A stretch of 64,000 nt of DNA. Origin: Deltaproteobacteria bacterium (GTDB taxonomy: Bacteria; Desulfobacterota; Desulfuromonadia; Geobacterales; Pseudopelobacteraceae). Made by a program: the position numbers and the translations under genes. Shown piece by piece: positions 1-64,000 of this stretch; the first letter of the stretch is position 1, and every line of letters begins with the position of its first letter. A model generated the notes under the pieces. It made no database searches. It was given only the letters and a program-made list of their open reading frames with translations, and had not been told where the DNA came from. The DNA lies in the NCBI GenBank assembly GCA_016182975.1, contig JACPFJ010000018.1, forward strand, positions 1 to 64,000, in the 5' to 3' direction.

Positions 1-138
1 AATCCGGAAATCAGCAAAAAAGTGTCCAGTTAAAACCGGATTCGCTGTCCACTTCAAACCGGATTAACTGTCCAGTCAGTTCCGGATTCAGTGTCCAGTT
101 GAAACCGAATTGGGTGTCCAGTTTACTCCGGATTATGC
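1..138. mobile_element. Terminal repeat region of an IS21-like insertion sequence (rest lies left of window)
   Basis: Five copies of a motif starting TGTCC(A)GT and ending (A/T)CCGGATT begin at 23, 46, 69, 92 and 115, an exact 23-base period. Arrays of such internal repeats at the ends are characteristic of IS21-family (istA/istB) elements, whose tips read TG...CA; a TGCA lies at 135-138 at the junction with the BREX operon. The last codons of the truncated ATPase (N-P-E-stop) are read from the outermost repeat, so the element has inserted into that gene. No transposase is in the window, so the family assignment is inferred from repeat architecture. Confidence 0.65.
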
Positions 139-746
139 ACACCGATTAAGCTCACCAATTGCGGAATGATTGTATTCAGGCGTGGATCTAGGTTGATCTT
201 GGCTTCCGTATCTTCATGACCACTTTTCATCATTGCGTTGGCCAGATCCACGTACCCATCATCGAAAATCAATTCGACCGTTTTCTGATCATGAGTTTTG
301 TCGGTCATGCCTTTAACCAGAGAGAGGACTTCCTTGGTCGGGATGAAAATTGCCTCGGCCAGATACTGCTCGTAGTTGGCGCGATCCTGGACTGCCAGCG
401 CCTTTGAGTTGTTGAAGAAGGTCACGGCGATTTTCTGCCCTTGAGCGAACCGGGCCGACAGATAGGCCTGGTCGGCCGCGCCCTGGCGATGCATCTTGCC
501 AAGCTTGTCGTCCAGCGGCATGAAAAGCCGGAGCAGCTTGGATGTCAGCGTCGCTTCGAGCTCATCCTCGCTGGTGTCGGGCTTATTCTTAAACAGGGGC
601 GCACCGGCGCAAAGCCCATAGGCCGCCTTGAGCAAATGGGTTTTGCCGGTGCCGTTCTCGCCAATGATCACGTTGATCTTGGGCGAGAGATCCAGCGCTA
701 GGCCAGTGAAGGCTGTGAAGTTCCTCAGTTCAAGACGCTCTATCAT
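123..746 (-). CDS. AAA ATPase of a BREX operon, 3' end removed by an IS insertion
   Basis: The 207-residue product begins like RecF/AAA15-type ATPases: an N-terminal strand (IERLELRNF) followed by Walker A GENGTGKT at about residues 30-37. The C-terminal half, with the signature and Walker B motifs, is missing. The final residues N-P-E and the stop codon come from the terminal repeat of the IS-like element at 1-138, so this is a truncated gene. Its ATG overlaps the brxC stop by four bases (ATGA), so it belongs to the BREX operon. An ATPase at this place is an accessory BREX gene rather than one of the six core genes. The product is probably non-functional. Confidence 0.75.
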   Translation of the reverse strand: MIERLELRNFTAFTGLALDLSPKINVIIGENGTGKTHLLKAAYGLCAGAPLFKNKPDTSEDELEATLTSKLLRLFMPLDDKLGKMHRQGAADQAYLSARFAQGQKIAVTFFNNSKALAVQDRANYEQYLAEAIFIPTKEVLSLVKGMTDKTHDQKTVELIFDDGYVDLANAMMKSGHEDTEAKINLDPRLNTIIPQLVSLIGVHNPE

Positions 747-3700
747 ATTTGAATCCTTTTTCCTTTGCGGATTTCTTCTAGCAGCGCCTCACGCATGGAT
801 TCCAGGTATCGATCCACATCGGCTTCGTCGGCCAGCCAGGCTTTCTCGAATAAGACTTTTACTGAACGGCTGGGCACATACTCGATGCGCGGTTCGGGCT
901 TGGCCGATGGTGTGGGTTTAGCGCCTTCATCAGGTGTGGTGTTTCCGCCGGATTCCGACGCAGGTTTCGAAGTTGGTGTCGGTTGCGCCCAAGCTGTCAT
1001 CTGCGAGAGTAGACTCTGGTAGTCGCTTTCCTCAAACCGGCGCAGGCTGTCACGAATGACGGCGATCAGTTTCTGACGTTCTATGGAGACAGTGAATTCG
1101 TTGAACGGCCGGGTGATAAGCTCCTGTTGCTCGCTGCTCAGGGCGCTGAACTCAGCCATGCCACACAGGCGATCCTTTAGGGCGTTAACTGTTTCCCTGG
1201 CTGTTGCGATCTCTGATTCAACTTGCGTTGCAACCTTCCCTTGCATCTCCTCAACCAGAGTCTTTAAGTGCTGAATGCGGTTGCCTTTGAAGCACTCCGG
1301 GTCAGTCAGGTTAATGACAATCTGGGTGGCTTCCTCGCCTTCGATGTAGGCAAAGTTAGGCTCCTGGGTCTGCACAAACTTCCGTGCGTTATCGAAGATA
1401 CCTTTCTGAGGCCCGCTCATGAACTTGCGAACGGGGTCGATAACACCTTCTTTCATATCGAGAAGTGCATCTTCCTGCCGAACAAGTTCGGTTAGGTGCC
1501 AGGTATAGGGCTTGGCGGTGAATTCTTTTAGTTTATCGAGCACCTGGGTAAGTACGCTCAAGAACGGATACTGTGGCGCCTGGGCTGCCAGCGGAGTAAG
1601 CTGGTGCAGCAGTTCCTGCATTGCTATTCCGGTTTCCTTGCCGAGGGCTTTCGCTTCGTTGGCTCGCGGCGGCGAATCGAAGAAATCCTCATAGAACTCC
1701 TTGAGGGCGCGAACCTGGGATGCAGTAAACTCGACCTGAGGCTCCAGTACAACGTTGCCATGGCCATGAGTGTTGCGCAATGCACGATCCAGCTCATCCT
1801 CCTCAAGGAGATTGCCATCGGTCCGAAGTTCGACCTTGCCCCTGGCGCAAAGATTGGCGAGCGTGCAAAGTACAGCTGCGTAGTACCAGCCATAAGGCTT
1901 GCGTTCGAACTTCTCCAGCAGATTCTTCAGCGTGGTGCGAACTCCGCCCCGGTTGTTGCTCTGGATGAAGGCGAGCAGTTCCTGCTCGGACTCGGCCAGT
2001 GAGGTTGCATCGTTGCCAAACAAGCCCTGTTGCGAATGCTTGAGGCACTTGGCGATGTCATTTTCAGTGTAGGTGATGCCGCGCAACATTCGCAGGTTCG
2101 GATACGCGCGGGAAATGAGATCATAAAAACCGCGAATGATCCGCGTTTGGGCATCTTCCGAGCCAACTTCGATGTCGCCTCCCGCCACAATCATCTTGGC
2201 TTTGCCCAACAAACTCTGTACGCGCAACTGGAGTTCGGCGTAGCGCTCCCGATTCTGGAATCCCTTGTCGGTCAAAATTCGTTTGACCGCCTCTTGCTGG
2301 GTTATGGATATGTTCTGCCGAATGTATTTCTCGGTCCGCTTGTACATCAGTATGTCGCGAACAAGACGTTCATCTGCGGGCATCAAAACCAACAATTCAT
2401 CCCTTCCCATACTCTGCATCCGCAGTATTGACTCGTTTTCTGCATTTTCGTGGAACGGACTTATAACGTGGATCGCGAGCTCGTACTCCCGCCCATGTAA
2501 CCGATCATCGAGTTTCCTTGAGTATGGATAGTCCTGACCATTTTCGTCGTAGCGGATCTTCCGGTGCTTGATCACGTGGTCGAAAACAATTTTCTCCAGC
2601 TCTGTGGCGACATCGGTGGATTCAACTTCGGTGTTTTTGATCTCCTGCTCAACGTCTTTCTCTTCATCAGTAAGGTATTCGTATGTTTCACCATTTCGTT
2701 GAATGTAGGTCTGCTGTTCGAGAAGGTTGAGAGCTTCTTCAACGCCTTTGCGCAGCCCTGGCAGGTCCTGATTAAACCCGTCCAGCATCAGTACGCACAT
2801 GTTTCTGAGAGTCGGCTTGAATTCCTTTACATACTTAACCAGGAATAGTGTCTTCAGAAGTCGGATAGCGAATGGGCTATCTAAATGCTGTTCAGCCTGC
2901 AGAATGGCTCGTTGGATATTGGACTTCAGTGCCGTGCGAATACCTTCAAACATCAGGTCAAAGGTGGCGAGTTGGCCAATCTCGTGGTCGCCGATTTGAA
3001 TTGCGACCTGCTGAAATACACCCAGCATGGAACGCTCGCCCACGGAGCTATGTTTACCCTCGAAGGCATTGTGCTGAGACAGGTTCTGAATTGCAGACTG
3101 GAACAACGCGAACTGGTACGGGATAAACGGATAGCAGTGAATGAAGTGGTCTCGGTCCTGGAAATTGCGGTAAGTCTGGGAGCCATCAGCAAAGTCGAAC
3201 AGGGTCTTAAAGTTGTTTGCTTGCGTATGATAGATGTCCGAAAGCAGGCGGACGCCATCGTCATTCTTCATAAGCAGGCGTTTTTGAATGACCTCGGCCA
3301 CATCGGCACTGGTCAATTTCATGCGGTTGGCAAACCGTGCCTGAATCTTGGAGAAGTCGTTGCCTTGCTGCTTGCCCATTTCGCCTACAACCGATCCCAT
3401 GTCTTCCTGGGCAGTGACAATGACCCATGCGCGGCCTCGGCTTTTGGTAGCAAGACTTTCGGCAATGGTTTGCAGATTGGTCATGAGCTTTACGTTTTCG
3501 GCTATATATTGACCAACCTCATCGACGAAAAAATTCAGACGAAATGTGGGTGACTGCCTTTCAATATAGGCGTGCACCTGCTCGGCAAAGTCCTCGATGG
3601 AGACCCGGTACTGGCTGCGGTATTTATCGAGTATGCCCATAACCGATGTTTCGTCGCCACCGGTCGCCTGCGCATAAGCTTTGGCGATATTTTGGGCCTC

Positions 3701-4291
3701 CAGCAGGGCCTGCTCACGACCTTTATGCCAAGGTCGTCCCGCCACGGATTCATAAATAGTCTTAAACTGCTCAAAGAGACCCCGGCTGTCGAGGTCTCGT
3801 TCGAATTGCGCGATGTGCCCCTGTTTGCCGTAGTAGCCGCACATTTCATCAAATACCTTGACGAATACAGCCAGGAGAGCATCGATCTGCGTTTTGCTGA
3901 TGACATCAGCTTTCTGGTCGATATTGAAAAGGATGCTCTTCGCAGGGATGCCGACTGCACGCTTGAGATCACCCCGAAGAATTTCGTTATTTCCACACTT
4001 GGGCAAGAATAAATCGAGAGCCGCTGCACCGTCAATCTGGCGATTCTCCAGAAGCAGCGCCAGCATTTTCAGTAGATGCGACTTACCGGACCCGAAGAAT
4101 CCTGACACCCAGACACCATTGGCTCCTTCATAGTTGTTGTAGGCGTCCAGGAATGATTCAAGCCGTTTCTCAACCTCGTTGGTGAGTACATATTCTTCTA
4201 TTTCAAGGCGAAGGCTCGCTTCATCATCGGCTTTGATGACTCCTTCTATTGGGCGATCAACCGGCTTATTGAAAATTGTCTTAAGAGTCAT
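743..4291 (-). CDS. brxC: BREX system P-loop ATPase BrxC
   Basis: A product of about 1182 residues, the usual size of BrxC (PglY-like), the large P-loop ATPase of BREX phage defence. It has the family-typical N-terminus with Walker A GFFGSGKS near residues 64-71, and a long helical C-terminal part. A proline/serine-rich stretch lies about 65 residues from the C-terminus. BrxC is required for BREX methylation and exclusion in type 1 systems. ATG at 4291 is preferred (GAGG eight bases upstream); an in-frame GTG lies one codon earlier. It lies 14 bases downstream of brxB and is translationally coupled to the following ATPase. Base composition is more AT-rich than the core genes to the right. Confidence 0.93.
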   Translation of the reverse strand: MTLKTIFNKPVDRPIEGVIKADDEASLRLEIEEYVLTNEVEKRLESFLDAYNNYEGANGVWVSGFFGSGKSHLLKMLALLLENRQIDGAAALDLFLPKCGNNEILRGDLKRAVGIPAKSILFNIDQKADVISKTQIDALLAVFVKVFDEMCGYYGKQGHIAQFERDLDSRGLFEQFKTIYESVAGRPWHKGREQALLEAQNIAKAYAQATGGDETSVMGILDKYRSQYRVSIEDFAEQVHAYIERQSPTFRLNFFVDEVGQYIAENVKLMTNLQTIAESLATKSRGRAWVIVTAQEDMGSVVGEMGKQQGNDFSKIQARFANRMKLTSADVAEVIQKRLLMKNDDGVRLLSDIYHTQANNFKTLFDFADGSQTYRNFQDRDHFIHCYPFIPYQFALFQSAIQNLSQHNAFEGKHSSVGERSMLGVFQQVAIQIGDHEIGQLATFDLMFEGIRTALKSNIQRAILQAEQHLDSPFAIRLLKTLFLVKYVKEFKPTLRNMCVLMLDGFNQDLPGLRKGVEEALNLLEQQTYIQRNGETYEYLTDEEKDVEQEIKNTEVESTDVATELEKIVFDHVIKHRKIRYDENGQDYPYSRKLDDRLHGREYELAIHVISPFHENAENESILRMQSMGRDELLVLMPADERLVRDILMYKRTEKYIRQNISITQQEAVKRILTDKGFQNRERYAELQLRVQSLLGKAKMIVAGGDIEVGSEDAQTRIIRGFYDLISRAYPNLRMLRGITYTENDIAKCLKHSQQGLFGNDATSLAESEQELLAFIQSNNRGGVRTTLKNLLEKFERKPYGWYYAAVLCTLANLCARGKVELRTDGNLLEEDELDRALRNTHGHGNVVLEPQVEFTASQVRALKEFYEDFFDSPPRANEAKALGKETGIAMQELLHQLTPLAAQAPQYPFLSVLTQVLDKLKEFTAKPYTWHLTELVRQEDALLDMKEGVIDPVRKFMSGPQKGIFDNARKFVQTQEPNFAYIEGEEATQIVINLTDPECFKGNRIQHLKTLVEEMQGKVATQVESEIATARETVNALKDRLCGMAEFSALSSEQQELITRPFNEFTVSIERQKLIAVIRDSLRRFEESDYQSLLSQMTAWAQPTPTSKPASESGGNTTPDEGAKPTPSAKPEPRIEYVPSRSVKVLFEKAWLADEADVDRYLESMREALLEEIRKGKRIQI

Positions 4292-4305
4292 CACGTTTGC
4301 CTCGT

Positions 4306-4917
4306 TTATGCTTCGCAGTGAAAGATGTTGAACGCACGATAATACTTGTCGTCATGCAGCCGACCGAAAAGATCAAGTGATGCTCCGGATTCGAGCGAAT
4401 GGGTATACGCACCTGGGAAAAACATGACGGTCGGCTTCTCTTTCGCTGTGCTTTGCAAATTATTCAGCACGTTGTGGGAACGGATATAGGGGAATACCTC
4501 TCCAACCCCTGAAAGAAAAAGAACCTCAAAATCAGTGACGGTCAGCTTGGCGGCAATTGCAGGAACAAGATGTGCCTCGGGGTCCAGCACCCCTTGCAGC
4601 AGCTCTTTGAGTTGTTCCTTGGAGACGGATTCTTCCATCTCAAGGATCTGTCCCCAAATCCCTCGTTCTTTGAGGATTTCAATAGACAGATCATAAAGGT
4701 TGATCTCCAGTATTCGAACGCCAACTTGTTCCAAACGATTAGTCAACTGACGCTGAAGCCGTTCCATTTCAATGGCATCTTCCGGCCTATAGGGACAGAT
4801 AAAAAACGGCACCTCATTTCCAAGACCTTGCTTCTTGAGAAATCGCTGTCCTGAAATCACGGCGAAGAGGTGCTGGAATCTATCCTGCATGGACATTTTC
4901 GTAACGTCCGTATTCAC
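4306..4917 (-). CDS. brxB: BREX protein BrxB (DUF1788)
   Basis: The 203-residue product matches the DUF1788/BrxB family in length, in its start (QDRFQHLFAVISGQRFL) and in its conserved core (PFFICPYRP, then LFLSGVGEVFPYIRSH and the VMFFPG near the C-terminus). BrxB is a small core component of type 1 BREX with no settled biochemical activity. The GTG start overlaps the brxA stop (GTGA), and brxC follows after 14 bases, giving the canonical brxA-brxB-brxC order. The reading frame is intact. Confidence 0.92.
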   Translation of the reverse strand: MNTDVTKMSMQDRFQHLFAVISGQRFLKKQGLGNEVPFFICPYRPEDAIEMERLQRQLTNRLEQVGVRILEINLYDLSIEILKERGIWGQILEMEESVSKEQLKELLQGVLDPEAHLVPAIAAKLTVTDFEVLFLSGVGEVFPYIRSHNVLNNLQSTAKEKPTVMFFPGAYTHSLESGASLDLFGRLHDDKYYRAFNIFHCEA

Positions 4918-5528
4918 TGTGACATCCCCCTTAAATCTGATTCAAAAACAGGAAAGTGCAAAACATCCTGATAACTACTACAAGATATTTGATTCAGTAG
5001 TCTGGGGCTGAGCATAGCGGTGTGAATGATGTTGTTAGAGGTCAAAAGATCTGCTTCGCGCAGGATCTTGAAAAGTACCTGCCGCAATTTGAGTCTGGTT
5101 GATGAACTAATCATATCTAGTTCAGGATGCCACTCTGACTTTCTGTTAAAGAAATAATCAAATTCATCATTATGAAGATCGTTCTTCAAACTGATATACC
5201 TCTCCCTAAGAACTTCTATCGCAAATTCTGCAATGAACTTGTAGCGGCGGCAAACAGCCACCCAAAGAATATATCCTTGGTCCTGAAGGTTACTGTCGAC
5301 AAGCAAATAAAGCTCATCTGGGGAGAGACATTTTAACCGTGACACAATCTCACGAAAGTTACGCTTCGAGGTGTTCATGGTTCTTGATTGCAACAAATTA
5401 TTGGCAAGAACATTTTCCCGAACGATATCCCAGTCATTGGTTTCAAGAAATATCTTGGCCAGCTTAATCGATTCGACATGAAAAAGGCCGCCAGTGGTAA
5501 ACGACATGTTGTATTTATCTTTACTCAT
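4914..5528 (-). CDS. brxA: BREX protein BrxA (DUF1819)
   Basis: A product of about 204 residues of the DUF1819/BrxA family, an all-helical DNA-binding component of type 1 BREX. ATG at 5528 (MSKDKYNMSF) is chosen over an upstream in-frame ATG because it overlaps the stop of the HTH gene by eight bases (ATGAGTAA) and gives the expected N-terminus. The sequence after it (TTGGLFHVESIKLAKIFLE, then NLLQSRTMNTSKRNFREIVSRL) is family-like. The gene sits between the HTH regulator and brxB, with overlaps on both sides. Confidence 0.9.
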   Translation of the reverse strand: MSKDKYNMSFTTGGLFHVESIKLAKIFLETNDWDIVRENVLANNLLQSRTMNTSKRNFREIVSRLKCLSPDELYLLVDSNLQDQGYILWVAVCRRYKFIAEFAIEVLRERYISLKNDLHNDEFDYFFNRKSEWHPELDMISSSTRLKLRQVLFKILREADLLTSNNIIHTAMLSPRLLNQISCSSYQDVLHFPVFESDLRGMSQ

Positions 5529-5736
5529 TTTCGGTCTTGGGTCCTTTATTCTGCTCGGTTGCACCCCCAGCTTTTACCCACCCGTCCACTTCGTCTTTCT
5601 TGAACTTCCAAAGGCGTCCCATGCGATGGGCAGGCATGCTGAATCGGTCAATCCAGCGGTATATAGTGTCACTGCTAACACCAAGGTATTTGCACATTTC
5701 GTCTACCGATAGCCAACGATCATCAATTTCAACCAT
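5521..5736 (-). CDS. Excisionase-family helix-turn-helix protein, first gene of the BREX operon
   Basis: A 71-residue protein with a MerR/excisionase-type winged helix (HTH_17): the stretch WLSVDEMCKYLGVSSDTIYRW at residues 8-28 and a KFKKDEVDGWV wing. AAGGA lies seven bases before the ATG. It is the first gene after the predicted promoter at 5825-5853 and overlaps brxA, so it probably autoregulates the BREX operon, though that is inference. It is not the WYL-type BrxR regulator known from other BREX loci. Confidence 0.8.
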   Translation of the reverse strand: MVEIDDRWLSVDEMCKYLGVSSDTIYRWIDRFSMPAHRMGRLWKFKKDEVDGWVKAGGATEQNKGPKTENE

Positions 5737-6243
5737 GTCAATTCCTTATGGGAGGTACATCCCTGTCATTCAAGCATACTGAGTAAGGCAGCCTGGGTAC
5801 ACTTATGGCAGCATAAATTGTCTTTAAATACGCTAATTTAGATTCATTGTCAACCGCTTTTAGCCGCACAAATCTGCATTTATACGCTTTAGACCGGTTT
5901 ACCACTTATGAACGCATTTCATAGATTCACCCTCCTTCAATTGCACGAGAACGCCTGGTTGGTTGAATTGACAAAAGTGTTGTCACAGAGACAAAAACAG
6001 CACTCCCACCTTAACACACTGATATGGTTGATGTTTTTATGTATTTTTGATACTTTTAAAATATAATAAACGCAGCAATGTCATTATTTGCAACAGGGAT
6101 AAGTGTTGTAATTCGAGACATTCAAACCCTCATCACGAAATCTCCACTTCAAAATCAACTGACAAGCTACGCAGTCATGAAGGGTTATCAGAACACCCAT
6201 GATTGTGCAAAAGCGCCATCATTTATCCAAGAAAGGAGACTCT
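5737..6243. other. AT-rich divergent intergenic region between the BREX operon and the AAA+/RecT module
   Basis: This 507-base gap holds the BREX promoter (5825-5853). It also carries two copies of an ATACGCT(AA)TTTAGA motif, at about 5828 and 5882, that could be operator half-sites. A perfect TATAAT stands at 6062-6067 in front of the plus-strand AAA gene, but I see no matching -35 box. No convincing gene or RNA is seen; short open frames here lack ribosome binding sites. Confidence 0.5.
5825..5853 (-). promoter_or_regulatory. Predicted sigma-70 promoter of the BREX operon
   Basis: On the minus strand a perfect -35 TTGACA (5853-5848) is followed after exactly 17 bases by TATTTA (5830-5825). 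Transcription would start near 5818 and give a leader of about 80 bases before the HTH gene. The -10 box matches consensus at only three positions, so the call rests on the -35 box and spacing. Confidence 0.5.
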
Positions 6244-8088
6244 ATGCAATTGGCAGAGTATCTCATGTGTGTTGCTGCACGCCATTATCATGCAAAAGAT
6301 AAGTACGGATGGGAGCTTCGGGAACACAAACACGACAAACTAGGCGATGATAAGTACCCTCTCACTTATGATAATGAGTCTGAAATGCTCAAGAGCGTTA
6401 TAGGTTCAATTCGCGGCAAACCGTCTTGTTTAAAAACGATGTCATTACAGGCCGTCACAGCACTTGCATACCTTCTCAAGGCCAAATTATCTAAATTTTT
6501 ATCCACAGAAGGGCATTACCTTATTGACAAAATCATGTCTGATCCTGAACAGACAATTGTTTATCTCAATGCCCTTGGAGAATTGAGAGACCTTGGCTGG
6601 ATACGGCTTGTTGAAATGCCTGGTCAATCGTTCATCGACAACCCGCCGTTCTGCTGGTTGCAGGCGCAGATAGAACTTGGTGACACCTTCCATAGAGAGA
6701 TGGGAGCCAATCGACAATACAATCAGTCATTTGCTTCTAACGATGCCTATCTGGATGCTGTCTACGCATACTTGCAGACAATGATATTTAGCAATCATGA
6801 CCAATTGAAGGTGAACGATGACAAGGCAGATATATCAAAACTGCAACCGGATGGATGGTTCCGGGGGATTGCCCTGAGAGTGGAATCATCAATATGCACA
6901 CTTCCTGCGGCAGAGACGCTAAAGAAGTATTCCCTGAGTGTCTATCAGCATCTGGCCCTGGTCGGACTGCTCGGAATGCGGGATGGTGAACTGGACTACG
7001 AATTTGGCGACCCTGCCGAGGTGTCACAACTGTTTGCCAAAGGACGTGCTTGTCAGAAGCTGATGCAGGAGCACTTGTATGGGAAGAACAGCAATTTGAT
7101 GCGGCAGCGGCTCGTGGAAGGGGCTCGCGGTTCATTCGGCGAGGGAGTCAAACTAACCCAAGTGGGTATCAGGGCTCTTCTCGGGAAAAACCGCTACAAA
7201 GGCACAACCCAGGAGCTGATAAGCAAGGTCAGGAAGAACACTCTCTTTGACATTGAAGAACCAAAAGTGAAAAGGTCTTCCGTAAAATTACCGCCGCTGG
7301 TCATGGAGGCACTCCGGTCGCTCATATTCAGTGAATCCAAGAAGGGGCGACAAATCCGAGAGCAATGGCAGGCATCATTGCCTACGGCATGGGGAGCACC
7401 GACCGGCAGCACCGTGTTGCTCTACGGCCCACCGGGAACCGGCAAGACCTTGACCGCCCAATATCTTGCCAGTGAATTGAAACTTCCGTTACTCAAAATC
7501 GACGCAGCCAGAGTGTTGAGTTGCTGGGTTGGAGAAAGCGAGCAGAACGTGCGGCGCATTTTCGATGATTATGACGACATTCAACAAGATCTGGAAAGGT
7601 CTCCGGTCCTGCTGCTAAACGAGGCCGATCAACTTCTCGGTGCCCGTGATGCAGGAAGCAATGCGGTTGACCGTATGAACAACAACATGCAGAACCTGTT
7701 CCTGGAGGGGCTGGAACGATTCTCCGGCATCCTGGTGGCGACCACCAACCGTCGCGATCTGCTGGACGAAGCCTTCAGCAGACGGTTCACCTACAAGCTG
7801 GAGTTGCCGCCGCCTGACAGGGCGTTACGGATGGAACTGTGGAAGAGTCACCTGCCGATGAAACGATTGGCAAAGAATGTAGATATTTCACAATTGGCTG
7901 ATCTGGGGCTGACCGGCGGTGAGATCCGTCTGGTGATCGAACGAACGGTGCGCCTGCTGGCCTATCGTGGCATGATTACCATTGACGGTAAGACCCTGAC
8001 AGACATTGCCAGGGAAGAACTTGCCAGCCGCATGAAACGTTTCGGCAGCGCCGGCCGGATTGGCTTTGCCAGGGAAGACATTTCCTGA
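6244..8088 (+). CDS. AAA+ ATPase of the CDC48/FtsH-like type with an uncharacterised N-terminal half
   Basis: The 614-residue product has a C-terminal AAA+ module: Walker A GPPGTGKT near residues 395-402, the pore-loop region after VLSCWVGESEQNVR, a Walker B written LLLNEAD (about residues 456-462) and a sensor/arginine-finger stretch (TTNRRDLLDEAFSRRF). The Walker B has Asn where Asp is usual but keeps the catalytic Glu. The N-terminal 300 residues match nothing I recognise. ATG at 6244 is chosen because GAAAGGAG lies just upstream; an earlier in-frame start has no site. It is the first gene of the plus-strand island module. A protein-remodelling role is likely, the substrate unknown. Confidence 0.8.
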   Translation: MQLAEYLMCVAARHYHAKDKYGWELREHKHDKLGDDKYPLTYDNESEMLKSVIGSIRGKPSCLKTMSLQAVTALAYLLKAKLSKFLSTEGHYLIDKIMSDPEQTIVYLNALGELRDLGWIRLVEMPGQSFIDNPPFCWLQAQIELGDTFHREMGANRQYNQSFASNDAYLDAVYAYLQTMIFSNHDQLKVNDDKADISKLQPDGWFRGIALRVESSICTLPAAETLKKYSLSVYQHLALVGLLGMRDGELDYEFGDPAEVSQLFAKGRACQKLMQEHLYGKNSNLMRQRLVEGARGSFGEGVKLTQVGIRALLGKNRYKGTTQELISKVRKNTLFDIEEPKVKRSSVKLPPLVMEALRSLIFSESKKGRQIREQWQASLPTAWGAPTGSTVLLYGPPGTGKTLTAQYLASELKLPLLKIDAARVLSCWVGESEQNVRRIFDDYDDIQQDLERSPVLLLNEADQLLGARDAGSNAVDRMNNNMQNLFLEGLERFSGILVATTNRRDLLDEAFSRRFTYKLELPPPDRALRMELWKSHLPMKRLAKNVDISQLADLGLTGGEIRLVIERTVRLLAYRGMITIDGKTLTDIAREELASRMKRFGSAGRIGFAREDIS

Positions 8089-8297
8089 TCCGGCAACCCG
8101 ATGGCATGCAAGGCTTGACCCTTCTTTCATAACCAGCTTTCGCGATGTTTCCCTTCAATTCATTTTCCACCAACAACCGATTCGATCTTCATGCCAGACA
8201 CCTGACGGAAATTTCCGCCACGAGGGATGAGTGCGCCTTGGTTCAAGGCATTGCGCCATTGCGAATCGGATGGTTGATGATCCAAGGAGACCACACC

Positions 8298-8528
8298 ATG
8301 AGTTTACTCCATTCACGACATGGACAGACCGACCGCAAGGTACTGCTGGCCGTTGCGGGAGCAATCAGAAGCATCGAGACCGTAACCGGGTCCATTACCG
8401 AGTATCAAATCGGCGCTTTCGATGTCCAGAACCTCCACTACATCATTCAGCGCCTCTGGTCGATTCTGGAGTCCAACGGCTACACCATCGACATCGACAC
8501 CAACAGGATGAGGAGGAGGCCACCATGA
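8298..8528 (+). CDS. Small hypothetical protein of the island module
   Basis: A 76-residue protein, mostly predicted helix, ending in a basic stretch (RMRRRPP). The start at 8298 is set by AAGGAGA seven to eight bases upstream; longer in-frame versions have no such site. It lies between the AAA+ ATPase and the recombination genes, on the same strand. I do not recognise a family. The strong ribosome binding site and placement support a real gene. Confidence 0.6.
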   Translation: MSLLHSRHGQTDRKVLLAVAGAIRSIETVTGSITEYQIGAFDVQNLHYIIQRLWSILESNGYTIDIDTNRMRRRPP

Positions 8529-8584
8529 CCACTTGAACACGCACCTGCGCCGCAACCACGACGTTCATCAAACAACACAACAGA

Positions 8585-8621
8585 GACAAAGGCCCTGACC
8601 ATACCGGTTCGGGCCTTTGTC
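8585..8621 (+). terminator. Perfect 11-bp hairpin between the small orphan gene and bet
   Basis: GACAAAGGCCC (8585-8595) pairs perfectly with GGGCCTTTGTC (8611-8621) around a 15-base loop. There is no T tract after it, so it may act as a partial terminator, an mRNA stabiliser or a protein-binding site rather than an intrinsic terminator. Confidence 0.4.
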
Positions 8622-8711
8622 GTTAAAGGGGGTGAGAGAGCCCAGCAAACACGAATTCGCACGAAGTTGCAGCAGCAAACCAACATCACAACAAGAAAGG
8701 AGTACCGCATC

Positions 8712-9686
8712 ATGAGCAACGCAATAGTGAAGTATGACTTCGACAAGGAACAGTTGGCTGTCATCGAAGCACAACTCTTCCCGGCAGGGACGAGCAAGGT
8801 CGAACAGGCCTACTGTTTCTCCGTGGCACGAGAATTGTGCCTGAACCCAATCACCAAGGAGATCTTCTTTGTGAGTCGCCGCCAGAAGATCGGCGACCGG
8901 TGGGTGAACAAAGTGGAGCCGATGGTGGGACGGGACGGCTTCCTGTCCATCGCGCACCGCACCAATCAGTTCGCCGGTATCGAGACAACAGCCACGATCC
9001 GGGAAATCCCACAACTGGAGAACGGCCAGTGGGTCGTCAAGCGTCAACTGGTGGCCGAGTGTTCCGTCTGGCGTAAGGATACCGACAAGCCATTCACTGT
9101 CCAGGTTGCCTACAACGAATACTGTCAGAGGACCAATGATGGAGCGCCCACTAGGTTCTGGGCCGAAAAACCGGAGACCATGTTGAAGAAGGTTGCCGAA
9201 AGCCAGGCCCTGCGCAAGGCGTTCAACATCCACGGCGTCTACAGTCCCGAAGAGTTGGGAGCCGGTGTCGAACTGGCTGACGGCGGGATCGCCATCGAAG
9301 GCGAGTACACGAGAGAGAAGCCCCAACTCGCCAGCATCAGGCCGCAACCGGCTGGGGCATCCACTGCCAGACAACCACGGTCCAAACCCATTGAAACGAC
9401 AGCAACCCCTTCCGCTCCCCCGGTTGAGCAGGTGCCGGAATACGAGGATGGTTTCTCCGAACCTCCGACATCGTTACAGGGGCAGATTGTTCATGACATC
9501 GCCCTCAATGTCATCGACCTTCTTGAGGCCAACCAGATCGCCTACGACTTCAGCCTTGACGGAGCAGACGGCACCATCTCGGCCACCTCGTTCGACAGGA
9601 AAGAGATGTTGAGGGCGGCCGGGTTTCGCTGGTCGTCGGAATTGAAGCGTTGGGTCTTCAAATTCAGAAACGAAGAAACCTGTTAA
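8712..9686 (+). CDS. bet: Phage-type recombination protein Bet (RecT/Red-beta family) with a C-terminal extension
   Basis: The 324-residue protein starts with a Bet single-strand annealing domain (about residues 1-190): AYCFSVARELCLNPITKEIFFV, then VGRDGFLSIAHR and the ESQALRKAF stretch. Bet pairs with a nuclease to carry out RecA-independent annealing. AAGAAAGGAG precedes the ATG. After a Pro/Thr-rich linker (about 210-265) there is an extra domain ending in a FRWSSELKRWVF motif, as seen in small accessory domains of mobile-element replication proteins. The next gene is a Cas4-like nuclease 14 bases downstream, the expected partner. Confidence 0.88.
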   Translation: MSNAIVKYDFDKEQLAVIEAQLFPAGTSKVEQAYCFSVARELCLNPITKEIFFVSRRQKIGDRWVNKVEPMVGRDGFLSIAHRTNQFAGIETTATIREIPQLENGQWVVKRQLVAECSVWRKDTDKPFTVQVAYNEYCQRTNDGAPTRFWAEKPETMLKKVAESQALRKAFNIHGVYSPEELGAGVELADGGIAIEGEYTREKPQLASIRPQPAGASTARQPRSKPIETTATPSAPPVEQVPEYEDGFSEPPTSLQGQIVHDIALNVIDLLEANQIAYDFSLDGADGTISATSFDRKEMLRAAGFRWSSELKRWVFKFRNEETC

Positions 9687-9700
9687 GGAAGGAGCTCATT

Positions 9701-10669
9701 ATGGATATCGCAGCATTTTTCGATACGGCAGTGTTGGCATTGAACCGCAACAAGAGCGCGGAACTGGGGAACCGCAAACTCTACATCGGCTCCAGCGATG
9801 TGGGCAGTTGCGCCAGGAAGGTCTACCTGCAACGGAAGACCCCCAAAACACCCAACGTCAGCACCCTGCTGAAATTCAGCCGGGGACACATCGCCGAGAC
9901 CTTGATCGAGAACATCTTCGTGGCAGGCGGCGTAAAGGATCTGTTCGACACTCAGGTCGAGGTGCGCCATCCCCAATATCCTCTGAAGGCGCACATAGAC
10001 TTCCTGTTCTATGCCGATCTGGACGGGAGTCACGAACTCCATGTGGTCGAGGTCAAGTCGGTCAGCAGCATTCCCGACGAGCCCTACCCCCAATGGATCG
10101 ACCAGCTCCATTTCCAGCTTGGCCTGCTCCGCATCCAGTACCCCCAGGGAAAAATCGGCGGTTCGGTACTGGCCATCGACCTGAACGCTGGGGAGATTCA
10201 TCAGTTCAACGGCTACGAGTATGACGACGCCACTTTCAACTACCTCGTCAACAAGGCGTTGCACCTGATTGACTGTCTGGAAGAACGGGACGAAGCCCGG
10301 CCCTCCGTGTCCCGGAACTGTTCCTTCTGCCCCTACCGCTCCGACTGCCCGGCCATGAGCCTGCCGAAAGTGGAACTGCCACCGGAGATAGAGACCATGG
10401 CGATGAAGTACGCCGAGTTGAACAGCACCAAACGGCTTGCGGAAAGGGAGATGAAAGGTATCAGGCAGGAGTTGCTGGAATTCACTGGCCCGGTCTTCAA
10501 AGGGAGATCTGACACGGTCGATCTGATAGCCTCGTTCGTTGACCCCAGCCTGATCGTCGATGGCGACCGGTTGCGGCTCATGTACCCGGACATCTACGAC
10601 GCCGTCTTGAAGGAACGGGCCGGCTACGTAAAGTTGGAATGCAAACAGGCTCCCCCGGCCACGAGTTGA
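9701..10669 (+). CDS. Cas4/RecB-like PD-(D/E)XK exonuclease with Fe-S cysteines
   Basis: The 322-residue protein has a PD-(D/E)XK nuclease core: Asp100 (in AHID) and E117-V-K119, followed by a Q-rich helix (QWIDQLHFQLGL). Four cysteines, C37 and C207/C210/C216 (CSFCPYRSDC), frame the core as in Cas4 and AddB, suggesting a 4Fe-4S cluster. AAGGAAGGAG precedes the ATG. It follows bet directly and is best read as the exonuclease partner (functional analogue of lambda Exo) of an annealase pair in an integrative element. No CRISPR genes or repeats are nearby, so it is not a CRISPR Cas4. Confidence 0.85.
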   Translation: MDIAAFFDTAVLALNRNKSAELGNRKLYIGSSDVGSCARKVYLQRKTPKTPNVSTLLKFSRGHIAETLIENIFVAGGVKDLFDTQVEVRHPQYPLKAHIDFLFYADLDGSHELHVVEVKSVSSIPDEPYPQWIDQLHFQLGLLRIQYPQGKIGGSVLAIDLNAGEIHQFNGYEYDDATFNYLVNKALHLIDCLEERDEARPSVSRNCSFCPYRSDCPAMSLPKVELPPEIETMAMKYAELNSTKRLAEREMKGIRQELLEFTGPVFKGRSDTVDLIASFVDPSLIVDGDRLRLMYPDIYDAVLKERAGYVKLECKQAPPATS

Positions 10670-10690
10670 TAACCACAACAACCACATCAC

Positions 10691-10728
10691 AGCGCCCTTG
10701 GACGAATGATTCAAGGGCGCTTTCTTTT
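10691..10728 (+). terminator. Intrinsic terminator after the Cas4-like nuclease
   Basis: AGCGCCCTTG (10691-10700) pairs with CAAGGGCGCT (10712-10721) around an 11-base loop and is followed by a T-rich run (TTCTTTT). The run leads straight into the GGAGG of the radC-like gene, so read-through would be needed to express that gene from upstream. Confidence 0.7.
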
Positions 10729-10737
10729 GGAGGTCAC

Positions 10738-11232
10738 ATGGAAAACAACATCAAAGAGTTTATTCGCGACTCCCGGACCAAGACCCTGCGACTGCGGGTC
10801 ATGAAGGTGGTCTTCAGCCGGGAGGTGATCCGGGAGGACTGGCCGGCCTGGAGCGACGCCAAACGCTTCTCCTCACCTAAACAGGTATTCGAGATGTTTA
10901 GGGACTTGATCCTGGAGACGAAGGAGCATTTCCTTGCCCTGCATCTCGATGGTAAGAACCGGATCGTCTGTCTCGACCGGATTGCCAGCGGCAGCCTCAA
11001 CCAGTGTGTGGTTCATAGCCGCGAGGTGCTGAAGTCCGCCCTGCTCAGTTCGGCAGCGGCGATCATCCTGGTTCACAACCACCCCACCGGCGACCCGACA
11101 CCGAGCAGTGAAGACCTAAACATCACCAATCGCCTCAAAGAGGCTGGAGTGCTGATCGGGATACCGGTTCTCGACCACATCATCATCGGTAACGGCCAGT
11201 ACGTGTCGTTTTCGGAAAGGGGGCTCCTGTGA
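10738..11232 (+). CDS. RadC-like JAB/MPN-domain protein, short mobile-element form
   Basis: The 164-residue protein carries the RadC JAMM motif HNHPTGDPTPSSED (H-x-H-x7-S-x2-D) near residues 117-130. It lacks the N-terminal helix-hairpin-helix region of full RadC (about 225 residues). Such short RadC proteins are common on plasmids, phages and ICEs; their function is unsettled despite the old link with DNA repair. Start at 10738 has GGAGG five bases upstream. The next gene begins inside the stop codon (GTGA). Confidence 0.85.
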   Translation: MENNIKEFIRDSRTKTLRLRVMKVVFSREVIREDWPAWSDAKRFSSPKQVFEMFRDLILETKEHFLALHLDGKNRIVCLDRIASGSLNQCVVHSREVLKSALLSSAAAIILVHNHPTGDPTPSSEDLNITNRLKEAGVLIGIPVLDHIIIGNGQYVSFSERGLL

Positions 11233-12209
11233 GCAGGTCAAAGGAACTGAGCACCGAAAGCAACCTGATTCCCGCCTCATACACTGTGCAGACGGTTTTC
11301 GGGTTTCCGTCCCAGTTGCCCATTTCTGGATTCCTGCCGGGACATCCGCTGGTGCCGAAATCTACACCCGGCTATGTCTGGGATGCCCGGATAGCCAAAG
11401 ACTTCATTGAATGGCTGACGGAACCGAATCCCGACCCGCTCTGGATCTCCGGACCGACCGGTTGCGGCAAGACCGACGCCTTGAAGAACGTCTTTGCCGC
11501 ACTGCACATCCCTGCGGTCATCGTCTCGGCCAAGTCATCTACCGAACCGGACGACATCCTGGGCCGGGTACAACTGCGAAGCGGCAACACCGTCTTTGTC
11601 CCCGGCAACCTGCTGCTCGCCTATGAGAAGGGCTACGCCATCATCTTCGACGAGATCGACGGTTACAACCCGGAGGTCATCATGGCGTGTCACCGGATGC
11701 TGGAACGGGAGGTCGTGGCCCTTGATGACGGCTCCATCATCAGACCGGCAACCCGCATCTACATGGCGGCCACCGCCAACACACGCGGCGACGGTCAGGG
11801 GAGCGATGTCTATACCGCCACGAACATCTTCAACCTGGCTTCCATGAACCGTTTCGAGAAGTGGGAGATGACCTATCCCCCATCGGAGGTTGAGGAGAAG
11901 ATCCTGGAAAACACTTTCACCGGGAAGCTTCAGGCCAACATCATGAAAGCGATGGTGAAGACTGCCGCCGACATCAGGCAGGCCTACCTGGACGGCAACT
12001 GTCCCGGCCCGATTTCCATCAGGGACCTGCTCCGCTGGGGACGGAAGCTTATCCAGGCATGGAACCGCAAGGACGTGCCGCCCCTCTATCATGCCTTTGA
12101 CAAGGCGTTCGGCAACGGCGTCGATCCCCATGTCCGGGCCATGCTGCACACCCTGATCCAGACCAACTTCGGCGTCCCGGCCCCGCAGATCGAGGGGGTG
12201 AAGCCATGA
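11229..12209 (+). CDS. MoxR/CobS-like AAA+ ATPase
   Basis: The 326-residue protein has Walker A GPTGCGKT at about residues 75-82 and Walker B IIFDEID at about 138-144, followed by a sensor-1-like stretch (MAATANTRG). This layout is that of the AAA_5/CobS branch of MoxR ATPases, which work with VWA-domain partners to remodel proteins or insert metals. A matching VWA protein lies three genes downstream. The GTG start overlaps the radC stop, and the next gene overlaps this stop. Homologous cobS-like genes stand beside bet and exo in SXT/R391-type ICEs, supporting a mobile-element origin. Confidence 0.83.
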   Translation: MSRSKELSTESNLIPASYTVQTVFGFPSQLPISGFLPGHPLVPKSTPGYVWDARIAKDFIEWLTEPNPDPLWISGPTGCGKTDALKNVFAALHIPAVIVSAKSSTEPDDILGRVQLRSGNTVFVPGNLLLAYEKGYAIIFDEIDGYNPEVIMACHRMLEREVVALDDGSIIRPATRIYMAATANTRGDGQGSDVYTATNIFNLASMNRFEKWEMTYPPSEVEEKILENTFTGKLQANIMKAMVKTAADIRQAYLDGNCPGPISIRDLLRWGRKLIQAWNRKDVPPLYHAFDKAFGNGVDPHVRAMLHTLIQTNFGVPAPQIEGVKP

Positions 12210-12589
12210 TCCCGAAGCTGCAACCTAACACCACCTTTGCCATCCATCTCCGGGCCGCCACCGCCACCGGCAGCAAAGATTGGGTCGGGTCGGTGACACC
12301 CCAGGGGGAGATTCACACCTATTGGGGCAAGACCGGCCATATCAACCAGCACGCCGGGAAGAAGGGTGACATGGCGGCGCTGCAACAGATTATCGCCAAG
12401 AAGGTGAACGGCCAGAACCGGTACCAGAAGGTGGATGAGTATCACCCCCGTCTGGGATGGGAAAGCCAGCGGCACAAAACACCTGCTGCTACGCCTGCCC
12501 CGGCACCGAAGAAGAGGTCACAACCGCCACCTGAGCCGGTATTCGACGGCAAGGAAGCGCCGGACGCCGCCATCAAGTGGGACTTTTAA
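12206..12589 (+). CDS. WGR-like small protein with a C-terminal WDF tail
   Basis: The 127-residue protein resembles WGR domains in residues 25-80: W-V-G-S-V, then HTYWGKTGHI, LQQIIAKKVNG and YQKVDEY. WGR domains often bind nucleic acid ends. After a Pro/Lys-rich linker it ends in D-A-A-I-K-W-D-F, the same tail as the next gene's product (P-I-T-W-D-F). The ATG overlaps the stop of the MoxR-like gene. The WGR assignment is by eye and moderate. Confidence 0.65.
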   Translation: MIPKLQPNTTFAIHLRAATATGSKDWVGSVTPQGEIHTYWGKTGHINQHAGKKGDMAALQQIIAKKVNGQNRYQKVDEYHPRLGWESQRHKTPAATPAPAPKKRSQPPPEPVFDGKEAPDAAIKWDF

Positions 12590-12636
12590 CGACCAGCACG
12601 GACAACACTCAACTCATTACCAGGAGGCAAAACAAT

Positions 12637-13566
12637 ATGCAGACCACACAGATCATTCTCGACCAGATGAACCTCGTTGTCCTCAACATCTCCCTCTATC
12701 AGGGGCGCAAGGCGATCAAGAAGGCAGACCTTGCCCTCACCGGCATTGATGTCGGCAAACTCCCGCCCGGAACCCTGGCGACCCTGGGGAGCAAGCGGAT
12801 CATTTCTCCGAAAGCGTTGCGGATCTTCAGCAAGCTGCGAAGATCGGCCAGGAAGCTCTGCCTGTACAACGGTGTCCGGTTCGGCGGCTGTGGCTATGCC
12901 ATCCCCCGTGAACGGATCGAAGCGTTGAGCAGCGAGTTGAAGAAGGTGAAGGATGAATTCGAGACCGCCAAGGCCAACTTCCTGTCGGTATATCAGGAGG
13001 AGGTGGAGAAGTGGGTCGCCGAGAATCCGCCCGAGTGGGCTCAGATCATTCGGGGGGCCATCGACTCTCCCTCCTACATCGACAAGGCCATCTCGTTCAA
13101 CTACGCCGCATTCGAGGCGAGACCACCGGCAGAGGTCATGGACAACGGGCTCGACGAGGAGGTGAACAGCCTCTATGGGCAAATGTGCCACGAGGTCCGG
13201 GTTGCTGCCCGGCGCGCCTACGACAACTCTTTCGTCGGCAAGAAGGAAATCTCCCAGAAGGCGCTTCGCCCCATCAAGACCATCCGGGCCAAACTGGTAG
13301 GTCTCCTGTTCCTCGATCCTTCCATCGGCGAAACGATCCAGGCCATTGACGATACCTTGGCGAAAATTCCGACAGAAGGACCCATCAAGGGGACCGACCT
13401 GAACATGCTCGCAGGTCTTCTTGGCCGGCAACTGGCAAACATGGGCCGGGTCGTACAACAGAGACCGGAGAGCGAAGAGGAAACCTGTGATGAAACCCCG
13501 GATGGCAAAGAGGCGGACGTTTCGGAACATACCGGCAAGGTTGCCCCCATCACCTGGGACTTCTAA
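12637..13566 (+). CDS. DUF3150-family protein
   Basis: The 309-residue, mostly helical protein matches the DUF3150 family in size, in its YQGRKAIKKADL start and in the KLRRSARKLCLYNGVRFGGCGYAIP stretch. A central coiled-coil-like segment spans about 95-125. Function is unknown, but members sit next to MoxR-like and VWA genes on plasmids and ICEs. The start at 12637 has CAGGAGG eight bases upstream. The last residues (P-I-T-W-D-F) repeat the tail of the WGR-like protein. Confidence 0.75.
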   Translation: MQTTQIILDQMNLVVLNISLYQGRKAIKKADLALTGIDVGKLPPGTLATLGSKRIISPKALRIFSKLRRSARKLCLYNGVRFGGCGYAIPRERIEALSSELKKVKDEFETAKANFLSVYQEEVEKWVAENPPEWAQIIRGAIDSPSYIDKAISFNYAAFEARPPAEVMDNGLDEEVNSLYGQMCHEVRVAARRAYDNSFVGKKEISQKALRPIKTIRAKLVGLLFLDPSIGETIQAIDDTLAKIPTEGPIKGTDLNMLAGLLGRQLANMGRVVQQRPESEEETCDETPDGKEADVSEHTGKVAPITWDF

Positions 13567-13580
13567 AAGGAGAGACTGCC

Positions 13581-15296
13581 ATGATGCGCGATCAGGAACT
13601 CGCCGGTCTGGCCATGACGCTGGGCCGGGATGCGAACATAAAGATAACGGTAGGAGGCAACACCTCCTACTGTACGACGGACGGCACCCACATCAACATT
13701 GCCCGGATGCCGGCCACACCGCTCGGAAGAATGCTCATGACCGGCCTCGTGTTTCACGAGGTTGGCCACAAGAACTACACCAGGGGAGACCGGCCGGACG
13801 GCCTCCTCGGCGACATGATGAACGTGATCGAGGACATCAGGGTGGATCGGGAAACGATCAAGGATCGGCCGGGAACCTGTTTCAACCTGGAGGCGGTTAC
13901 GACCCATTACGTGAACAAGGGGAGCCTGGAACCGAAAGACCTTCCCCAGGCGCTTCTCGGCAAGGTGATGGTGCATGGTTTCGGCCGGGTGTTGCGGCAA
14001 CAGTCCATCCTCACCCTCGAACCGTTATGCGACGAGATCATGGACGATGCCTTCGGGCCGGACTTCATCGACGAGGTGGCGGCGATCATCAAGGACATCC
14101 CGAAGCTCCGCAACACCGCAGAGGCAACAGCCATGGCGCAACAGCTCATCGACCTGCTGATTCAGCAACAAGCACCACCGCTGCCGCAACAATCCAAACA
14201 GCAACAAGGGCAACAGGAAGAACAGGAGGAGCCGGACAACTCTCATGAAGCAACAGGCAGCCAGCAACAGCCGGGAGACGATGGCGGCACTGTTGAGCCT
14301 GATGTTCAGGATACGCAACAGCCCGACAAGCGCGGTCAGGAGGATGATGGCGGCGTTCAGGCAGATGGTGCCGGAGGGAACGGGGGCGGCTGTCGCCCCA
14401 CGCCGGAGCAGATCGTCCAGATAGTCAAGATCAAGACCGGCTACGGCGACCTGTCGCGACTGATCCAGGCGGAACTGAACGAGATGGCGGACAGCGTTCC
14501 CTATGACAAGCGGGCCACGATCCCGACGCTGCCCTTCATCGGCAGGCTGCAACCTGCCTACGGGAGACTGGACGAGGTGGAGGCGCTCTCGGCATCGTCG
14601 CGGATGCGGGCAAAGCTCATGGGGATGTTGCAGGCGGTGAAGAGGCGGCCGAAGTCGTATGGTCTCTCCGGCAGGAAACTGGTATCGAGACGTCTGCCGT
14701 GGCTGGAGACCGGTGATCCGAGGATTTTCAGCAGGAAGGTGGAAACGGCTGAGATCAACACCGCCGTCATGGTGTTGCTGGATCTGTCAGGCAGCATGTG
14801 TGATTCGTATGAGGTCGCCAATGCTGCGGCTTTCGCTCTCCACACTACGCTGTTCGGGCTTAAGGGAGTAGCCGTCTGTACCCTGGAGTTCAGCGGCAAG
14901 GATCAGCAACCGGATGTTAACCTTCTGGTGGAGTTCGGCCGGAAGCCGCTCTCGGAGAATTTCAATCACCGGCCGGTCAACGGCACCCCGACTCACAACG
15001 CGATCTGGGCGGCACGGGCTCTGTTACTTGCGCGCCCGGAACCTCGAAAGATCATGCTGATCCTTACCGACGGCAGCCCCGATAGCGAAGTTGATACCAC
15101 GGCCGCAACCCGGAAAGCCATGCGGGACGGAATCGAGATTGCCGCCATCGGCATCATTGATGAGAATGTCCGGCACTTCTGGGACAACCACAGGATCATC
15201 GAATCAATCCGGGAACTCCCAGCAGCCATGTTCGGGATTATGGAGGGACTGCTGACCAGAGGGAACGAGTCCACCGGAAGGAGGTGTGCGTCATGA
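13581..15296 (+). CDS. Zincin-like metallopeptidase plus VWA domain protein (CobT-like)
   Basis: The 571-residue protein has three parts. The N-terminal domain has a zincin motif HEVGH at residues 59-63 followed by NVIEDIRVD (about 81-89), where the Glu/Asp could complete a metal site. A Gln/Glu/Asp/Gly-rich linker spans about 193-273. A VWA domain follows, with MIDAS residues D-L-S-G-S at about 401-405 and a later TDGSPDS. The arrangement matches CobT-like partners of MoxR/CobS ATPases. GGAGAG precedes the ATG. It is probably a substrate adaptor or regulated peptidase working with the ATPase at 11229-12209; the substrate is unknown. Confidence 0.8.
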   Translation: MMRDQELAGLAMTLGRDANIKITVGGNTSYCTTDGTHINIARMPATPLGRMLMTGLVFHEVGHKNYTRGDRPDGLLGDMMNVIEDIRVDRETIKDRPGTCFNLEAVTTHYVNKGSLEPKDLPQALLGKVMVHGFGRVLRQQSILTLEPLCDEIMDDAFGPDFIDEVAAIIKDIPKLRNTAEATAMAQQLIDLLIQQQAPPLPQQSKQQQGQQEEQEEPDNSHEATGSQQQPGDDGGTVEPDVQDTQQPDKRGQEDDGGVQADGAGGNGGGCRPTPEQIVQIVKIKTGYGDLSRLIQAELNEMADSVPYDKRATIPTLPFIGRLQPAYGRLDEVEALSASSRMRAKLMGMLQAVKRRPKSYGLSGRKLVSRRLPWLETGDPRIFSRKVETAEINTAVMVLLDLSGSMCDSYEVANAAAFALHTTLFGLKGVAVCTLEFSGKDQQPDVNLLVEFGRKPLSENFNHRPVNGTPTHNAIWAARALLLARPEPRKIMLILTDGSPDSEVDTTAATRKAMRDGIEIAAIGIIDENVRHFWDNHRIIESIRELPAAMFGIMEGLLTRGNESTGRRCAS

Positions 15297-15571
15297 AATT
15301 TCCACCGGGGAAACTGGTCGTGACCAGAGGAGTGTTTGAGCTCATTGACCGCAACGATGAATTTGCCAAGCATGTCAGCCTGTCCTTGCGCCGGCACTTG
15401 TCCGGCGATTGGGGTGATCTCTGTGATGAGGACCGGGTAGCAAACGAAAGTGCTTTGTTGGAAGGAGAAAGGTTGTTCTCAGCCTACGAAAAGGAAGGCC
15501 TGCCCAAGATATGGATCATCACGGAACGGGACCGGTCGGTTACTACCATCTTGTTTCCGGATGAGTACTGA
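15293..15571 (+). CDS. Small conserved mobile-element protein of unknown function
   Basis: The 92-residue protein has the pattern of a widespread small family: a KFPPGKLVVTRGVFE start, a central HLSGDWGDLCDEDRVANE block and a KIWIITERDRSVTTILFPDEY end. It is often seen on plasmids and islands, sometimes labelled as a restriction-modification subunit without basis. The ATG at 15293 overlaps the upstream stop (ATGA) and has GGAAGGAGG ahead of it. It is the last island gene before the tRNA. Confidence 0.7.
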   Translation: MKFPPGKLVVTRGVFELIDRNDEFAKHVSLSLRRHLSGDWGDLCDEDRVANESALLEGERLFSAYEKEGLPKIWIITERDRSVTTILFPDEY

Positions 15572-15652
15572 CTTGAGATCTATCCTTTTGGAGAATATTT
15601 TCGTGAAATGGCATGAAAAGCTGAGAAAGGAGTAACCTAGCAACCCAACTGG

Positions 15653-15728
15653 AGGTTACACCAGAGGTTACATGGTTTGAAAAATCAAAAGGGGTTACAA
15701 CTTTAAAAGCTGTAACCCCTTGATTTTT

Positions 15729-15729
<1 letters not shown>
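15653..15729. terminator. Bidirectional terminator and repeated GGTTACA motifs at the island edge
   Basis: AATCAAAAGGGGTTACA (ending 15699) pairs with TGTAACCCCTTGATT (from 15711), with two extra A bases in the left arm, and T runs lie on both outer sides. It can end the island operon on the plus strand and the tRNA transcript on the minus strand. GGTTACA also occurs directly at 15654 and 15666, so the motif is present four times in about 70 bases, counting both arms. This could mark an integrase or excisionase site. Confidence 0.6.
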
Positions 15730-15803
<74 letters not shown>

Positions 15804-15905
15804 GTCGGGCTTGTATAAATGCCAAGAGATGAGCGTTTTGTCAACAGGAAAATAGATATTCTGAATCCGTGATGCCTGATTGGCAGGAATATTTTCCAAT
15901 CCGCC

Positions 15906-17291
15906 CTACCCCACGTTGCTGACGACAAACTCCCTGACCCGCTCCAGGTCGGCCTCCATCACCTCGCAGCGCGTAGGGAGCCCCTCCAGCGCCGCGACGG
16001 CGGGGGGTACCGGCGCCGGCGCGCCAATGGCCCGCTCTACCGCCTCGCCGAACTTGGCCGGGTGGGCCGTTGCCAGGCAGACGCGGGCCGCGTCGGCGGG
16101 GAGCAGCTCCAGCGCGGCCCGTACCCCGACTGCGGTGTGCGGGTCGAGCAGGTAGCCGGTCTCCTTATGGAATTTTCCGATGGTTTCTATCGTTTGCGCC
16201 TGATCCACCGTCTGGGAACAGAAATCCCGCCGCACCTGCTCCATCTCGGCGGCCGAGAAGGCGATCCTCCCCTTTTCGCGCAGCTCCGCAAACGCTCCCC
16301 GCACGCGGGCAGGGTCCCCGCTGTAGAGGTGGAAGAGGTAGCGCTCGAAGTTGGAGGCCAGCTGGATGTCCATCGAGGGGGAGACGGTGGAGACCACCTT
16401 GGCCAGGGAATAATCGCCGTCGTTGATGAAGCGGGTCAGGATGTTGTTCTCGTTGGTGGCCAGCAGGAGCCTGGCGATGGGGAGCCCCATGCGCCGGGCC
16501 ACGTAACCGGCGAAAATGTCGCCGAAATTGCCGGTGGGAACGGAGAAATAGACCTGTTGCCCGCCCCCCTCCGTCACCCGCAGCCAGGCGTAGAAGTAAT
16601 AGACCACCTGGGCCAGCACCCTGGCCCAGTTGATGGAGTTGACCGCGCCCAGGGAGTATTTCTCCTTGAACTCCAGGTCGTTGAAGAGCGCCTTGACCAT
16701 GTCCTGGCAGTCGTCGAAGGTGCCGCGGATGGCTATGTTGTGGACGTTGACGTCGGTTACGGTGGTCATCTGCAGCGCCTGCACCGGCGAGGTCTTGCCA
16801 TGGGGGTGCAGGATGAAGATGTTGATCCCCTTCTTCCCCCGTACGCCATGGATAGCGGCGCTGCCGGTATCGCCCGAGGTGGCCCCGACGATGTTTAGCC
16901 TTTCCCCCCGCTCGGCCAGGATGTACTCGAACAGATTGCCCAGGAACTGCAGGGCCACGTCCTTGAACGCCAGGGTCACGCCGTGGAACAACTCCAGTAT
17001 CCAGACCCCGTCCTTGTGCACCACCGGCGTAACCTCGGGATGGTCAAAGCCGGCGTAGGAACGGTCGATCAGCGCCCGCAGGTCGTCGGCCGGGATGTCC
17101 GTGACGAAACGGGAGATGATCCTGAAGGCCAGCTCGGGGTAGGAAAGGCCGCGCCAGGAGGAGATCTCTTCAGGGGTAATCGCCGGGTAGGATTCGGGCA
17201 GGAGCAGGCCGCCGTCGGTGGCCAGCCCCATCATGACCGCGTCCTTGAAGGGGATCGCTTGGATGCCGCCGCGGGTGCTGATGTATCGCAT
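15906..17291 (-). CDS. thrC: Threonine synthase
   Basis: The 461-residue PLP enzyme converts O-phosphohomoserine to threonine. The PLP lysine lies in HGVTLAFKDVALQF, followed by GATSGDTGSAA and the IFILHPHGKTSPVQALQM stretch typical of long bacterial/fungal-type threonine synthases. ATG at 17291 (MRYISTRGG) is preferred over a TTG one codon upstream, with AAAGGAAG in front. It is the first core gene after the tRNA, transcribed toward it. Confidence 0.95.
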   Translation of the reverse strand: MRYISTRGGIQAIPFKDAVMMGLATDGGLLLPESYPAITPEEISSWRGLSYPELAFRIISRFVTDIPADDLRALIDRSYAGFDHPEVTPVVHKDGVWILELFHGVTLAFKDVALQFLGNLFEYILAERGERLNIVGATSGDTGSAAIHGVRGKKGINIFILHPHGKTSPVQALQMTTVTDVNVHNIAIRGTFDDCQDMVKALFNDLEFKEKYSLGAVNSINWARVLAQVVYYFYAWLRVTEGGGQQVYFSVPTGNFGDIFAGYVARRMGLPIARLLLATNENNILTRFINDGDYSLAKVVSTVSPSMDIQLASNFERYLFHLYSGDPARVRGAFAELREKGRIAFSAAEMEQVRRDFCSQTVDQAQTIETIGKFHKETGYLLDPHTAVGVRAALELLPADAARVCLATAHPAKFGEAVERAIGAPAPVPPAVAALEGLPTRCEVMEADLERVREFVVSNVG

Positions 17292-17360
17292 CAAAGACTT
17301 CCTTTCGGTTTAAGTGGGTTTTCGAGAATGTAGCAGATATTCGCGGATTAGGGAAGCGCC

Positions 17361-17975
17361 TCAACCACCCGTAGCACGCGGCAGGCCACCCTCACGCAAC
17401 TCGCCAGGGGAGAGCAGAAAAAAAACCCTGAACATGCAGTACTTGTAAAACTCCCTGAAGAGAAGCTGAAAGCTGCCGCCGTGGCGCCACCAGGCCTCCT
17501 TCAGGTTGACCGAGTCCACCGGGTAGGCGTAGATGGCCACGTCCCTGGGCAGGGCGTTGCGCAGCAGGATCGAGGCGCGCTTCATGTGGTAGCGCGAGGT
17601 GATCAGCAGGATCGAGCGCACCTCCTTGCTCATGATTACGTCGCGGCCGAAGATGGCGTTCTCCAGGGTGTTGCGGGACGCCTTCTCCAGGATCACCCCG
17701 TCGGGCGACGGGTCGCCCGGCCGCGGGCGGTACAGGTCGGAACTGCGCACCGAGGGGGCGACGCCGATGAAGAACAGCCAGCTCCCCTTGCGCTCCCGGT
17801 AGAGCCGCACCCCCTCCTCTACCCTGCCCCTGCCGCCGGCCAGCACCACGATGGCATCCGCCTTGACCTCGCGGGGGCGGTAGGAGAAGGTCTTGTAGGT
17901 AAAGTCGATGAACAGCACGGCAATGGCTAAGAGCGCAATCACCAGCAGCGTGATGAAGGCCTTGATGATATTCAT
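17361..17975 (-). CDS. YdcF/ElyC-like DUF218 membrane-anchored protein
   Basis: The 204-residue protein has one N-terminal membrane helix (about residues 4-24) and a DUF218 domain: DAIVVLAGGRGRVEEGVRLY, then SRNTLENA and ILLITSRYHMKRA. Members include SanA and ElyC, linked to envelope maintenance, and YdcF; the activity is not certain. It lies 69 bases upstream of thrC on the same strand, perhaps cotranscribed. Confidence 0.85.
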   Translation of the reverse strand: MNIIKAFITLLVIALLAIAVLFIDFTYKTFSYRPREVKADAIVVLAGGRGRVEEGVRLYRERKGSWLFFIGVAPSVRSSDLYRPRPGDPSPDGVILEKASRNTLENAIFGRDVIMSKEVRSILLITSRYHMKRASILLRNALPRDVAIYAYPVDSVNLKEAWWRHGGSFQLLFREFYKYCMFRVFFLLSPGELREGGLPRATGG

Positions 17976-17995
17976 CCCTTAACCTCACTTTTCAC

Positions 17996-18024
17996 TTGCA
18001 TCCGCACCCCGAATCTGGTAAAAA
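17996..18024 (+). promoter_or_regulatory. Predicted sigma-70 promoter of rpmB
   Basis: TTGCAT (17996-18001), a 17-base spacer and TAAAAA (18019-18024) with an extended TGG before the -10. It lies 34 bases ahead of the rpmB start codon. Confidence 0.4.
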
Positions 18025-18057
18025 ATTTTTTTCAGTAATCAATGGAGGGATAAAGAT

Positions 18058-18249
18058 ATGTCGAGAAGATGCGAAATCTGCGGCAAAGGCCCCAGCTTCG
18101 GCAACAACGTCAGCCACGCCAACAACAAGACCCGTACCGTCTGGTACCCCAACCTGCAGAAGGTCAAGGCCGTCAACAACGGCAGCGTCCGGACCATCAA
18201 GGCCTGCACCCGCTGCATCCGCTCCGGCCACGTCACCAAGGCGCTCTAA
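18058..18249 (+). CDS. rpmB: 50S ribosomal protein L28
   Basis: The 63-residue protein has the L28 pattern: [11 protein letters not shown] start, [20 protein letters not shown] and a C-terminal [11 protein letters not shown]. Two CxxC pairs indicate the zinc-binding form. GGAGGG lies upstream of the ATG. It is monocistronic, with its own promoter and a terminator inside the following repeat. Confidence 0.97.
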
Positions 18250-18253
18250 CGGC

Positions 18254-18366
18254 AGTTTTGAGTTTTTAGTTTTGGGTTTTGAGTTAAAGGCTTTCAAGGC
18301 CGCGGCACGCGAGTGCTCGCGGCTTTTCTATATTCAACTCAAAACTCAAAACTCACAACTCAAAAC
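18254..18366. repeat. Inverted repeat made of aactcaaa words around the rpmB terminator
   Basis: The left arm (18254-18287) is reiterated TTTTGAGTT/TTTAGTTTT words; the right arm (18335-18366) is the complementary AACTCAAAACTC type. Between them lies a GC-rich hairpin, so the arms flank the terminator symmetrically. The right arm ends five bases before the ridA stop codon. Confidence 0.75.
18298..18329 (+). terminator. Intrinsic terminator of rpmB
   Basis: GCCGCGGCAC pairs with GTGCTCGCGGC (one bulge) around GCGA, followed by TTTTCT. Confidence 0.7.
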
Positions 18367-18371
18367 CGCCT

Positions 18372-18752
18372 TCAAGCCTTGGCAACCACCTCTATCTCCA
18401 CCAGCGCCCCCCTGGGCAGGCTCCTGACCGCCACGGTCGAGCGGGCCGGTTTGTGGTCGCCGAATCTGCTGCCGTAGACCTCGTTCACAGCGGCAAAGTC
18501 ACCCATCTCCACCAGAAAGATGGTGCTCTTGACCACGTTGTCGAAACCCACCCCTGCCGCGGCCAGCACGGCGGCGATGCTCTCCATCACCCTCTCTGTC
18601 TGGGCCTTCACGTCCCCCGGCACGAGCTCACCGCTAACCGGATCAAGGGCGATCTGCCCGGAGCAGAAGATGAGCTCACCGGCCCGGACCGCCTGGGAAT
18701 AGGGGCCGATGGCCGCAGCTGCCTTGTCGGTTGAAATCGTCTCAAGTCTCAT
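18372..18752 (-). CDS. ridA: RidA-family reactive enamine/imine deaminase
   Basis: The 126-residue protein matches RidA in length and motifs: AAAIGPYSQAV start, IFCSGQIALDP, and C-terminal RSTVAVRSLPRGALVEIEVVA, including the conserved Arg that binds the substrate carboxylate. RidA hydrolyses reactive 2-aminoacrylate formed by PLP enzymes. Its ATG overlaps the rel stop codon, so the two are cotranscribed. Confidence 0.95.
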   Translation of the reverse strand: MRLETISTDKAAAAIGPYSQAVRAGELIFCSGQIALDPVSGELVPGDVKAQTERVMESIAAVLAAAGVGFDNVVKSTIFLVEMGDFAAVNEVYGSRFGDHKPARSTVAVRSLPRGALVEIEVVAKA

Positions 18753-20899
18753 TGTCGTATCCTTTCTACCTTGATCACTCCTTTAACCCTCATGATCGCG
18801 TTCATCACCTTCTGCAGGTGCGTCAGGTCGATGACGTTCACCTCGAAGGTGTTCTCGCCCCGCCCGTCGATCGTGCTCAGGATATGGGCGCTGGAGATGT
18901 TGGCCTCGCTGTTGGTGATGGCCGTGGTGATGCCGGCCAGGATTCCCTTGACGTCGTGGCAGATGACCCTGATCCTGACCGGCAGGGCCGCGCTCTTGAT
19001 CTTGTTCCAGGCCACGTCGATGCGCCGTTCCGGATCGGTCTCCATGGCCAGCTGACAATCGGAGGTATGGATGGTGACACCCTTGCCGCGGGTGATGAAA
19101 CCGATGATATCGTCACCCGGCACGGGATTGCAGCACTTGCCGAAGCGCACCAGCACGTCGTCGACGCCGCTGATCTCGACGGCGCTGGAGGACTTCCCCT
19201 TGAGCCTGTTGATGACCGCAGTGAGCCGCGATTCCTTGCGTTCGGCCCGTTCCTGCAGCTTCTCCCCCGGCAGCAGGCGGCCTATGATCTGGCCGGTGGA
19301 TACCTTGCCATATCCCACCGCCGCCAGCAGGTCGTCGTCGCCGGCATAGCCGAACTCGCCCGCGACCTTCCTGAATTCGCCGCCCTTCTGGATCTTCTGC
19401 AGGTTGACCGAATACTTGCGCAGGTCCTTCTCGCACAGCTCCCGCCCCAGGACGATGCTGCGCTTGCGCTCCTCCGTCTTGATCCAGGTGCGAATCCTGT
19501 TGCGGGCGCGGGAGCTCTTGACGATCTTGAGCCAGTCCTTGCTGGGGGTATGGTGGGGCGAGGTGATCACCTCGATGATATCGCCGTTTTTCAGCTCGTA
19601 CTTCAGCGGCACCAGCTTGCCGTTGACCTTGGCCCCCACGCAGCGGTGGCCCACGTCGGTGTGAACGGCATAGGCGAAGTCGATCGGCGTGGAGCCCTTG
19701 GGAAAACCCTTCACATCCCCCTTGGGGGTGAAGACGTAGACCTCCTCGGGAAACAGATCGACCTTGACCGAGTCCATGAACTCCTTGGAATCCTGCAGCT
19801 CCTGCTGCCACTCCAGGAGCTGGCGCAGCCAGGCAAAGCGCTTGACGTCCTTCTCGTCGTACCCCTTTCCCTCCTTGTACTTCCAGTGGGCCGCGATGCC
19901 CGCATCGGCCACGCGGTGCATCTCGTGGGTGCGGATCTGCACCTCCATCCGGTCGCCGTGGGGGCCGATGACCGTCGTGTGCAGCGACTGGTACATGTTC
20001 CCCTTGGGCATGGCGATGTAGTCCTTGAAACGTCCCGGTATCGGCTTCCAGGCCGAGTGGATCACCCCCAGCACCTCGTAGCATTCCCGCACGTCGTCCA
20101 CCAGGATGCGGATGGCGATCAGGTCGTAGATCTCCTCGAACTCCACGTTGCGTTTCTCCATCTTGCGGTAGATGGAAAACAGGTGCTTGCTGCGCCCCGA
20201 CACCTCGCCGTGGATGCCGTGGGAGAGCAGTTTCTCGATGATGATCGCCTTGGCCTCCTCGACAAACGCCTCCCGCTCCTTCTTCTTCAGGGAAATCTTG
20301 CGCGCCAGGTCGAAGTAGATCTCAGGATTGAGATAGCGGAAGGAGAGATCCTCCAGTTCCACCTTGACCCACGAGATCCCCAGCCGGTTGGCGATGGGGG
20401 CGTAGATGTCCATGGTCTCGCGGGCGATGCTGCGCTGCTTGGTCTCGGGCTGGAACTCCAGGGTGCGCATGTTGTGGAGGCGGTCGGCCAGCTTGACCAG
20501 GATGACGCGGATGTCGTTGGCCATGGCCAGGAGCATCTTGCGGAAGTTCTCGGCCTGGCTCTCCTGCTTGGTCTTGAAGTGGATCTTGCTGATCTTGGTG
20601 ACGCCGTCCACCAGGGCCGCCACCTCCTCGCCGAACATCTCGGTCAGTTCCTCGGATGTCGCCAGGGTATCCTCGATGGTGTCGTGCAGGAAGCCGGTGA
20701 TGATGCTGGGGACGTCCAGCTTGAGTTCGGCCAGCAGGCCGGCTACCTCCATGGGGTGGATGATGTACGGCTCCCCCGAGAGGCGGGTCTGCCCCTGGTG
20801 CACCTTGGCGCAGTAGACGTAGGCCTTGCGGATGAGATTCATATCCGCTGCCGGGTTGTACGCCGCCACCTTGTCGAGGATGTCGTTGAGCCTGATCAT
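18749..20899 (-). CDS. rel: Bifunctional (p)ppGpp synthetase/hydrolase (RelA/SpoT family)
   Basis: The 716-residue protein has the full Rel layout: HD hydrolase (HDTIED at residues 72-77), synthetase domain (about 240-350, with the YQSLHTTVIGP stretch), TGS (about 390-450, VYVFTPKGDVKGFPKGSTPIDFAY), a Cys-containing region (RFGKCCNPVPGDDIIG) and a C-terminal ACT domain. The intact HD motif supports hydrolysis as well as synthesis. It lies in a cluster with rpoZ and gmk, as in many bacteria where spoT follows them. Confidence 0.96.
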   Translation of the reverse strand: MIRLNDILDKVAAYNPAADMNLIRKAYVYCAKVHQGQTRLSGEPYIIHPMEVAGLLAELKLDVPSIITGFLHDTIEDTLATSEELTEMFGEEVAALVDGVTKISKIHFKTKQESQAENFRKMLLAMANDIRVILVKLADRLHNMRTLEFQPETKQRSIARETMDIYAPIANRLGISWVKVELEDLSFRYLNPEIYFDLARKISLKKKEREAFVEEAKAIIIEKLLSHGIHGEVSGRSKHLFSIYRKMEKRNVEFEEIYDLIAIRILVDDVRECYEVLGVIHSAWKPIPGRFKDYIAMPKGNMYQSLHTTVIGPHGDRMEVQIRTHEMHRVADAGIAAHWKYKEGKGYDEKDVKRFAWLRQLLEWQQELQDSKEFMDSVKVDLFPEEVYVFTPKGDVKGFPKGSTPIDFAYAVHTDVGHRCVGAKVNGKLVPLKYELKNGDIIEVITSPHHTPSKDWLKIVKSSRARNRIRTWIKTEERKRSIVLGRELCEKDLRKYSVNLQKIQKGGEFRKVAGEFGYAGDDDLLAAVGYGKVSTGQIIGRLLPGEKLQERAERKESRLTAVINRLKGKSSSAVEISGVDDVLVRFGKCCNPVPGDDIIGFITRGKGVTIHTSDCQLAMETDPERRIDVAWNKIKSAALPVRIRVICHDVKGILAGITTAITNSEANISSAHILSTIDGRGENTFEVNVIDLTHLQKVMNAIMRVKGVIKVERIRQ

Positions 20900-20947
20900 A
20901 TAGAATACAATTCGGTTTAAGAAATGTGGACACCGCTGAGGCAGGAC

Positions 20948-20986
20948 AAAAAAAGGGTGAAACCGCGTATAACCGCGATTTCACCC
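20948..20986 (-). terminator. Intrinsic terminator of rpoZ
   Basis: On the minus strand a 13-bp stem (GGGTGAAATCGCG with CGCGGTTTCACCC, one wobble) is followed by seven T (20954-20948). It lies ten bases after the rpoZ stop and separates rpoZ from rel. Confidence 0.85.
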
Positions 20987-20996
20987 CGTGTGGCGG

Positions 20997-21206
20997 TTAG
21001 TTGGCGCGCTGTTTCCTGCCGAGTTCGTAGCCGACCTTGCCGGCCGCGATCTCACGCAACGAGGTCACCACCAGCCGGTTGTTCTTGGGGTCGATCAACG
21101 GCTTAGCCCCCTTGTAGAGCTGCTTGACCCGCTTGGAAGCCAGCATTACGAGTAGAAACCGGTTCTCTACCTTATCCAGACAATCTTCAACAGTTACCCT
21201 TGCCAT
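20997..21206 (-). CDS. rpoZ: DNA-directed RNA polymerase omega subunit
   Basis: The 69-residue protein shows the omega pattern: [32 protein letters not shown], then LREIAAGKV. Omega helps assemble RNA polymerase and forms part of a ppGpp site in proteobacteria. It lies between gmk and rel, as in many proteobacteria. Confidence 0.96.
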
Positions 21207-21263
21207 ATGGAAACTCCTTCCTGTTATGCATATAAATGAAGAATATCTTTACCTTATTATACC

Positions 21264-21872
21264 TCAAATATCAAACAATTTCGCAACCTGTCCCAACATG
21301 CGGAAGGTCAGGCGGCTGTGCGCGATGACGATCGCGGACAACTCCTCGAAGGCGCTCTCGAAGCGGTCGTTGATGATGATGTAATCATACCAGCGCGCCT
21401 CCCTGATCTCCTCGGCCGCCCGCTCGATGCGCCGTTCGATCACATCCGGCGCGTCCGACGAGCGGCTCTCCAGCCGGCGGCGCAGCTCGGCCACGCTGGG
21501 GGGGAGGATGAAGATGTAGCTCCCCCCCGCAAACTGTTCCTTGAGCTTGCGCGCCCCCTGGCAGTCGATGTCCAGCACCAGGTCAACGCCGTTTTTGCGG
21601 GCCTCCTCCAGGGTTTTCAGCGCCGTACCGTACAGGTTGCCGTGCACCTCGGCCCACTCGGCAAAGGCATCCTCCGCTATCATCCCCTGGAATTCCTCGT
21701 GCGAAACGAAGTAGTAATCCCGGCCGTGCACCTCGCCGTTGCGCGGCTGGCGGGTGGTGTAGCTGATGGATTCGCGCATGCCGGGAAAGCGCTTCAACAA
21801 CTCGCGGCAGAGGGTGGTCTTGCCCGCCCCGGAGGGGGCGGAGATGATCATGATCAGTCCTTCGCGTTTCAT
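21264..21872 (-). CDS. gmk: Guanylate kinase
   Basis: The 202-residue enzyme phosphorylates GMP to GDP. It has the P-loop SAPSGAGKTTL, GMP-binding SYTTRQPRNGEVHGRDY and LDIDCQGARKLKE. ATG at 21872 (MKREGLIMIIS) gives the usual N-terminus; a longer frame upstream adds unrelated residues. rpoZ follows after 57 bases. Confidence 0.95.
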   Translation of the reverse strand: MKREGLIMIISAPSGAGKTTLCRELLKRFPGMRESISYTTRQPRNGEVHGRDYYFVSHEEFQGMIAEDAFAEWAEVHGNLYGTALKTLEEARKNGVDLVLDIDCQGARKLKEQFAGGSYIFILPPSVAELRRRLESRSSDAPDVIERRIERAAEEIREARWYDYIIINDRFESAFEELSAIVIAHSRLTFRMLGQVAKLFDI

Positions 21873-21939
21873 ACAGGCTGCCTTTCGGCGAGATTGACGT
21901 GCGGCGACTGTCAATACGTAACACAAAACCGCCCCAAAA

Positions 21940-21971
21940 GAAAGGCCCTCGCAGCGAGGGCCTTTCTTCGT
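21940..21971 (-). terminator. Terminator between the M16 peptidase gene and gmk
   Basis: A perfect 11-bp stem GAAAGGCCCTC/GAGGGCCTTTC with a 5-base loop; on the minus strand it is followed by CTTTT, ending the peptidase transcript. Confidence 0.7.
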
Positions 21972-22014
21972 TTCTGGGGATCCAGAAAATATGACGGGGT
22001 GACAAATCTAGCGC

Positions 22015-23277
22015 CTACAGCTCCAGCCCCTCCGCCGTAATGCCCAGTCCTTCGGTCCTCCCCATCACCTCCACGTTCAGGCAGGTCCCGTCGAGCAGGT
22101 CGTTGCCCAGCCTGTGGACATCATTGACGCTCACGGCGTCGAAACCGGCCAGGACCTCCTCCACCGGCTGATGCCGCCGCAGGTAGATCTCGTTCTTGGC
22201 CAGCCGCGTCATCAGGCTGTCGCTGCTCTCCAGCGACATGAGGATCTTTCCCTTGAGCTGCTCGCGGGCCGAATCGAGCTCGTCCTGCGGCACCGGCTCC
22301 TGCTTCATGCGGCGCAACTCGACCAGGGCGATGTCGATCACCTCGCGGCACTGCCCCTGCTCGGTGCCGGCGTACACCACCAGCGAGCCGGAATCGGCGT
22401 GGGAGATGACATAGGAGTAGACCGAGTACGCCAACCCCTTCTTCTCGCGCACCTCCTGGAACAGGCGCGAGCTCATGCCGCCTCCCAGGATGGTGTTGAG
22501 CAGGAACAGGGCATAGCGGTCGGCGTGGTCCTGCGGCAGGGCGCGGGTCCCCATGCAGATCAACGTCTGCTCCAGGTCGCGCTCGCTCAGGTTGACCCTC
22601 CGGCCGGGATAGTTGACCGCCTGCCCCTGCCTGCGGGGGGTCCATTCCGATGCAACGGCCGCGAAGGCGCTCTCCATCAGCACCACCAGCTCTTCATGCC
22701 TGACGTTTCCGGCGGCGGAGATGATGATCTCCTCGGGATGGTAGCGGCTCTGCTTATAGGCGATGATCTCCTCGCGGGAGAGCGCGCCGATCGTCTCCTC
22801 CGAGCCGAGGATGGAGAAACCGAGCGGATGGCCGCTCCAGAAATTCTGGTGGAAGCGGTCGTGGATGCACTCCTCCGGGGTGTCGTCGCGCATCTTGATC
22901 TCCTGCAGGATCACCTTGCGCTCGCGCTCTAGCTCCTCGGCCGGAAAGGTGGAGTGCAGGAATATGTCCGTGAGCAGGTCCGTCACGCGTGGCAGGAACT
23001 GGGCCAGCACCTTGGCGTAGTAGCAGACGTACTCGTGGCCGGTGAAGGCGTTCAGGATGCCGCCCATGGAGTCGATCTCCAGGGATACCTGCCGCGCGGT
23101 GCGGCGCTTGGTGCCCTTGAAGAGGAGATGCTCGATGAAATGGGCGACGCCGTTCACCTCGGCGGGTTCGTGCCGCGTGCCGTTGGCCACCCAGATACCG
23201 ATGGAGACGGTGTGCATGTGCTCGACGCGCTGGGTGATGACCCGCACGCCGTTGTTCAGGATCGTTGAAGTTATCAT
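22015..23277 (-). CDS. M16-family zinc peptidase (mitochondrial processing peptidase-like)
   Basis: A 420-residue protein with the inverted zinc motif HFIEH (HxxEH) near residue 50 and a distal Glu region (ERKVILQEIKM). The second half carries the usual R-Y pair region (GGMSSRLFQEVREKKGLAYSV). It is of the single-chain insulinase type found in many bacteria. Start chosen at MITSTILNNG (23277); two further in-frame starts lie upstream, none with a clear ribosome site. It has its own terminator. Confidence 0.9.
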   Translation of the reverse strand: MITSTILNNGVRVITQRVEHMHTVSIGIWVANGTRHEPAEVNGVAHFIEHLLFKGTKRRTARQVSLEIDSMGGILNAFTGHEYVCYYAKVLAQFLPRVTDLLTDIFLHSTFPAEELERERKVILQEIKMRDDTPEECIHDRFHQNFWSGHPLGFSILGSEETIGALSREEIIAYKQSRYHPEEIIISAAGNVRHEELVVLMESAFAAVASEWTPRRQGQAVNYPGRRVNLSERDLEQTLICMGTRALPQDHADRYALFLLNTILGGGMSSRLFQEVREKKGLAYSVYSYVISHADSGSLVVYAGTEQGQCREVIDIALVELRRMKQEPVPQDELDSAREQLKGKILMSLESSDSLMTRLAKNEIYLRRHQPVEEVLAGFDAVSVNDVHRLGNDLLDGTCLNVEVMGRTEGLGITAEGLEL

Positions 23278-23468
23278 GGCGACAATCATACCCGTTTTTT
23301 GAAAAAAATCCACCCCGCCGGGAACATTGCGCGCAAAAAAGTATCTCTTGCGGCATCCGCCGCTTATTTGCTAGAAAAGGGAGCCGTGTATGTAACCCTG
23401 AAGCCGTGATGACCGAGTGACCATGAAGGCGTCACGGATTCAGGAAGACTTCAACCAGGGAGCGACCA

Positions 23469-24014
23469 ATGAACATCATCCCCACCAGCATACCAGACGT
23501 CCTCGTCATCGAGCCGAAGGTCTTCGGCGACGAGCGAGGCTTTTTCTACGAGAGCTTCAACGAGCGGATCTGGCGCGAACGAACCGGACTGGACGTCCGC
23601 TTCGTCCAGCACAACCATTCCCGCTCGGCGGGCGGTGTCCTGCGCGGCCTGCACTACCAGATCCAGCACCCCCAGGGAAAGCTGGTGCGGGTCATTGCCG
23701 GCGAGGTCTTCGACGTGGCCGTCGACATCCGCCGCGGCTCCCCAACCTTCGGCCGCTGGGTCGGCATGCGGCTCTCGGCGGAGAACAAGCTCCAGATGTG
23801 GGTGCCGCAGGGCTTTGCCCACGGCTTCTGCGTCACCTCGGAGTCAGCCGAGTTCCTCTACCTGACCACCGACTTCTGGGCGCCGGAGTACGAGCGCTGC
23901 ATAGCCTGGAACGACCCCGACCTGGCGATTGAGTGGCCCCTGTCCGGTGAGCCGACGATCTCGGACAAGGACCGCGCCGGCACCCTGTTCCGGGATGCCG
24001 ACCTGTTTCCATGA
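23469..24014 (+). CDS. rfbC: dTDP-4-dehydrorhamnose 3,5-epimerase
   Basis: The 181-residue cupin enzyme of dTDP-rhamnose synthesis shows KVFGDERGFFYESFN, QHNHSRSAGGVLRGLHYQ (catalytic His) and PQGFAHGFCV. GGAG lies upstream. rfbA/B/D are not nearby, so this copy is detached from the rest of the pathway. The next gene starts in its stop codon (ATGA). Confidence 0.94.
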   Translation: MNIIPTSIPDVLVIEPKVFGDERGFFYESFNERIWRERTGLDVRFVQHNHSRSAGGVLRGLHYQIQHPQGKLVRVIAGEVFDVAVDIRRGSPTFGRWVGMRLSAENKLQMWVPQGFAHGFCVTSESAEFLYLTTDFWAPEYERCIAWNDPDLAIEWPLSGEPTISDKDRAGTLFRDADLFP

Positions 24015-25270
24015 AAACACCCCTTTCCGGTCCGGATTCGCGCTGGCTCTTTCTGCTCTGCACCTGCCAGATCTTCATCATGCTGGTCTTTATCAATTAT
24101 TCCGCCGTCCTCCCCATACTGAGACAGGAGTGGGGCATGAGCAACACCCAGGCCGGCATGATCTTCTCCGTCTATCAACTGGGCTACATCGCCTCGGGCG
24201 TGATCCTCTCCGCCCTCACCGACCGGATGAACACCAAGCGGATTTTCATTACCGCCGCTCTGTGGTCCGCCGCCGCCAACATGCTCTTCGCCCTCTACGC
24301 CCACGATTTCACCAGCGGTCTCTTCTTTCGCGCCCTGACGGGCATCGGCATGGGAGGCACCTACATGCCGGGGCTCAAGCTGGTGGCGGAACGCTTCGAA
24401 CCGTCCAAGCGGGGACAGGCTATCGGCATCTACGTCGGTTCGCTGGTGCTGGGCGCCTCCCTGTCGCTGGCGGTCACCGGGTGGCTGACCGACCTGTACG
24501 ACTGGCGCAGCGCCTTCCTGATCTGCTCCGCCGCCGTGTTTACCGGCGCCCTGCTCTCCTTCCCGGTCTTCAGGGGATACCGGCCGGCCCGGCATATGCA
24601 AAGCGCGGCCGGCTACGGCGGCGAGATCGCCGCGAACCGGCCGGCGCTGCTGATGATCCTCGGTTATGGCGCCCACATGTGGGAGATGTACGGCATGCGC
24701 AGTTGGCTGGCCCCCTTCCTGACCGCCGCCCTGATCGGCTGGGGCTCGGAGAAGGGGTACGCCACGGGCATGGCCTCCACCATCGCCGCTGTAATCGTCG
24801 GCATCGGCGCCTTTGCCACCGCCATCACCGGCACCCTCTCGGACCGCATCGGCCGGACCGCCACCGTCAGCATGGTCATGCTGGCCAGCGCCCTGTTCTC
24901 CTTCGGCTTCGGCTGGCTGATCAACACCAACCTCTGGCTGACCCTGGCTGCCGGCCTGCTGTACGGCTACCTGGTGGTGGCGGAATCCCCGGTCTTCTCC
25001 ACCGGCCTGACCGAGCTGGTGGCTCCCGGTTACCTCGGTGCGGCCATGGGGCTCCAATCGCTGATCGGATACTCGCTGGGGATGGTCTCGCCCACCGTCT
25101 TCGGCTGGGTCCTGGACACCTTCCGCGGCTGGGAGCCGTGGCCCGGGATCAGGGGGGAATGGGGCCTGGCCTTTGCCAGCCTGGGGATCGGCGCGTTGAC
25201 CGGGCCGTTCTTCATGTGGATGCTGCGCCGCACACCCGAGAGCCGGAAAATGGCGGGCGGCAGGCGCTGA
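24011..25270 (+). CDS. Major facilitator superfamily transporter
   Basis: A 419-residue protein with about 12 hydrophobic segments, the MFS loop motif between helices 2 and 3 (SALTDRMNTKR) and its repeat in the second half (GTLSDRIGRT). It resembles sugar/organic-acid/nitrate-type permeases, substrate unknown. It is translationally coupled to rfbC, although the functional link is unclear. Confidence 0.85.
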   Translation: MKTPLSGPDSRWLFLLCTCQIFIMLVFINYSAVLPILRQEWGMSNTQAGMIFSVYQLGYIASGVILSALTDRMNTKRIFITAALWSAAANMLFALYAHDFTSGLFFRALTGIGMGGTYMPGLKLVAERFEPSKRGQAIGIYVGSLVLGASLSLAVTGWLTDLYDWRSAFLICSAAVFTGALLSFPVFRGYRPARHMQSAAGYGGEIAANRPALLMILGYGAHMWEMYGMRSWLAPFLTAALIGWGSEKGYATGMASTIAAVIVGIGAFATAITGTLSDRIGRTATVSMVMLASALFSFGFGWLINTNLWLTLAAGLLYGYLVVAESPVFSTGLTELVAPGYLGAAMGLQSLIGYSLGMVSPTVFGWVLDTFRGWEPWPGIRGEWGLAFASLGIGALTGPFFMWMLRRTPESRKMAGGRR

Positions 25271-25310
25271 GGCATTCAAGCAAAAGCAGTTTCAAATGCT
25301 GTTTATTGAA

Positions 25311-26144
25311 TCAATTTCCGTTTTTTGGATTTATGAGACGCCGGGCGAGGAAGGCGCAGCCGAAGAGGGCCAGGTTGATCAACACCACGGTGGCGCTGGT
25401 GGGAAGGTTGGTGACGAACGAGACGAAGATCCCGGCCACGACGGAAAAGCCCCCCTGGAGGGCCGCCAGGAGGATGCAGGCCTTGAAGCTGCGGGCCAGC
25501 TGCAGGGCCGATGCGGCCGGCAGTATCAGCAGCGCGGAGATCAGCATGATCCCCACCAGCTTCATGGCCAGGACGACCGAAAGGGCCGTGAGCAGCACCA
25601 GCACGGCATTGATGACGTTGGTGCGGATGCCGGAAACCCTGGCCAGCTCCTCGCTGAAGGTAATGGCGAAGAGATCGTTGAAAAAGAGCGCCAAGAGGGC
25701 CAGCACCAGGCAGAACAGCCCCGCGGCAATGGCGACCTCCTCTTGGGTGATGGAGAGGATGTTGCCGAAAAGATAGCCGAGCAGATCGACGTTGTATCCC
25801 CCCCCAACGCTTGCCAGGATGATCCCCGCCGAGATCCCCAGCGACGAGACGATGCCGATGGCGGCGTCACCGCTCAGACGTGCCTTCTCGGTCAGCTTGA
25901 GGATCCCCAGCGACGCCAGCAGCACCACCGGCAGCGATACCAGCAGCGAGGCGGCCGAATAGAGCTTGAGGGCCAGTGCGATGGCGGCGCTGCCGAAGGT
26001 GACGTGGGCCAGACCGTCACCGATCAGCGACAGCCGCCTCAGGACCAGGAACACCCCCAGCACCGAGCAGAGCACGGCGATCAGCGTCCCCGCCAGAAGC
26101 GCGCGCTGGATGAAGCCGTAGGATAGTATTTCCGGAAGATTCAT
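25311..26144 (-). CDS. znuB: Metal ABC transporter permease (ZnuB-like)
   Basis: A 277-residue ABC-3 family permease with about eight membrane helices; typical stretches are RRLSLIGDGLAHVTFG near residue 36 and KLVGIMLISALLILPAASA near the C-terminus. With the ATPase and Fur-type regulator upstream it forms a zinc or manganese uptake operon. No solute-binding protein gene (znuA) is adjacent. Confidence 0.9.
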   Translation of the reverse strand: MNLPEILSYGFIQRALLAGTLIAVLCSVLGVFLVLRRLSLIGDGLAHVTFGSAAIALALKLYSAASLLVSLPVVLLASLGILKLTEKARLSGDAAIGIVSSLGISAGIILASVGGGYNVDLLGYLFGNILSITQEEVAIAAGLFCLVLALLALFFNDLFAITFSEELARVSGIRTNVINAVLVLLTALSVVLAMKLVGIMLISALLILPAASALQLARSFKACILLAALQGGFSVVAGIFVSFVTNLPTSATVVLINLALFGCAFLARRLINPKNGN

Positions 26145-26176
26145 ATTGTTACATCCTTGCCACGGAGCGACATATA

Positions 26177-26227
26177 GATTTTGGATTTTGAATTCTTGAT
26201 TTTGAATTCAATTCACAATTCAAAATT
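26177..26227. repeat. Word-repeat palindrome (attttgaattc type) between znuC and znuB
   Basis: Reiterated GATTTTGAATTC words are followed by the complementary AATTCACAATTCAAAAT. It lies three bases from the znuC stop codon and fills the gap before znuB. Confidence 0.6.
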
Positions 26228-26230
26228 GCC

Positions 26231-26983
26231 TCAATGCCGGTGACACATCAGGTGCTGCGAGTGCGCCCCGAAGATCGTGGACATCTCCTCCGAGCCGCAG
26301 AACTCCTCGAAACTGCCGTAGAAGATGACCCGCTTGTCCAGGTAGAGCATCTTGGTGGCATGCCGGCCGATGGCCCCGGCATCATGGGTCACGAGCAGCA
26401 CGGTTACGCCGCGCAAACGGTTCATTTCGGCGATCAACTCATAGAAACGCTCACGTGTCTCGGGGTCGAGCGCCGCCGTGGGCTCGTCCAGGATCAGCAG
26501 CTCGGGATCGTTCACCAGGGCCCGCGCCAGCAGGACCCGCTGCTGCTGGCCGCCGGAGAGCTCGCCGATCATCTTGTGCCTGAGGTCGTGAACGCCGAGA
26601 CCTTCCAGGGTGGCGGCCACCCTGTCACGGTCGTGGCGTGTCAGCCTGCGGGGGAAACGCTTCAGCGACAACAGGCCGAGGGCGACCGTTTCGGCCACCG
26701 TGGCGGGGAACATCGGATTCAGCAGGCGCAGGCTCTGCGGCAGGTAGCCGATCCTGCCCCACTCCGCGAAGCTCCCGCTGGGGACGCCGAAGAGCGATGC
26801 CGTGCCGGCGCTGATCGGAACCAGCCCGATCAGGGCCTGCACCAGCGTGCTCTTGCCGGAGCCGTTGGGTCCCACGACGCCTACGTAATCACCGGCGGCG
26901 ACCGTTATGGAGACATCCTCCAGCACCCGCCCCGCGCGGTAGCTGCAGGCGAGGCGTTCCGTTGTGACTATTTCATGCGGCAT
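26231..26983 (-). CDS. znuC: Metal ABC transporter ATP-binding protein (ZnuC-like)
   Basis: A 250-residue ABC ATPase with Walker A GPNGSGKST, Q-loop YLPQ, signature LSGGQQQR, Walker B LLILDEPTAALD and a switch His (VTHD). ATG at 26983 follows GGGAGGG; a longer frame extends into the zur gene. It overlaps the regulator gene by 11 bases. Confidence 0.93.
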   Translation of the reverse strand: MPHEIVTTERLACSYRAGRVLEDVSITVAAGDYVGVVGPNGSGKSTLVQALIGLVPISAGTASLFGVPSGSFAEWGRIGYLPQSLRLLNPMFPATVAETVALGLLSLKRFPRRLTRHDRDRVAATLEGLGVHDLRHKMIGELSGGQQQRVLLARALVNDPELLILDEPTAALDPETRERFYELIAEMNRLRGVTVLLVTHDAGAIGRHATKMLYLDKRVIFYGSFEEFCGSEEMSTIFGAHSQHLMCHRH

Positions 26984-27428
26984 CCCGGCCCCTCCCTCCC
27001 TCTCCGAGCCTGCTGCACTCGCCGCACACGCCGTTGATCTGCAGGATGTGGGAGGTGACCAGACCGCCGGAACGCCGCGCGATCTCACCGGCCACGCCAT
27101 CCAGGTTGCAGCGGTCGACATCCTCCACGCGCCGGCATGACTCGCAGATGAAATGGTGGTGATGCTCCTGATTGGGACAGAGGAAATAGTACTGCGTGCG
27201 GTCGGAGCGGAATATGCGCGTGACGACCTGGGCCTCGGCCAGTTCGTCGAGGATGCGGTACACCGTGGGCAGCCCGATGCTGCCGAGGACTGGCCGGATG
27301 CGGTTCCAGACCTCCTCGGCGGAGAGGTACGCCTGCTCCTCCCCGAGACAGCGCATCACCTCCAGCCTCCGCGGGGTCACCTTGAGGCGCAACCGCCTGA
27401 GGATCTCCCTTCCCTGTTCCTGCTCCAT
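26973..27428 (-). CDS. zur: Fur-family metal regulator (probably Zur)
   Basis: A 151-residue Fur-type repressor: winged helix with LPTVYRILDELAEAQVV, the His-rich HHHHFICESC, and structural CxxC pairs (CESC, CGEC). Gene order zur-znuC-znuB suggests zinc control of the operon, but Fur, Zur and Mur cannot be separated from sequence alone. It is transcribed divergently from clpB. Confidence 0.85.
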   Translation of the reverse strand: MEQEQGREILRRLRLKVTPRRLEVMRCLGEEQAYLSAEEVWNRIRPVLGSIGLPTVYRILDELAEAQVVTRIFRSDRTQYYFLCPNQEHHHHFICESCRRVEDVDRCNLDGVAGEIARRSGGLVTSHILQINGVCGECSRLGEGGRGRDAA

Positions 27429-27595
27429 AACGTGTCACCACTGTTTAAATGAAAGTTATTTTTGTTTATACCGCGGCACGCGCACCCCGTCAAGTGTGGC
27501 CGGGAGAAACTCCAATTCTCCCCGTCCTTGACTTTCAGCGCTGCCATGCTTACCTAAATCAGTGAAGACAATTGCAGCGAAAAGGAAGTGATCAT

Positions 27596-30199
27596 ATGGA
27601 CTTCAACCGTTTGACGCAGAAATCGCAGGAGGCCTTTGCCGAGGCCCAAAGCAAGGCGGTCGCCTTCGGCCACGTCGAGGTAGACGGCGAGCACCTGCTC
27701 TGGGCGCTTCTGGACCAGGCGGACGGCCTGGTGCCGCGCCTGCTGGCGCGGATGGACATCCGCCCCGAGGTGCTCAAGAAGGAGGTCGAAGCGGAGCTCG
27801 ACAGGCGGGCACGCGTCTCCGGACCCGGCGCGGAACCGGGCAAGATCTACGTCTCACAGCGGCTGTCGCGCCTCTTGGTCGCGGCCGAGCAGGAGGCCAA
27901 ACGCCTCAAGGACGAGTACGTCTCGGTCGAGCACCTTCTGATGGCGATTATGGCCGAGGGGGAGGCCACCACGGCCGGCATGCTGCTAAAACGCCACGGC
28001 ATCGAGCGGGAGCGGTTCCTGAAGACCCTCACCGACGTGCGCGGCAGCCAGCGGGTCACGTCCGCCAACCCGGAGGCCAGCTACGAGGCCCTGGAGAAAT
28101 ACGGCCGCGACCTGGTAAAGATGGCCAGGAGCGGCAAGCTGGACCCGGTCATCGGCCGCGACGAGGAGGTGCGCCGGGTGATCCGGGTGCTCTCCAGAAA
28201 GACCAAGAACAACCCGGTGCTGATCGGCGAGCCGGGGGTCGGCAAGACCGCCATCGTGGAGGGGCTGGCCCAGCGCATCGTGCGCGGCGACGTCCCCGAG
28301 GGCTTGAAGGACAAGAGCGTCTTCGCCCTGGACATGGGTTCGCTGATCGCCGGGGCCAAGTACCGCGGCGAGTTCGAGGAGCGGCTCAAGGCGGTGCTGA
28401 ACGAGATCAAGGAGGCCTCCGGGCGCATCATCCTCTTCATCGACGAGTTGCACACCATCGTGGGGGCCGGCAAGGCGGAGGGGGCCATGGACGCGGGCAA
28501 CATGCTCAAGCCGATGCTGGCCCGGGGCGAGCTGCATTGCATCGGCGCCACCACCCTGGACGAGTACCGCAAGAACATCGAGAAGGACGCCGCCCTGGAG
28601 CGCCGCTTCCAGCCGGTGCTGGTGGAGCAGCCTACGGTGGAGGACACGATCTCGATCCTGCGCGGCTTGAGGGAGCGTTTCGAGGTGCATCACGGGGTCA
28701 AGATCCAGGACAACTCCCTGGTGGCGGCCGCCACCCTTTCCAACCGCTACATCACCGACCGCTTCCTGCCGGACAAGGCCATCGACCTGGTGGACGAGGC
28801 CTGCGCCATGCTGCGCACCGAGATCGACTCGCTCCCCGCGGAGTTGGACACCATCTCGCGCCGCGTGATGCAGCTGGAGATCGAGGAGCAGGCCCTGAAG
28901 AAGGAGAAGGACCCGGCCAGCCGCGAGCGGCTGGAGGCGCTGCGCAAGGAGCTGGCAGCGGACCGCGAGAAGGCCGTTGCCATGCGGGCCCGCTACGAGA
29001 CGGAGAAGCTCGGCATCCAGCGTATCCAGGGGCTCAGGGAGCAGATCGAGCGGACGCGCCACGCCATCGAGGAGGCGGAACGGGCCTACAACCTGGAGCA
29101 GGCCTCGAAACTGAAATACTCCGAGCTGCCCGGCCTGGAGACCGCCCTGAGGAACGAGGAGGCCGCCCTGGTAACCAAGCAGGGAGGGGAAAAGCTGCTC
29201 AGGGAGGAGGTCACCGAGGACGAGATCGCCGAGATCGTGGCCCGCTGGACCGGCATCCCGGTAACGAGGCTGGTGGAGGGGGAACGGGAGAAACTGCTCA
29301 GGCTGGAGGAGATCCTGCACCGCCGGGTGATCGGCCAGGACGAGGCGGTGCGGTTGGTGACCGACGCCGTGCTCAGGGCACGCTCCGGCATCAAGGACCC
29401 GCGCCGCCCGATCGGCTCCTTCATCTTCCTCGGCCCCACCGGCGTGGGCAAGACCGAGCTGGCGCGCACCCTGGCCGAGGCGCTCTTCGACTCCGAGGAG
29501 AACATCGTGCGCATCGACATGTCCGAGTACATGGAGCGCTTCGCCGTGTCGCGCCTGATCGGAGCGCCGCCGGGTTACGTCGGCTACGAGGAGGGGGGGC
29601 AGTTGACCGAGGCGGTCAGGCGCAAGCCGTACAGCGTGCTCTTGTTCGACGAGATCGAGAAGGCCCACCCGGACGTGTTCAACATCCTGCTGCAGATCCT
29701 GGACGACGGCCGGGTGACCGACAGCCAGGGGCGCACGGTCAACTTCAAGAACACGGTGATCATCATGACATCCAACATCGGCGCACCGCACCTCCTGGAG
29801 GGTATCACACCGCAGGGTGAGATCAGGGAGGAGGCGCGCCGAGCGGTGATGCAGGAGCTGCGCACGAGCTTCCGCCCCGAGTTCCTCAACCGGGTGGACG
29901 ACATCGTGCTCTTCAAGCCGCTGCACCTGGACGAGGTGGTCCGCATCGCCGACCTGCTGGCGGAACAGTTGAAGCAACGCCTGAAGGACCGTCGCATAAC
30001 ACTTGATATTTCCGACGTTGCCAGGCGTTTCATAGCCCAGGCAGGTTACGACCCGGTCTACGGCGCCCGTCCCCTGAAGCGCTACATGCAGCGCGAATTG
30101 GAGACCCGCGTGGCGCGGTCAATCATCGCCGGGGACGTGGCCGAGGGTGGGACGCTCAGGGTGGATCTGGAGGATGGGGGGCTGGTTGTAAGGTCGTAG
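27596..30199 (+). CDS. clpB: ATP-dependent disaggregase ClpB
   Basis: The 867-residue Hsp100 protein has an N-domain, two AAA+ modules (Walker A GEPGVGKT and GPTGVGKT) and the ClpB coiled-coil middle domain (about residues 400-540). It works with DnaK to rescue aggregates. ATG at 27596 ([13 protein letters not shown]) has AAAAGGAAG upstream. A possible heat-shock promoter (CTTGACTTTC, then CCTAAAT) lies at 27527-27558, weakly supported. Confidence 0.97.
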
Positions 30200-30223
30200 A
30201 CGATAGATCGGCAGGACAGAAGA

Positions 30224-30262
30224 GGCCGGACTGTTTGTCAGGAAACAGCCCGGCCTTTTTTT
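30224..30262 (+). terminator. Intrinsic terminator of clpB
   Basis: GGCCGG(A)CTGTTT pairs with AAACAGCCCGGCC around a 6-base loop, followed by seven T. Confidence 0.9.
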
Positions 30263-30305
30263 GTCGATTGTTTTGAAAAAATTACATCAGGTCCAAAAAA
30301 ACGAC

Positions 30306-30343
30306 TTGCTTAACCGCAATAAATGTGTAATATGCACATTTAT
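30306..30343 (+). promoter_or_regulatory. Promoter with overlapping perfect operator-like palindrome before the DUF6502 gene
   Basis: TTGCTT (30306-30311) and TAATAT (30328-30333) form a sigma-70-like promoter. ATAAATGTG (30319-30327) and CACATTTAT (30335-30343) are perfect 9-base inverted arms with a 7-base spacer lying across the -10, as for a repressor site. Confidence 0.5.
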
Positions 30344-30368
30344 AGAATCCATTTATCTCTGGACAACC

Positions 30369-31289
30369 ATGATGGCACATCCCACAACCACTACAACGCA
30401 AGCTGCCGACTCGGAGATCACCCGTCCGGATGAGGCGCTGCTCGGGACACTGGGCCGCCTCTTGGCCCCGCTGGCGCGTCTCTGCCTGGCGAACGGCGTG
30501 CCGTTCGCGACGGCCGAGGAGCTTCTGAAGCGGGCCTTCGTGCAGGAGGCGGCCGCACTCCAACCCGGCGCGCCCGGCCACGGCGCGGTCAGCCGCATCA
30601 GCACCGCCACCGGCATCAACCGCCGCGAGGTGACGCGCCTGACCAGCTCCGAAGCGCCCGAGCGGCCGACCAAAGCGCCGCTGGCAACCGAGCTGTTCGC
30701 CCGCTGGACGACCGACCAGGCATTCCGTGACCATGACGGCGCGCCGCTGGTGCTCAAGCGGCTTGGCCCGGCGCCGAGCTTCGACACGCTGGCCCAGTCG
30801 ATCACCCGCGACGTCCACCCGCGCAGCCTGCTCGACGAGCTTGTGCGGCTTGGCCTGGCGCGGCACGATGCGGAGAGCGACTGTGTGACTCTCCTGCGCG
30901 GCGACTTCGTCCCCAAGGGCGATTCCCAACAGATGCTCGGCCTGCTGGGCGACAACTGCGGCGACCACCTGGATGCCGCCGTGGCCAACGTTTTATCTGA
31001 CGGCCGCCGGCACGTCGAACAGGCGGTCTTTGCCGACGAACTCTCCGCCGAGTCGGTCGAGGCCTTGCGCCCGCTGGTCACTGCCCAGTGGCAGGCGCTG
31101 CGCGACGCCATGGTACCCGCGCTCACCGCGCTGATCGAGGCCGACCGCGCTGCCGGCCGCAGACAGGACCAGCGGGTGCGCATCGGTCTTTACACCTTCA
31201 CCGAATCCCAGCCTGACACCGATTCCCCAGCCACTGAACCGACGGCACGCCGCAGCCGGAAATCCACCTTAAAGGAGCACTCCAAATGA
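30369..31289 (+). CDS. DUF6502-family protein
   Basis: A 306-residue protein with the DUF6502 pattern: an N-terminal helical region (LLGTLGRLLAPLARLCLANGVPFATAEELLKRAFV), HTH-like AVSRISTATGINRREVTRL and a C-terminal part ending in KIGLYTF-like RIGLYTFTE. Its function is unknown and a DNA-binding role is possible. The start at 30369 lacks a clear ribosome site. It overlaps the next gene by four bases (ATGA), so the two are expressed together. Confidence 0.75.
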   Translation: MMAHPTTTTTQAADSEITRPDEALLGTLGRLLAPLARLCLANGVPFATAEELLKRAFVQEAAALQPGAPGHGAVSRISTATGINRREVTRLTSSEAPERPTKAPLATELFARWTTDQAFRDHDGAPLVLKRLGPAPSFDTLAQSITRDVHPRSLLDELVRLGLARHDAESDCVTLLRGDFVPKGDSQQMLGLLGDNCGDHLDAAVANVLSDGRRHVEQAVFADELSAESVEALRPLVTAQWQALRDAMVPALTALIEADRAAGRRQDQRVRIGLYTFTESQPDTDSPATEPTARRSRKSTLKEHSK

Positions 31290-33325
31290 ACGCATCCTTT
31301 TTACCGCAGGGTTGGTCTGTCTGGCGGGCGGTTGCCGCGTTTCTCGTCGCCGCCGCCGTCATAGCAGGTTGCAGCCCCAGCGCCGGTGTCGGCACTGGCG
31401 GCACGGGGAGCTATTCGGCCAAACTGGTCAAGGCAACGGACTGCGGCGACCTGGAGCGGCGCCTCAAGACGGAGCTGAGGCGGCGCTACGAGCGCCAGGA
31501 TTCGTACTTCATCTACTACGGGTGGATGAACATCATCTATCCACCATTACCACCTACGACAACGACCGCCACAGCAAGCGGGAGCGTTGATGCCGCGCCG
31601 TCCCATTCCGAGACCAACGTCCAGGAGAAGGGGGTGGACGAGGGGGACCTGGTCAAGACCGACGGCACATACATCTATCTGGCCAGGGGCAGCCGTTTCA
31701 TCGTCATGAAGGCCCAGCCGGCGGCGGAGACGGCCATCGTCAGTGATATCGACCTGAAGGAACCGATCGGCGAGCTCTATCTGAACGGCAGCCAGGTCAG
31801 CATCACAACCTCGACGTATAACAGGCCATCTCCGGCTGTCCCCCTTGTCGCGAACCTAACCCTGCCCTGGAGCCCGATAACCCGCGTTTACCTCTACGAC
31901 GTCACCAACGCGGCCATGCCGACCGTTACCGCCCGCTACGACCTTCCCGGCGCCATGCAGGGGAGCAGGCGGATCAACTCCACCATCTACATGGTCACCA
32001 ATTACGCCATCGATATCCCCAACCCGGTCAACCTTTGGAATTATATGTATCCAGGGGATCACATCGACCAAGACGCGCTCATCGCGGCCAACGCCCTTGC
32101 CAAGGCAGAGAACCTGAAGCGGATCGATGCCGCCACCCTCGGCGATCTGCTCCCCTCGTACAGCCGCACCCTCTACAGCGGGGGGGTGGCGGGAACGCCG
32201 CAAAAGCTGCCGGCCGTAGACTGCACCGATGTCTCCATCCCCGAATCCGGCAACGGCACCGATCTCTCGCTGGTCATCGCCATCGACACCTCCTCCCCGG
32301 AACCAGTGGTCACGAGTTCCGGGGTTCTCAGCTCATGGTGCACGCTCTACATGTCGCCGGACAGCCTCTACCTGGCCTCAACCAACAACTGGCTCTGGAT
32401 CACTCCCATGGCCGACGCCGGACAGCCGCCGGCCAACCCGGAGCCTGCGACCGCGCTGCACAAGTTCTCCGTCGCACAGACGGCAGGGAAGCCGCTCTAC
32501 CGGGGAAGCGGCACGGTCAATGGCTGGCTCAACAACCAGTTCAGCATGGGGGAATACAACGGTTATCTGCGGATCGGGACCACCCGCGGCGGCTGGTTCG
32601 GGGAGGGGATCAGCAACCAGTTGGCCATCCTGGGAGAAAAGGAGGGGGCGCTGGTGGAGACGGGGAGGATCGGGGGGCTTGCCCCCGGAGAGAGAATCTA
32701 CTCCATGCGTTTCGACCGCTCCCGGGGCTACATGGTGACCTTCCGCCAAACAGACCCCCTCTACACCCTGGACCTCTCCGACCCAGCCAAGCCGCGCGTC
32801 GCGGGGGAGATCAAGGTCAACGGCTTCGCCACCTACATACACCTGGTCGGCCCGGACAACAGCCGCCTGCTCACCATCGGCCAGTCAGCGAACGCAAGCG
32901 GTGTTGTTACCGGCAACAAGCTCCAGCTCTTTGACGTGTCGAACCTGAGCACGCCCAGGCTCATCGGTGATTTCGAACTGGGGTCGGGATGGTCCAGTGC
33001 GCTCTACGACTACCACGCCTTTCTCTATTACGATCTCCTTGGAGTCCTTGCCATCCCCTACGAAACCTACAGCCCCACTCTCTACTCATCGGGACTCAGG
33101 GTGTTCACGGTCGGCGACACCGCCATCACGCAACGGGGCCTCATTCAGACAAAGAATATCAATGGTGACGCAATCAACGGTTACCTTGTTATCGGCGGCT
33201 CCATCAGCGACACCGTGTACAGATCGGTCATCATCGGCAACAGCATCTATGCCATTGCGTACAATTCTATTGCGGTTGCCGACATCGATACGCTGGCAGT
33301 CGAAAAGGTCGTTAACCTGCCGTAG
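31286..33325 (+). CDS. Secreted lipoprotein with a C-terminal beta-propeller domain
   Basis: A 679-residue protein with a signal peptide ending in lipobox VIAGC (Cys at about 29), so probably lipid-anchored. A Thr-rich stretch and then SETNVQEKGVDEGDLVKTDGTYIYL open the beta-propeller family (PF09826-type) domain that fills the rest, with repeating blade motifs. Function unknown. It is translationally coupled to the DUF6502 gene. Confidence 0.85.
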   Translation: MNASFLPQGWSVWRAVAAFLVAAAVIAGCSPSAGVGTGGTGSYSAKLVKATDCGDLERRLKTELRRRYERQDSYFIYYGWMNIIYPPLPPTTTTATASGSVDAAPSHSETNVQEKGVDEGDLVKTDGTYIYLARGSRFIVMKAQPAAETAIVSDIDLKEPIGELYLNGSQVSITTSTYNRPSPAVPLVANLTLPWSPITRVYLYDVTNAAMPTVTARYDLPGAMQGSRRINSTIYMVTNYAIDIPNPVNLWNYMYPGDHIDQDALIAANALAKAENLKRIDAATLGDLLPSYSRTLYSGGVAGTPQKLPAVDCTDVSIPESGNGTDLSLVIAIDTSSPEPVVTSSGVLSSWCTLYMSPDSLYLASTNNWLWITPMADAGQPPANPEPATALHKFSVAQTAGKPLYRGSGTVNGWLNNQFSMGEYNGYLRIGTTRGGWFGEGISNQLAILGEKEGALVETGRIGGLAPGERIYSMRFDRSRGYMVTFRQTDPLYTLDLSDPAKPRVAGEIKVNGFATYIHLVGPDNSRLLTIGQSANASGVVTGNKLQLFDVSNLSTPRLIGDFELGSGWSSALYDYHAFLYYDLLGVLAIPYETYSPTLYSSGLRVFTVGDTAITQRGLIQTKNINGDAINGYLVIGGSISDTVYRSVIIGNSIYAIAYNSIAVADIDTLAVEKVVNLP

Positions 33326-33353
33326 CAGATACCGTTCCTCAATGAACAGCAAA

Positions 33354-33389
33354 GCCCCGCTTCCCTCACGGGAGGCGGGGCCGTTTTTT
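33354..33389 (+). terminator. Intrinsic terminator after the beta-propeller lipoprotein gene
   Basis: GCCCCGC-CTTCCC type left arm pairs with GGGA..GCGGGGC around TCAC, followed by CG and six T. Confidence 0.85.
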
Positions 33390-33404
33390 CCGCTGTGGCC
33401 CTCT

Positions 33405-33608
33405 TCAGTAGAGGTTATCCGCATCCCCGCTGACATGCGGGAAGATCTCGTGGTGCACCTCGTGATCGAGAACGGGGATCTTCTCGCACACGGCGCACAG
33501 GTATTTTTCTCCACTGGTCATGAAGCTGCTGCGCTGGCACTCTTCGGACCAGATCCTGATGTCGCAACTCTCTTCCGTCGTCATCTTTTTCCCTTCATCG
33601 TTCGTCAT
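33405..33608 (-). CDS. Small Cys-rich hypothetical protein
   Basis: A frame of up to 67 residues (an alternative start at M9 follows AAGGGAAAAAG). It holds four cysteines, including a CxxC in [10 protein letters not shown], followed by DHEVHHEI, suggesting metal binding. It lies alone between the lipoprotein gene and nadB on the opposite strand. I do not recognise a family. Moderate support only. Confidence 0.5.
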
Positions 33609-33766
33609 GGCCGCTTCCCCCTTTCCCCTTTTTTTCCATTATATCACGGGGCGGCCCCGGATTTTTGCCGATTTCATGGACACCCCTCCCCTCTCCCCTT
33701 GACAAACCGGGCGCGGGGATTAATAATCCGAAACCTCGTACACACCCTCCGGAAGGGACAATACCA

Positions 33767-35362
33767 ATGCGAATCGAAAGCGACATCCTCGTCATCGGCA
33801 GCGGCATCGCCGGCCTCTCCTTTGCCCTGCAGGCAGCCAACCATGGCAGCGTCGCCATAATAACCAAACGTGAAATCTCCGAATCGGCCACCAAGTACGC
33901 CCAAGGGGGGATAGCCTCGGTCTTCTCGACCGAGGATTCATTCGACGCCCATATCGAGGATACGCTGGTGGCGGGGGCCGGCATCTGCCACGAGGACGTG
34001 GTCAGGATGGTGGTCGAGGAAGGCCCCCAGACCATCCGCAACCTGATCGAATGGGGCGTCAAGTTCACCACCAAGGGTGCGGACTACGACCTGACCCGCG
34101 AGGGTGGGCACAGCGCCCGCCGCATCCTGCACGCCGAGGACATCACCGGCCGCGAGATCGAGCGCGCCCTGGTGGAGGCGGTCCGGCAGCACCCCAATAT
34201 CGAGGTCTACGAGCACCACATCGCCATCGACCTGATCACCAGCGCCAAGATCGAGCGCCGCTCCCTGGAGAGTAACCGCTGTCTGGGGGCCTACGCCCTG
34301 GACATCAATGGCGGCCGGGTCAGGACCTTCTCCTCGAAGATCACGCTCCTGGCCAGCGGCGGGGCCGGCAAGGTCTATCTCTACACCTGCAACCCGGACG
34401 TGGCCTCGGGCGACGGGGTGGCCATGGCCTACCGCGCCGGCGCCACCATCGCCAACATGGAATTCATGCAGTTCCACCCCACCACCCTCTTCCACCCGCT
34501 GGCCAAGTCGTTCCTGATCTCCGAGGCGGTGCGCGGCGAGGGGGCCATCCTCAGGCGCCGCGACGGCACGGCCTTCATGGAGCGCTACCACAAGCTGAAG
34601 GACCTGGCCCCGCGCGACATCGTGGCGCGGGCCATCGACAACGAGATGAAGACCAGCGGCGACGACTGCGTCTTCCTCGACATCACCCACGAACTGGCCG
34701 ATTTCGTGCGCGGCCGCTTCCCCAACATCCACCAGACCTGCATGGAGTTCGGTCTGGACATGACCAAGGAGTGGCTGCCGGTGGTGCCGGCGGCCCACTA
34801 CCTCTGCGGCGGGGTGGCGGTCAACCAGGACGCCGAGACAGACCTCCCCGGCCTGTACGCCATCGGCGAGGCAGCCTTCACCGGGCTGCACGGCGCCAAC
34901 CGCCTGGCCAGCAACTCGCTTCTGGAGGCGGCGGTCTATGCCGGCCGCGCCTTCCGGCATGCCAGCGAGGCGATCAAACGCCTGTCGGACGAGCGGCTCG
35001 ACTTGCCGGAGTGGGATTCGGGCACGGCCACCAACAGCGACGAGATGGTGGTGGTCTCCCAGAACTGGGACGAGATCCGGCGCAGCATGTGGAACTACGT
35101 GGGGATCGTCCGCTCGGACAAGCGGCTGGAGCGGGCCATGCGGCGCATCAAGCTGATCCAGGACGAGATCGAGGAGTACTACTGGAACTTCATCATCACC
35201 TCGGACCTGGTCGAACTGCGCAACATCGCCACCGTGGCCGAGCTGATCGTGAGCTGCGCCCAGCAGCGCAAGGAATCGCGCGGCCTGCACTACAACATCG
35301 ACTACCCCGAGCGGGACGATGCGAACTGGAAGCGGGACACCTTCATCAAGAAGCAATTCTGA
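33767..35362 (+). CDS. nadB: L-aspartate oxidase
   Basis: The 531-residue flavoenzyme oxidises aspartate to iminoaspartate for NAD synthesis. It shows the FAD motif [10 protein letters not shown] at about residue 11, [11 protein letters not shown], the [22 protein letters not shown] block and the [20 protein letters not shown] active-site stretch. GGAAGGG lies upstream of the chosen ATG. nadA/nadC are not adjacent. Confidence 0.96.
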
Positions 35363-35365
35363 CCC

Positions 35366-35430
35366 GTAGGGGCGAATCTTGTATTCGCCCTGACCGTTTT
35401 ACGGCGGGTGATCACAAGGATCGCCCCTAC
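35366..35430. repeat. Word-type inverted repeat GTAGGGGCGA after nadB
   Basis: GTAGGGGCGA (35366-35375) is inverted as TCGCCCCTAC (35421-35430), with further GGGCGA/TTCGCCC words inside. It begins three bases after the nadB stop and ends just before the ribosome site of the chorismate mutase gene. Confidence 0.75.
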
Positions 35431-35446
35431 ATCACGGAGAACCCCA

Positions 35447-35746
35447 TTGGACATCACCGAAATCAGAAAACGAATCGACCTCCTGGATGACGTGCTGCTG
35501 CGTATATTCAACGAGCGCGCCCGCCTGGCCCTGGAGATCGGGCATCTCAAGAAGGAACTGAACCTGCCGGTCTTCGACCCTTCGCGCGAAAAACGCATCT
35601 TTGCCCGGATGAAGGAGGAGAACCCCGGCCCGCTGGACGACGATGCGATCATCAGGATGTTCGAGCGCGTGGTGGACGAATCGCGCCGCCTGGAGCGGAT
35701 CATGTCGCACAAGGAAGAGGACAAAGGAGGGAACCCGGCATGCTGA
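35447..35746 (+). CDS. aroQ: Chorismate mutase (AroQ class)
   Basis: A 99-residue all-helical protein with the AroQ pattern: ITEIRKRIDLLDDVLLRIFNERARLALEIGHLKKE, the VFDPSREKRIF block, and a helix with the catalytic Glu region (IIRMFERVVDESRRLE). It converts chorismate to prephenate. A TTG start at 35447 is chosen because GGAG stands seven to nine bases upstream; the only in-frame ATG further up lies inside the repeat. The next gene overlaps its end. Confidence 0.85.
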   Translation: MDITEIRKRIDLLDDVLLRIFNERARLALEIGHLKKELNLPVFDPSREKRIFARMKEENPGPLDDDAIIRMFERVVDESRRLERIMSHKEEDKGGNPAC

Positions 35747-35949
35747 TCATCATGAAGAAACATGCGCCGGAGGAGGCGCTGGACCGGATAAAGGAATACC
35801 TGATCTCGCGCGATTTCGACATCCACCAGTCGACCGGCGCCAACCGCACCATCATCGGCGTAATCGGCGACACCGACTCGCTGGACGAGCACGAGATCGA
35901 GGCTATGAACGGGGTGAGCCAGGTGGTGCGGATCAGGAAGGACGATTGA
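35740..35949 (+). CDS. Free-standing ferredoxin-like regulatory domain of DAHP synthase
   Basis: The 69-residue protein resembles only the N-terminal ferredoxin-like domain of Thermotoga-type DAHP synthases: MLIIMKKHAPEEAL, HQSTGANRTIIGVIGDT and MNGVSQVVRIRK. In those enzymes the domain binds Phe/Tyr for feedback inhibition. The catalytic barrel is absent: the frame closes and a repeat follows. It overlaps the chorismate mutase gene by seven bases, so both act together in aromatic synthesis. A role in trans is inference. Confidence 0.7.
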   Translation: MLIIMKKHAPEEALDRIKEYLISRDFDIHQSTGANRTIIGVIGDTDSLDEHEIEAMNGVSQVVRIRKDD

Positions 35950-35970
35950 AGCGGAAGCGATTCTTTTATT

Positions 35971-36100
35971 AACGCAAGGACGCAAAGGTGCAAAGAAATT
36001 CAAGGGCGTATTGAAAAAAGGACCTTCGCCCAACAGGTTTCATTCAGCGATTTTTCCGGTCGTACCGTTTTTCATGGCGTTCTTGGCGTCCTTGCGTTAA
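35971..36100. repeat. Word-type inverted repeat (acgcaaggacgc) after the aroQ pair
   Basis: AACGCAAGGACGCAAAGG (35971-35988) and TTCTTGGCGTCCTTGCGTTAA (36080-36100) form distant arms around about 90 unique bases. The right arm ends 15 bases from the next gene's stop. Confidence 0.7.
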
Positions 36101-36115
36101 GGCGCCTTTTCTGTT

Positions 36116-37105
36116 TCATCCCCCCGAACCGAACCGATCCACCATCTCCCGCGCCACCGCAAAGATACCGATGCCGGTGGGACAGACCGCGTCGCAGCGT
36201 CCGCAGCGAAAACAGCTGATCTCACCCCAGCGCTCCGGATCGGCGGCCAGCTTGTGATGGATGCGGCGCCTGGTGCGCAACGCCTCCGTGCCCAGCGGGT
36301 TGTGGCCGCTCGCCTCGCGCATGAAGCCGTCCAGTTGGCAGGAGTCCCACATGCGGCTCCGTTCCACCCGCTCCGCGTAGCGCCAGTCCTGCACGCCGAA
36401 GCAGGTGCAGGTGGGACAGGCCAGGTTGCAGGCGGTGCAGGCGATGCAGCGTTCACCGATTTCTGCCCAGAAGCTGTCCGGAACGCGATCCGCCCTGAGC
36501 AGCCTGGAGGCGCGCCGGATCAGGGTTCCCTCCTCGTCAGGCAACGCCTCCGACGCCTGCCTGATCTGGTCCAGGGCATTGCTCGGGGCGCTGTCGGGTA
36601 ATTCCGAAGTGATGGCCAGACCGGCCTCACTGTAAGGGACAATCAGCCAGCGGCAGCCATCCCAGACCATCTCCAGATCGCAATCCCCCCCGGCCGGCGG
36701 CAGCAGTGCGCCGCCTGGGCCGCACCGGCCGGAAACGCCGGCCACCAGCGCGCCCCGACGCCGGCTGAAGTAGATGTCGTCGTGCCAGCCTTCTGCAAAG
36801 AATCGATCTATGAAACGGAGGCAATCGAGGTCGCGGGGGGTGAAGCCGGCAACGAAGAGCGGCCGCGGCGGGGAGGGAGCCTCTGCAACGAAGCCGCCGG
36901 CAACGGTGAAGACCGGCCCCTGCTGGGGAAAGAAGGCCGCGGTGGGCTTGCCCGGCAGCGCCCCGCCGTGCAGGGCTATGGGACCGTCGCCGGGGTTGCC
37001 GAGGGTGCGGGTGCCGTCGGGCAGCTCTATCGGCAGGCGCACCTCGAATGTGGCGGAAAGGGAGTTGAAAAAATCGGGTAGGTTGTCAGGGGGGATCGAT
37101 TTCAT
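36116..37105 (-). CDS. 4Fe-4S dicluster protein (HydB/AsrA-like electron-transfer subunit)
   Basis: A 329-residue protein whose C-terminal part has two ferredoxin-type clusters: CIACTACNLACPTCTCF and CFRCGRCDAVCPTGIG. The N-terminal domain resembles the beta subunit of sulfhydrogenase/AsrA proteins. It is the last gene of an operon with an FAD/NAD subunit and a molybdopterin subunit, and its ATG overlaps the latter's stop. It probably passes electrons between them. Confidence 0.85.
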   Translation of the reverse strand: MKSIPPDNLPDFFNSLSATFEVRLPIELPDGTRTLGNPGDGPIALHGGALPGKPTAAFFPQQGPVFTVAGGFVAEAPSPPRPLFVAGFTPRDLDCLRFIDRFFAEGWHDDIYFSRRRGALVAGVSGRCGPGGALLPPAGGDCDLEMVWDGCRWLIVPYSEAGLAITSELPDSAPSNALDQIRQASEALPDEEGTLIRRASRLLRADRVPDSFWAEIGERCIACTACNLACPTCTCFGVQDWRYAERVERSRMWDSCQLDGFMREASGHNPLGTEALRTRRRIHHKLAADPERWGEISCFRCGRCDAVCPTGIGIFAVAREMVDRFGSGG

Positions 37106-39138
37106 GGCGCCCTCCTCACCCGGACCGCACAGACCTTGAATTCCGGGATCGACGACTCGTCATCCAGGACGTTGTTGGTGAGGGCGTTGGCCGCCCCTTC
37201 GGCGAAATGAAACGGCATGAACACCACCCCGGAGACCACCATCTCCGTAATCCTGGCCTGGGCCCGCACCTCCCCGCGGCGGCTTGAAACCAGCACCTCG
37301 TCGCGGTCGCGGATATCGAGGCGGGCCGCATCCGCGGGATTGATCTCGACAAAGGCCCGGCGTTCCTCGCGGTCGAGCAGGTGGGTACGCCGGGTCATGG
37401 TGCCGGTATGCCAGTGGAAATAGGTGCGGCCGGTGGTCAGCACCAGGGGAAATTCCGCATCGGGCGGCTCGGCCGGTGGGCGGTAGTCGGCCGGGGTGAA
37501 GCGTCCAAGACCACGGGTGAAGCGCTCCAGGTGCAGGATCGGCGTGCCGGGGTGACCGGGCTCCGGACAGGGCCACTGCACGCCGTGGGGATCGAGGCGG
37601 TCATATGCGATGCCGCCGTAGATCGGGGTGAGGGAGGCGATCTCCGCCATCACCGCCTCCGGGTCGGGATAACGCATCCCCGCATAACCGGCGCGCTCCG
37701 CCAGGGCGCAGATGATCTCCCAGTCCGGCCTGGCCTCTCCGGGCGGCGCCACCGCCTTGCGCACCCGCTGCACGCGGCGCTCGGTGTTGGTGAAGGTCCC
37801 CTCCTTCTCGGCATAGCAGGCGCCGGGAAGCACAACGTCGGCCAGGGCGGCGGTCTCGCTGAGGAAGATCTCCTGCACCACCAGGAACTCCAGACTCTCC
37901 AGAGCCCGGCGCGCATGGGCCTGATCCGGATCGGAAAGCATCGGGTTCTCGCCCATGATGAACATCCCGGCCAAGCGCCCCTCCGCGGCAGCGTCCATGG
38001 CACGGGTCAGGGGGAGGCCGGGCGATTCCGGCAATGACGCCACCCCCCAGGAACGGGCGAACTTCTCGCGTTGCGCCTGGTCGGTCACTTTCTGGTAGCC
38101 GCTGTAGAACTCCGGCAGCGCCCCCATGTCGCACCCCCCCTGCACGTTGTTCTGCCCGCGCAGCGGGTTCACGCCGGTGCCGGGTCGGCCCAGGTTGCCG
38201 GTCAGCATGGCTAGAGAGGCGCAGCAACGCACGTTGTCCACTCCGTGGCTGTGCTGGGTGATCCCCATCGAGTAGACGATCATCCCCCTTTCGCCCCCGG
38301 CAAAGAGCCTGGCCGCGGCGATGATCTCCGCAGGGGCCAGGCCGGTGACGGCAGCGGCCCTTTCCGCTGTCCAGCCGGCCACGGACTCCGCCAGGGCCGG
38401 GTAACCTTCGGTGCGGCCCTCGATAAAGGCGCGGTCGGCCAGCCCTTCGGCGATGATCACGTGCATCATGCCGTTCAACAGGGCCACATCGCTGCCGTTT
38501 TTGTGGCGCAGGTGCAGGTCCGCATGGCGGGCGAGACGTATGCGGCGGTTGTCGGCCACGATCAGCCGTGCCCCGCTGCGGGCCGCCGTGAGTATGCGGC
38601 TGCCGATCAAGGGGTGCTGCTCGGTGCTGTTGGAACCGATGACCAGTATGACATCGGCCCGGTCGACGCAGGAGATGGAATTGGTCATTGCCCCCGAACC
38701 GAAGGCCTCGGCCAGCCCGACCACGGTGGAGGAGTGGCACAGCCGGGCGCAATGGTCGATGTTGTTGGTGGCGAACACCCCCCGCGCCAGCTTCATCAGC
38801 AGGTAGTTCTCCTCGTTGGTCGCCTTGGCCGAGGAGGCGAACATGATCGCATCCGCCCCATGGCGCTCCTGTATCGAGCGCAGACGGCCGACCACGGTGC
38901 CCAGGGCCTCGTCCCAGGATGCCGGGCGCAACTCTCCGTTTTGACGTATCAGCGGGGTGGTGAGACGGTCGGGATGGTGCACGAAGGCAAAGGCGTTCCA
39001 ACCCTTGACGCACAGTCCGCCGCGGTTGACCGGATTGGTGACGCTCGGCTCCACCCCCACCAGCCGGCCGGCGTCGCTGACCAGGTAGAACGTGCAACCG
39101 ACACCGCAGTAGGGACAGACGGTCAGGGTCCTTTTCAC
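37102..39138 (-). CDS. Formate dehydrogenase-like molybdopterin oxidoreductase, Cys form
   Basis: A 678-residue protein with the N-terminal 4Fe-4S motif CPYCGVGC...GGLCVKG, then NIDHCARLCHSSTV, where the second Cys takes the place of selenocysteine. Further molybdopterin-binding stretches follow (VIGSNSTEQHPLIG, QNNVQGGCDMG) and a C-terminal MopB domain. The GTG start at 39138 overlaps the upstream stop (GTGA); a much longer frame upstream is the shadow of the preceding gene. Formate to CO2 with NAD(P) as acceptor is the likely reaction, inferred from the operon. Confidence 0.87.
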   Translation of the reverse strand: MKRTLTVCPYCGVGCTFYLVSDAGRLVGVEPSVTNPVNRGGLCVKGWNAFAFVHHPDRLTTPLIRQNGELRPASWDEALGTVVGRLRSIQERHGADAIMFASSAKATNEENYLLMKLARGVFATNNIDHCARLCHSSTVVGLAEAFGSGAMTNSISCVDRADVILVIGSNSTEQHPLIGSRILTAARSGARLIVADNRRIRLARHADLHLRHKNGSDVALLNGMMHVIIAEGLADRAFIEGRTEGYPALAESVAGWTAERAAAVTGLAPAEIIAAARLFAGGERGMIVYSMGITQHSHGVDNVRCCASLAMLTGNLGRPGTGVNPLRGQNNVQGGCDMGALPEFYSGYQKVTDQAQREKFARSWGVASLPESPGLPLTRAMDAAAEGRLAGMFIMGENPMLSDPDQAHARRALESLEFLVVQEIFLSETAALADVVLPGACYAEKEGTFTNTERRVQRVRKAVAPPGEARPDWEIICALAERAGYAGMRYPDPEAVMAEIASLTPIYGGIAYDRLDPHGVQWPCPEPGHPGTPILHLERFTRGLGRFTPADYRPPAEPPDAEFPLVLTTGRTYFHWHTGTMTRRTHLLDREERRAFVEINPADAARLDIRDRDEVLVSSRRGEVRAQARITEMVVSGVVFMPFHFAEGAANALTNNVLDDESSIPEFKVCAVRVRRAP

Positions 39139-39992
39139 AGCGCACCCCGCATGTGTTCGATCTCGTCCAACCAGAACACCGGACCGTCCTGGCAGCAGTA
39201 GAGGTGCTCGATCGTGCAATGGCCGCACTTGCCGACCCCGCAGCGCATCTGCCGCTCCAGGGAGACGACGATGCGCTCCGGCCCGAGCCCCTTCTTCCTC
39301 AGCTCCGCAATAACGGCCCGGTACATGACCGGCGGGCCGACGATCACCGCCACGGTGCGCGCAGGGTCGAGCTCCAGCGGCGGGATAAGGGCGGTGACCA
39401 GGCCGACGCCGCCATTGTAGCGTTCCCCGTCCGTTACCCGGTCGACGGTGCGGCTGCAGGCGAAGCGGGCCGATGCCTCCCAGGCGTCGAGCTCGTCCCT
39501 GAAGAGCATCTCCGCCGGGCTCCTGGCACCGTGGAGCATCGTGACCCGGCCGAACTCCTCCGGGTGCTCCTCGCAGTACTGGATCAGCGAGCGCATCGGC
39601 GCCAGCCCGCAGCCGCCGGAAATCAACAGCAGCTCCTGCCCGGCCATCCGCGCGAGGTCGAACGGGCGTCCGTACGGGCCGCGGATGCCGACCCTCTCCC
39701 CGCTCTTGAGCCGGTGCATGGCGTCGGTGAGACGGCCGGCACGCCGCACCCCCAGCTCGAAAAAAGCGCCCCGTCCCGGAGACGACGCCACCGAGATCGG
39801 CGCCTCCTCCCAGCCGAGCAGGGAGACCTGCACGAACTGCCCCGGCAGATGCCCGAGCACGGCCCCGCCCGGCAGCCGCAGGCGGAAGAGCTTTTCGTTG
39901 GGGGTCAGGTCCGAGACCGCAACGATCTCGCACTCCACCGGCAGGTAGAGCGAGGGGGTGCGGGGTTCTGCGGGAGGTGTGGATGGGTTCAT
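39135..39992 (-). CDS. FAD/NAD(P)-binding oxidoreductase subunit with 2Fe-2S cluster (HydG-like)
   Basis: A 285-residue protein of the ferredoxin-NADP reductase fold: FAD region (GQFVQVSLLGWEEAPISVAS), NAD(P) region (LLISGGCGLAPMRSLIQY) and a C-terminal cluster with CGVGKCGHC and a later Cys. This is the gamma-subunit type of sulfhydrogenases. ATG at 39992 has GAGGAA nine bases upstream. First gene of the operon, so the complex probably exchanges electrons with NAD(P)H. Confidence 0.86.
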   Translation of the reverse strand: MNPSTPPAEPRTPSLYLPVECEIVAVSDLTPNEKLFRLRLPGGAVLGHLPGQFVQVSLLGWEEAPISVASSPGRGAFFELGVRRAGRLTDAMHRLKSGERVGIRGPYGRPFDLARMAGQELLLISGGCGLAPMRSLIQYCEEHPEEFGRVTMLHGARSPAEMLFRDELDAWEASARFACSRTVDRVTDGERYNGGVGLVTALIPPLELDPARTVAVIVGPPVMYRAVIAELRKKGLGPERIVVSLERQMRCGVGKCGHCTIEHLYCCQDGPVFWLDEIEHMRGAL

Positions 39993-40031
39993 GGGCACGG
40001 GTTCCTCGAATTAATCCAGAAAAAACATTTG

Positions 40032-40324
40032 AAACGCAAGGACGCCAAGACGCAAAGGAAAAACAGGCCGATAACAAAACAATACGTCGTCTGTTGGGTG
40101 AGCAACATTATTTATCCATTGAATCGCATTAAACCGCCGATGAACGCCGATACACGCCGATAAATCAAAGGATTGAAAACATATTGGTTTAACCAAAAAG
40201 ACGAACCTACCTTTTGATAAACCTCCTGTTTTCTCGGCGTGTTTCGGCGTGTTCGGCGGTTAACTGCCGTTTCCAGGTTTATAGGTTCATGATTTTCTTT
40301 GCGTCTTGGCGTCATTGCGTTAAG
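40032..40324. repeat. Two different word-type inverted repeats nested in each other
   Basis: This fills the 404-base gap before hisS. Outer arms: AACGCAAGGACGCCAAGACGCAAAGG (40033-40058) and its complement-type copy at 40297-40324. Inner arms: TTAAACCGCCGATGAACGCC and CGATACACGCCGATAAAT words (40129-40166) and complementary TCGGCGTGTTTCGGCGTGTT words (40231-40265). The centre (about 40167-40230) is AT-rich. No gene is seen. Confidence 0.8.
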
Positions 40325-40396
40325 AAATCGCAGTTTTTGATAAATTGTAAACCTCGCCACCTTCAAATGCAAACGGCGGGTTTCCCCGCCGTCTCG

Positions 40397-41641
40397 TCAC
40401 AAGAAAAGCTTCGCGATATCATCCGCCGCAAGCGGGACCTCGATCTGAATTCCGTCCTCCATCCGCTTGAAGAACGCCCTGCCCGAGGCCGCCTCGTTCC
40501 CGCCGACGACCACGCTGTAGCGCGCCCCGAGCTTGTCGGCCCGCCGCATCTGGCTCTTCAGGCTCTTCCCCTCGTAGTCCAGTTCCACCCGCACCCCCAA
40601 ACCCAGGAGCTCCTGCATCAGCCGGAAGGCGAAGGCGCGCTCCCCCGCCCCCATGGTGGCGATGAACAGGTCCGGCCGGCTGGAAAAGTCCTGTTCCCCC
40701 AAGAGCAGCGCCACCCGCTCCACCCCCATGGCGAAGCCGATGCCGGGGATGGCGGGGCCGCCCAGCTGCGAGATCAGCCCGTCGTAGCGCCCGCCGGCGG
40801 CAACGGCCGACTGTGAGCCCAGAAGTCCGGTGACCATCTCGAAGGTGGTGCGGGTGTAGTAGTCCAGGCCGCGCACCATACGGGGGTTGATCGTGTAGGG
40901 TGTCCCAATCGATTCCAGGTAGCCCTGGACGGCGGCGAAGTGCTCACCGCAGCCGCCGCAGAGGTGTTCCAGCACCGAGGGGGCGCCGGCGGTGGCCTCC
41001 ACGCAGCGCGGCACCTTGCAGTCCAGGGTGCGCAGCGGGTTGGTGGTGAAACGCCGCCGGCAATCCTCGCAGAGATGCTCCAGCCTCCCTTCCAGGAACG
41101 CCAAAAGCGCCTCGCGGTAGGCCGGACGGCAGTCGGGACACCCCAGGGAGTTGATCTGAAGCACAGGCTCGGTAAGCCCGATCTCGCGGAAGAAGCTCAC
41201 CAGCATCGTCAGCACCTGGGCATCGGCCAGCGGGTCGTGGACGCCGGTGATCTCGGCGCCGATCTGGTGGAACTGGCGGTAACGCCCCTTCTGGGGGCGT
41301 TCGTAGCGGAACATGGGGCCCATGTAGTACAGCTTCGCCACCGGGTCCTGTGCGTAGAGCTTGTGCTCGATAAAGGCCCTCATCACCCCGGCGGTCCCCT
41401 CCGGGCGCAGGGTGACGCTGTTGTCCCCCTTGTCGGTGAAGGTATACATCTCCTTCTCGACGATGTCGGTGGCGTCACCGATGGAGCGGCTGAACAACTC
41501 GGTCTTCTCCATGACCGGCACGCGGATCTCGGCGAAACCGTTCAACTCGAACACCCGCCTGGCGGCCTGCTCGATATGCTGCCACCTGCCGGACTCCTCC
41601 GGCAGGATGTCGTTGAATCCCTTTATTGCAGTTATTGCCAT
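40397..41641 (-). CDS. hisS: Histidyl-tRNA synthetase
   Basis: A 414-residue class II synthetase with motif 2 (MFRYERPQKGRYRQFHQIGAE), the histidine-binding RGLDYYTRT and motif 3 (GIGFAMGVERV), and a C-terminal anticodon-binding domain. ATG at 41641 follows GAGGAAC; a longer frame would run into the upstream repeat. Confidence 0.96.
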   Translation of the reverse strand: MAITAIKGFNDILPEESGRWQHIEQAARRVFELNGFAEIRVPVMEKTELFSRSIGDATDIVEKEMYTFTDKGDNSVTLRPEGTAGVMRAFIEHKLYAQDPVAKLYYMGPMFRYERPQKGRYRQFHQIGAEITGVHDPLADAQVLTMLVSFFREIGLTEPVLQINSLGCPDCRPAYREALLAFLEGRLEHLCEDCRRRFTTNPLRTLDCKVPRCVEATAGAPSVLEHLCGGCGEHFAAVQGYLESIGTPYTINPRMVRGLDYYTRTTFEMVTGLLGSQSAVAAGGRYDGLISQLGGPAIPGIGFAMGVERVALLLGEQDFSSRPDLFIATMGAGERAFAFRLMQELLGLGVRVELDYEGKSLKSQMRRADKLGARYSVVVGGNEAASGRAFFKRMEDGIQIEVPLAADDIAKLFL

Positions 41642-41681
41642 TATGTTCCTCGATTGATTAATGCCTGAATTCAGCAAACCT

Positions 41682-41832
41682 GCCACAGAGACACAGAGGG
41701 CACAGAGAAAATATTATTGATAACAAGACCTTAAACAAAAATGTCGATGGCATTGCCATTCACTTCTTCAGTAAAGCTGGTCTTCAAAAAAGACTCTGTG
41801 ATTCCTCTGTGTCCTCAGTGTCTCTGTGGTGG
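41682..41832. repeat. Word-type inverted repeat (cacagagac) between the GGDEF gene and hisS
   Basis: The left arm has CACAGAGACACAGAGGG and CACAGAG (41684-41707). The right arm has CTCTGTG, CTCTGTGTCC and GTGTCTCTGTGG (41793-41829). About 85 AT-rich bases lie between. Confidence 0.8.
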
Positions 41833-41853
41833 AAGTTCTGTATTGCGTTAGAC

Positions 41854-43224
41854 CTATTTCGCGAAGCGCATGGCGCAGTTCTTGCCGCCCGTCTTTCCGG
41901 CATACATGGCCTTGTCGGCCATCTCCAGCAGTTCCTGCTTCGACATGGTGTCCTCGGGGCAGCAGGCATACCCGATGCTGCAGGTCAGACGGATGTCGTA
42001 ACCCTCCTCGGCCAGAAAATGGTGTGATTCGACCAGGCCGCGGATTCGTTCGGCAATTTTTCCGGCCGTGGTGCAGTTCGTTTCCACCAGGATGACGGTG
42101 TATTCGTCGCCGCCGTAGCGGATGACCACATCCACCTCGCGGACCGATTTTTTCAAAAGCGCCCCCATCTCCTTGAGCACCTGGCTCCCCACGAGATGCC
42201 CGTGGGTGTCGTTGACCTGCTTGAAGGCATCCATATCCAGGAACAACACGGAGAGCTGCGAGGCGTAGCGCTCGGCCCGCTTCAGCTCGCGGTCCAGGAC
42301 CACCTCAAGGTAGCGGTAATTGAAGAGACCCGAGAGGTCGTCGATAAAGAGCATGTCCTTGGCAAGGGAATACGATTCCGCGTTCTCGAAGGCCAGCGCC
42401 GCCTGTTCCAGCAGGAAGAGGACATTCTTCTTCCTGGCGTGAAAATCGGGCAGGCGGACACCTGGGTCGTTGAACAGGGCGATGACCCCCTGCATGGCTT
42501 CCCTGACGCGCACGAAGATCAGGTAGGCCTCTTCGATGCCTGCACCGCTTCCATCCCCTGCCGGAGATCCATGCAGGCTGATCCGGGACATCAACTGATT
42601 GTGCGGCAGGTGCCTGGAGACGCGTGACAGGATGACGTCGCCGTACTGTCCGGCGATGCCGGCGTCGAGTCCCTTGACCTCCCTGACCGCAAGGCGGTTA
42701 TCCTCCATAAACACGCCGATGCCTCGGCTGACGCCGATCTCGCGGGCAACGGCATCCACCAGCAGGTGATGGACGCGGTCCAGTTCGAGGCAGCCGGCGA
42801 TTGCCTGGCTGGCCTGAAACAGGTTGAGCATGTTCCTGAGCTCTACGTTTTCGTCCAGGAGCCGACGCTGCTCCATGCATTGGGACACCGAGTGCCGGAA
42901 TTCATCGGGATTGACCGGTTTGATCAGGTAGTCGCGGGCGCCGTGTTTGAGGGCGAAGATGGCCGACTCCATATTGGCGTTGCCGGTCACCATGATGACG
43001 TCGATGCCGGGATCGTTCTCCTTGATGCGGGCGAGTACCTCCATGCCGTCCATATCCGGCATGGTCAGGTCGGTGATCACCAGGTCGTAGGCCACGTCGG
43101 CCAGCATCCGCAGACCTTCGGCGCCGCCGCAGGCGCTATCCACCTCGTACCCCTCCCTTTTGAGCAGGTCGGAGAACATCTCCCGGAAAAAGCTGTCATC
43201 CTCAACGATCAGAATCCTGTCCAT
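41854..43224 (-). CDS. Receiver-GAF-GGDEF cyclase of the Hypr (3',3'-cGAMP) type
   Basis: A 456-residue response regulator. The receiver domain has phospho-acceptor Asp52 and Lys102; a GAF-like middle spans about 135-285; the GGDEF domain has metal-binding D330/D332, N338 and GGDEY at 371-375. Residue 347 (codon 42186-42184, AGC) is Ser where ordinary diguanylate cyclases have Asp (PleD D344). The Asp-to-Ser change defines Hypr enzymes such as Geobacter sulfurreducens GacA (GSU1658), which make cGAMP, and GacA also lies next to hisS as I recall. ATG at 43224 is preferred; a longer frame upstream is not receiver-like. Confidence 0.88.
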   Translation of the reverse strand: MDRILIVEDDSFFREMFSDLLKREGYEVDSACGGAEGLRMLADVAYDLVITDLTMPDMDGMEVLARIKENDPGIDVIMVTGNANMESAIFALKHGARDYLIKPVNPDEFRHSVSQCMEQRRLLDENVELRNMLNLFQASQAIAGCLELDRVHHLLVDAVAREIGVSRGIGVFMEDNRLAVREVKGLDAGIAGQYGDVILSRVSRHLPHNQLMSRISLHGSPAGDGSGAGIEEAYLIFVRVREAMQGVIALFNDPGVRLPDFHARKKNVLFLLEQAALAFENAESYSLAKDMLFIDDLSGLFNYRYLEVVLDRELKRAERYASQLSVLFLDMDAFKQVNDTHGHLVGSQVLKEMGALLKKSVREVDVVIRYGGDEYTVILVETNCTTAGKIAERIRGLVESHHFLAEEGYDIRLTCSIGYACCPEDTMSKQELLEMADKAMYAGKTGGKNCAMRFAK

Positions 43225-43327
43225 TGGTTCCCTTTTTTGGCATAGGGCGGTTTTCCAACCGGAATCCGCCGAGTCTACGTTTTCTTTTACCCCATCGGCG
43301 CAAGCCGTGTCAAACAGACTTTCCCGG

Positions 43328-45793
43328 TCAGGGGCGCCATGGAGTGAAGATCTCCCAGCCGCTGCCGTCGCTGACCAGTTCGATGCTGCCGTCCCGGTCG
43401 GTGCGGTACGTCCTGATCCCCCTCTTCTCAAGCAGCCCGAGCGTCCTTTTGGAGGGGAGTCCGAAACTGTTCCCATAGCCGGCGGAGATCAGGGCGATCT
43501 GCGGGGCGACCCGGTCGAGGAAGGGCGCGGAGGTGGAAAAACGGCTGCCGTGGTGGCCGACCTTGAGCACGCTCGACGCGACAGCCGCCTTGCTCGCCAA
43601 TATGCGTTCCTCGGCCGGGAAGCCGCTGTCGGCGGTAAACAGCACGCTGTTCGCGCCATGACTCAGACGAAACACCAGGGAATCCTCATTCATCTCCTTG
43701 CCGTCGAACGTCTCCACCGTATGATGCTGGGCCGTCCGTGGCGGCGACAGGACCGTCATCGCAACGCTGCCGGAGAGCCGTATGACCTCCCCGCTAGAGA
43801 GGTGCCGCATCGGCACCCGCTTCGCGACCAGGTTGGCGCGCAGGCGCTCGTAATCCTCTCCATCGCCGCCCGGTGCCGCCTCCAGGAATTCACCCACCGG
43901 GAGCGTCAGGGCCACGTACGCCAACCCCCCGCTGTGGTCGGAGTGGCTGTGGGTCATGACCATGCGGTCGATGCGCCTCACCCCCAGCCTGAACAGGGCC
44001 GGCGCCAGGATGCGCTCGCCGAAGTCCCGCCCGTTGTCGCGGAGGTAGCCGCCCCCGTCCACCAGCATGGTGTCCCCCTCTGGCATGCGAATCAGCATGG
44101 ATTCACCCTGCCCCACGCTGAGCATGATGACGTGCAGGCGGCCGTCCGCCGGCGCCCCGGTTACGAGATGGGCCAGGACGGCCGCGGACGGCAGCAAAAG
44201 ACAGAGGGTGGCCTTCAGCGCCCTTCCCTTGACGAACGTGAGGACCGACATGAACGCCAGAAAGGCCGCCATATCCCAAGGGGTGATGCCGTGGAAGCGC
44301 AGAAGCGGCATCTCGGCGAACAGCATGATCAGCCGGTTGGACATGGCCGTCAGTTTTCCGGCCAGCCAGAGAAGCCCTGTGGCGGCAGGCGCAAAGATGA
44401 ACACGAACGGCAGGGCGCAGAATCCGGCCAGCACCGCACCGTATCCCAGGAGCGGAACGATCAGGAAATTGGAGATGATGCCGTTAATGGATGCCTGGTC
44501 GAAGATGAACAGCACCGGCACCATGGTGGCGAACGAGGCGGCGCAGGAGGTGACGACGAACTGGAGCAGGGCGCGCGGCCAGCCGTGCCGGATGGGACTC
44601 AGGCGTTCCATGACCGCTGGTACGGCAATGACGATCCCCCACAGCGCCAGGAAGGAGAGTTGGAACGAGATGTCGAACAGGCTGGGCGGGTTGAGGGCCA
44701 AAAGCAGCAGGGCCGAGAACAGCAGGGCGTTGACCGGGTCGGTCTCGCGCTCGGCGTAGAGGGCCAGGACAAATCCGGCCAGCATGATGACCGAACGGGC
44801 CGTGGCCGGCGCCGCACCGGTCAGGAAGAGGTAGAGGAGCATGGCCGGCAGGGAGAGGAGCAGCACCAGGCGGCGCAGATTGAACCCGATGGCCAGGCGC
44901 TCGCAACGGACAGCCAGCAGCAGGCTGATCTGGACGATGAAAAAGGCGATGATGCCGACGTGGAAACCGGAGATGGAGAGGATGTGGTTGACCCCGGCCC
45001 TGGTGTAGGCAGAGGCCAACTGCTCCGGTATCCGTTTCTGGTCGCCGAGCAGGAGCGCCGCCAGCACCGACGAGACCTCTGTGTCCGGCAGCGCGGCGCG
45101 GATGAAATCCCCAAGGCGGCGCGCCGCCAGGTCGAGCCTGCGCAGTGGCGAATCCTCGGCCGCTCCCCGCATAAGCACGATCTCGTCCGCCGTTTCAAGC
45201 CTGGCGGTGGCGGCAATACCCCGCAAAGAAAGGTAGCGCGGGTAATCGAACTCTCCCGGCAGACCCAGCCGGCGGGGCATGGTTATGCGTGCCGCCAGAC
45301 GAACACGGTCACCCCGCGCCACGGGGATATCGCCGGCCGAAACGTACACCAGCAGGCTGCCGCTGGCCGGAAGCTGGCGCCCCTCGCTGATCACAGTTTC
45401 GGTCCGCATGATGAAGCTGCCGCCGTTGGGGGTGGCCACGGGGCGCGAGCTGACGACCCCCTCGACCGTGACCGCAGCGGGCGCGGCATGGCGTTCGATT
45501 GCGTACGGCGAGGAGGAGGGGGCCTTCCAGGGGGTCAGGGCGAAAAGGCCCCAGACCAGGAAAAAGACGAAGGTGCAGGCGGCCAGGGGCACCCGGCCGG
45601 GGAGGAGGCAGGAGAGCAGCAGACAGCCCATGGCGGCCGCCACGGCGGAAAAGGGGAGCAGAACGCCGCTCAGATCCGCAATGGTCAGTCCGGCGGCCAG
45701 CGCCAGGAAAGGGATGAGCAAAGGACGCTCCCGGAGCATCCGCTCAACATCCTGCCGGGTGATTCCCGTATGTGAACATGTTGCCTCCGGCAA
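43328..45793 (-). CDS. comEC: ComEC/Rec2-family DNA uptake channel
   Basis: Up to 821 residues: an N-terminal DUF4131 region, a Competence domain with many membrane helices (SGFHVGIIAFF, ATARSVIMLAGF), and a C-terminal metallo-beta-lactamase domain with HSHSDHSGG and VGHHGS. It would carry single-stranded DNA across the inner membrane. The start is uncertain: the TTG at 45793 has no ribosome site, and an ATG at 45739 is another option. Confidence 0.9.
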   Translation of the reverse strand: MPEATCSHTGITRQDVERMLRERPLLIPFLALAAGLTIADLSGVLLPFSAVAAAMGCLLLSCLLPGRVPLAACTFVFFLVWGLFALTPWKAPSSSPYAIERHAAPAAVTVEGVVSSRPVATPNGGSFIMRTETVISEGRQLPASGSLLVYVSAGDIPVARGDRVRLAARITMPRRLGLPGEFDYPRYLSLRGIAATARLETADEIVLMRGAAEDSPLRRLDLAARRLGDFIRAALPDTEVSSVLAALLLGDQKRIPEQLASAYTRAGVNHILSISGFHVGIIAFFIVQISLLLAVRCERLAIGFNLRRLVLLLSLPAMLLYLFLTGAAPATARSVIMLAGFVLALYAERETDPVNALLFSALLLLALNPPSLFDISFQLSFLALWGIVIAVPAVMERLSPIRHGWPRALLQFVVTSCAASFATMVPVLFIFDQASINGIISNFLIVPLLGYGAVLAGFCALPFVFIFAPAATGLLWLAGKLTAMSNRLIMLFAEMPLLRFHGITPWDMAAFLAFMSVLTFVKGRALKATLCLLLPSAAVLAHLVTGAPADGRLHVIMLSVGQGESMLIRMPEGDTMLVDGGGYLRDNGRDFGERILAPALFRLGVRRIDRMVMTHSHSDHSGGLAYVALTLPVGEFLEAAPGGDGEDYERLRANLVAKRVPMRHLSSGEVIRLSGSVAMTVLSPPRTAQHHTVETFDGKEMNEDSLVFRLSHGANSVLFTADSGFPAEERILASKAAVASSVLKVGHHGSRFSTSAPFLDRVAPQIALISAGYGNSFGLPSKRTLGLLEKRGIRTYRTDRDGSIELVSDGSGWEIFTPWRP

Positions 45794-45922
45794 TGGTCAT
45801 TAGATGACAAGTATATAGCACATTGCAATGGCACTTGAAAACCAGCCGATTGAGTGTTAAATTCTACCCTCCCGACATGTGGTGGCCGGCACTTTCGCAC
45901 GAAGAAAGAGATAACAGGCATC

Positions 45923-48094
45923 ATGAGCGCACATTCCGCCAGTGACAGGGACGACGGTTTGCAGGCCGAATCGGAGCTGAGAAAATTCTACCTCGCCGCC
46001 GAACAGAGCCCCAGTCAACTCGTCATCACCAACACCAAGGGCCTGATCGAATACGCCAACCCCAGGCTGTGCGAGGTAACCGGTTTTACCCGGGATGAGA
46101 TCATAGGCCAAACCCCCGCTCTCTTCAAATCGGGCAGGATGCCCTCCCTCTTCTACAGGTCGCTGTGGGATACCCTGCGCGCGGGTCAGGAATGGCAGGG
46201 GGAGTTTCTGAACCGCCGCAAGGATGGGTCATTCTACTGGGAGCGCGCCTCCATCGCCCCCATCAAGGACAGCGGCGGAACCATTACGCACTTCATCAAG
46301 GTCGCGGAGGACGTCACCGAACAGAGGCGCGCCGAGGAAAGCCAGCGCCGCAGCCTCAAGCTGAGTGAGGCGATCACGGCCGCAAACCTGCGCTTCATCG
46401 AGACCGGCAGCCTCAACCAGATGGCCGCCGTGCTTCTCGATACCTGCATGACCATCACCAACTCTCCCTTCGGCCTGTTCTATGAACTGCGCCAGAGTGG
46501 GGACGCCGGCATCCTGGCCCTTTCCCTGGCCTCCTTCGACCCTGTATCCGAAGAAACGGTCTTTCGCGACATCCAGTACGACATACGTCGCAATGGTCAC
46601 TTTGAGCTTAAGCGCCATGAATCGATCCTCTTCGCGCCGGTGACGGAGGGGACGACCGTGGTGGTGAACACGCCCGAGGAGAACCTCTGGAAAGGGTGCA
46701 CCTGCCCGGTCTGCACGCCGACGTTGAACACCTTCGCCGGAATCCCACTCAAGATCGGCACGACGGTGATCGGCATGCTCGGCCTGGCAAACCGCGAAGG
46801 CGGATATCTGAAGGAAGAAATCCAGGAGATGGAGAACTTCGCCCAAACCTGCGCGCTGGCCATCGGCAGCGCCAAAGCGGAGCTCGACCGCACACAGGCC
46901 AGGGAACAGCTCCGCCAGGCGCAGAAGATGGAGGCCATCGGCCAACTGGCGGGCGGTATCGCCCACGACTTCAACAACCTGCTCACCGTCATCAACGGCT
47001 ACAGCACCCTGCTGCTCCAGAAGATCGGCGCCAATGAACAGATGCGCAAGGAGGTCGAGCAGATTCTCAGCGCCGGCGAGCGTGCCTCAACCCTGATCAG
47101 GCAGCTCTTGGCCTTCGGGCGCAGACAGATGCTCGAGCCGCGCCTGCTGAACATCAACACCCTGATTGCGAGCCTGCATAAGATCCTCTGCCGGCTGATC
47201 GGCGAGAACATCACCCTCTCCACCGAGCTGGCCACCGACATCGGCATGGTCAGGGCGGACCCCAGCCAGATCGAGCAGATCATCATGAACCTGGTCATCA
47301 ATGCCCGTGACGCATTGGATGAACGCGGCGGCTCCATCACCGTGGAAACCGCCAACCAGTACCTGGACGCGGCCTTTGCCCGCCGCAACAGAGGCGCCGA
47401 AGCGGGCGACTTTATCATGATCGCCGTCCGGGATACCGGCATGGGGATGTCGGAGGAGCTGATCGGCAGGATCTTCGAGCCCTTCTTCACAACCAAGGCA
47501 CAGGGGTACGGCACCGGCCTGGGGTTGGCGACGGTCTACGGCATCGTCAAGCAGAGCAACGGCTACATCAAGGTAAGGAGCGAAGTGGGAATGGGTAGCG
47601 AGTTCCGTATCTACCTCCCCAGGGTCGCTGAGGGAGCGGAACAGGTCGCAGCCGTGGATCTCCATCGCCGGAAGGGGGCGTCAATCAGGGATTCGGGATT
47701 GATCCTGATCGTCGAGGACGAGCGGGCCGTACTCGACCTCTCCGCCACTACCCTCAGGTCGCGCGGTTACGATGTGCTGACCGCCTCCGGCCCGCAGGAT
47801 GCGCTCATGCTGTTCGAACGCCACGCCGGGGAGATTGACCTGCTGCTCACGGATGTCATGATGCCCGTCATGTCGGGACCCGAGATGGTGCAGCGCATGC
47901 TTGCCAAACGCCCCGACCTGAAGGTGGTCTTCATGTCGGGCTATACGGACGAAAAACTCAGGATGTCCGAATTCCCCGATGAGCAGCTGGCCTTCATCAT
48001 GAAACCCTTCAGCCCGGACAACCTGATCAACATGATCAGCGACAGCATCCGCCGCCCCAACGGGCCGGTTCCCACGGAGACACCGCATGAATGA
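45923..48094 (+). CDS. Hybrid sensor histidine kinase (PAS-GAF-HisKA-HATPase-receiver)
   Basis: A 723-residue protein: PAS (about 25-140), GAF-like domain with a CTCPVC stretch (about 165-325), HisKA with phospho-acceptor His near 348 ([11 protein letters not shown]), HATPase_c with [10 protein letters not shown] and [11 protein letters not shown], and a C-terminal receiver with Asp near 644 (LLLTDVMMP). No membrane segment is seen, so it is cytosolic. ATG at 45923 is preferred. It overlaps the next response regulator by eight bases, its likely partner. Confidence 0.9.
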
Positions 48095-49133
48095 ACACAT
48101 CCTGATAGTTGACGACGAGGAGATGATCAGGGAACTGCTCTCCTCGGCACTCCTCCAGGAGGGGTACAGCTGCCACCAGGCGGCAAACGTGGATGCAGCC
48201 TTTGCAATCCTGGGCGAACAGTCGGTCGACCTGGTGATCTCGGACATCATGATGCCGGGCAGAAGCGGCGTGGACCTCCTCAGGGACCTGAAGAGGGTCG
48301 ATCCCGACATCGCCGTTCTGATGATAACGGGACTTTCCGACATGAGCACCGCCATGGAGTGCATCCATCTCGGTGCGGAAGACTATATCACCAAGCCTTT
48401 CGGCATCAGCAGGGTTGTGCTGACGGTCAGGAACCTGATCGAGAAGCGCTGTCTAGCCATCGAGAAGAAGAATTATCAGGTCAGCCTGGAATTCAAGGTC
48501 ATGGAGCAGACCGAGCAGCTGCGCCGCACCATGAACGAGCTGCACGACGCCTACGACAGCACCCTCACGGCGCTGGTCAAGGCGCTTGATGCCCGCGAGA
48601 AGGAGGTCGGCTCCCATTCGGAGCGGGTGATGAACTTCTCCACCTTCATGGCCGGCAAGCTGGGCATCAGGGGGAACGATCTGGAACAGTTGGCCAAGGG
48701 GGCCCTGCTGCACGATATCGGCAAGATCGGCATCTCCGACAACACCCTGCTCAAGCCGGGCAAGCTGGACGATGCGGAATGGATCGAGATGCGCCGCCAC
48801 CCCCAGATCGGTTATGCCATCCTCTCCGAGATCCGCTTCCTCAAGGGGCCGGCCGAAATCATCCTCACCCACCACGAGCGTTTCGACGGCACCGGTTACC
48901 CCAAACAGCTCAAGGGGAACCAGATACCGATCGGCTCCCGCATCTTCGTGCTGGTGGATACGCTGGACGCCATGACCTCCGACCGCCCCTATCGCCGGGC
49001 GCTCCCTTTCGAGGCCGTCACCAGCGAGGTCATCAAATGCCGCGGCACCCAGTTCGACCCCGAGATCGCCGACCTGTTCCTCTCCATCACCCGCAGTCAA
49101 TGGGAGGATTGTGCCGGGAAGAAATTCATCTGA
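48087..49133 (+). CDS. Response regulator with HD-GYP phosphodiesterase domain
   Basis: A 348-residue protein: receiver with Asp53 (LVISDIMMP) and KPFG, a coiled-coil linker, then an HD-GYP domain with HDIGKIG near residue 211, HHERFDGTGYP and DTLDAMTSDRPYR. HD-GYP enzymes hydrolyse cyclic di-GMP and in some cases cGAMP. It overlaps and is coupled to the hybrid kinase gene. Confidence 0.93.
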   Translation: MNEHILIVDDEEMIRELLSSALLQEGYSCHQAANVDAAFAILGEQSVDLVISDIMMPGRSGVDLLRDLKRVDPDIAVLMITGLSDMSTAMECIHLGAEDYITKPFGISRVVLTVRNLIEKRCLAIEKKNYQVSLEFKVMEQTEQLRRTMNELHDAYDSTLTALVKALDAREKEVGSHSERVMNFSTFMAGKLGIRGNDLEQLAKGALLHDIGKIGISDNTLLKPGKLDDAEWIEMRRHPQIGYAILSEIRFLKGPAEIILTHHERFDGTGYPKQLKGNQIPIGSRIFVLVDTLDAMTSDRPYRRALPFEAVTSEVIKCRGTQFDPEIADLFLSITRSQWEDCAGKKFI

Positions 49134-49181
49134 AGAGATAATGACCTAACGGCCCTGATAAGCCGGCCGATCCCCCCTGCC

Positions 49182-49721
49182 TCAAGGGGTTGCCAGCGGA
49201 AAGACCCTGACCGGGGTGTGGATGGCCCCCTGCGGCGTCAGGCGGCTCTGGAAGAGGATGAACTCCCGCACGGAAACCGGCGGGAGTTCCTCTTTTTGGG
49301 GTTGGTCGAGGAATGCGCCCGCCTCCCTGGCAGCCGGAAACCTGAGCCTGGCCAGGGTGATGTGCGCTGAGAACGGCCGCTCCTCCTGGGGGATGTCGCA
49401 CGAGAGCACGGCCTGGCGCACCAGGGAGGCGAGAGTGATCAGAAGCGGCTCCGGCTGCAAACCCACCCAGATGACCCTGGGCCGGCGCCGGTCGGGAAAA
49501 CAGCCGGTGCCGCTGAAACGGAGCTCGAATCCCGGCGCCCGGATCGCCGCCAGCTCCACTGTCAGCCGCTTCATAGTGGCCTCGTCCACCTCGCCGAGAA
49601 ACGCCAGGGTCAGGTGCAACTGCTCCGCCGGAACCCAGCGTGCGTCGGGGATGTCACCGCGCAAGCGGCCCAGCAGCCGCTTGACCTCATCTGGGAGTTC
49701 TATGGCAATGAAGAGTCGCAT
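49182..49721 (-). CDS. thpR: RNA 2',3'-cyclic phosphodiesterase
   Basis: A 179-residue 2H phosphoesterase with both HxT motifs: HLTLAFLG near residue 36 and HITLARL near 119. It opens 2',3'-cyclic phosphate ends of RNA. Monocistronic, transcribed convergently with the HD-GYP gene. The length fits the ThpR family. Confidence 0.93.
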   Translation of the reverse strand: MRLFIAIELPDEVKRLLGRLRGDIPDARWVPAEQLHLTLAFLGEVDEATMKRLTVELAAIRAPGFELRFSGTGCFPDRRRPRVIWVGLQPEPLLITLASLVRQAVLSCDIPQEERPFSAHITLARLRFPAAREAGAFLDQPQKEELPPVSVREFILFQSRLTPQGAIHTPVRVFPLATP

Positions 49722-49783
49722 GGGTCACCTTCCCGCGGAACGCACTTCCTCCACTGATATTGTACACCACTATTTCGGGAACG

Positions 49784-49817
49784 AAAAAGCCCCCGGAGAG
49801 ATACTCCCCGAGGGCTT
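49784..49817 (-). terminator. Intrinsic terminator of the DUF1858 gene
   Basis: On the minus strand AAGCCCTCGGGGAG pairs with CTCTCCGGGGGCTT around a short loop and is followed by TTTCG; the T run is 49788-49784. Confidence 0.8.
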
Positions 49818-49844
49818 GCGTCACGCGTTGGTTTAGGCGCCGGG

Positions 49845-50045
49845 TCAGGAAACAGCGGCGTTCAGGTCCCTCAGCAGGTCATCCACGCTGATGCCGTGGG
49901 CGTTGGCCCCCTGCTCCAGGCTCTCGTTCTGGGCCCCCATGCAGCCGATGCACCCCAGATTGTACTTCTGCAGCACATTTACCGCTTCGGGATAGGTGCG
50001 CATCACCTCAAAAAATGTCATGTCCTTCGTGATCTTGTCAGCCAT
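49845..50045 (-). CDS. DUF1858 redox-disulfide domain protein
   Basis: A 66-residue protein with the DUF1858 pattern: ITKDMTFFEVMRTYPEAVNVLQKYNLGCIGCMGA, including the CxxC, and ISVDDLLRDLNAA. Such proteins are often linked with hybrid-cluster-type and sulfur/nitrogen redox enzymes. It lies downstream of greA on the same strand, with the repeat at 50060-50105 between. Confidence 0.88.
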   Translation of the reverse strand: MADKITKDMTFFEVMRTYPEAVNVLQKYNLGCIGCMGAQNESLEQGANAHGISVDDLLRDLNAAVS

Positions 50046-50059
50046 TGTCGTCTCCTTTG

Positions 50060-50105
50060 GAGTGTGAGGGGTGAATTTTTACTCCTAACTCCTCACTCCT
50101 CACTC
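50060..50105. repeat. Word-type inverted repeat (actcctcactcc) overlapping the greA stop codon
   Basis: GAGTGTGAGGGGTGAA (50060-50075) faces ACTCCTAACTCCTCACTCCTCACTC words (50081-50105). The last Glu codon and TGA stop of greA are read from the outermost GAGTGAGGAG word. Confidence 0.75.
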
Positions 50106-50576
50106 GTATTTGATGTCGATGATCTCGTATTCCTTCTTGCCGGCGGGCACGGTGACCTTGACCGAGTCATCCAGCTTGTGCCCGATCAGCGCCTTACCCA
50201 CCGGTGAGGTGCAGGATATCTTGCCCAGCTTGATATCGGCCTCGTCCTCGCCGACGATGCGGTAGGTGACCTCTTCCTCCGACGCGGTGTCATAAAGCGT
50301 TACCGTTGCGCCGAACACGACCTTGTCCGGCTTCAGGCCTGTAAGATCTACTACATGGGCACGGGCCAGCTTACCGTTTATCTCCTGGATACGCCCCTCG
50401 ATGAATCCCTGGCGGTTCTTGGCGGCATCGTATTCCGCGTTTTCCGACAAGTCGCCGTGGGCGCGCGCTTCCGCAATGTCCTGAATAACCTTGGGCCGCT
50501 CTTCTCGAATAAGTCGCTTCAGCTCTTCCTGCAACGCCTCAAAGCTCTCTTTTGTCAACGGAATTGAATGGGACAT
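50100..50576 (-). CDS. greA: Transcription elongation factor GreA
   Basis: A 158-residue protein with the N-terminal coiled coil (LKRLIREERPKVIQDIAEARAHGDLSENAEYDAAK, with the DLSENAEY acidic tip) and the C-terminal FKBP-like domain (SPVGKALIGHKLDDSV). It rescues backtracked RNA polymerase. It lies 64 bases downstream of carB, and its stop codon is formed inside the adjacent repeat. Confidence 0.96.
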   Translation of the reverse strand: MSHSIPLTKESFEALQEELKRLIREERPKVIQDIAEARAHGDLSENAEYDAAKNRQGFIEGRIQEINGKLARAHVVDLTGLKPDKVVFGATVTLYDTASEEEVTYRIVGEDEADIKLGKISCTSPVGKALIGHKLDDSVKVTVPAGKKEYEIIDIKYE

Positions 50577-50640
50577 CTAACTGCGACTCCTTCTTAGTAC
50601 GGGTGAAAACGCCGCCTGATTTCATTGCGACGTCCGGTTG

Positions 50641-53889
<3,249 letters not shown>

Positions 53890-53937
53890 GAAAAACTGTA
53901 TCTCCTTACGTTAAGTGATTCGTAAACAGGTATACTT

Positions 53938-54360
53938 TTACTGCTTGGTAAGATGCCGGGCCACCGCGTCGCTGAACTGCTGAAAATCATCGAGATGACG
54001 CCTCAGAACGAGAACGACGATCTCCGCATCCACCGCTTCGTACTGATGAACAACGATATTCCTGAATTTTGCCATCTTCTCCATTACAGTCGTCTGCTCA
54101 ACTGTCAGTATTCCGCTTTCACCCAGAACACGAAAGGTGTCAGCATAGGTCTCAGGGGTACGTAAGCCATCATCGGCAATGACATGTCCGGCAACATCGG
54201 CGCAGGTCTCGATCATCATCTGCAGGGTACGCTCCACAATCCGCTGCACTTTCCAGTCGGAGCGATATTCCTCCACCGTGATCGAGGAAAATTCGGCAAC
54301 CTGCTTCAGGTAATCCGACAGGGAAGCCAGCTTTCGCAGAATAAGCGCCTTGTCAACCAT
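53938..54360 (-). CDS. hepT: HepT-like ribonuclease toxin (DUF86)
   Basis: A 140-residue helical HEPN protein with the RNase motif RNIVVHQY (R-x4-H-x-Y). HepT toxins are neutralised by AMPylation by MntA, encoded just upstream. The two genes share one base at the junction. Confidence 0.88.
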   Translation of the reverse strand: MVDKALILRKLASLSDYLKQVAEFSSITVEEYRSDWKVQRIVERTLQMMIETCADVAGHVIADDGLRTPETYADTFRVLGESGILTVEQTTVMEKMAKFRNIVVHQYEAVDAEIVVLVLRRHLDDFQQFSDAVARHLTKQ

Positions 54361-54776
54361 TATGCGAACCTCCGGAAGAGAATGTCCTGTTCCTTGCGGC
54401 TGAAGTCGAAAAACTCCCGCATGACGCGGGACTCGAAGGCATGGCGCAGGAAGGGGAGCCTATCCACAAGCAAACGCCTGTTCTTCAGAATTCTTCCTGC
54501 AAGACTGACCGGTGCATCGTTCAGGATGAGGAGGTCAATTTCGTCCGTGCCAAGGGCGTCGGAAACAGTCCCGATCAGTTCGAGTTTAACTTCGGCCTTA
54601 TGGCGGCAATTATCCAGATAAACAGCGATGTCCACATCGGACAGAGGCCTTTGGACGCCACTTGCAAGCCCGCCGAAGAGATAGGCGAACACAACCCGCT
54701 GATCACGCTCCAAAAGCGGCTTCAGCAGGTCCAGCCGTTCTGCGATCCCCTCGGGGAGTTTGTTTCGTTTGATCAT
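54360..54776 (-). CDS. mntA: MntA-like nucleotidyltransferase antitoxin
   Basis: A 138-residue minimal nucleotidyltransferase with GGLASGVQRPLSDVDIAV, a GS-x10-DxD type motif with Gly in place of Ser, and a later Asp region (EIDLLIL). Its partner HepT follows directly. The pair sits between carB and carA and may be an acquired stability module. Confidence 0.86.
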   Translation of the reverse strand: MIKRNKLPEGIAERLDLLKPLLERDQRVVFAYLFGGLASGVQRPLSDVDIAVYLDNCRHKAEVKLELIGTVSDALGTDEIDLLILNDAPVSLAGRILKNRRLLVDRLPFLRHAFESRVMREFFDFSRKEQDILFRRFA

Positions 54777-54780
54777 ACAG

Positions 54781-55107
54781 TCACCTGAAGATGAAAAACA
54801 CCGCCCCGGCCAGGCAGCAGCCGGCCCAGAGGTAGTTCCAGGAGAGGCTGGTCCCCATGTAGAAGATGGCGAAGGGTACGAACACCGCCAGGGTGATGAC
54901 CTCCTGGATGATCTTCAGTTGCGCCAGGGAAAACCTGCCGTAACCGATGCGGTTGGCCGGCACCTGGACCAGGTACTCGAAGAAGGCGATGCCCCAGGAG
55001 ACGGCCACGGCGATCAGCCAGTGACGGGTACGCAGGTTTCTGAGATGCGCATACCAGGCAAAGGTCATGAAGACGTTGGAAATGATCAGCAGGCCGATGG
55101 TTCTCAT
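54781..55107 (-). CDS. DMT-family membrane protein (DUF486)
   Basis: A 108-residue protein with four hydrophobic helices; the WGIAFFEYLVQVPANRIGY stretch is typical of DUF486. Transport substrate unknown. It sits one base before the stop-to-start junction with the radical SAM gene. Confidence 0.85.
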   Translation of the reverse strand: MRTIGLLIISNVFMTFAWYAHLRNLRTRHWLIAVAVSWGIAFFEYLVQVPANRIGYGRFSLAQLKIIQEVITLAVFVPFAIFYMGTSLSWNYLWAGCCLAGAVFFIFR

Positions 55108-56010
55108 CTACTCCTGTACCCAGCCGTTCTCCAGATCAAACTCCGCGAGCGCGCTCGCCGCCTCATCGTACTCCTCGTCGGTGATCTTGCGGCCGATCCC
55201 TTCTGTCTCAAGCGCCAGATGTGCGGGGAAGTACTGCCGCATCAGAGAGATATGGGTTTCAATCCCCAGGTTGTCGGCAATCCAGTGGAGGGTCTGCCGT
55301 GTCCCGGCCAGCCCCCCGGGCAGGACCAGGTGCCGTACAATCAACCCCTTGACCGCTATTCCTTCATCGTCCTGTTGAAGATGCCCCACCTGTCTGAGCA
55401 TCTCTGCGACCGCAAGCCGGTTGACCTCCCGGTAGCCGGGGGCGCAGGAGAGTCGCAGCGCCGTATCGTCGTCCACGTACTTCATGTCCGGCAGGCAGAT
55501 GGCCACGATCCCGTCCAGCAGCCTGAGAACATCCACCTTTTCATAGCCGCTGGAGTTCCAGACAATGGGGAGATCGAATCCCCTGGGAACCGCCAGATGG
55601 AGCGCCGCCAGAATCTGGGGAACAAAATGGGTCGGGGTGACGAAGTTGATGTTGTGCACCCCCAGCCGCTGGAGCCTGAGAATCCGCTCGGCCAGTTGGG
55701 TTGTGGTGATCTCCTCGCCGTTGCCCAACTGGCTGATGGGGAAGTTCTGGCAGAAGCGGCATTTCAGCGAGCAGCCGGAAAGAAAGATCGTGCCCGAGCC
55801 TCTGGCGCCGGAGATGGGGGGTTCCTCGCCGCGGTGCACATTGGCCGAGGCGATTTTAGGATGAGCCCCGGCCCCGCAAATGCCTCTTTCCCCGGCAAGC
55901 CGATTAACCCCGCAGTCGTGCGGGCAGAGGTCGCAGGTCTTGAGCCGCCGGTAGCCCTCGCGTACACGCCGGAGCAGTTCTCCGGATTGGTAAAGATCGA
56001 GATAGCTCAT
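55108..56010 (-). CDS. PflA-like radical SAM protein
   Basis: A 300-residue protein with a preceding Cys motif (CDLCPHDCGVNRLAGERGICGA) and the radical SAM motif CSLKCRFCQN. It resembles uncharacterised PFL-activating-enzyme homologues that often have a role in glycyl-radical or cofactor chemistry. ATG at 56010 (MSYLDLYQ) is chosen because upstream in-frame codons are read from the adjacent repeat. Confidence 0.85.
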   Translation of the reverse strand: MSYLDLYQSGELLRRVREGYRRLKTCDLCPHDCGVNRLAGERGICGAGAHPKIASANVHRGEEPPISGARGSGTIFLSGCSLKCRFCQNFPISQLGNGEEITTTQLAERILRLQRLGVHNINFVTPTHFVPQILAALHLAVPRGFDLPIVWNSSGYEKVDVLRLLDGIVAICLPDMKYVDDDTALRLSCAPGYREVNRLAVAEMLRQVGHLQQDDEGIAVKGLIVRHLVLPGGLAGTRQTLHWIADNLGIETHISLMRQYFPAHLALETEGIGRKITDEEYDEAASALAEFDLENGWVQE

Positions 56011-56011
56011 A

Positions 56012-56096
56012 GTGATTGGGGACTGGTGACTGGGAACTGGGGAAATCATTGCACTTGGCTTTTTCCAATCCCCGGTCCCTGGTCACCGATTACCGA
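56012..56096. repeat. Word-type inverted repeat (ggggactggtgactggg) overlapping the carA stop codon
   Basis: GATTGGGGACTGGTGACTGGG words (56014-56043) face CCAATCCCCGGTCCCTGGTCACC (56074-56096). The carA stop (TAA) lies within the right arm. Confidence 0.75.
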
Positions 56097-57211
56097 TTTT
56101 TCTCCATCATCTCCACGAACCTGCCAAAAAGGTAGTGCGAGTCGTGCGGGCCGGGAGACGCCTCGGGGTGGTGCTGCACCGAGAAGATCGGCAGCTCGCA
56201 GTGGCGGATCCCCTCCACGGTCTGGTCGTTCAGGTTCTCGTGCCCCAGACAGGCGATATCACCCAGGGACTCCAGGTCAACGGCGAAACCGTGGTTCTGG
56301 GCGGTGATCTCCACCTTGCGGCTCTCCATGTCCATCACCGGCAGGTTGGAGCCGTGGTTGCCGAAGGGGAGCTTCATGGTCCTCCCCCCCAGGGCCAGCC
56401 CGAGGAGCTGGTGCCCCAGGCAGATGCCGAAGATCGGCTTTCGGCCGACAAACCTCCTGATCTCCTCCTGAACCGCCAAGAGCGGCTCCGGGTCGCCCGG
56501 GCCGTTACTGAGGAAGATACCGTCCGGATTCATGGCCAGGGCCTCCTCGGCCGGGAAACCGGCCGGCACCACGGTCACGTCGCAGCCGGCGTCCACCAGG
56601 CAGCGCAGGATGTTGTACTTGATGCCGAAGTCGTAGGCCACCACCCTGTATTTCAGGGAGGCGCGCTCCACCTGTGGATACCCCCCCGCCAGGTCCCACA
56701 GCCCCTCGCTCCAGTGGTAGGGCTTCGCGCAGGAGACGCCGCTGGCCAGGTCCAGGCCGGACATGCTGGGGACGCTCCGCGCCTTGGCCACCAGGCTCGC
56801 GTGATCGAAATCGACCGTGGAGATGACCCCGTTCTGGGCCCCCTTGTCCCGCAGGTGGCGGGTCAGGGCGCGGGTGTCGAGGCCGTGAATGCCGACCACG
56901 CCGTTCTCCTTGAGATAGGCGTCCAGGCTCATGGTGGCGCGCCAGTTGGAGTAGCACTCCTGGTATTCCCTGACGATGAAACCGGACAGGAACAGGCCGC
57001 GGCTCTCGATGTCCTCGGGATTGATGCCGGTGTTGCCGATCTGGGTGTAGGTCATGGTGACCATCTGCCCCTTGTAGGATGGGTCGGTCAGCACCTCCTG
57101 GTAGCCGGTCATGGCGGTGTTGAAGACCACTTCGCCGCAGGCCTCACCGCCCGAGCCGAATGATCTGCCTTCAAAGATGCGCCCGTCGGCGAGCGCAAGG
57201 ACAGCTTTCAT
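56090..57211 (-). CDS. carA: Carbamoyl phosphate synthase small subunit
   Basis: A 373-residue glutaminase subunit with the N-terminal CarA domain (FNTAMTGYQEVLTDPSY) and a class I amidotransferase domain: GICLGHQLLGLALGG (catalytic Cys) and HHPEASPGPHD. It follows pyrC by 26 bases and is part of the pyrR-pyrB-pyrC-carA operon. Confidence 0.97.
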   Translation of the reverse strand: MKAVLALADGRIFEGRSFGSGGEACGEVVFNTAMTGYQEVLTDPSYKGQMVTMTYTQIGNTGINPEDIESRGLFLSGFIVREYQECYSNWRATMSLDAYLKENGVVGIHGLDTRALTRHLRDKGAQNGVISTVDFDHASLVAKARSVPSMSGLDLASGVSCAKPYHWSEGLWDLAGGYPQVERASLKYRVVAYDFGIKYNILRCLVDAGCDVTVVPAGFPAEEALAMNPDGIFLSNGPGDPEPLLAVQEEIRRFVGRKPIFGICLGHQLLGLALGGRTMKLPFGNHGSNLPVMDMESRKVEITAQNHGFAVDLESLGDIACLGHENLNDQTVEGIRHCELPIFSVQHHPEASPGPHDSHYLFGRFVEMMEKNR

Positions 57212-57237
57212 ACTTTACGACTCCTTTTCTTGTGACT

Positions 57238-58521
57238 CTAAAGCTTCCTGCCGCTGAACACCACCCTGCCCCCCAGGATCGTGCAGGCCGCGGCCCCCTT
57301 CATGCTCCAGCCGAGGAAAGGGGAGTTTTTGGACTTGCTGGCCAGCCTCTCCGCCTCGACCGTCCACTCCGCGGCCGGGTCGATCACGGTGATGTCGGCC
57401 GCGGAGCCCGGTTTGAGTCCACCACGGCAAATACCTATGATCTTTGCAGGGTTGCATGACATCTTTTCAATCAACTGATTAAGTGTGAGCACGCCGTCAT
57501 CCACAAGCTTGAGAGAGAGCGGCAACGACGTCTCCAGGCCGATGATGCCGTTCAGGGCCGCGTTGAACTCCACATCCTTCTCGTCCAGGTGATGCGGGGC
57601 GTGGTCGGTGGCGATGCAGTCTATCGTGCCGTCCTTCAGCCCCTCCTTGACGGCGGCCACATCTGCCGCCTCCCTGAGCGGCGGATTCATCCTGGCGTTG
57701 GTGTTGTAGCCGCGCACCGCGTCGTCGGTCAGGGTGAAGTAGTGCGGTGCGGTCTCGCAGGTCACCCGCACCCCGCGCCCCTTGGCCTCGCGGATGATCC
57801 GCACCGCACCCCTGGTGGAGACGTGCGCGATGTGGATGGGGGAGCCGGTGTACTCGGCCAGCATCACCTCGCGGGCCGTGGCGATGTCCTCGGCCACGCT
57901 GGGGATTCCCTTCAGTCCCAGTTCGGTGGAGGTGAAACCCTCGTTCATGGTCCCCTCTCCCACCAGCGCCAGCTCCTCGGCGTGCGAGATGACCAGGATA
58001 CCCATGCCGCGGGCATACTCCAGTGCACGGCGCATCAGCTCTGGGTTTCCGACCGGTTTGCCGTCGTCGGAGACCGCCACGCAGCCGGACTCCTTCAGCT
58101 CACCCATCTCCGAGAGCCGCTCACCCCCCATCCCCTGTGTGATGGAGCCGATCGGGAAGACGTTGGCAAAGCCCTCTGCCCTGGCCTTGGCGATGATGTA
58201 GCCGGCCACGGCCTTGTTGTCGATCACCGGCTTGGTGTTGGGCATGCAGCAGACCGAGGTGAAGCCGCCGGCGGCGGCGGCCCTGGTGCCGCTGACGATG
58301 TCCTCCTTGTACTCCAGGCCGGGGTCGCGCAGATGCACGTGCATGTCGATCAGCCCGGGAACGACGTATTTTCCGGAGGCTTCGATGGTCTCGACACCGG
58401 CCGGGGCGGAGAGCCCCGCTCCTATCTCCTTCACCGCCCCGTTCTCCACCAGCACGTCCAGCGTCGCGTCAATGCCTTGGGAGGGGTCGATCACCCGCCC
58501 CCCTTTGATCAGAAGATTCAT
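57238..58521 (-). CDS. pyrC: Dihydroorotase
   Basis: A 427-residue metal-dependent amidohydrolase with [16 protein letters not shown] (metal His pair), later His residues (HAEE, IAHVST) and ATDHAPHH with catalytic Asp. This is the class I type usual in Gram-positive-like operons with PyrR. It forms dihydroorotate in pyrimidine synthesis. Confidence 0.96.
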
Positions 58522-58559
58522 ATTTTCACCTCGTTATCAGGAATTTGACATTCGTTGCA

Positions 58560-58677
58560 GAACCGGTCAATTTTTCGCTAGATCAAGGCTGTCGAGTGAT
58601 CGCGCGGAGGCGTAGCAGCGCTACGCCGCACAAGCGATCGCGAAGACTTACGCAGAGCTAGCGGAAAAGTGGCCGGT

Positions 58678-58679
<2 letters not shown>
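58560..58679. repeat. 120-base imperfect palindromic element between pyrB and pyrC
   Basis: GAACCGGTCA plus TTTTTCGCTAG at the left pairs with CTAGCGGAAAA plus TGGCCGGTTC at the right; inside are GTGATCGCGC facing GCGATCGC and a central GGCGTAG-CAG-CGCTACGCC hairpin. The outer end overlaps the pyrB stop codon. Confidence 0.75.
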
Positions 58680-59610
<931 letters not shown>

Positions 59611-59626
59611 GCCGCCCCTCCCCTCG

Positions 59627-60244
<618 letters not shown>

Positions 60245-60285
60245 TTCGGCTGTTCGTTTCGTGTCGATCCATTGTGTCACCCTTG

Positions 60286-60302
60286 CTGGCCTCTCGGACC
60301 AG
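60286..60302 (-). promoter_or_regulatory. PyrR-binding loop in the pyr leader RNA
   Basis: CTGG-TCCGAGAGG-CCAG forms a small hairpin whose loop matches the PyrR anti-antiterminator consensus (UCCNGAGAGG). It lies about 23 bases after the predicted transcription start and upstream of the attenuator. Confidence 0.8.
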
Positions 60303-60331
60303 ATTAAAAGGCAGTTCTATGTGGTGGCGAA

Positions 60332-60360
60332 ACATTACCACCGTCCTGCGGCAAGGTCAA
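60332..60360 (-). promoter_or_regulatory. Predicted promoter of the pyrR-pyrB-pyrC-carA operon
   Basis: TTGACC (60360-60355), a 17-base spacer and an extended -10 TGG-TAATGT (60337-60332 for the hexamer) on the minus strand. Start would be near 60325. Confidence 0.65.
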
Positions 60361-60540
60361 GGAAGAATTGCTGCCATGCAATATGCCGCTTTAATCATAG
60401 TCCAGCATGCGCGATGCCTTCATCCCTGATGCCTGACCATCGGCGGCAGGTGGGATGGAAAATAATTGTATATGTTTAGTTGTATATATGGTAACTTGTC
60501 CACGCTGTAAGGGAAATTGCCGAAAAAGAGGAGGGAAGTC

Positions 60541-60630
60541 ATGAAGGATCTGCTGTTCATTGTCCTGATCGCGGTGGTCTGGTTTGTCCTCAATCGTTAC
60601 GTCCTGCCCAGGCTGGGCGTTTCCACCTGA
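60541..60630 (+). CDS. 29-residue predicted membrane protein
   Basis: A short frame reading MKDLLFIVLIAVVWFVLNRY then VLPRLGVST. A hydrophobic helix fills residues 4-20. GAGGAGGGAAG stands right before the ATG. It is divergent from the pyr operon. Function unknown; the strong ribosome site and clean single-helix composition support a real gene. Confidence 0.65.
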   Translation: MKDLLFIVLIAVVWFVLNRYVLPRLGVST

Positions 60631-60696
60631 ATGTCGAATGCCTGCTCTCCCGCGGCGCGGGAGAAAAATACGGACGAGAAACCGTAACGAGACGGA

Positions 60697-61128
60697 TCAA
60701 ACCTTGCCGTTTTTGTTGCCGGACAGCGATTCGTCCAGCACCACCAGGTAACCGTCCGGATCAAAGCACCACATCTCCTTGATGCCGTAAGGCTTTATCT
60801 CCAGCGGATAGAGGACCTCCAGATCCTCCTCCATGACGGCATCGTAGATATCCTCGATATCCTCGACCTCGAAATGCAGCGTCACCCCTATCCCCCGGGG
60901 AAACATCCCCAGCCGGTGCTCCAGCACCGGGTGGGTCCTGATCACGTCATCCTCCTCCACGAACACGATGGTGATGTCACCCATCTCCAACACCATATGC
61001 TCCGGCGCACCGGGGGCGGTGAACGACCGCTGCACCGGCAGCCCCAGGATGCCGGCGTAGAAGGCCTCGGTCACCACCAGCTGCGATACGACGAGCTGGA
61101 TGGAGTGCCGGGCGCGATGGACCTTCAT
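60697..61128 (-). CDS. VOC-family (glyoxalase-like) protein
   Basis: A 143-residue protein with the vicinal-oxygen-chelate pattern: HSIQLVVSQLVVTEAFYAGILGLPV near the start and the metal-ligand-like E in WCFDPDGYLVVLDES. Substrate unknown. It overlaps the ccdA stop by four bases. Confidence 0.82.
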   Translation of the reverse strand: MKVHRARHSIQLVVSQLVVTEAFYAGILGLPVQRSFTAPGAPEHMVLEMGDITIVFVEEDDVIRTHPVLEHRLGMFPRGIGVTLHFEVEDIEDIYDAVMEEDLEVLYPLEIKPYGIKEMWCFDPDGYLVVLDESLSGNKNGKV

Positions 61129-61862
61129 TCAAACCCTTTGAACAGCATGGAGGAATAGCCCGAGAGGCGCGAGAGCCAGTTGGAAAAGATGAGGACACCC
61201 ACGACGATCAGGAACAGACCGGTGATGATCTCGAAAATCCTGATGTACTTCTTGAAACGGTTGAATGCCGACAGGAAGCGGTGCATGGCGATGGAGGAGA
61301 GCATGAAGGGGATGCCCAGCCCCAGAGAGTAGAGCAAGAGCAGCATGATACCCTTGTAGACCTGCTCCTCGGTGGCTGCCACCATCAGGATGGTCGCCAG
61401 GATCGGCCCGATGCAGGGGGTCCAGCCGGCGGCGAAGGTCAGCCCCACCAGGAAGCTGCCGAGATAGCCGGCCGGCTTGTGCCGGATCGACACACGCTTT
61501 TCGCCCAGGAGCATCCTCAGCGGTACGAGTCCGGTGACGTGAATCCCGAACAGGATGATCATCACACCGCCGATCTTGCGGATCGTGGCGGAATGACTGT
61601 GCAGGAACGTTCCGATATAGGTGGCCGAAGCCCCCAGGAGGACAAAGACCACGGTGAAGCCAAGGATAAAGGCGAGTGAATGAAGGATCGTCTTCCGCCG
61701 GACAACGTGGGAGGGGTGCGCGGCCTGCAGGTCGGCAAAGGAAAGCCCGGTGATGTAGGTAATGTATGAGGGGATCAACGGCAGCACGCAGGGGGAGAGA
61801 AACGACAGCAGGCCTGCGATGAACGCCCCGGCATACGTAACCTGATCGTTTTGCACGTGCAT
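61125..61862 (-). CDS. ccdA: Cytochrome c biogenesis protein CcdA
   Basis: A 245-residue protein with six membrane helices and conserved Cys-Pro motifs (SPCVLPLIPSY near residue 23 and TPCIGPILA near 143). It carries electrons across the membrane to periplasmic thioredoxin-like proteins such as the one encoded just upstream. Confidence 0.92.
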   Translation of the reverse strand: MHVQNDQVTYAGAFIAGLLSFLSPCVLPLIPSYITYITGLSFADLQAAHPSHVVRRKTILHSLAFILGFTVVFVLLGASATYIGTFLHSHSATIRKIGGVMIILFGIHVTGLVPLRMLLGEKRVSIRHKPAGYLGSFLVGLTFAAGWTPCIGPILATILMVAATEEQVYKGIMLLLLYSLGLGIPFMLSSIAMHRFLSAFNRFKKYIRIFEIITGLFLIVVGVLIFSNWLSRLSGYSSMLFKGFE

Positions 61863-61871
61863 GGTTGTCTC

Positions 61872-62387
61872 CTATTTCATCAACTCTTCAAGAAAGGCTG
61901 ACACGCTGGGATCGTCCCACGCCAGCGGTCCGATGACCTTTTTGACGATGATGCCGTTCTTGTCGATGATGAACGTTTCCGGGACCCCGGTGACGCCGTA
62001 ATTCCTGGCGGCCAGGTTGTCCGGATCGGTATAGGCGGGCAGGGTAAATCCGCTCGTCCGGAAAAAGGACTCGATCGCCGGCCTCCCTCCTTCATCTATG
62101 GAAATCGCCACCATCTGAAACGGCCGGCCGGCCATGGCGCTGTTCAGCTTCATCATCGAGGGGATCTCCTCGCGGCAGGGAGGACACCAGGTGGCCCAGA
62201 AATTGAGCAGCACCACCTTCCCCTTGAGGTCGGACAACTTCAGCGGGGTACCATTCAGGCTATTGACCAGCACCTCGGGTGCGGGTTTTTTTTCGGCGGC
62301 CACTTGCCGTTTGCCCGGCTCTTTCTTGTTGCATGCCGTTACTGCCACAAGGGCAATTACCGCAAAGAGGCACAGAATCCTTTTCAT
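61872..62387 (-). CDS. TlpA/ResA-like thioredoxin lipoprotein
   Basis: A 171-residue protein with a signal peptide and lipobox (VTAC), then the TlpA-like domain with active site WCPPC and the cis-Pro region GVPETFIID. It reduces apocytochromes or other periplasmic targets with electrons from CcdA, the next gene. ATG at 62387 has GGAGGAAG upstream. Confidence 0.92.
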   Translation of the reverse strand: MKRILCLFAVIALVAVTACNKKEPGKRQVAAEKKPAPEVLVNSLNGTPLKLSDLKGKVVLLNFWATWCPPCREEIPSMMKLNSAMAGRPFQMVAISIDEGGRPAIESFFRTSGFTLPAYTDPDNLAARNYGVTGVPETFIIDKNGIIVKKVIGPLAWDDPSVSAFLEELMK

Positions 62388-62443
62388 GCTTCCTCCGGGG
62401 GATCTCATTGCTTCGGTTTACGCGGACGGGATGGTGATGAAGG

Positions 62444-63412
62444 CTATCTGCTGCGGGTAACCACGTAATCGGCCAGATCCAGCATGGCCTCCCTGACAGG
62501 GCCGGTATCAAACCCCGAAAGATGGGCCGTGCAGCCTTCGATATAGCCGCGTGCAGTCGCCACCGTGTAATCGATGCCGCCATGACATTTGACCAGCGCC
62601 GAGACGTCGCGAAAATCATCAAGGGACATCTCGTCCTTCTCGATGACCGCGCAAATGGTGTCACGCTCCGCGTTCGTGCAGTGGCGCAGCGTATGGATGA
62701 GCGGCAGGGTGATCTTGCCTTCCTCCAGGTCGTGGCCGATACTCTTGCCGAACTCCTCCTCGGTGGCGATGTAATCGAGGGTGTCGTCCATGAGTTGAAA
62801 GGCAATACCCAGGTCCATGCCGAAGTCGGCCAGCAATTTCCGCTTTTCAGGGGATGCCGTTCCCAGGATCGCCCCTGCCTCGCAGGCGGCCGACATGAGA
62901 ATGGCGGTCTTGGCGCGTACCACGCCGATATAGCGTTCTTCGGTCAGGTCGATCTCTCCGGTGCAGAGCAGTTGCATGACCTCGCCTTCGGCGATGATGG
63001 TGGTGGCCCGGGACAACACGCGCAGGATGTCGAGGCTGCCGGCGGTAACCATAAGGGAGAATGACTTGGAAAAGAGAAAATCCCCCACCAGCACCGATGC
63101 CTCGTTGCCCCAGAGGGTGTTGGCCGAGGCAATGCCGCGGCGCAGGGTGGCGCTGTCGACCACATCGTCATGGAGCAGCGTGGCGGTGTGGATGAACTCG
63201 ACCACGCTTGCCAGCGGAACGGCCTTGTCACCCCGGTAATCGCACAGTTTCGCCGCAAGCAGGAGCAGGGCGGGGCGCACACGCTTGCCGCCGCTGGAGA
63301 GCACGTACTCCCCAACCTTGCGGATCAGGGGGACATCGGACTCCAGGTCCTTGCGGAATTGCTGTTCGACGCGCTTCAGATCGTCGCCGATTATGTTCAG
63401 GGCGGCCTGCAT
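62444..63412 (-). CDS. Polyprenyl diphosphate synthase
   Basis: A 322-residue trans-isoprenyl synthase with the first Asp-rich motif HDDVVDSATLRRG and the second (QLMDDTLDY). It makes the side chain of quinones (IspB type). ATG at 63412 has GAGGAA eight bases upstream; an alternative ATG lies at 63445. Confidence 0.9.
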   Translation of the reverse strand: MQAALNIIGDDLKRVEQQFRKDLESDVPLIRKVGEYVLSSGGKRVRPALLLLAAKLCDYRGDKAVPLASVVEFIHTATLLHDDVVDSATLRRGIASANTLWGNEASVLVGDFLFSKSFSLMVTAGSLDILRVLSRATTIIAEGEVMQLLCTGEIDLTEERYIGVVRAKTAILMSAACEAGAILGTASPEKRKLLADFGMDLGIAFQLMDDTLDYIATEEEFGKSIGHDLEEGKITLPLIHTLRHCTNAERDTICAVIEKDEMSLDDFRDVSALVKCHGGIDYTVATARGYIEGCTAHLSGFDTGPVREAMLDLADYVVTRSR

Positions 63413-63596
63413 CCGGGTGTTTCCTCGTGGGTAAATTTTTGTCATATTAAAGGAACGAAAAGCCGTTTGTCAAAGCATTTCTGGCCGTTGCCGCACCCAC
63501 TGCCGCAAGGTTTCCATTGCCAGACGGTGCGGCACGGTATATGGTAGCGGATGTTGTACAACCCTGCACCACGGAATTCAGCACGAGGATAGATGC

Positions 63597-64000
63597 ATGC
63601 GATTTGATGAACTAGAACTGCCCGAACCGCTCCGCCAGGGGATTGCCGATGCCGGCTTCAGCGACTGCACCCCGATCCAGGAGCGCACCCTCCCCCTCTC
63701 CCTGACCGGCAAGGACGTGGCCGGCCAGGCCCAGACCGGCACTGGCAAGACCGCCGCCTTCCTGATCACCCTCTTCACGCGCCTTCTGGGCAACACCGCG
63801 GCAAAGGGGGGCCACCCCCGTGCCCTGATCCTGGCCCCCACCCGCGAGCTGGTGGTACAGATCGAGCAGGACGCCCAACTGCTGGGGCGGCATTGCGGCT
63901 TTACCATCCAGGCCATCTACGGCGGCGTGGATTACATGAAGCAGCGCGACGCCCTGCGCGAGGGAGCCGACGTGGTCATCGGCACGCCGGGGCGGCTGAT
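63597..64000 (+). CDS. DEAD-box RNA helicase, 5' part (runs off the window)
   Basis: The first 134 residues are visible: Q-motif (FSDCTPIQERTLP), motif I (AQTGTGKT), Ia (PTRELVVQI), GG (YGGVDY) and Ib (GTPGRL). It resembles RhlB/RhlE-type helicases. The ATG at 63597 follows GAGGATAG. The DEAD motif and the rest lie beyond the window. Confidence 0.92.
   Translation, partial: MRFDELELPEPLRQGIADAGFSDCTPIQERTLPLSLTGKDVAGQAQTGTGKTAAFLITLFTRLLGNTAAKGGHPRALILAPTRELVVQIEQDAQLLGRHCGFTIQAIYGGVDYMKQRDALREGADVVIGTPGRL

Follow-up and report, generated by a model that had tools for sequence, protein, structure and literature searches.

A stretch of 64,000 nucleotides (the window) from an uncultured bacterium of the Geobacter group carries a gene that we identify from its sequence as an orthologue of gacA, a conclusion supported by residue agreement with the characterised enzymes, 69% identity to the GmGacA catalytic domain and a shared comEC-gacA-hisS gene order. 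We put at roughly 90% the probability that it works as in G. sulfurreducens, making mainly 3',3'-cGAMP that is read by GEMM-Ib riboswitches. This reading draws on the orthology, active-site residues, synteny and riboswitch architecture observed here. The gene is a local version of an already characterised enzyme, the norm in its lineage; because nearly all related genomes carry gacA and this genome has the expected riboswitches, the finding, though correct, is unremarkable within the group. What it adds is to place the Geobacter cGAMP pathway in an uncultured lineage and to show that gacA is widespread in its family.

Gene model, active site and orthologues

The frame is intact from an ATG at 43224 to a stop ending at 41854, and its 456 residues run from a receiver domain through a middle region to a GGDEF domain (Pfam Response_reg 4-113, E 3.5e-31; GGDEF 294-449, E 4e-41; Table 1). 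A longer mechanical open reading frame begins at 43476; we took the ATG at 43224 as the start because it comes after AAGGGAACC and the starts of orthologues align there.

Table 1. Coordinates of the gacA orthologue, its notable residues and its neighbours in the window
Feature	Position	Strand	Basis
gacA orthologue, 456 codons	41854..43224	-	open frame, Pfam, residue check, orthologue alignment
Receiver domain, residues 4-113, including Asp52	42886..43215	-	Pfam PF00072 and residue check
GGDEF domain	41878..42345	-	Pfam PF00990
Codon 303, Tyr, cross-dimer specificity residue of GsGacA/GmGacA	42316..42318	-	residue check, published position
Codon 347, Ser, Hypr signature residue	42184..42186	-	residue check, orthologue alignment
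GGDEY signature, residues 371-375, with Mg-binding Asp373	42100..42114	-	residue check
hisS, conserved downstream neighbour	40397..41641	-	neighbourhood comparison
comEC-like competence gene, conserved upstream neighbour	43328..45793	-	neighbourhood comparison
Response regulator with HD-GYP domain	48087-49133	+	HD domain; HDIGK...HHERFDGTGYP signature

The original prediction had read this gene as a GGDEF enzyme with Ser347 in place of Asp, and this was borne out: Ser347, the Hypr hallmark, stands where diguanylate cyclases have their guanine-contacting Asp and is conserved in all readable orthologues. D52, K102, Y303, S347, D373 (in RYGGDEY) and R393 all fall at the expected numbers, and the agreement with G. 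sulfurreducens GacA that had been proposed for Asp52 and Ser347 extends to D52, Y303, S347, D373 and R393 (PMC6456294). The comparison with GacA (GSU1658) and GmGacA (Gmet_1914), made through the published numbering and domain 6d9m, gives a common receiver-GGDEF architecture, with D52, Y303, S347, the GGDE motif and R393 at identical numbers. Structure 6d9m, the Hypr GGDEF domain of GmGacA from G. metallireducens, is also the top PDB match (240 bits vs 153 for PleD), with 111 of 161 positions identical (69%). PleD and other receiver-GGDEF diguanylate cyclases share the architecture and fold, but in the alignment PleD has Asp, GGEEF and Arg where the window protein has Ser347, GGDEY and Tyr303. 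NCBIfam returned generic diguanylate cyclase matches only, the equivalogs falling under their cut-offs.

One orthologue each was found in 66 of 76 family genomes (E<=1e-80), so that the observation is not a matter of chance. Ser347 together with GGDE[Y/F] occurs in all orthologues whose GGDEF domain is readable, Y being commoner than F. The weight given to GGDEY as a departure from the canonical motif proved misplaced: although GacA and GmGacA have GGDEF, GGDEY is the usual form in this group and lies within the published rule for Ser/Thr-type enzymes, GGDE[F/Y], with Asp (here D373) rather than Glu in third place (PMC6456294). We accordingly dropped GGDEY as a distinctive feature. The cross-dimer position 303 is His in most orthologues, Gln in a few, and Tyr, likewise a non-Arg residue, in the window protein and genus g7. 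Asp52 is replaced by Glu in L035/G044 and in G056, in keeping with the D52A change, which leaves GsGacA unimpaired (PMC6456294).

The position next to hisS, which had been taken to fit GacA, is a conserved trait: where contigs extend far enough, almost every orthologue locus has hisS after gacA and comEC before it. The distant homologues L041-L049 are exceptions, as are some loci, L043 and L046 among them, in which no comEC was found. The same hisS linkage presumably holds in G. sulfurreducens.

Some unusual homologues were also seen. Homologues outside the family (L041, L042, L044, L047, L048, L049; two of them Bdellovibrionales) have 33-43% identity and carry Ser at 347 and GGDE[F/Y]. One gacA is seemingly interrupted (L257 and L039, G034:C162:8231-9813), its two pieces being separated by a gap and sharing query residues 109-152. 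A hisS-adjoining homologue without the receiver part (L256 and L043, G075:C48:2585-3592) matches residues 118-454 only, and its genome has no GEMM-I riboswitch.

Riboswitches in the source genome

The source genome (G000; 2.45 Mb in 46 contigs, about 66% complete) has no riboswitch within the 64,000-nt window, and five GEMM-I aptamers (RF01051) over the Rfam cut-off elsewhere. Four of the five read A-C-U where the c-di-GMP type reads G20-G21-C22, with G at 46; the fifth is of the G20, G21-C46 type. The solved cGAMP riboswitch has A14 and C15-G40 at the equivalent positions (PMC6274999), and because the A20 and C21-G46 pair of the four aptamers matches these, we class the four as GEMM-Ib (3',3'-cGAMP) by architecture. 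Base 20 alone was rejected as a cGAMP marker because of two genomes without gacA, G043 (L129-L145) and G041 (L149-L155): their many GEMM-I aptamers may have any of A, C, G or T at that base, together with G21-C46.

The absence of cGAMP-type riboswitches from the genome had been named as an outcome that would speak against the prediction, and four were found. Their expected place upstream of cytochrome genes was not: none was seen beside a multihaem cytochrome gene, and ORFs near the five riboswitches contain no CXXCH motif in this assembly of about 66% completeness. The targets seen are instead pilM and secreted or lipoprotein genes. On contig C41 pilM lies downstream, with a secretin-like gene further on; on C36 the downstream genes encode a lipoprotein and a short secreted protein, and on C19 a Tat-signal metallophosphoesterase. 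A GEMM-Ib aptamer upstream of pilM is found in G. sulfurreducens as well, where the pilMNOP operon is a published cGAMP-riboswitch target. Following the GEMM-Ib aptamers, and overlapping their 3' ends, the sequence reads as an inverted repeat and a T-run, a layout which would be that of a transcriptional ON switch.

Other candidate synthases and the distribution of GEMM-Ib

The genome encodes 18 GGDEF domains. In an alignment with the window protein, Asp occupies the Ser347 position in 14 of them; one is a partial domain lacking the position and three are non-Asp: the window protein itself (Ser, GGDEY), C21:12805-13095 (Ser, GGDDF) and C26:56315-56785 (Thr, GGDEF). This alignment also disposed of the notion that Ser347 is unique in the genome. 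The C21 protein (L275/L303, G000:C21:12034-13350) combines Ser at the Hypr position with GGDDF and a HAMP-like N-terminal part. By these features, rather than by comparison with the GSU1937 sequence, it resembles GSU1937 of G. sulfurreducens, a GGDDF protein with a demonstrated contribution to cGAMP there (PMC8835794). Of 30 GSU1937-like loci read, 25 have the Ser/GGDD[F/Y] pair, the motif scan finding nothing in the other five. The third, a membrane GGDEF protein with Thr at the usual Asp position (L271/L333, G000:C26:55757-56848), is found in 36 genomes, with Thr and GGDE[F/Y] in 30/30 loci read, and is conserved and apparently uncharacterised.

For the family-wide survey a strict GEMM-Ib DNA pattern missed ACTACTAAAC variants, and we therefore used a covariance model built from 34 GEMM-Ib aptamers (E<=1e-9). 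It scored 62 of 76 genomes as positive and gave four copies in the source genome, whose own aptamers are in the training set. The p-values that follow overstate independence because the genomes are related. Among near-complete genomes, 41/46 with gacA and 4/7 without it were positive (Fisher p 0.061), median copy number being 8 vs 1 (p 0.0017). A GSU1937-like gene was found in 51 family genomes (E<=1e-60), of which 50 were GEMM-Ib positive vs 12/25 without the gene (p 4e-7); among near-complete genomes the figures were 38/38 vs 7/15 (p 7e-6). The GSU1937-like gene thus follows GEMM-Ib presence across the family more closely than gacA does. All 49 genomes with both genes have GEMM-Ib, as do 9/17 with gacA alone, so the link between gacA and the riboswitch is not a strict one.

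Six genomes (G037, G045, G062, G065, G068, G069) encode an intact Ser347 GacA and gave no GEMM-Ib match with the covariance model; they also lack the GSU1937-like gene. In two of them, G062 and G069 (L239, L242), no GEMM-I rose above the cut-off even with relaxed settings. GEMM-Ib is present in G059, G066 and G002, where neither gacA (E<=1e-80) nor a GSU1937-like gene (E<=1e-60) was detected; G059 is a single contig, and the absence of both genes in G002 may reflect an assembly gap. This uneven spread offers concrete strains for studying which enzyme supplies the riboswitches and whether there are further cGAMP receptors. With the GSU1937-like and Thr-type proteins the question of cGAMP reaches beyond gacA, and this wider set of Ser/Thr-type cyclases is the more open one. 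Speculatively, the organism's cGAMP network could have as many as three synthases (GacA, GSU1937-like Ser/GGDDF and Thr-type), with cGAMP acting via another receptor in the gacA-positive relatives without GEMM-Ib, although we consider this unlikely.

Proposed mechanism and alternatives

By analogy with published GacA work, which guides our expectations of the window protein's activity, product ratio and gene control, the receiver domain would take some input and the GGDEF domain would dimerise, each monomer holding one NTP. With Ser347 replacing Asp, adenine would be accepted as well as guanine, Asp373 of GGDEY would hold Mg2+ at the distance that Ser requires, and Tyr303 would touch the partner nucleotide across the dimer. 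Given these roles, the main product from ATP and GTP would be 3',3'-cGAMP, perhaps with some c-di-GMP, and GEMM-Ib riboswitches would read the signal ahead of the genes for PilM, the lipoprotein, the Tat-signal metallophosphoesterase and the small secreted protein. Both input and targets may differ from those of GacA and GmGacA.

Could the protein instead be a diguanylate cyclase that merely carries Ser347, its main cellular product being c-di-GMP? In vitro, Hypr enzymes are promiscuous, GacA itself being able to make c-di-GMP, and a D-to-S change by itself gave canonical enzymes no cGAMP activity (PMC6456294). However, all readable orthologues keep Ser347, along with Asp373 and a residue other than Arg at 303, a combination that has been linked to cGAMP output, and the genome has cGAMP-type riboswitches; we regard this alternative as highly improbable. 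Still further from likely is a catalytically dead nucleotide sensor: some GGDEF proteins are inactive, a general point with nothing specific to this one, but here GGDEY, including Asp373 and Glu374, is intact and conserved, as are the motifs around it. The original prediction of a probable cGAMP synthase of the GacA type is supported by orthology and riboswitches, with 3',3'-cGAMP as the probable product.

A doubtful though more credible proposal, compatible with our main explanation, is that most of the cGAMP comes from the GSU1937-like Ser/GGDDF enzyme, with GacA a lesser source. On Fe(III) citrate, GSU1937 is the larger contributor of the two in G. sulfurreducens, whereas in fumarate-grown cells the gacA deletion has the larger effect (PMC8835794). 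The closer association of GEMM-Ib with the GSU1937-like gene favours the proposal, but gacA genomes without that gene can hold many GEMM-Ib copies (18 in G016, 9 in G005).

Beyond the cyclases, the HD-GYP response regulator in the window, divergent from comEC-gacA-hisS, might, as a guess, be a partner phosphodiesterase degrading cGAMP. Its orthologue was found in 14 of 18 relatives, in all 14 on the gacA contig, 2.7-9.3 kb away and on the opposite strand.
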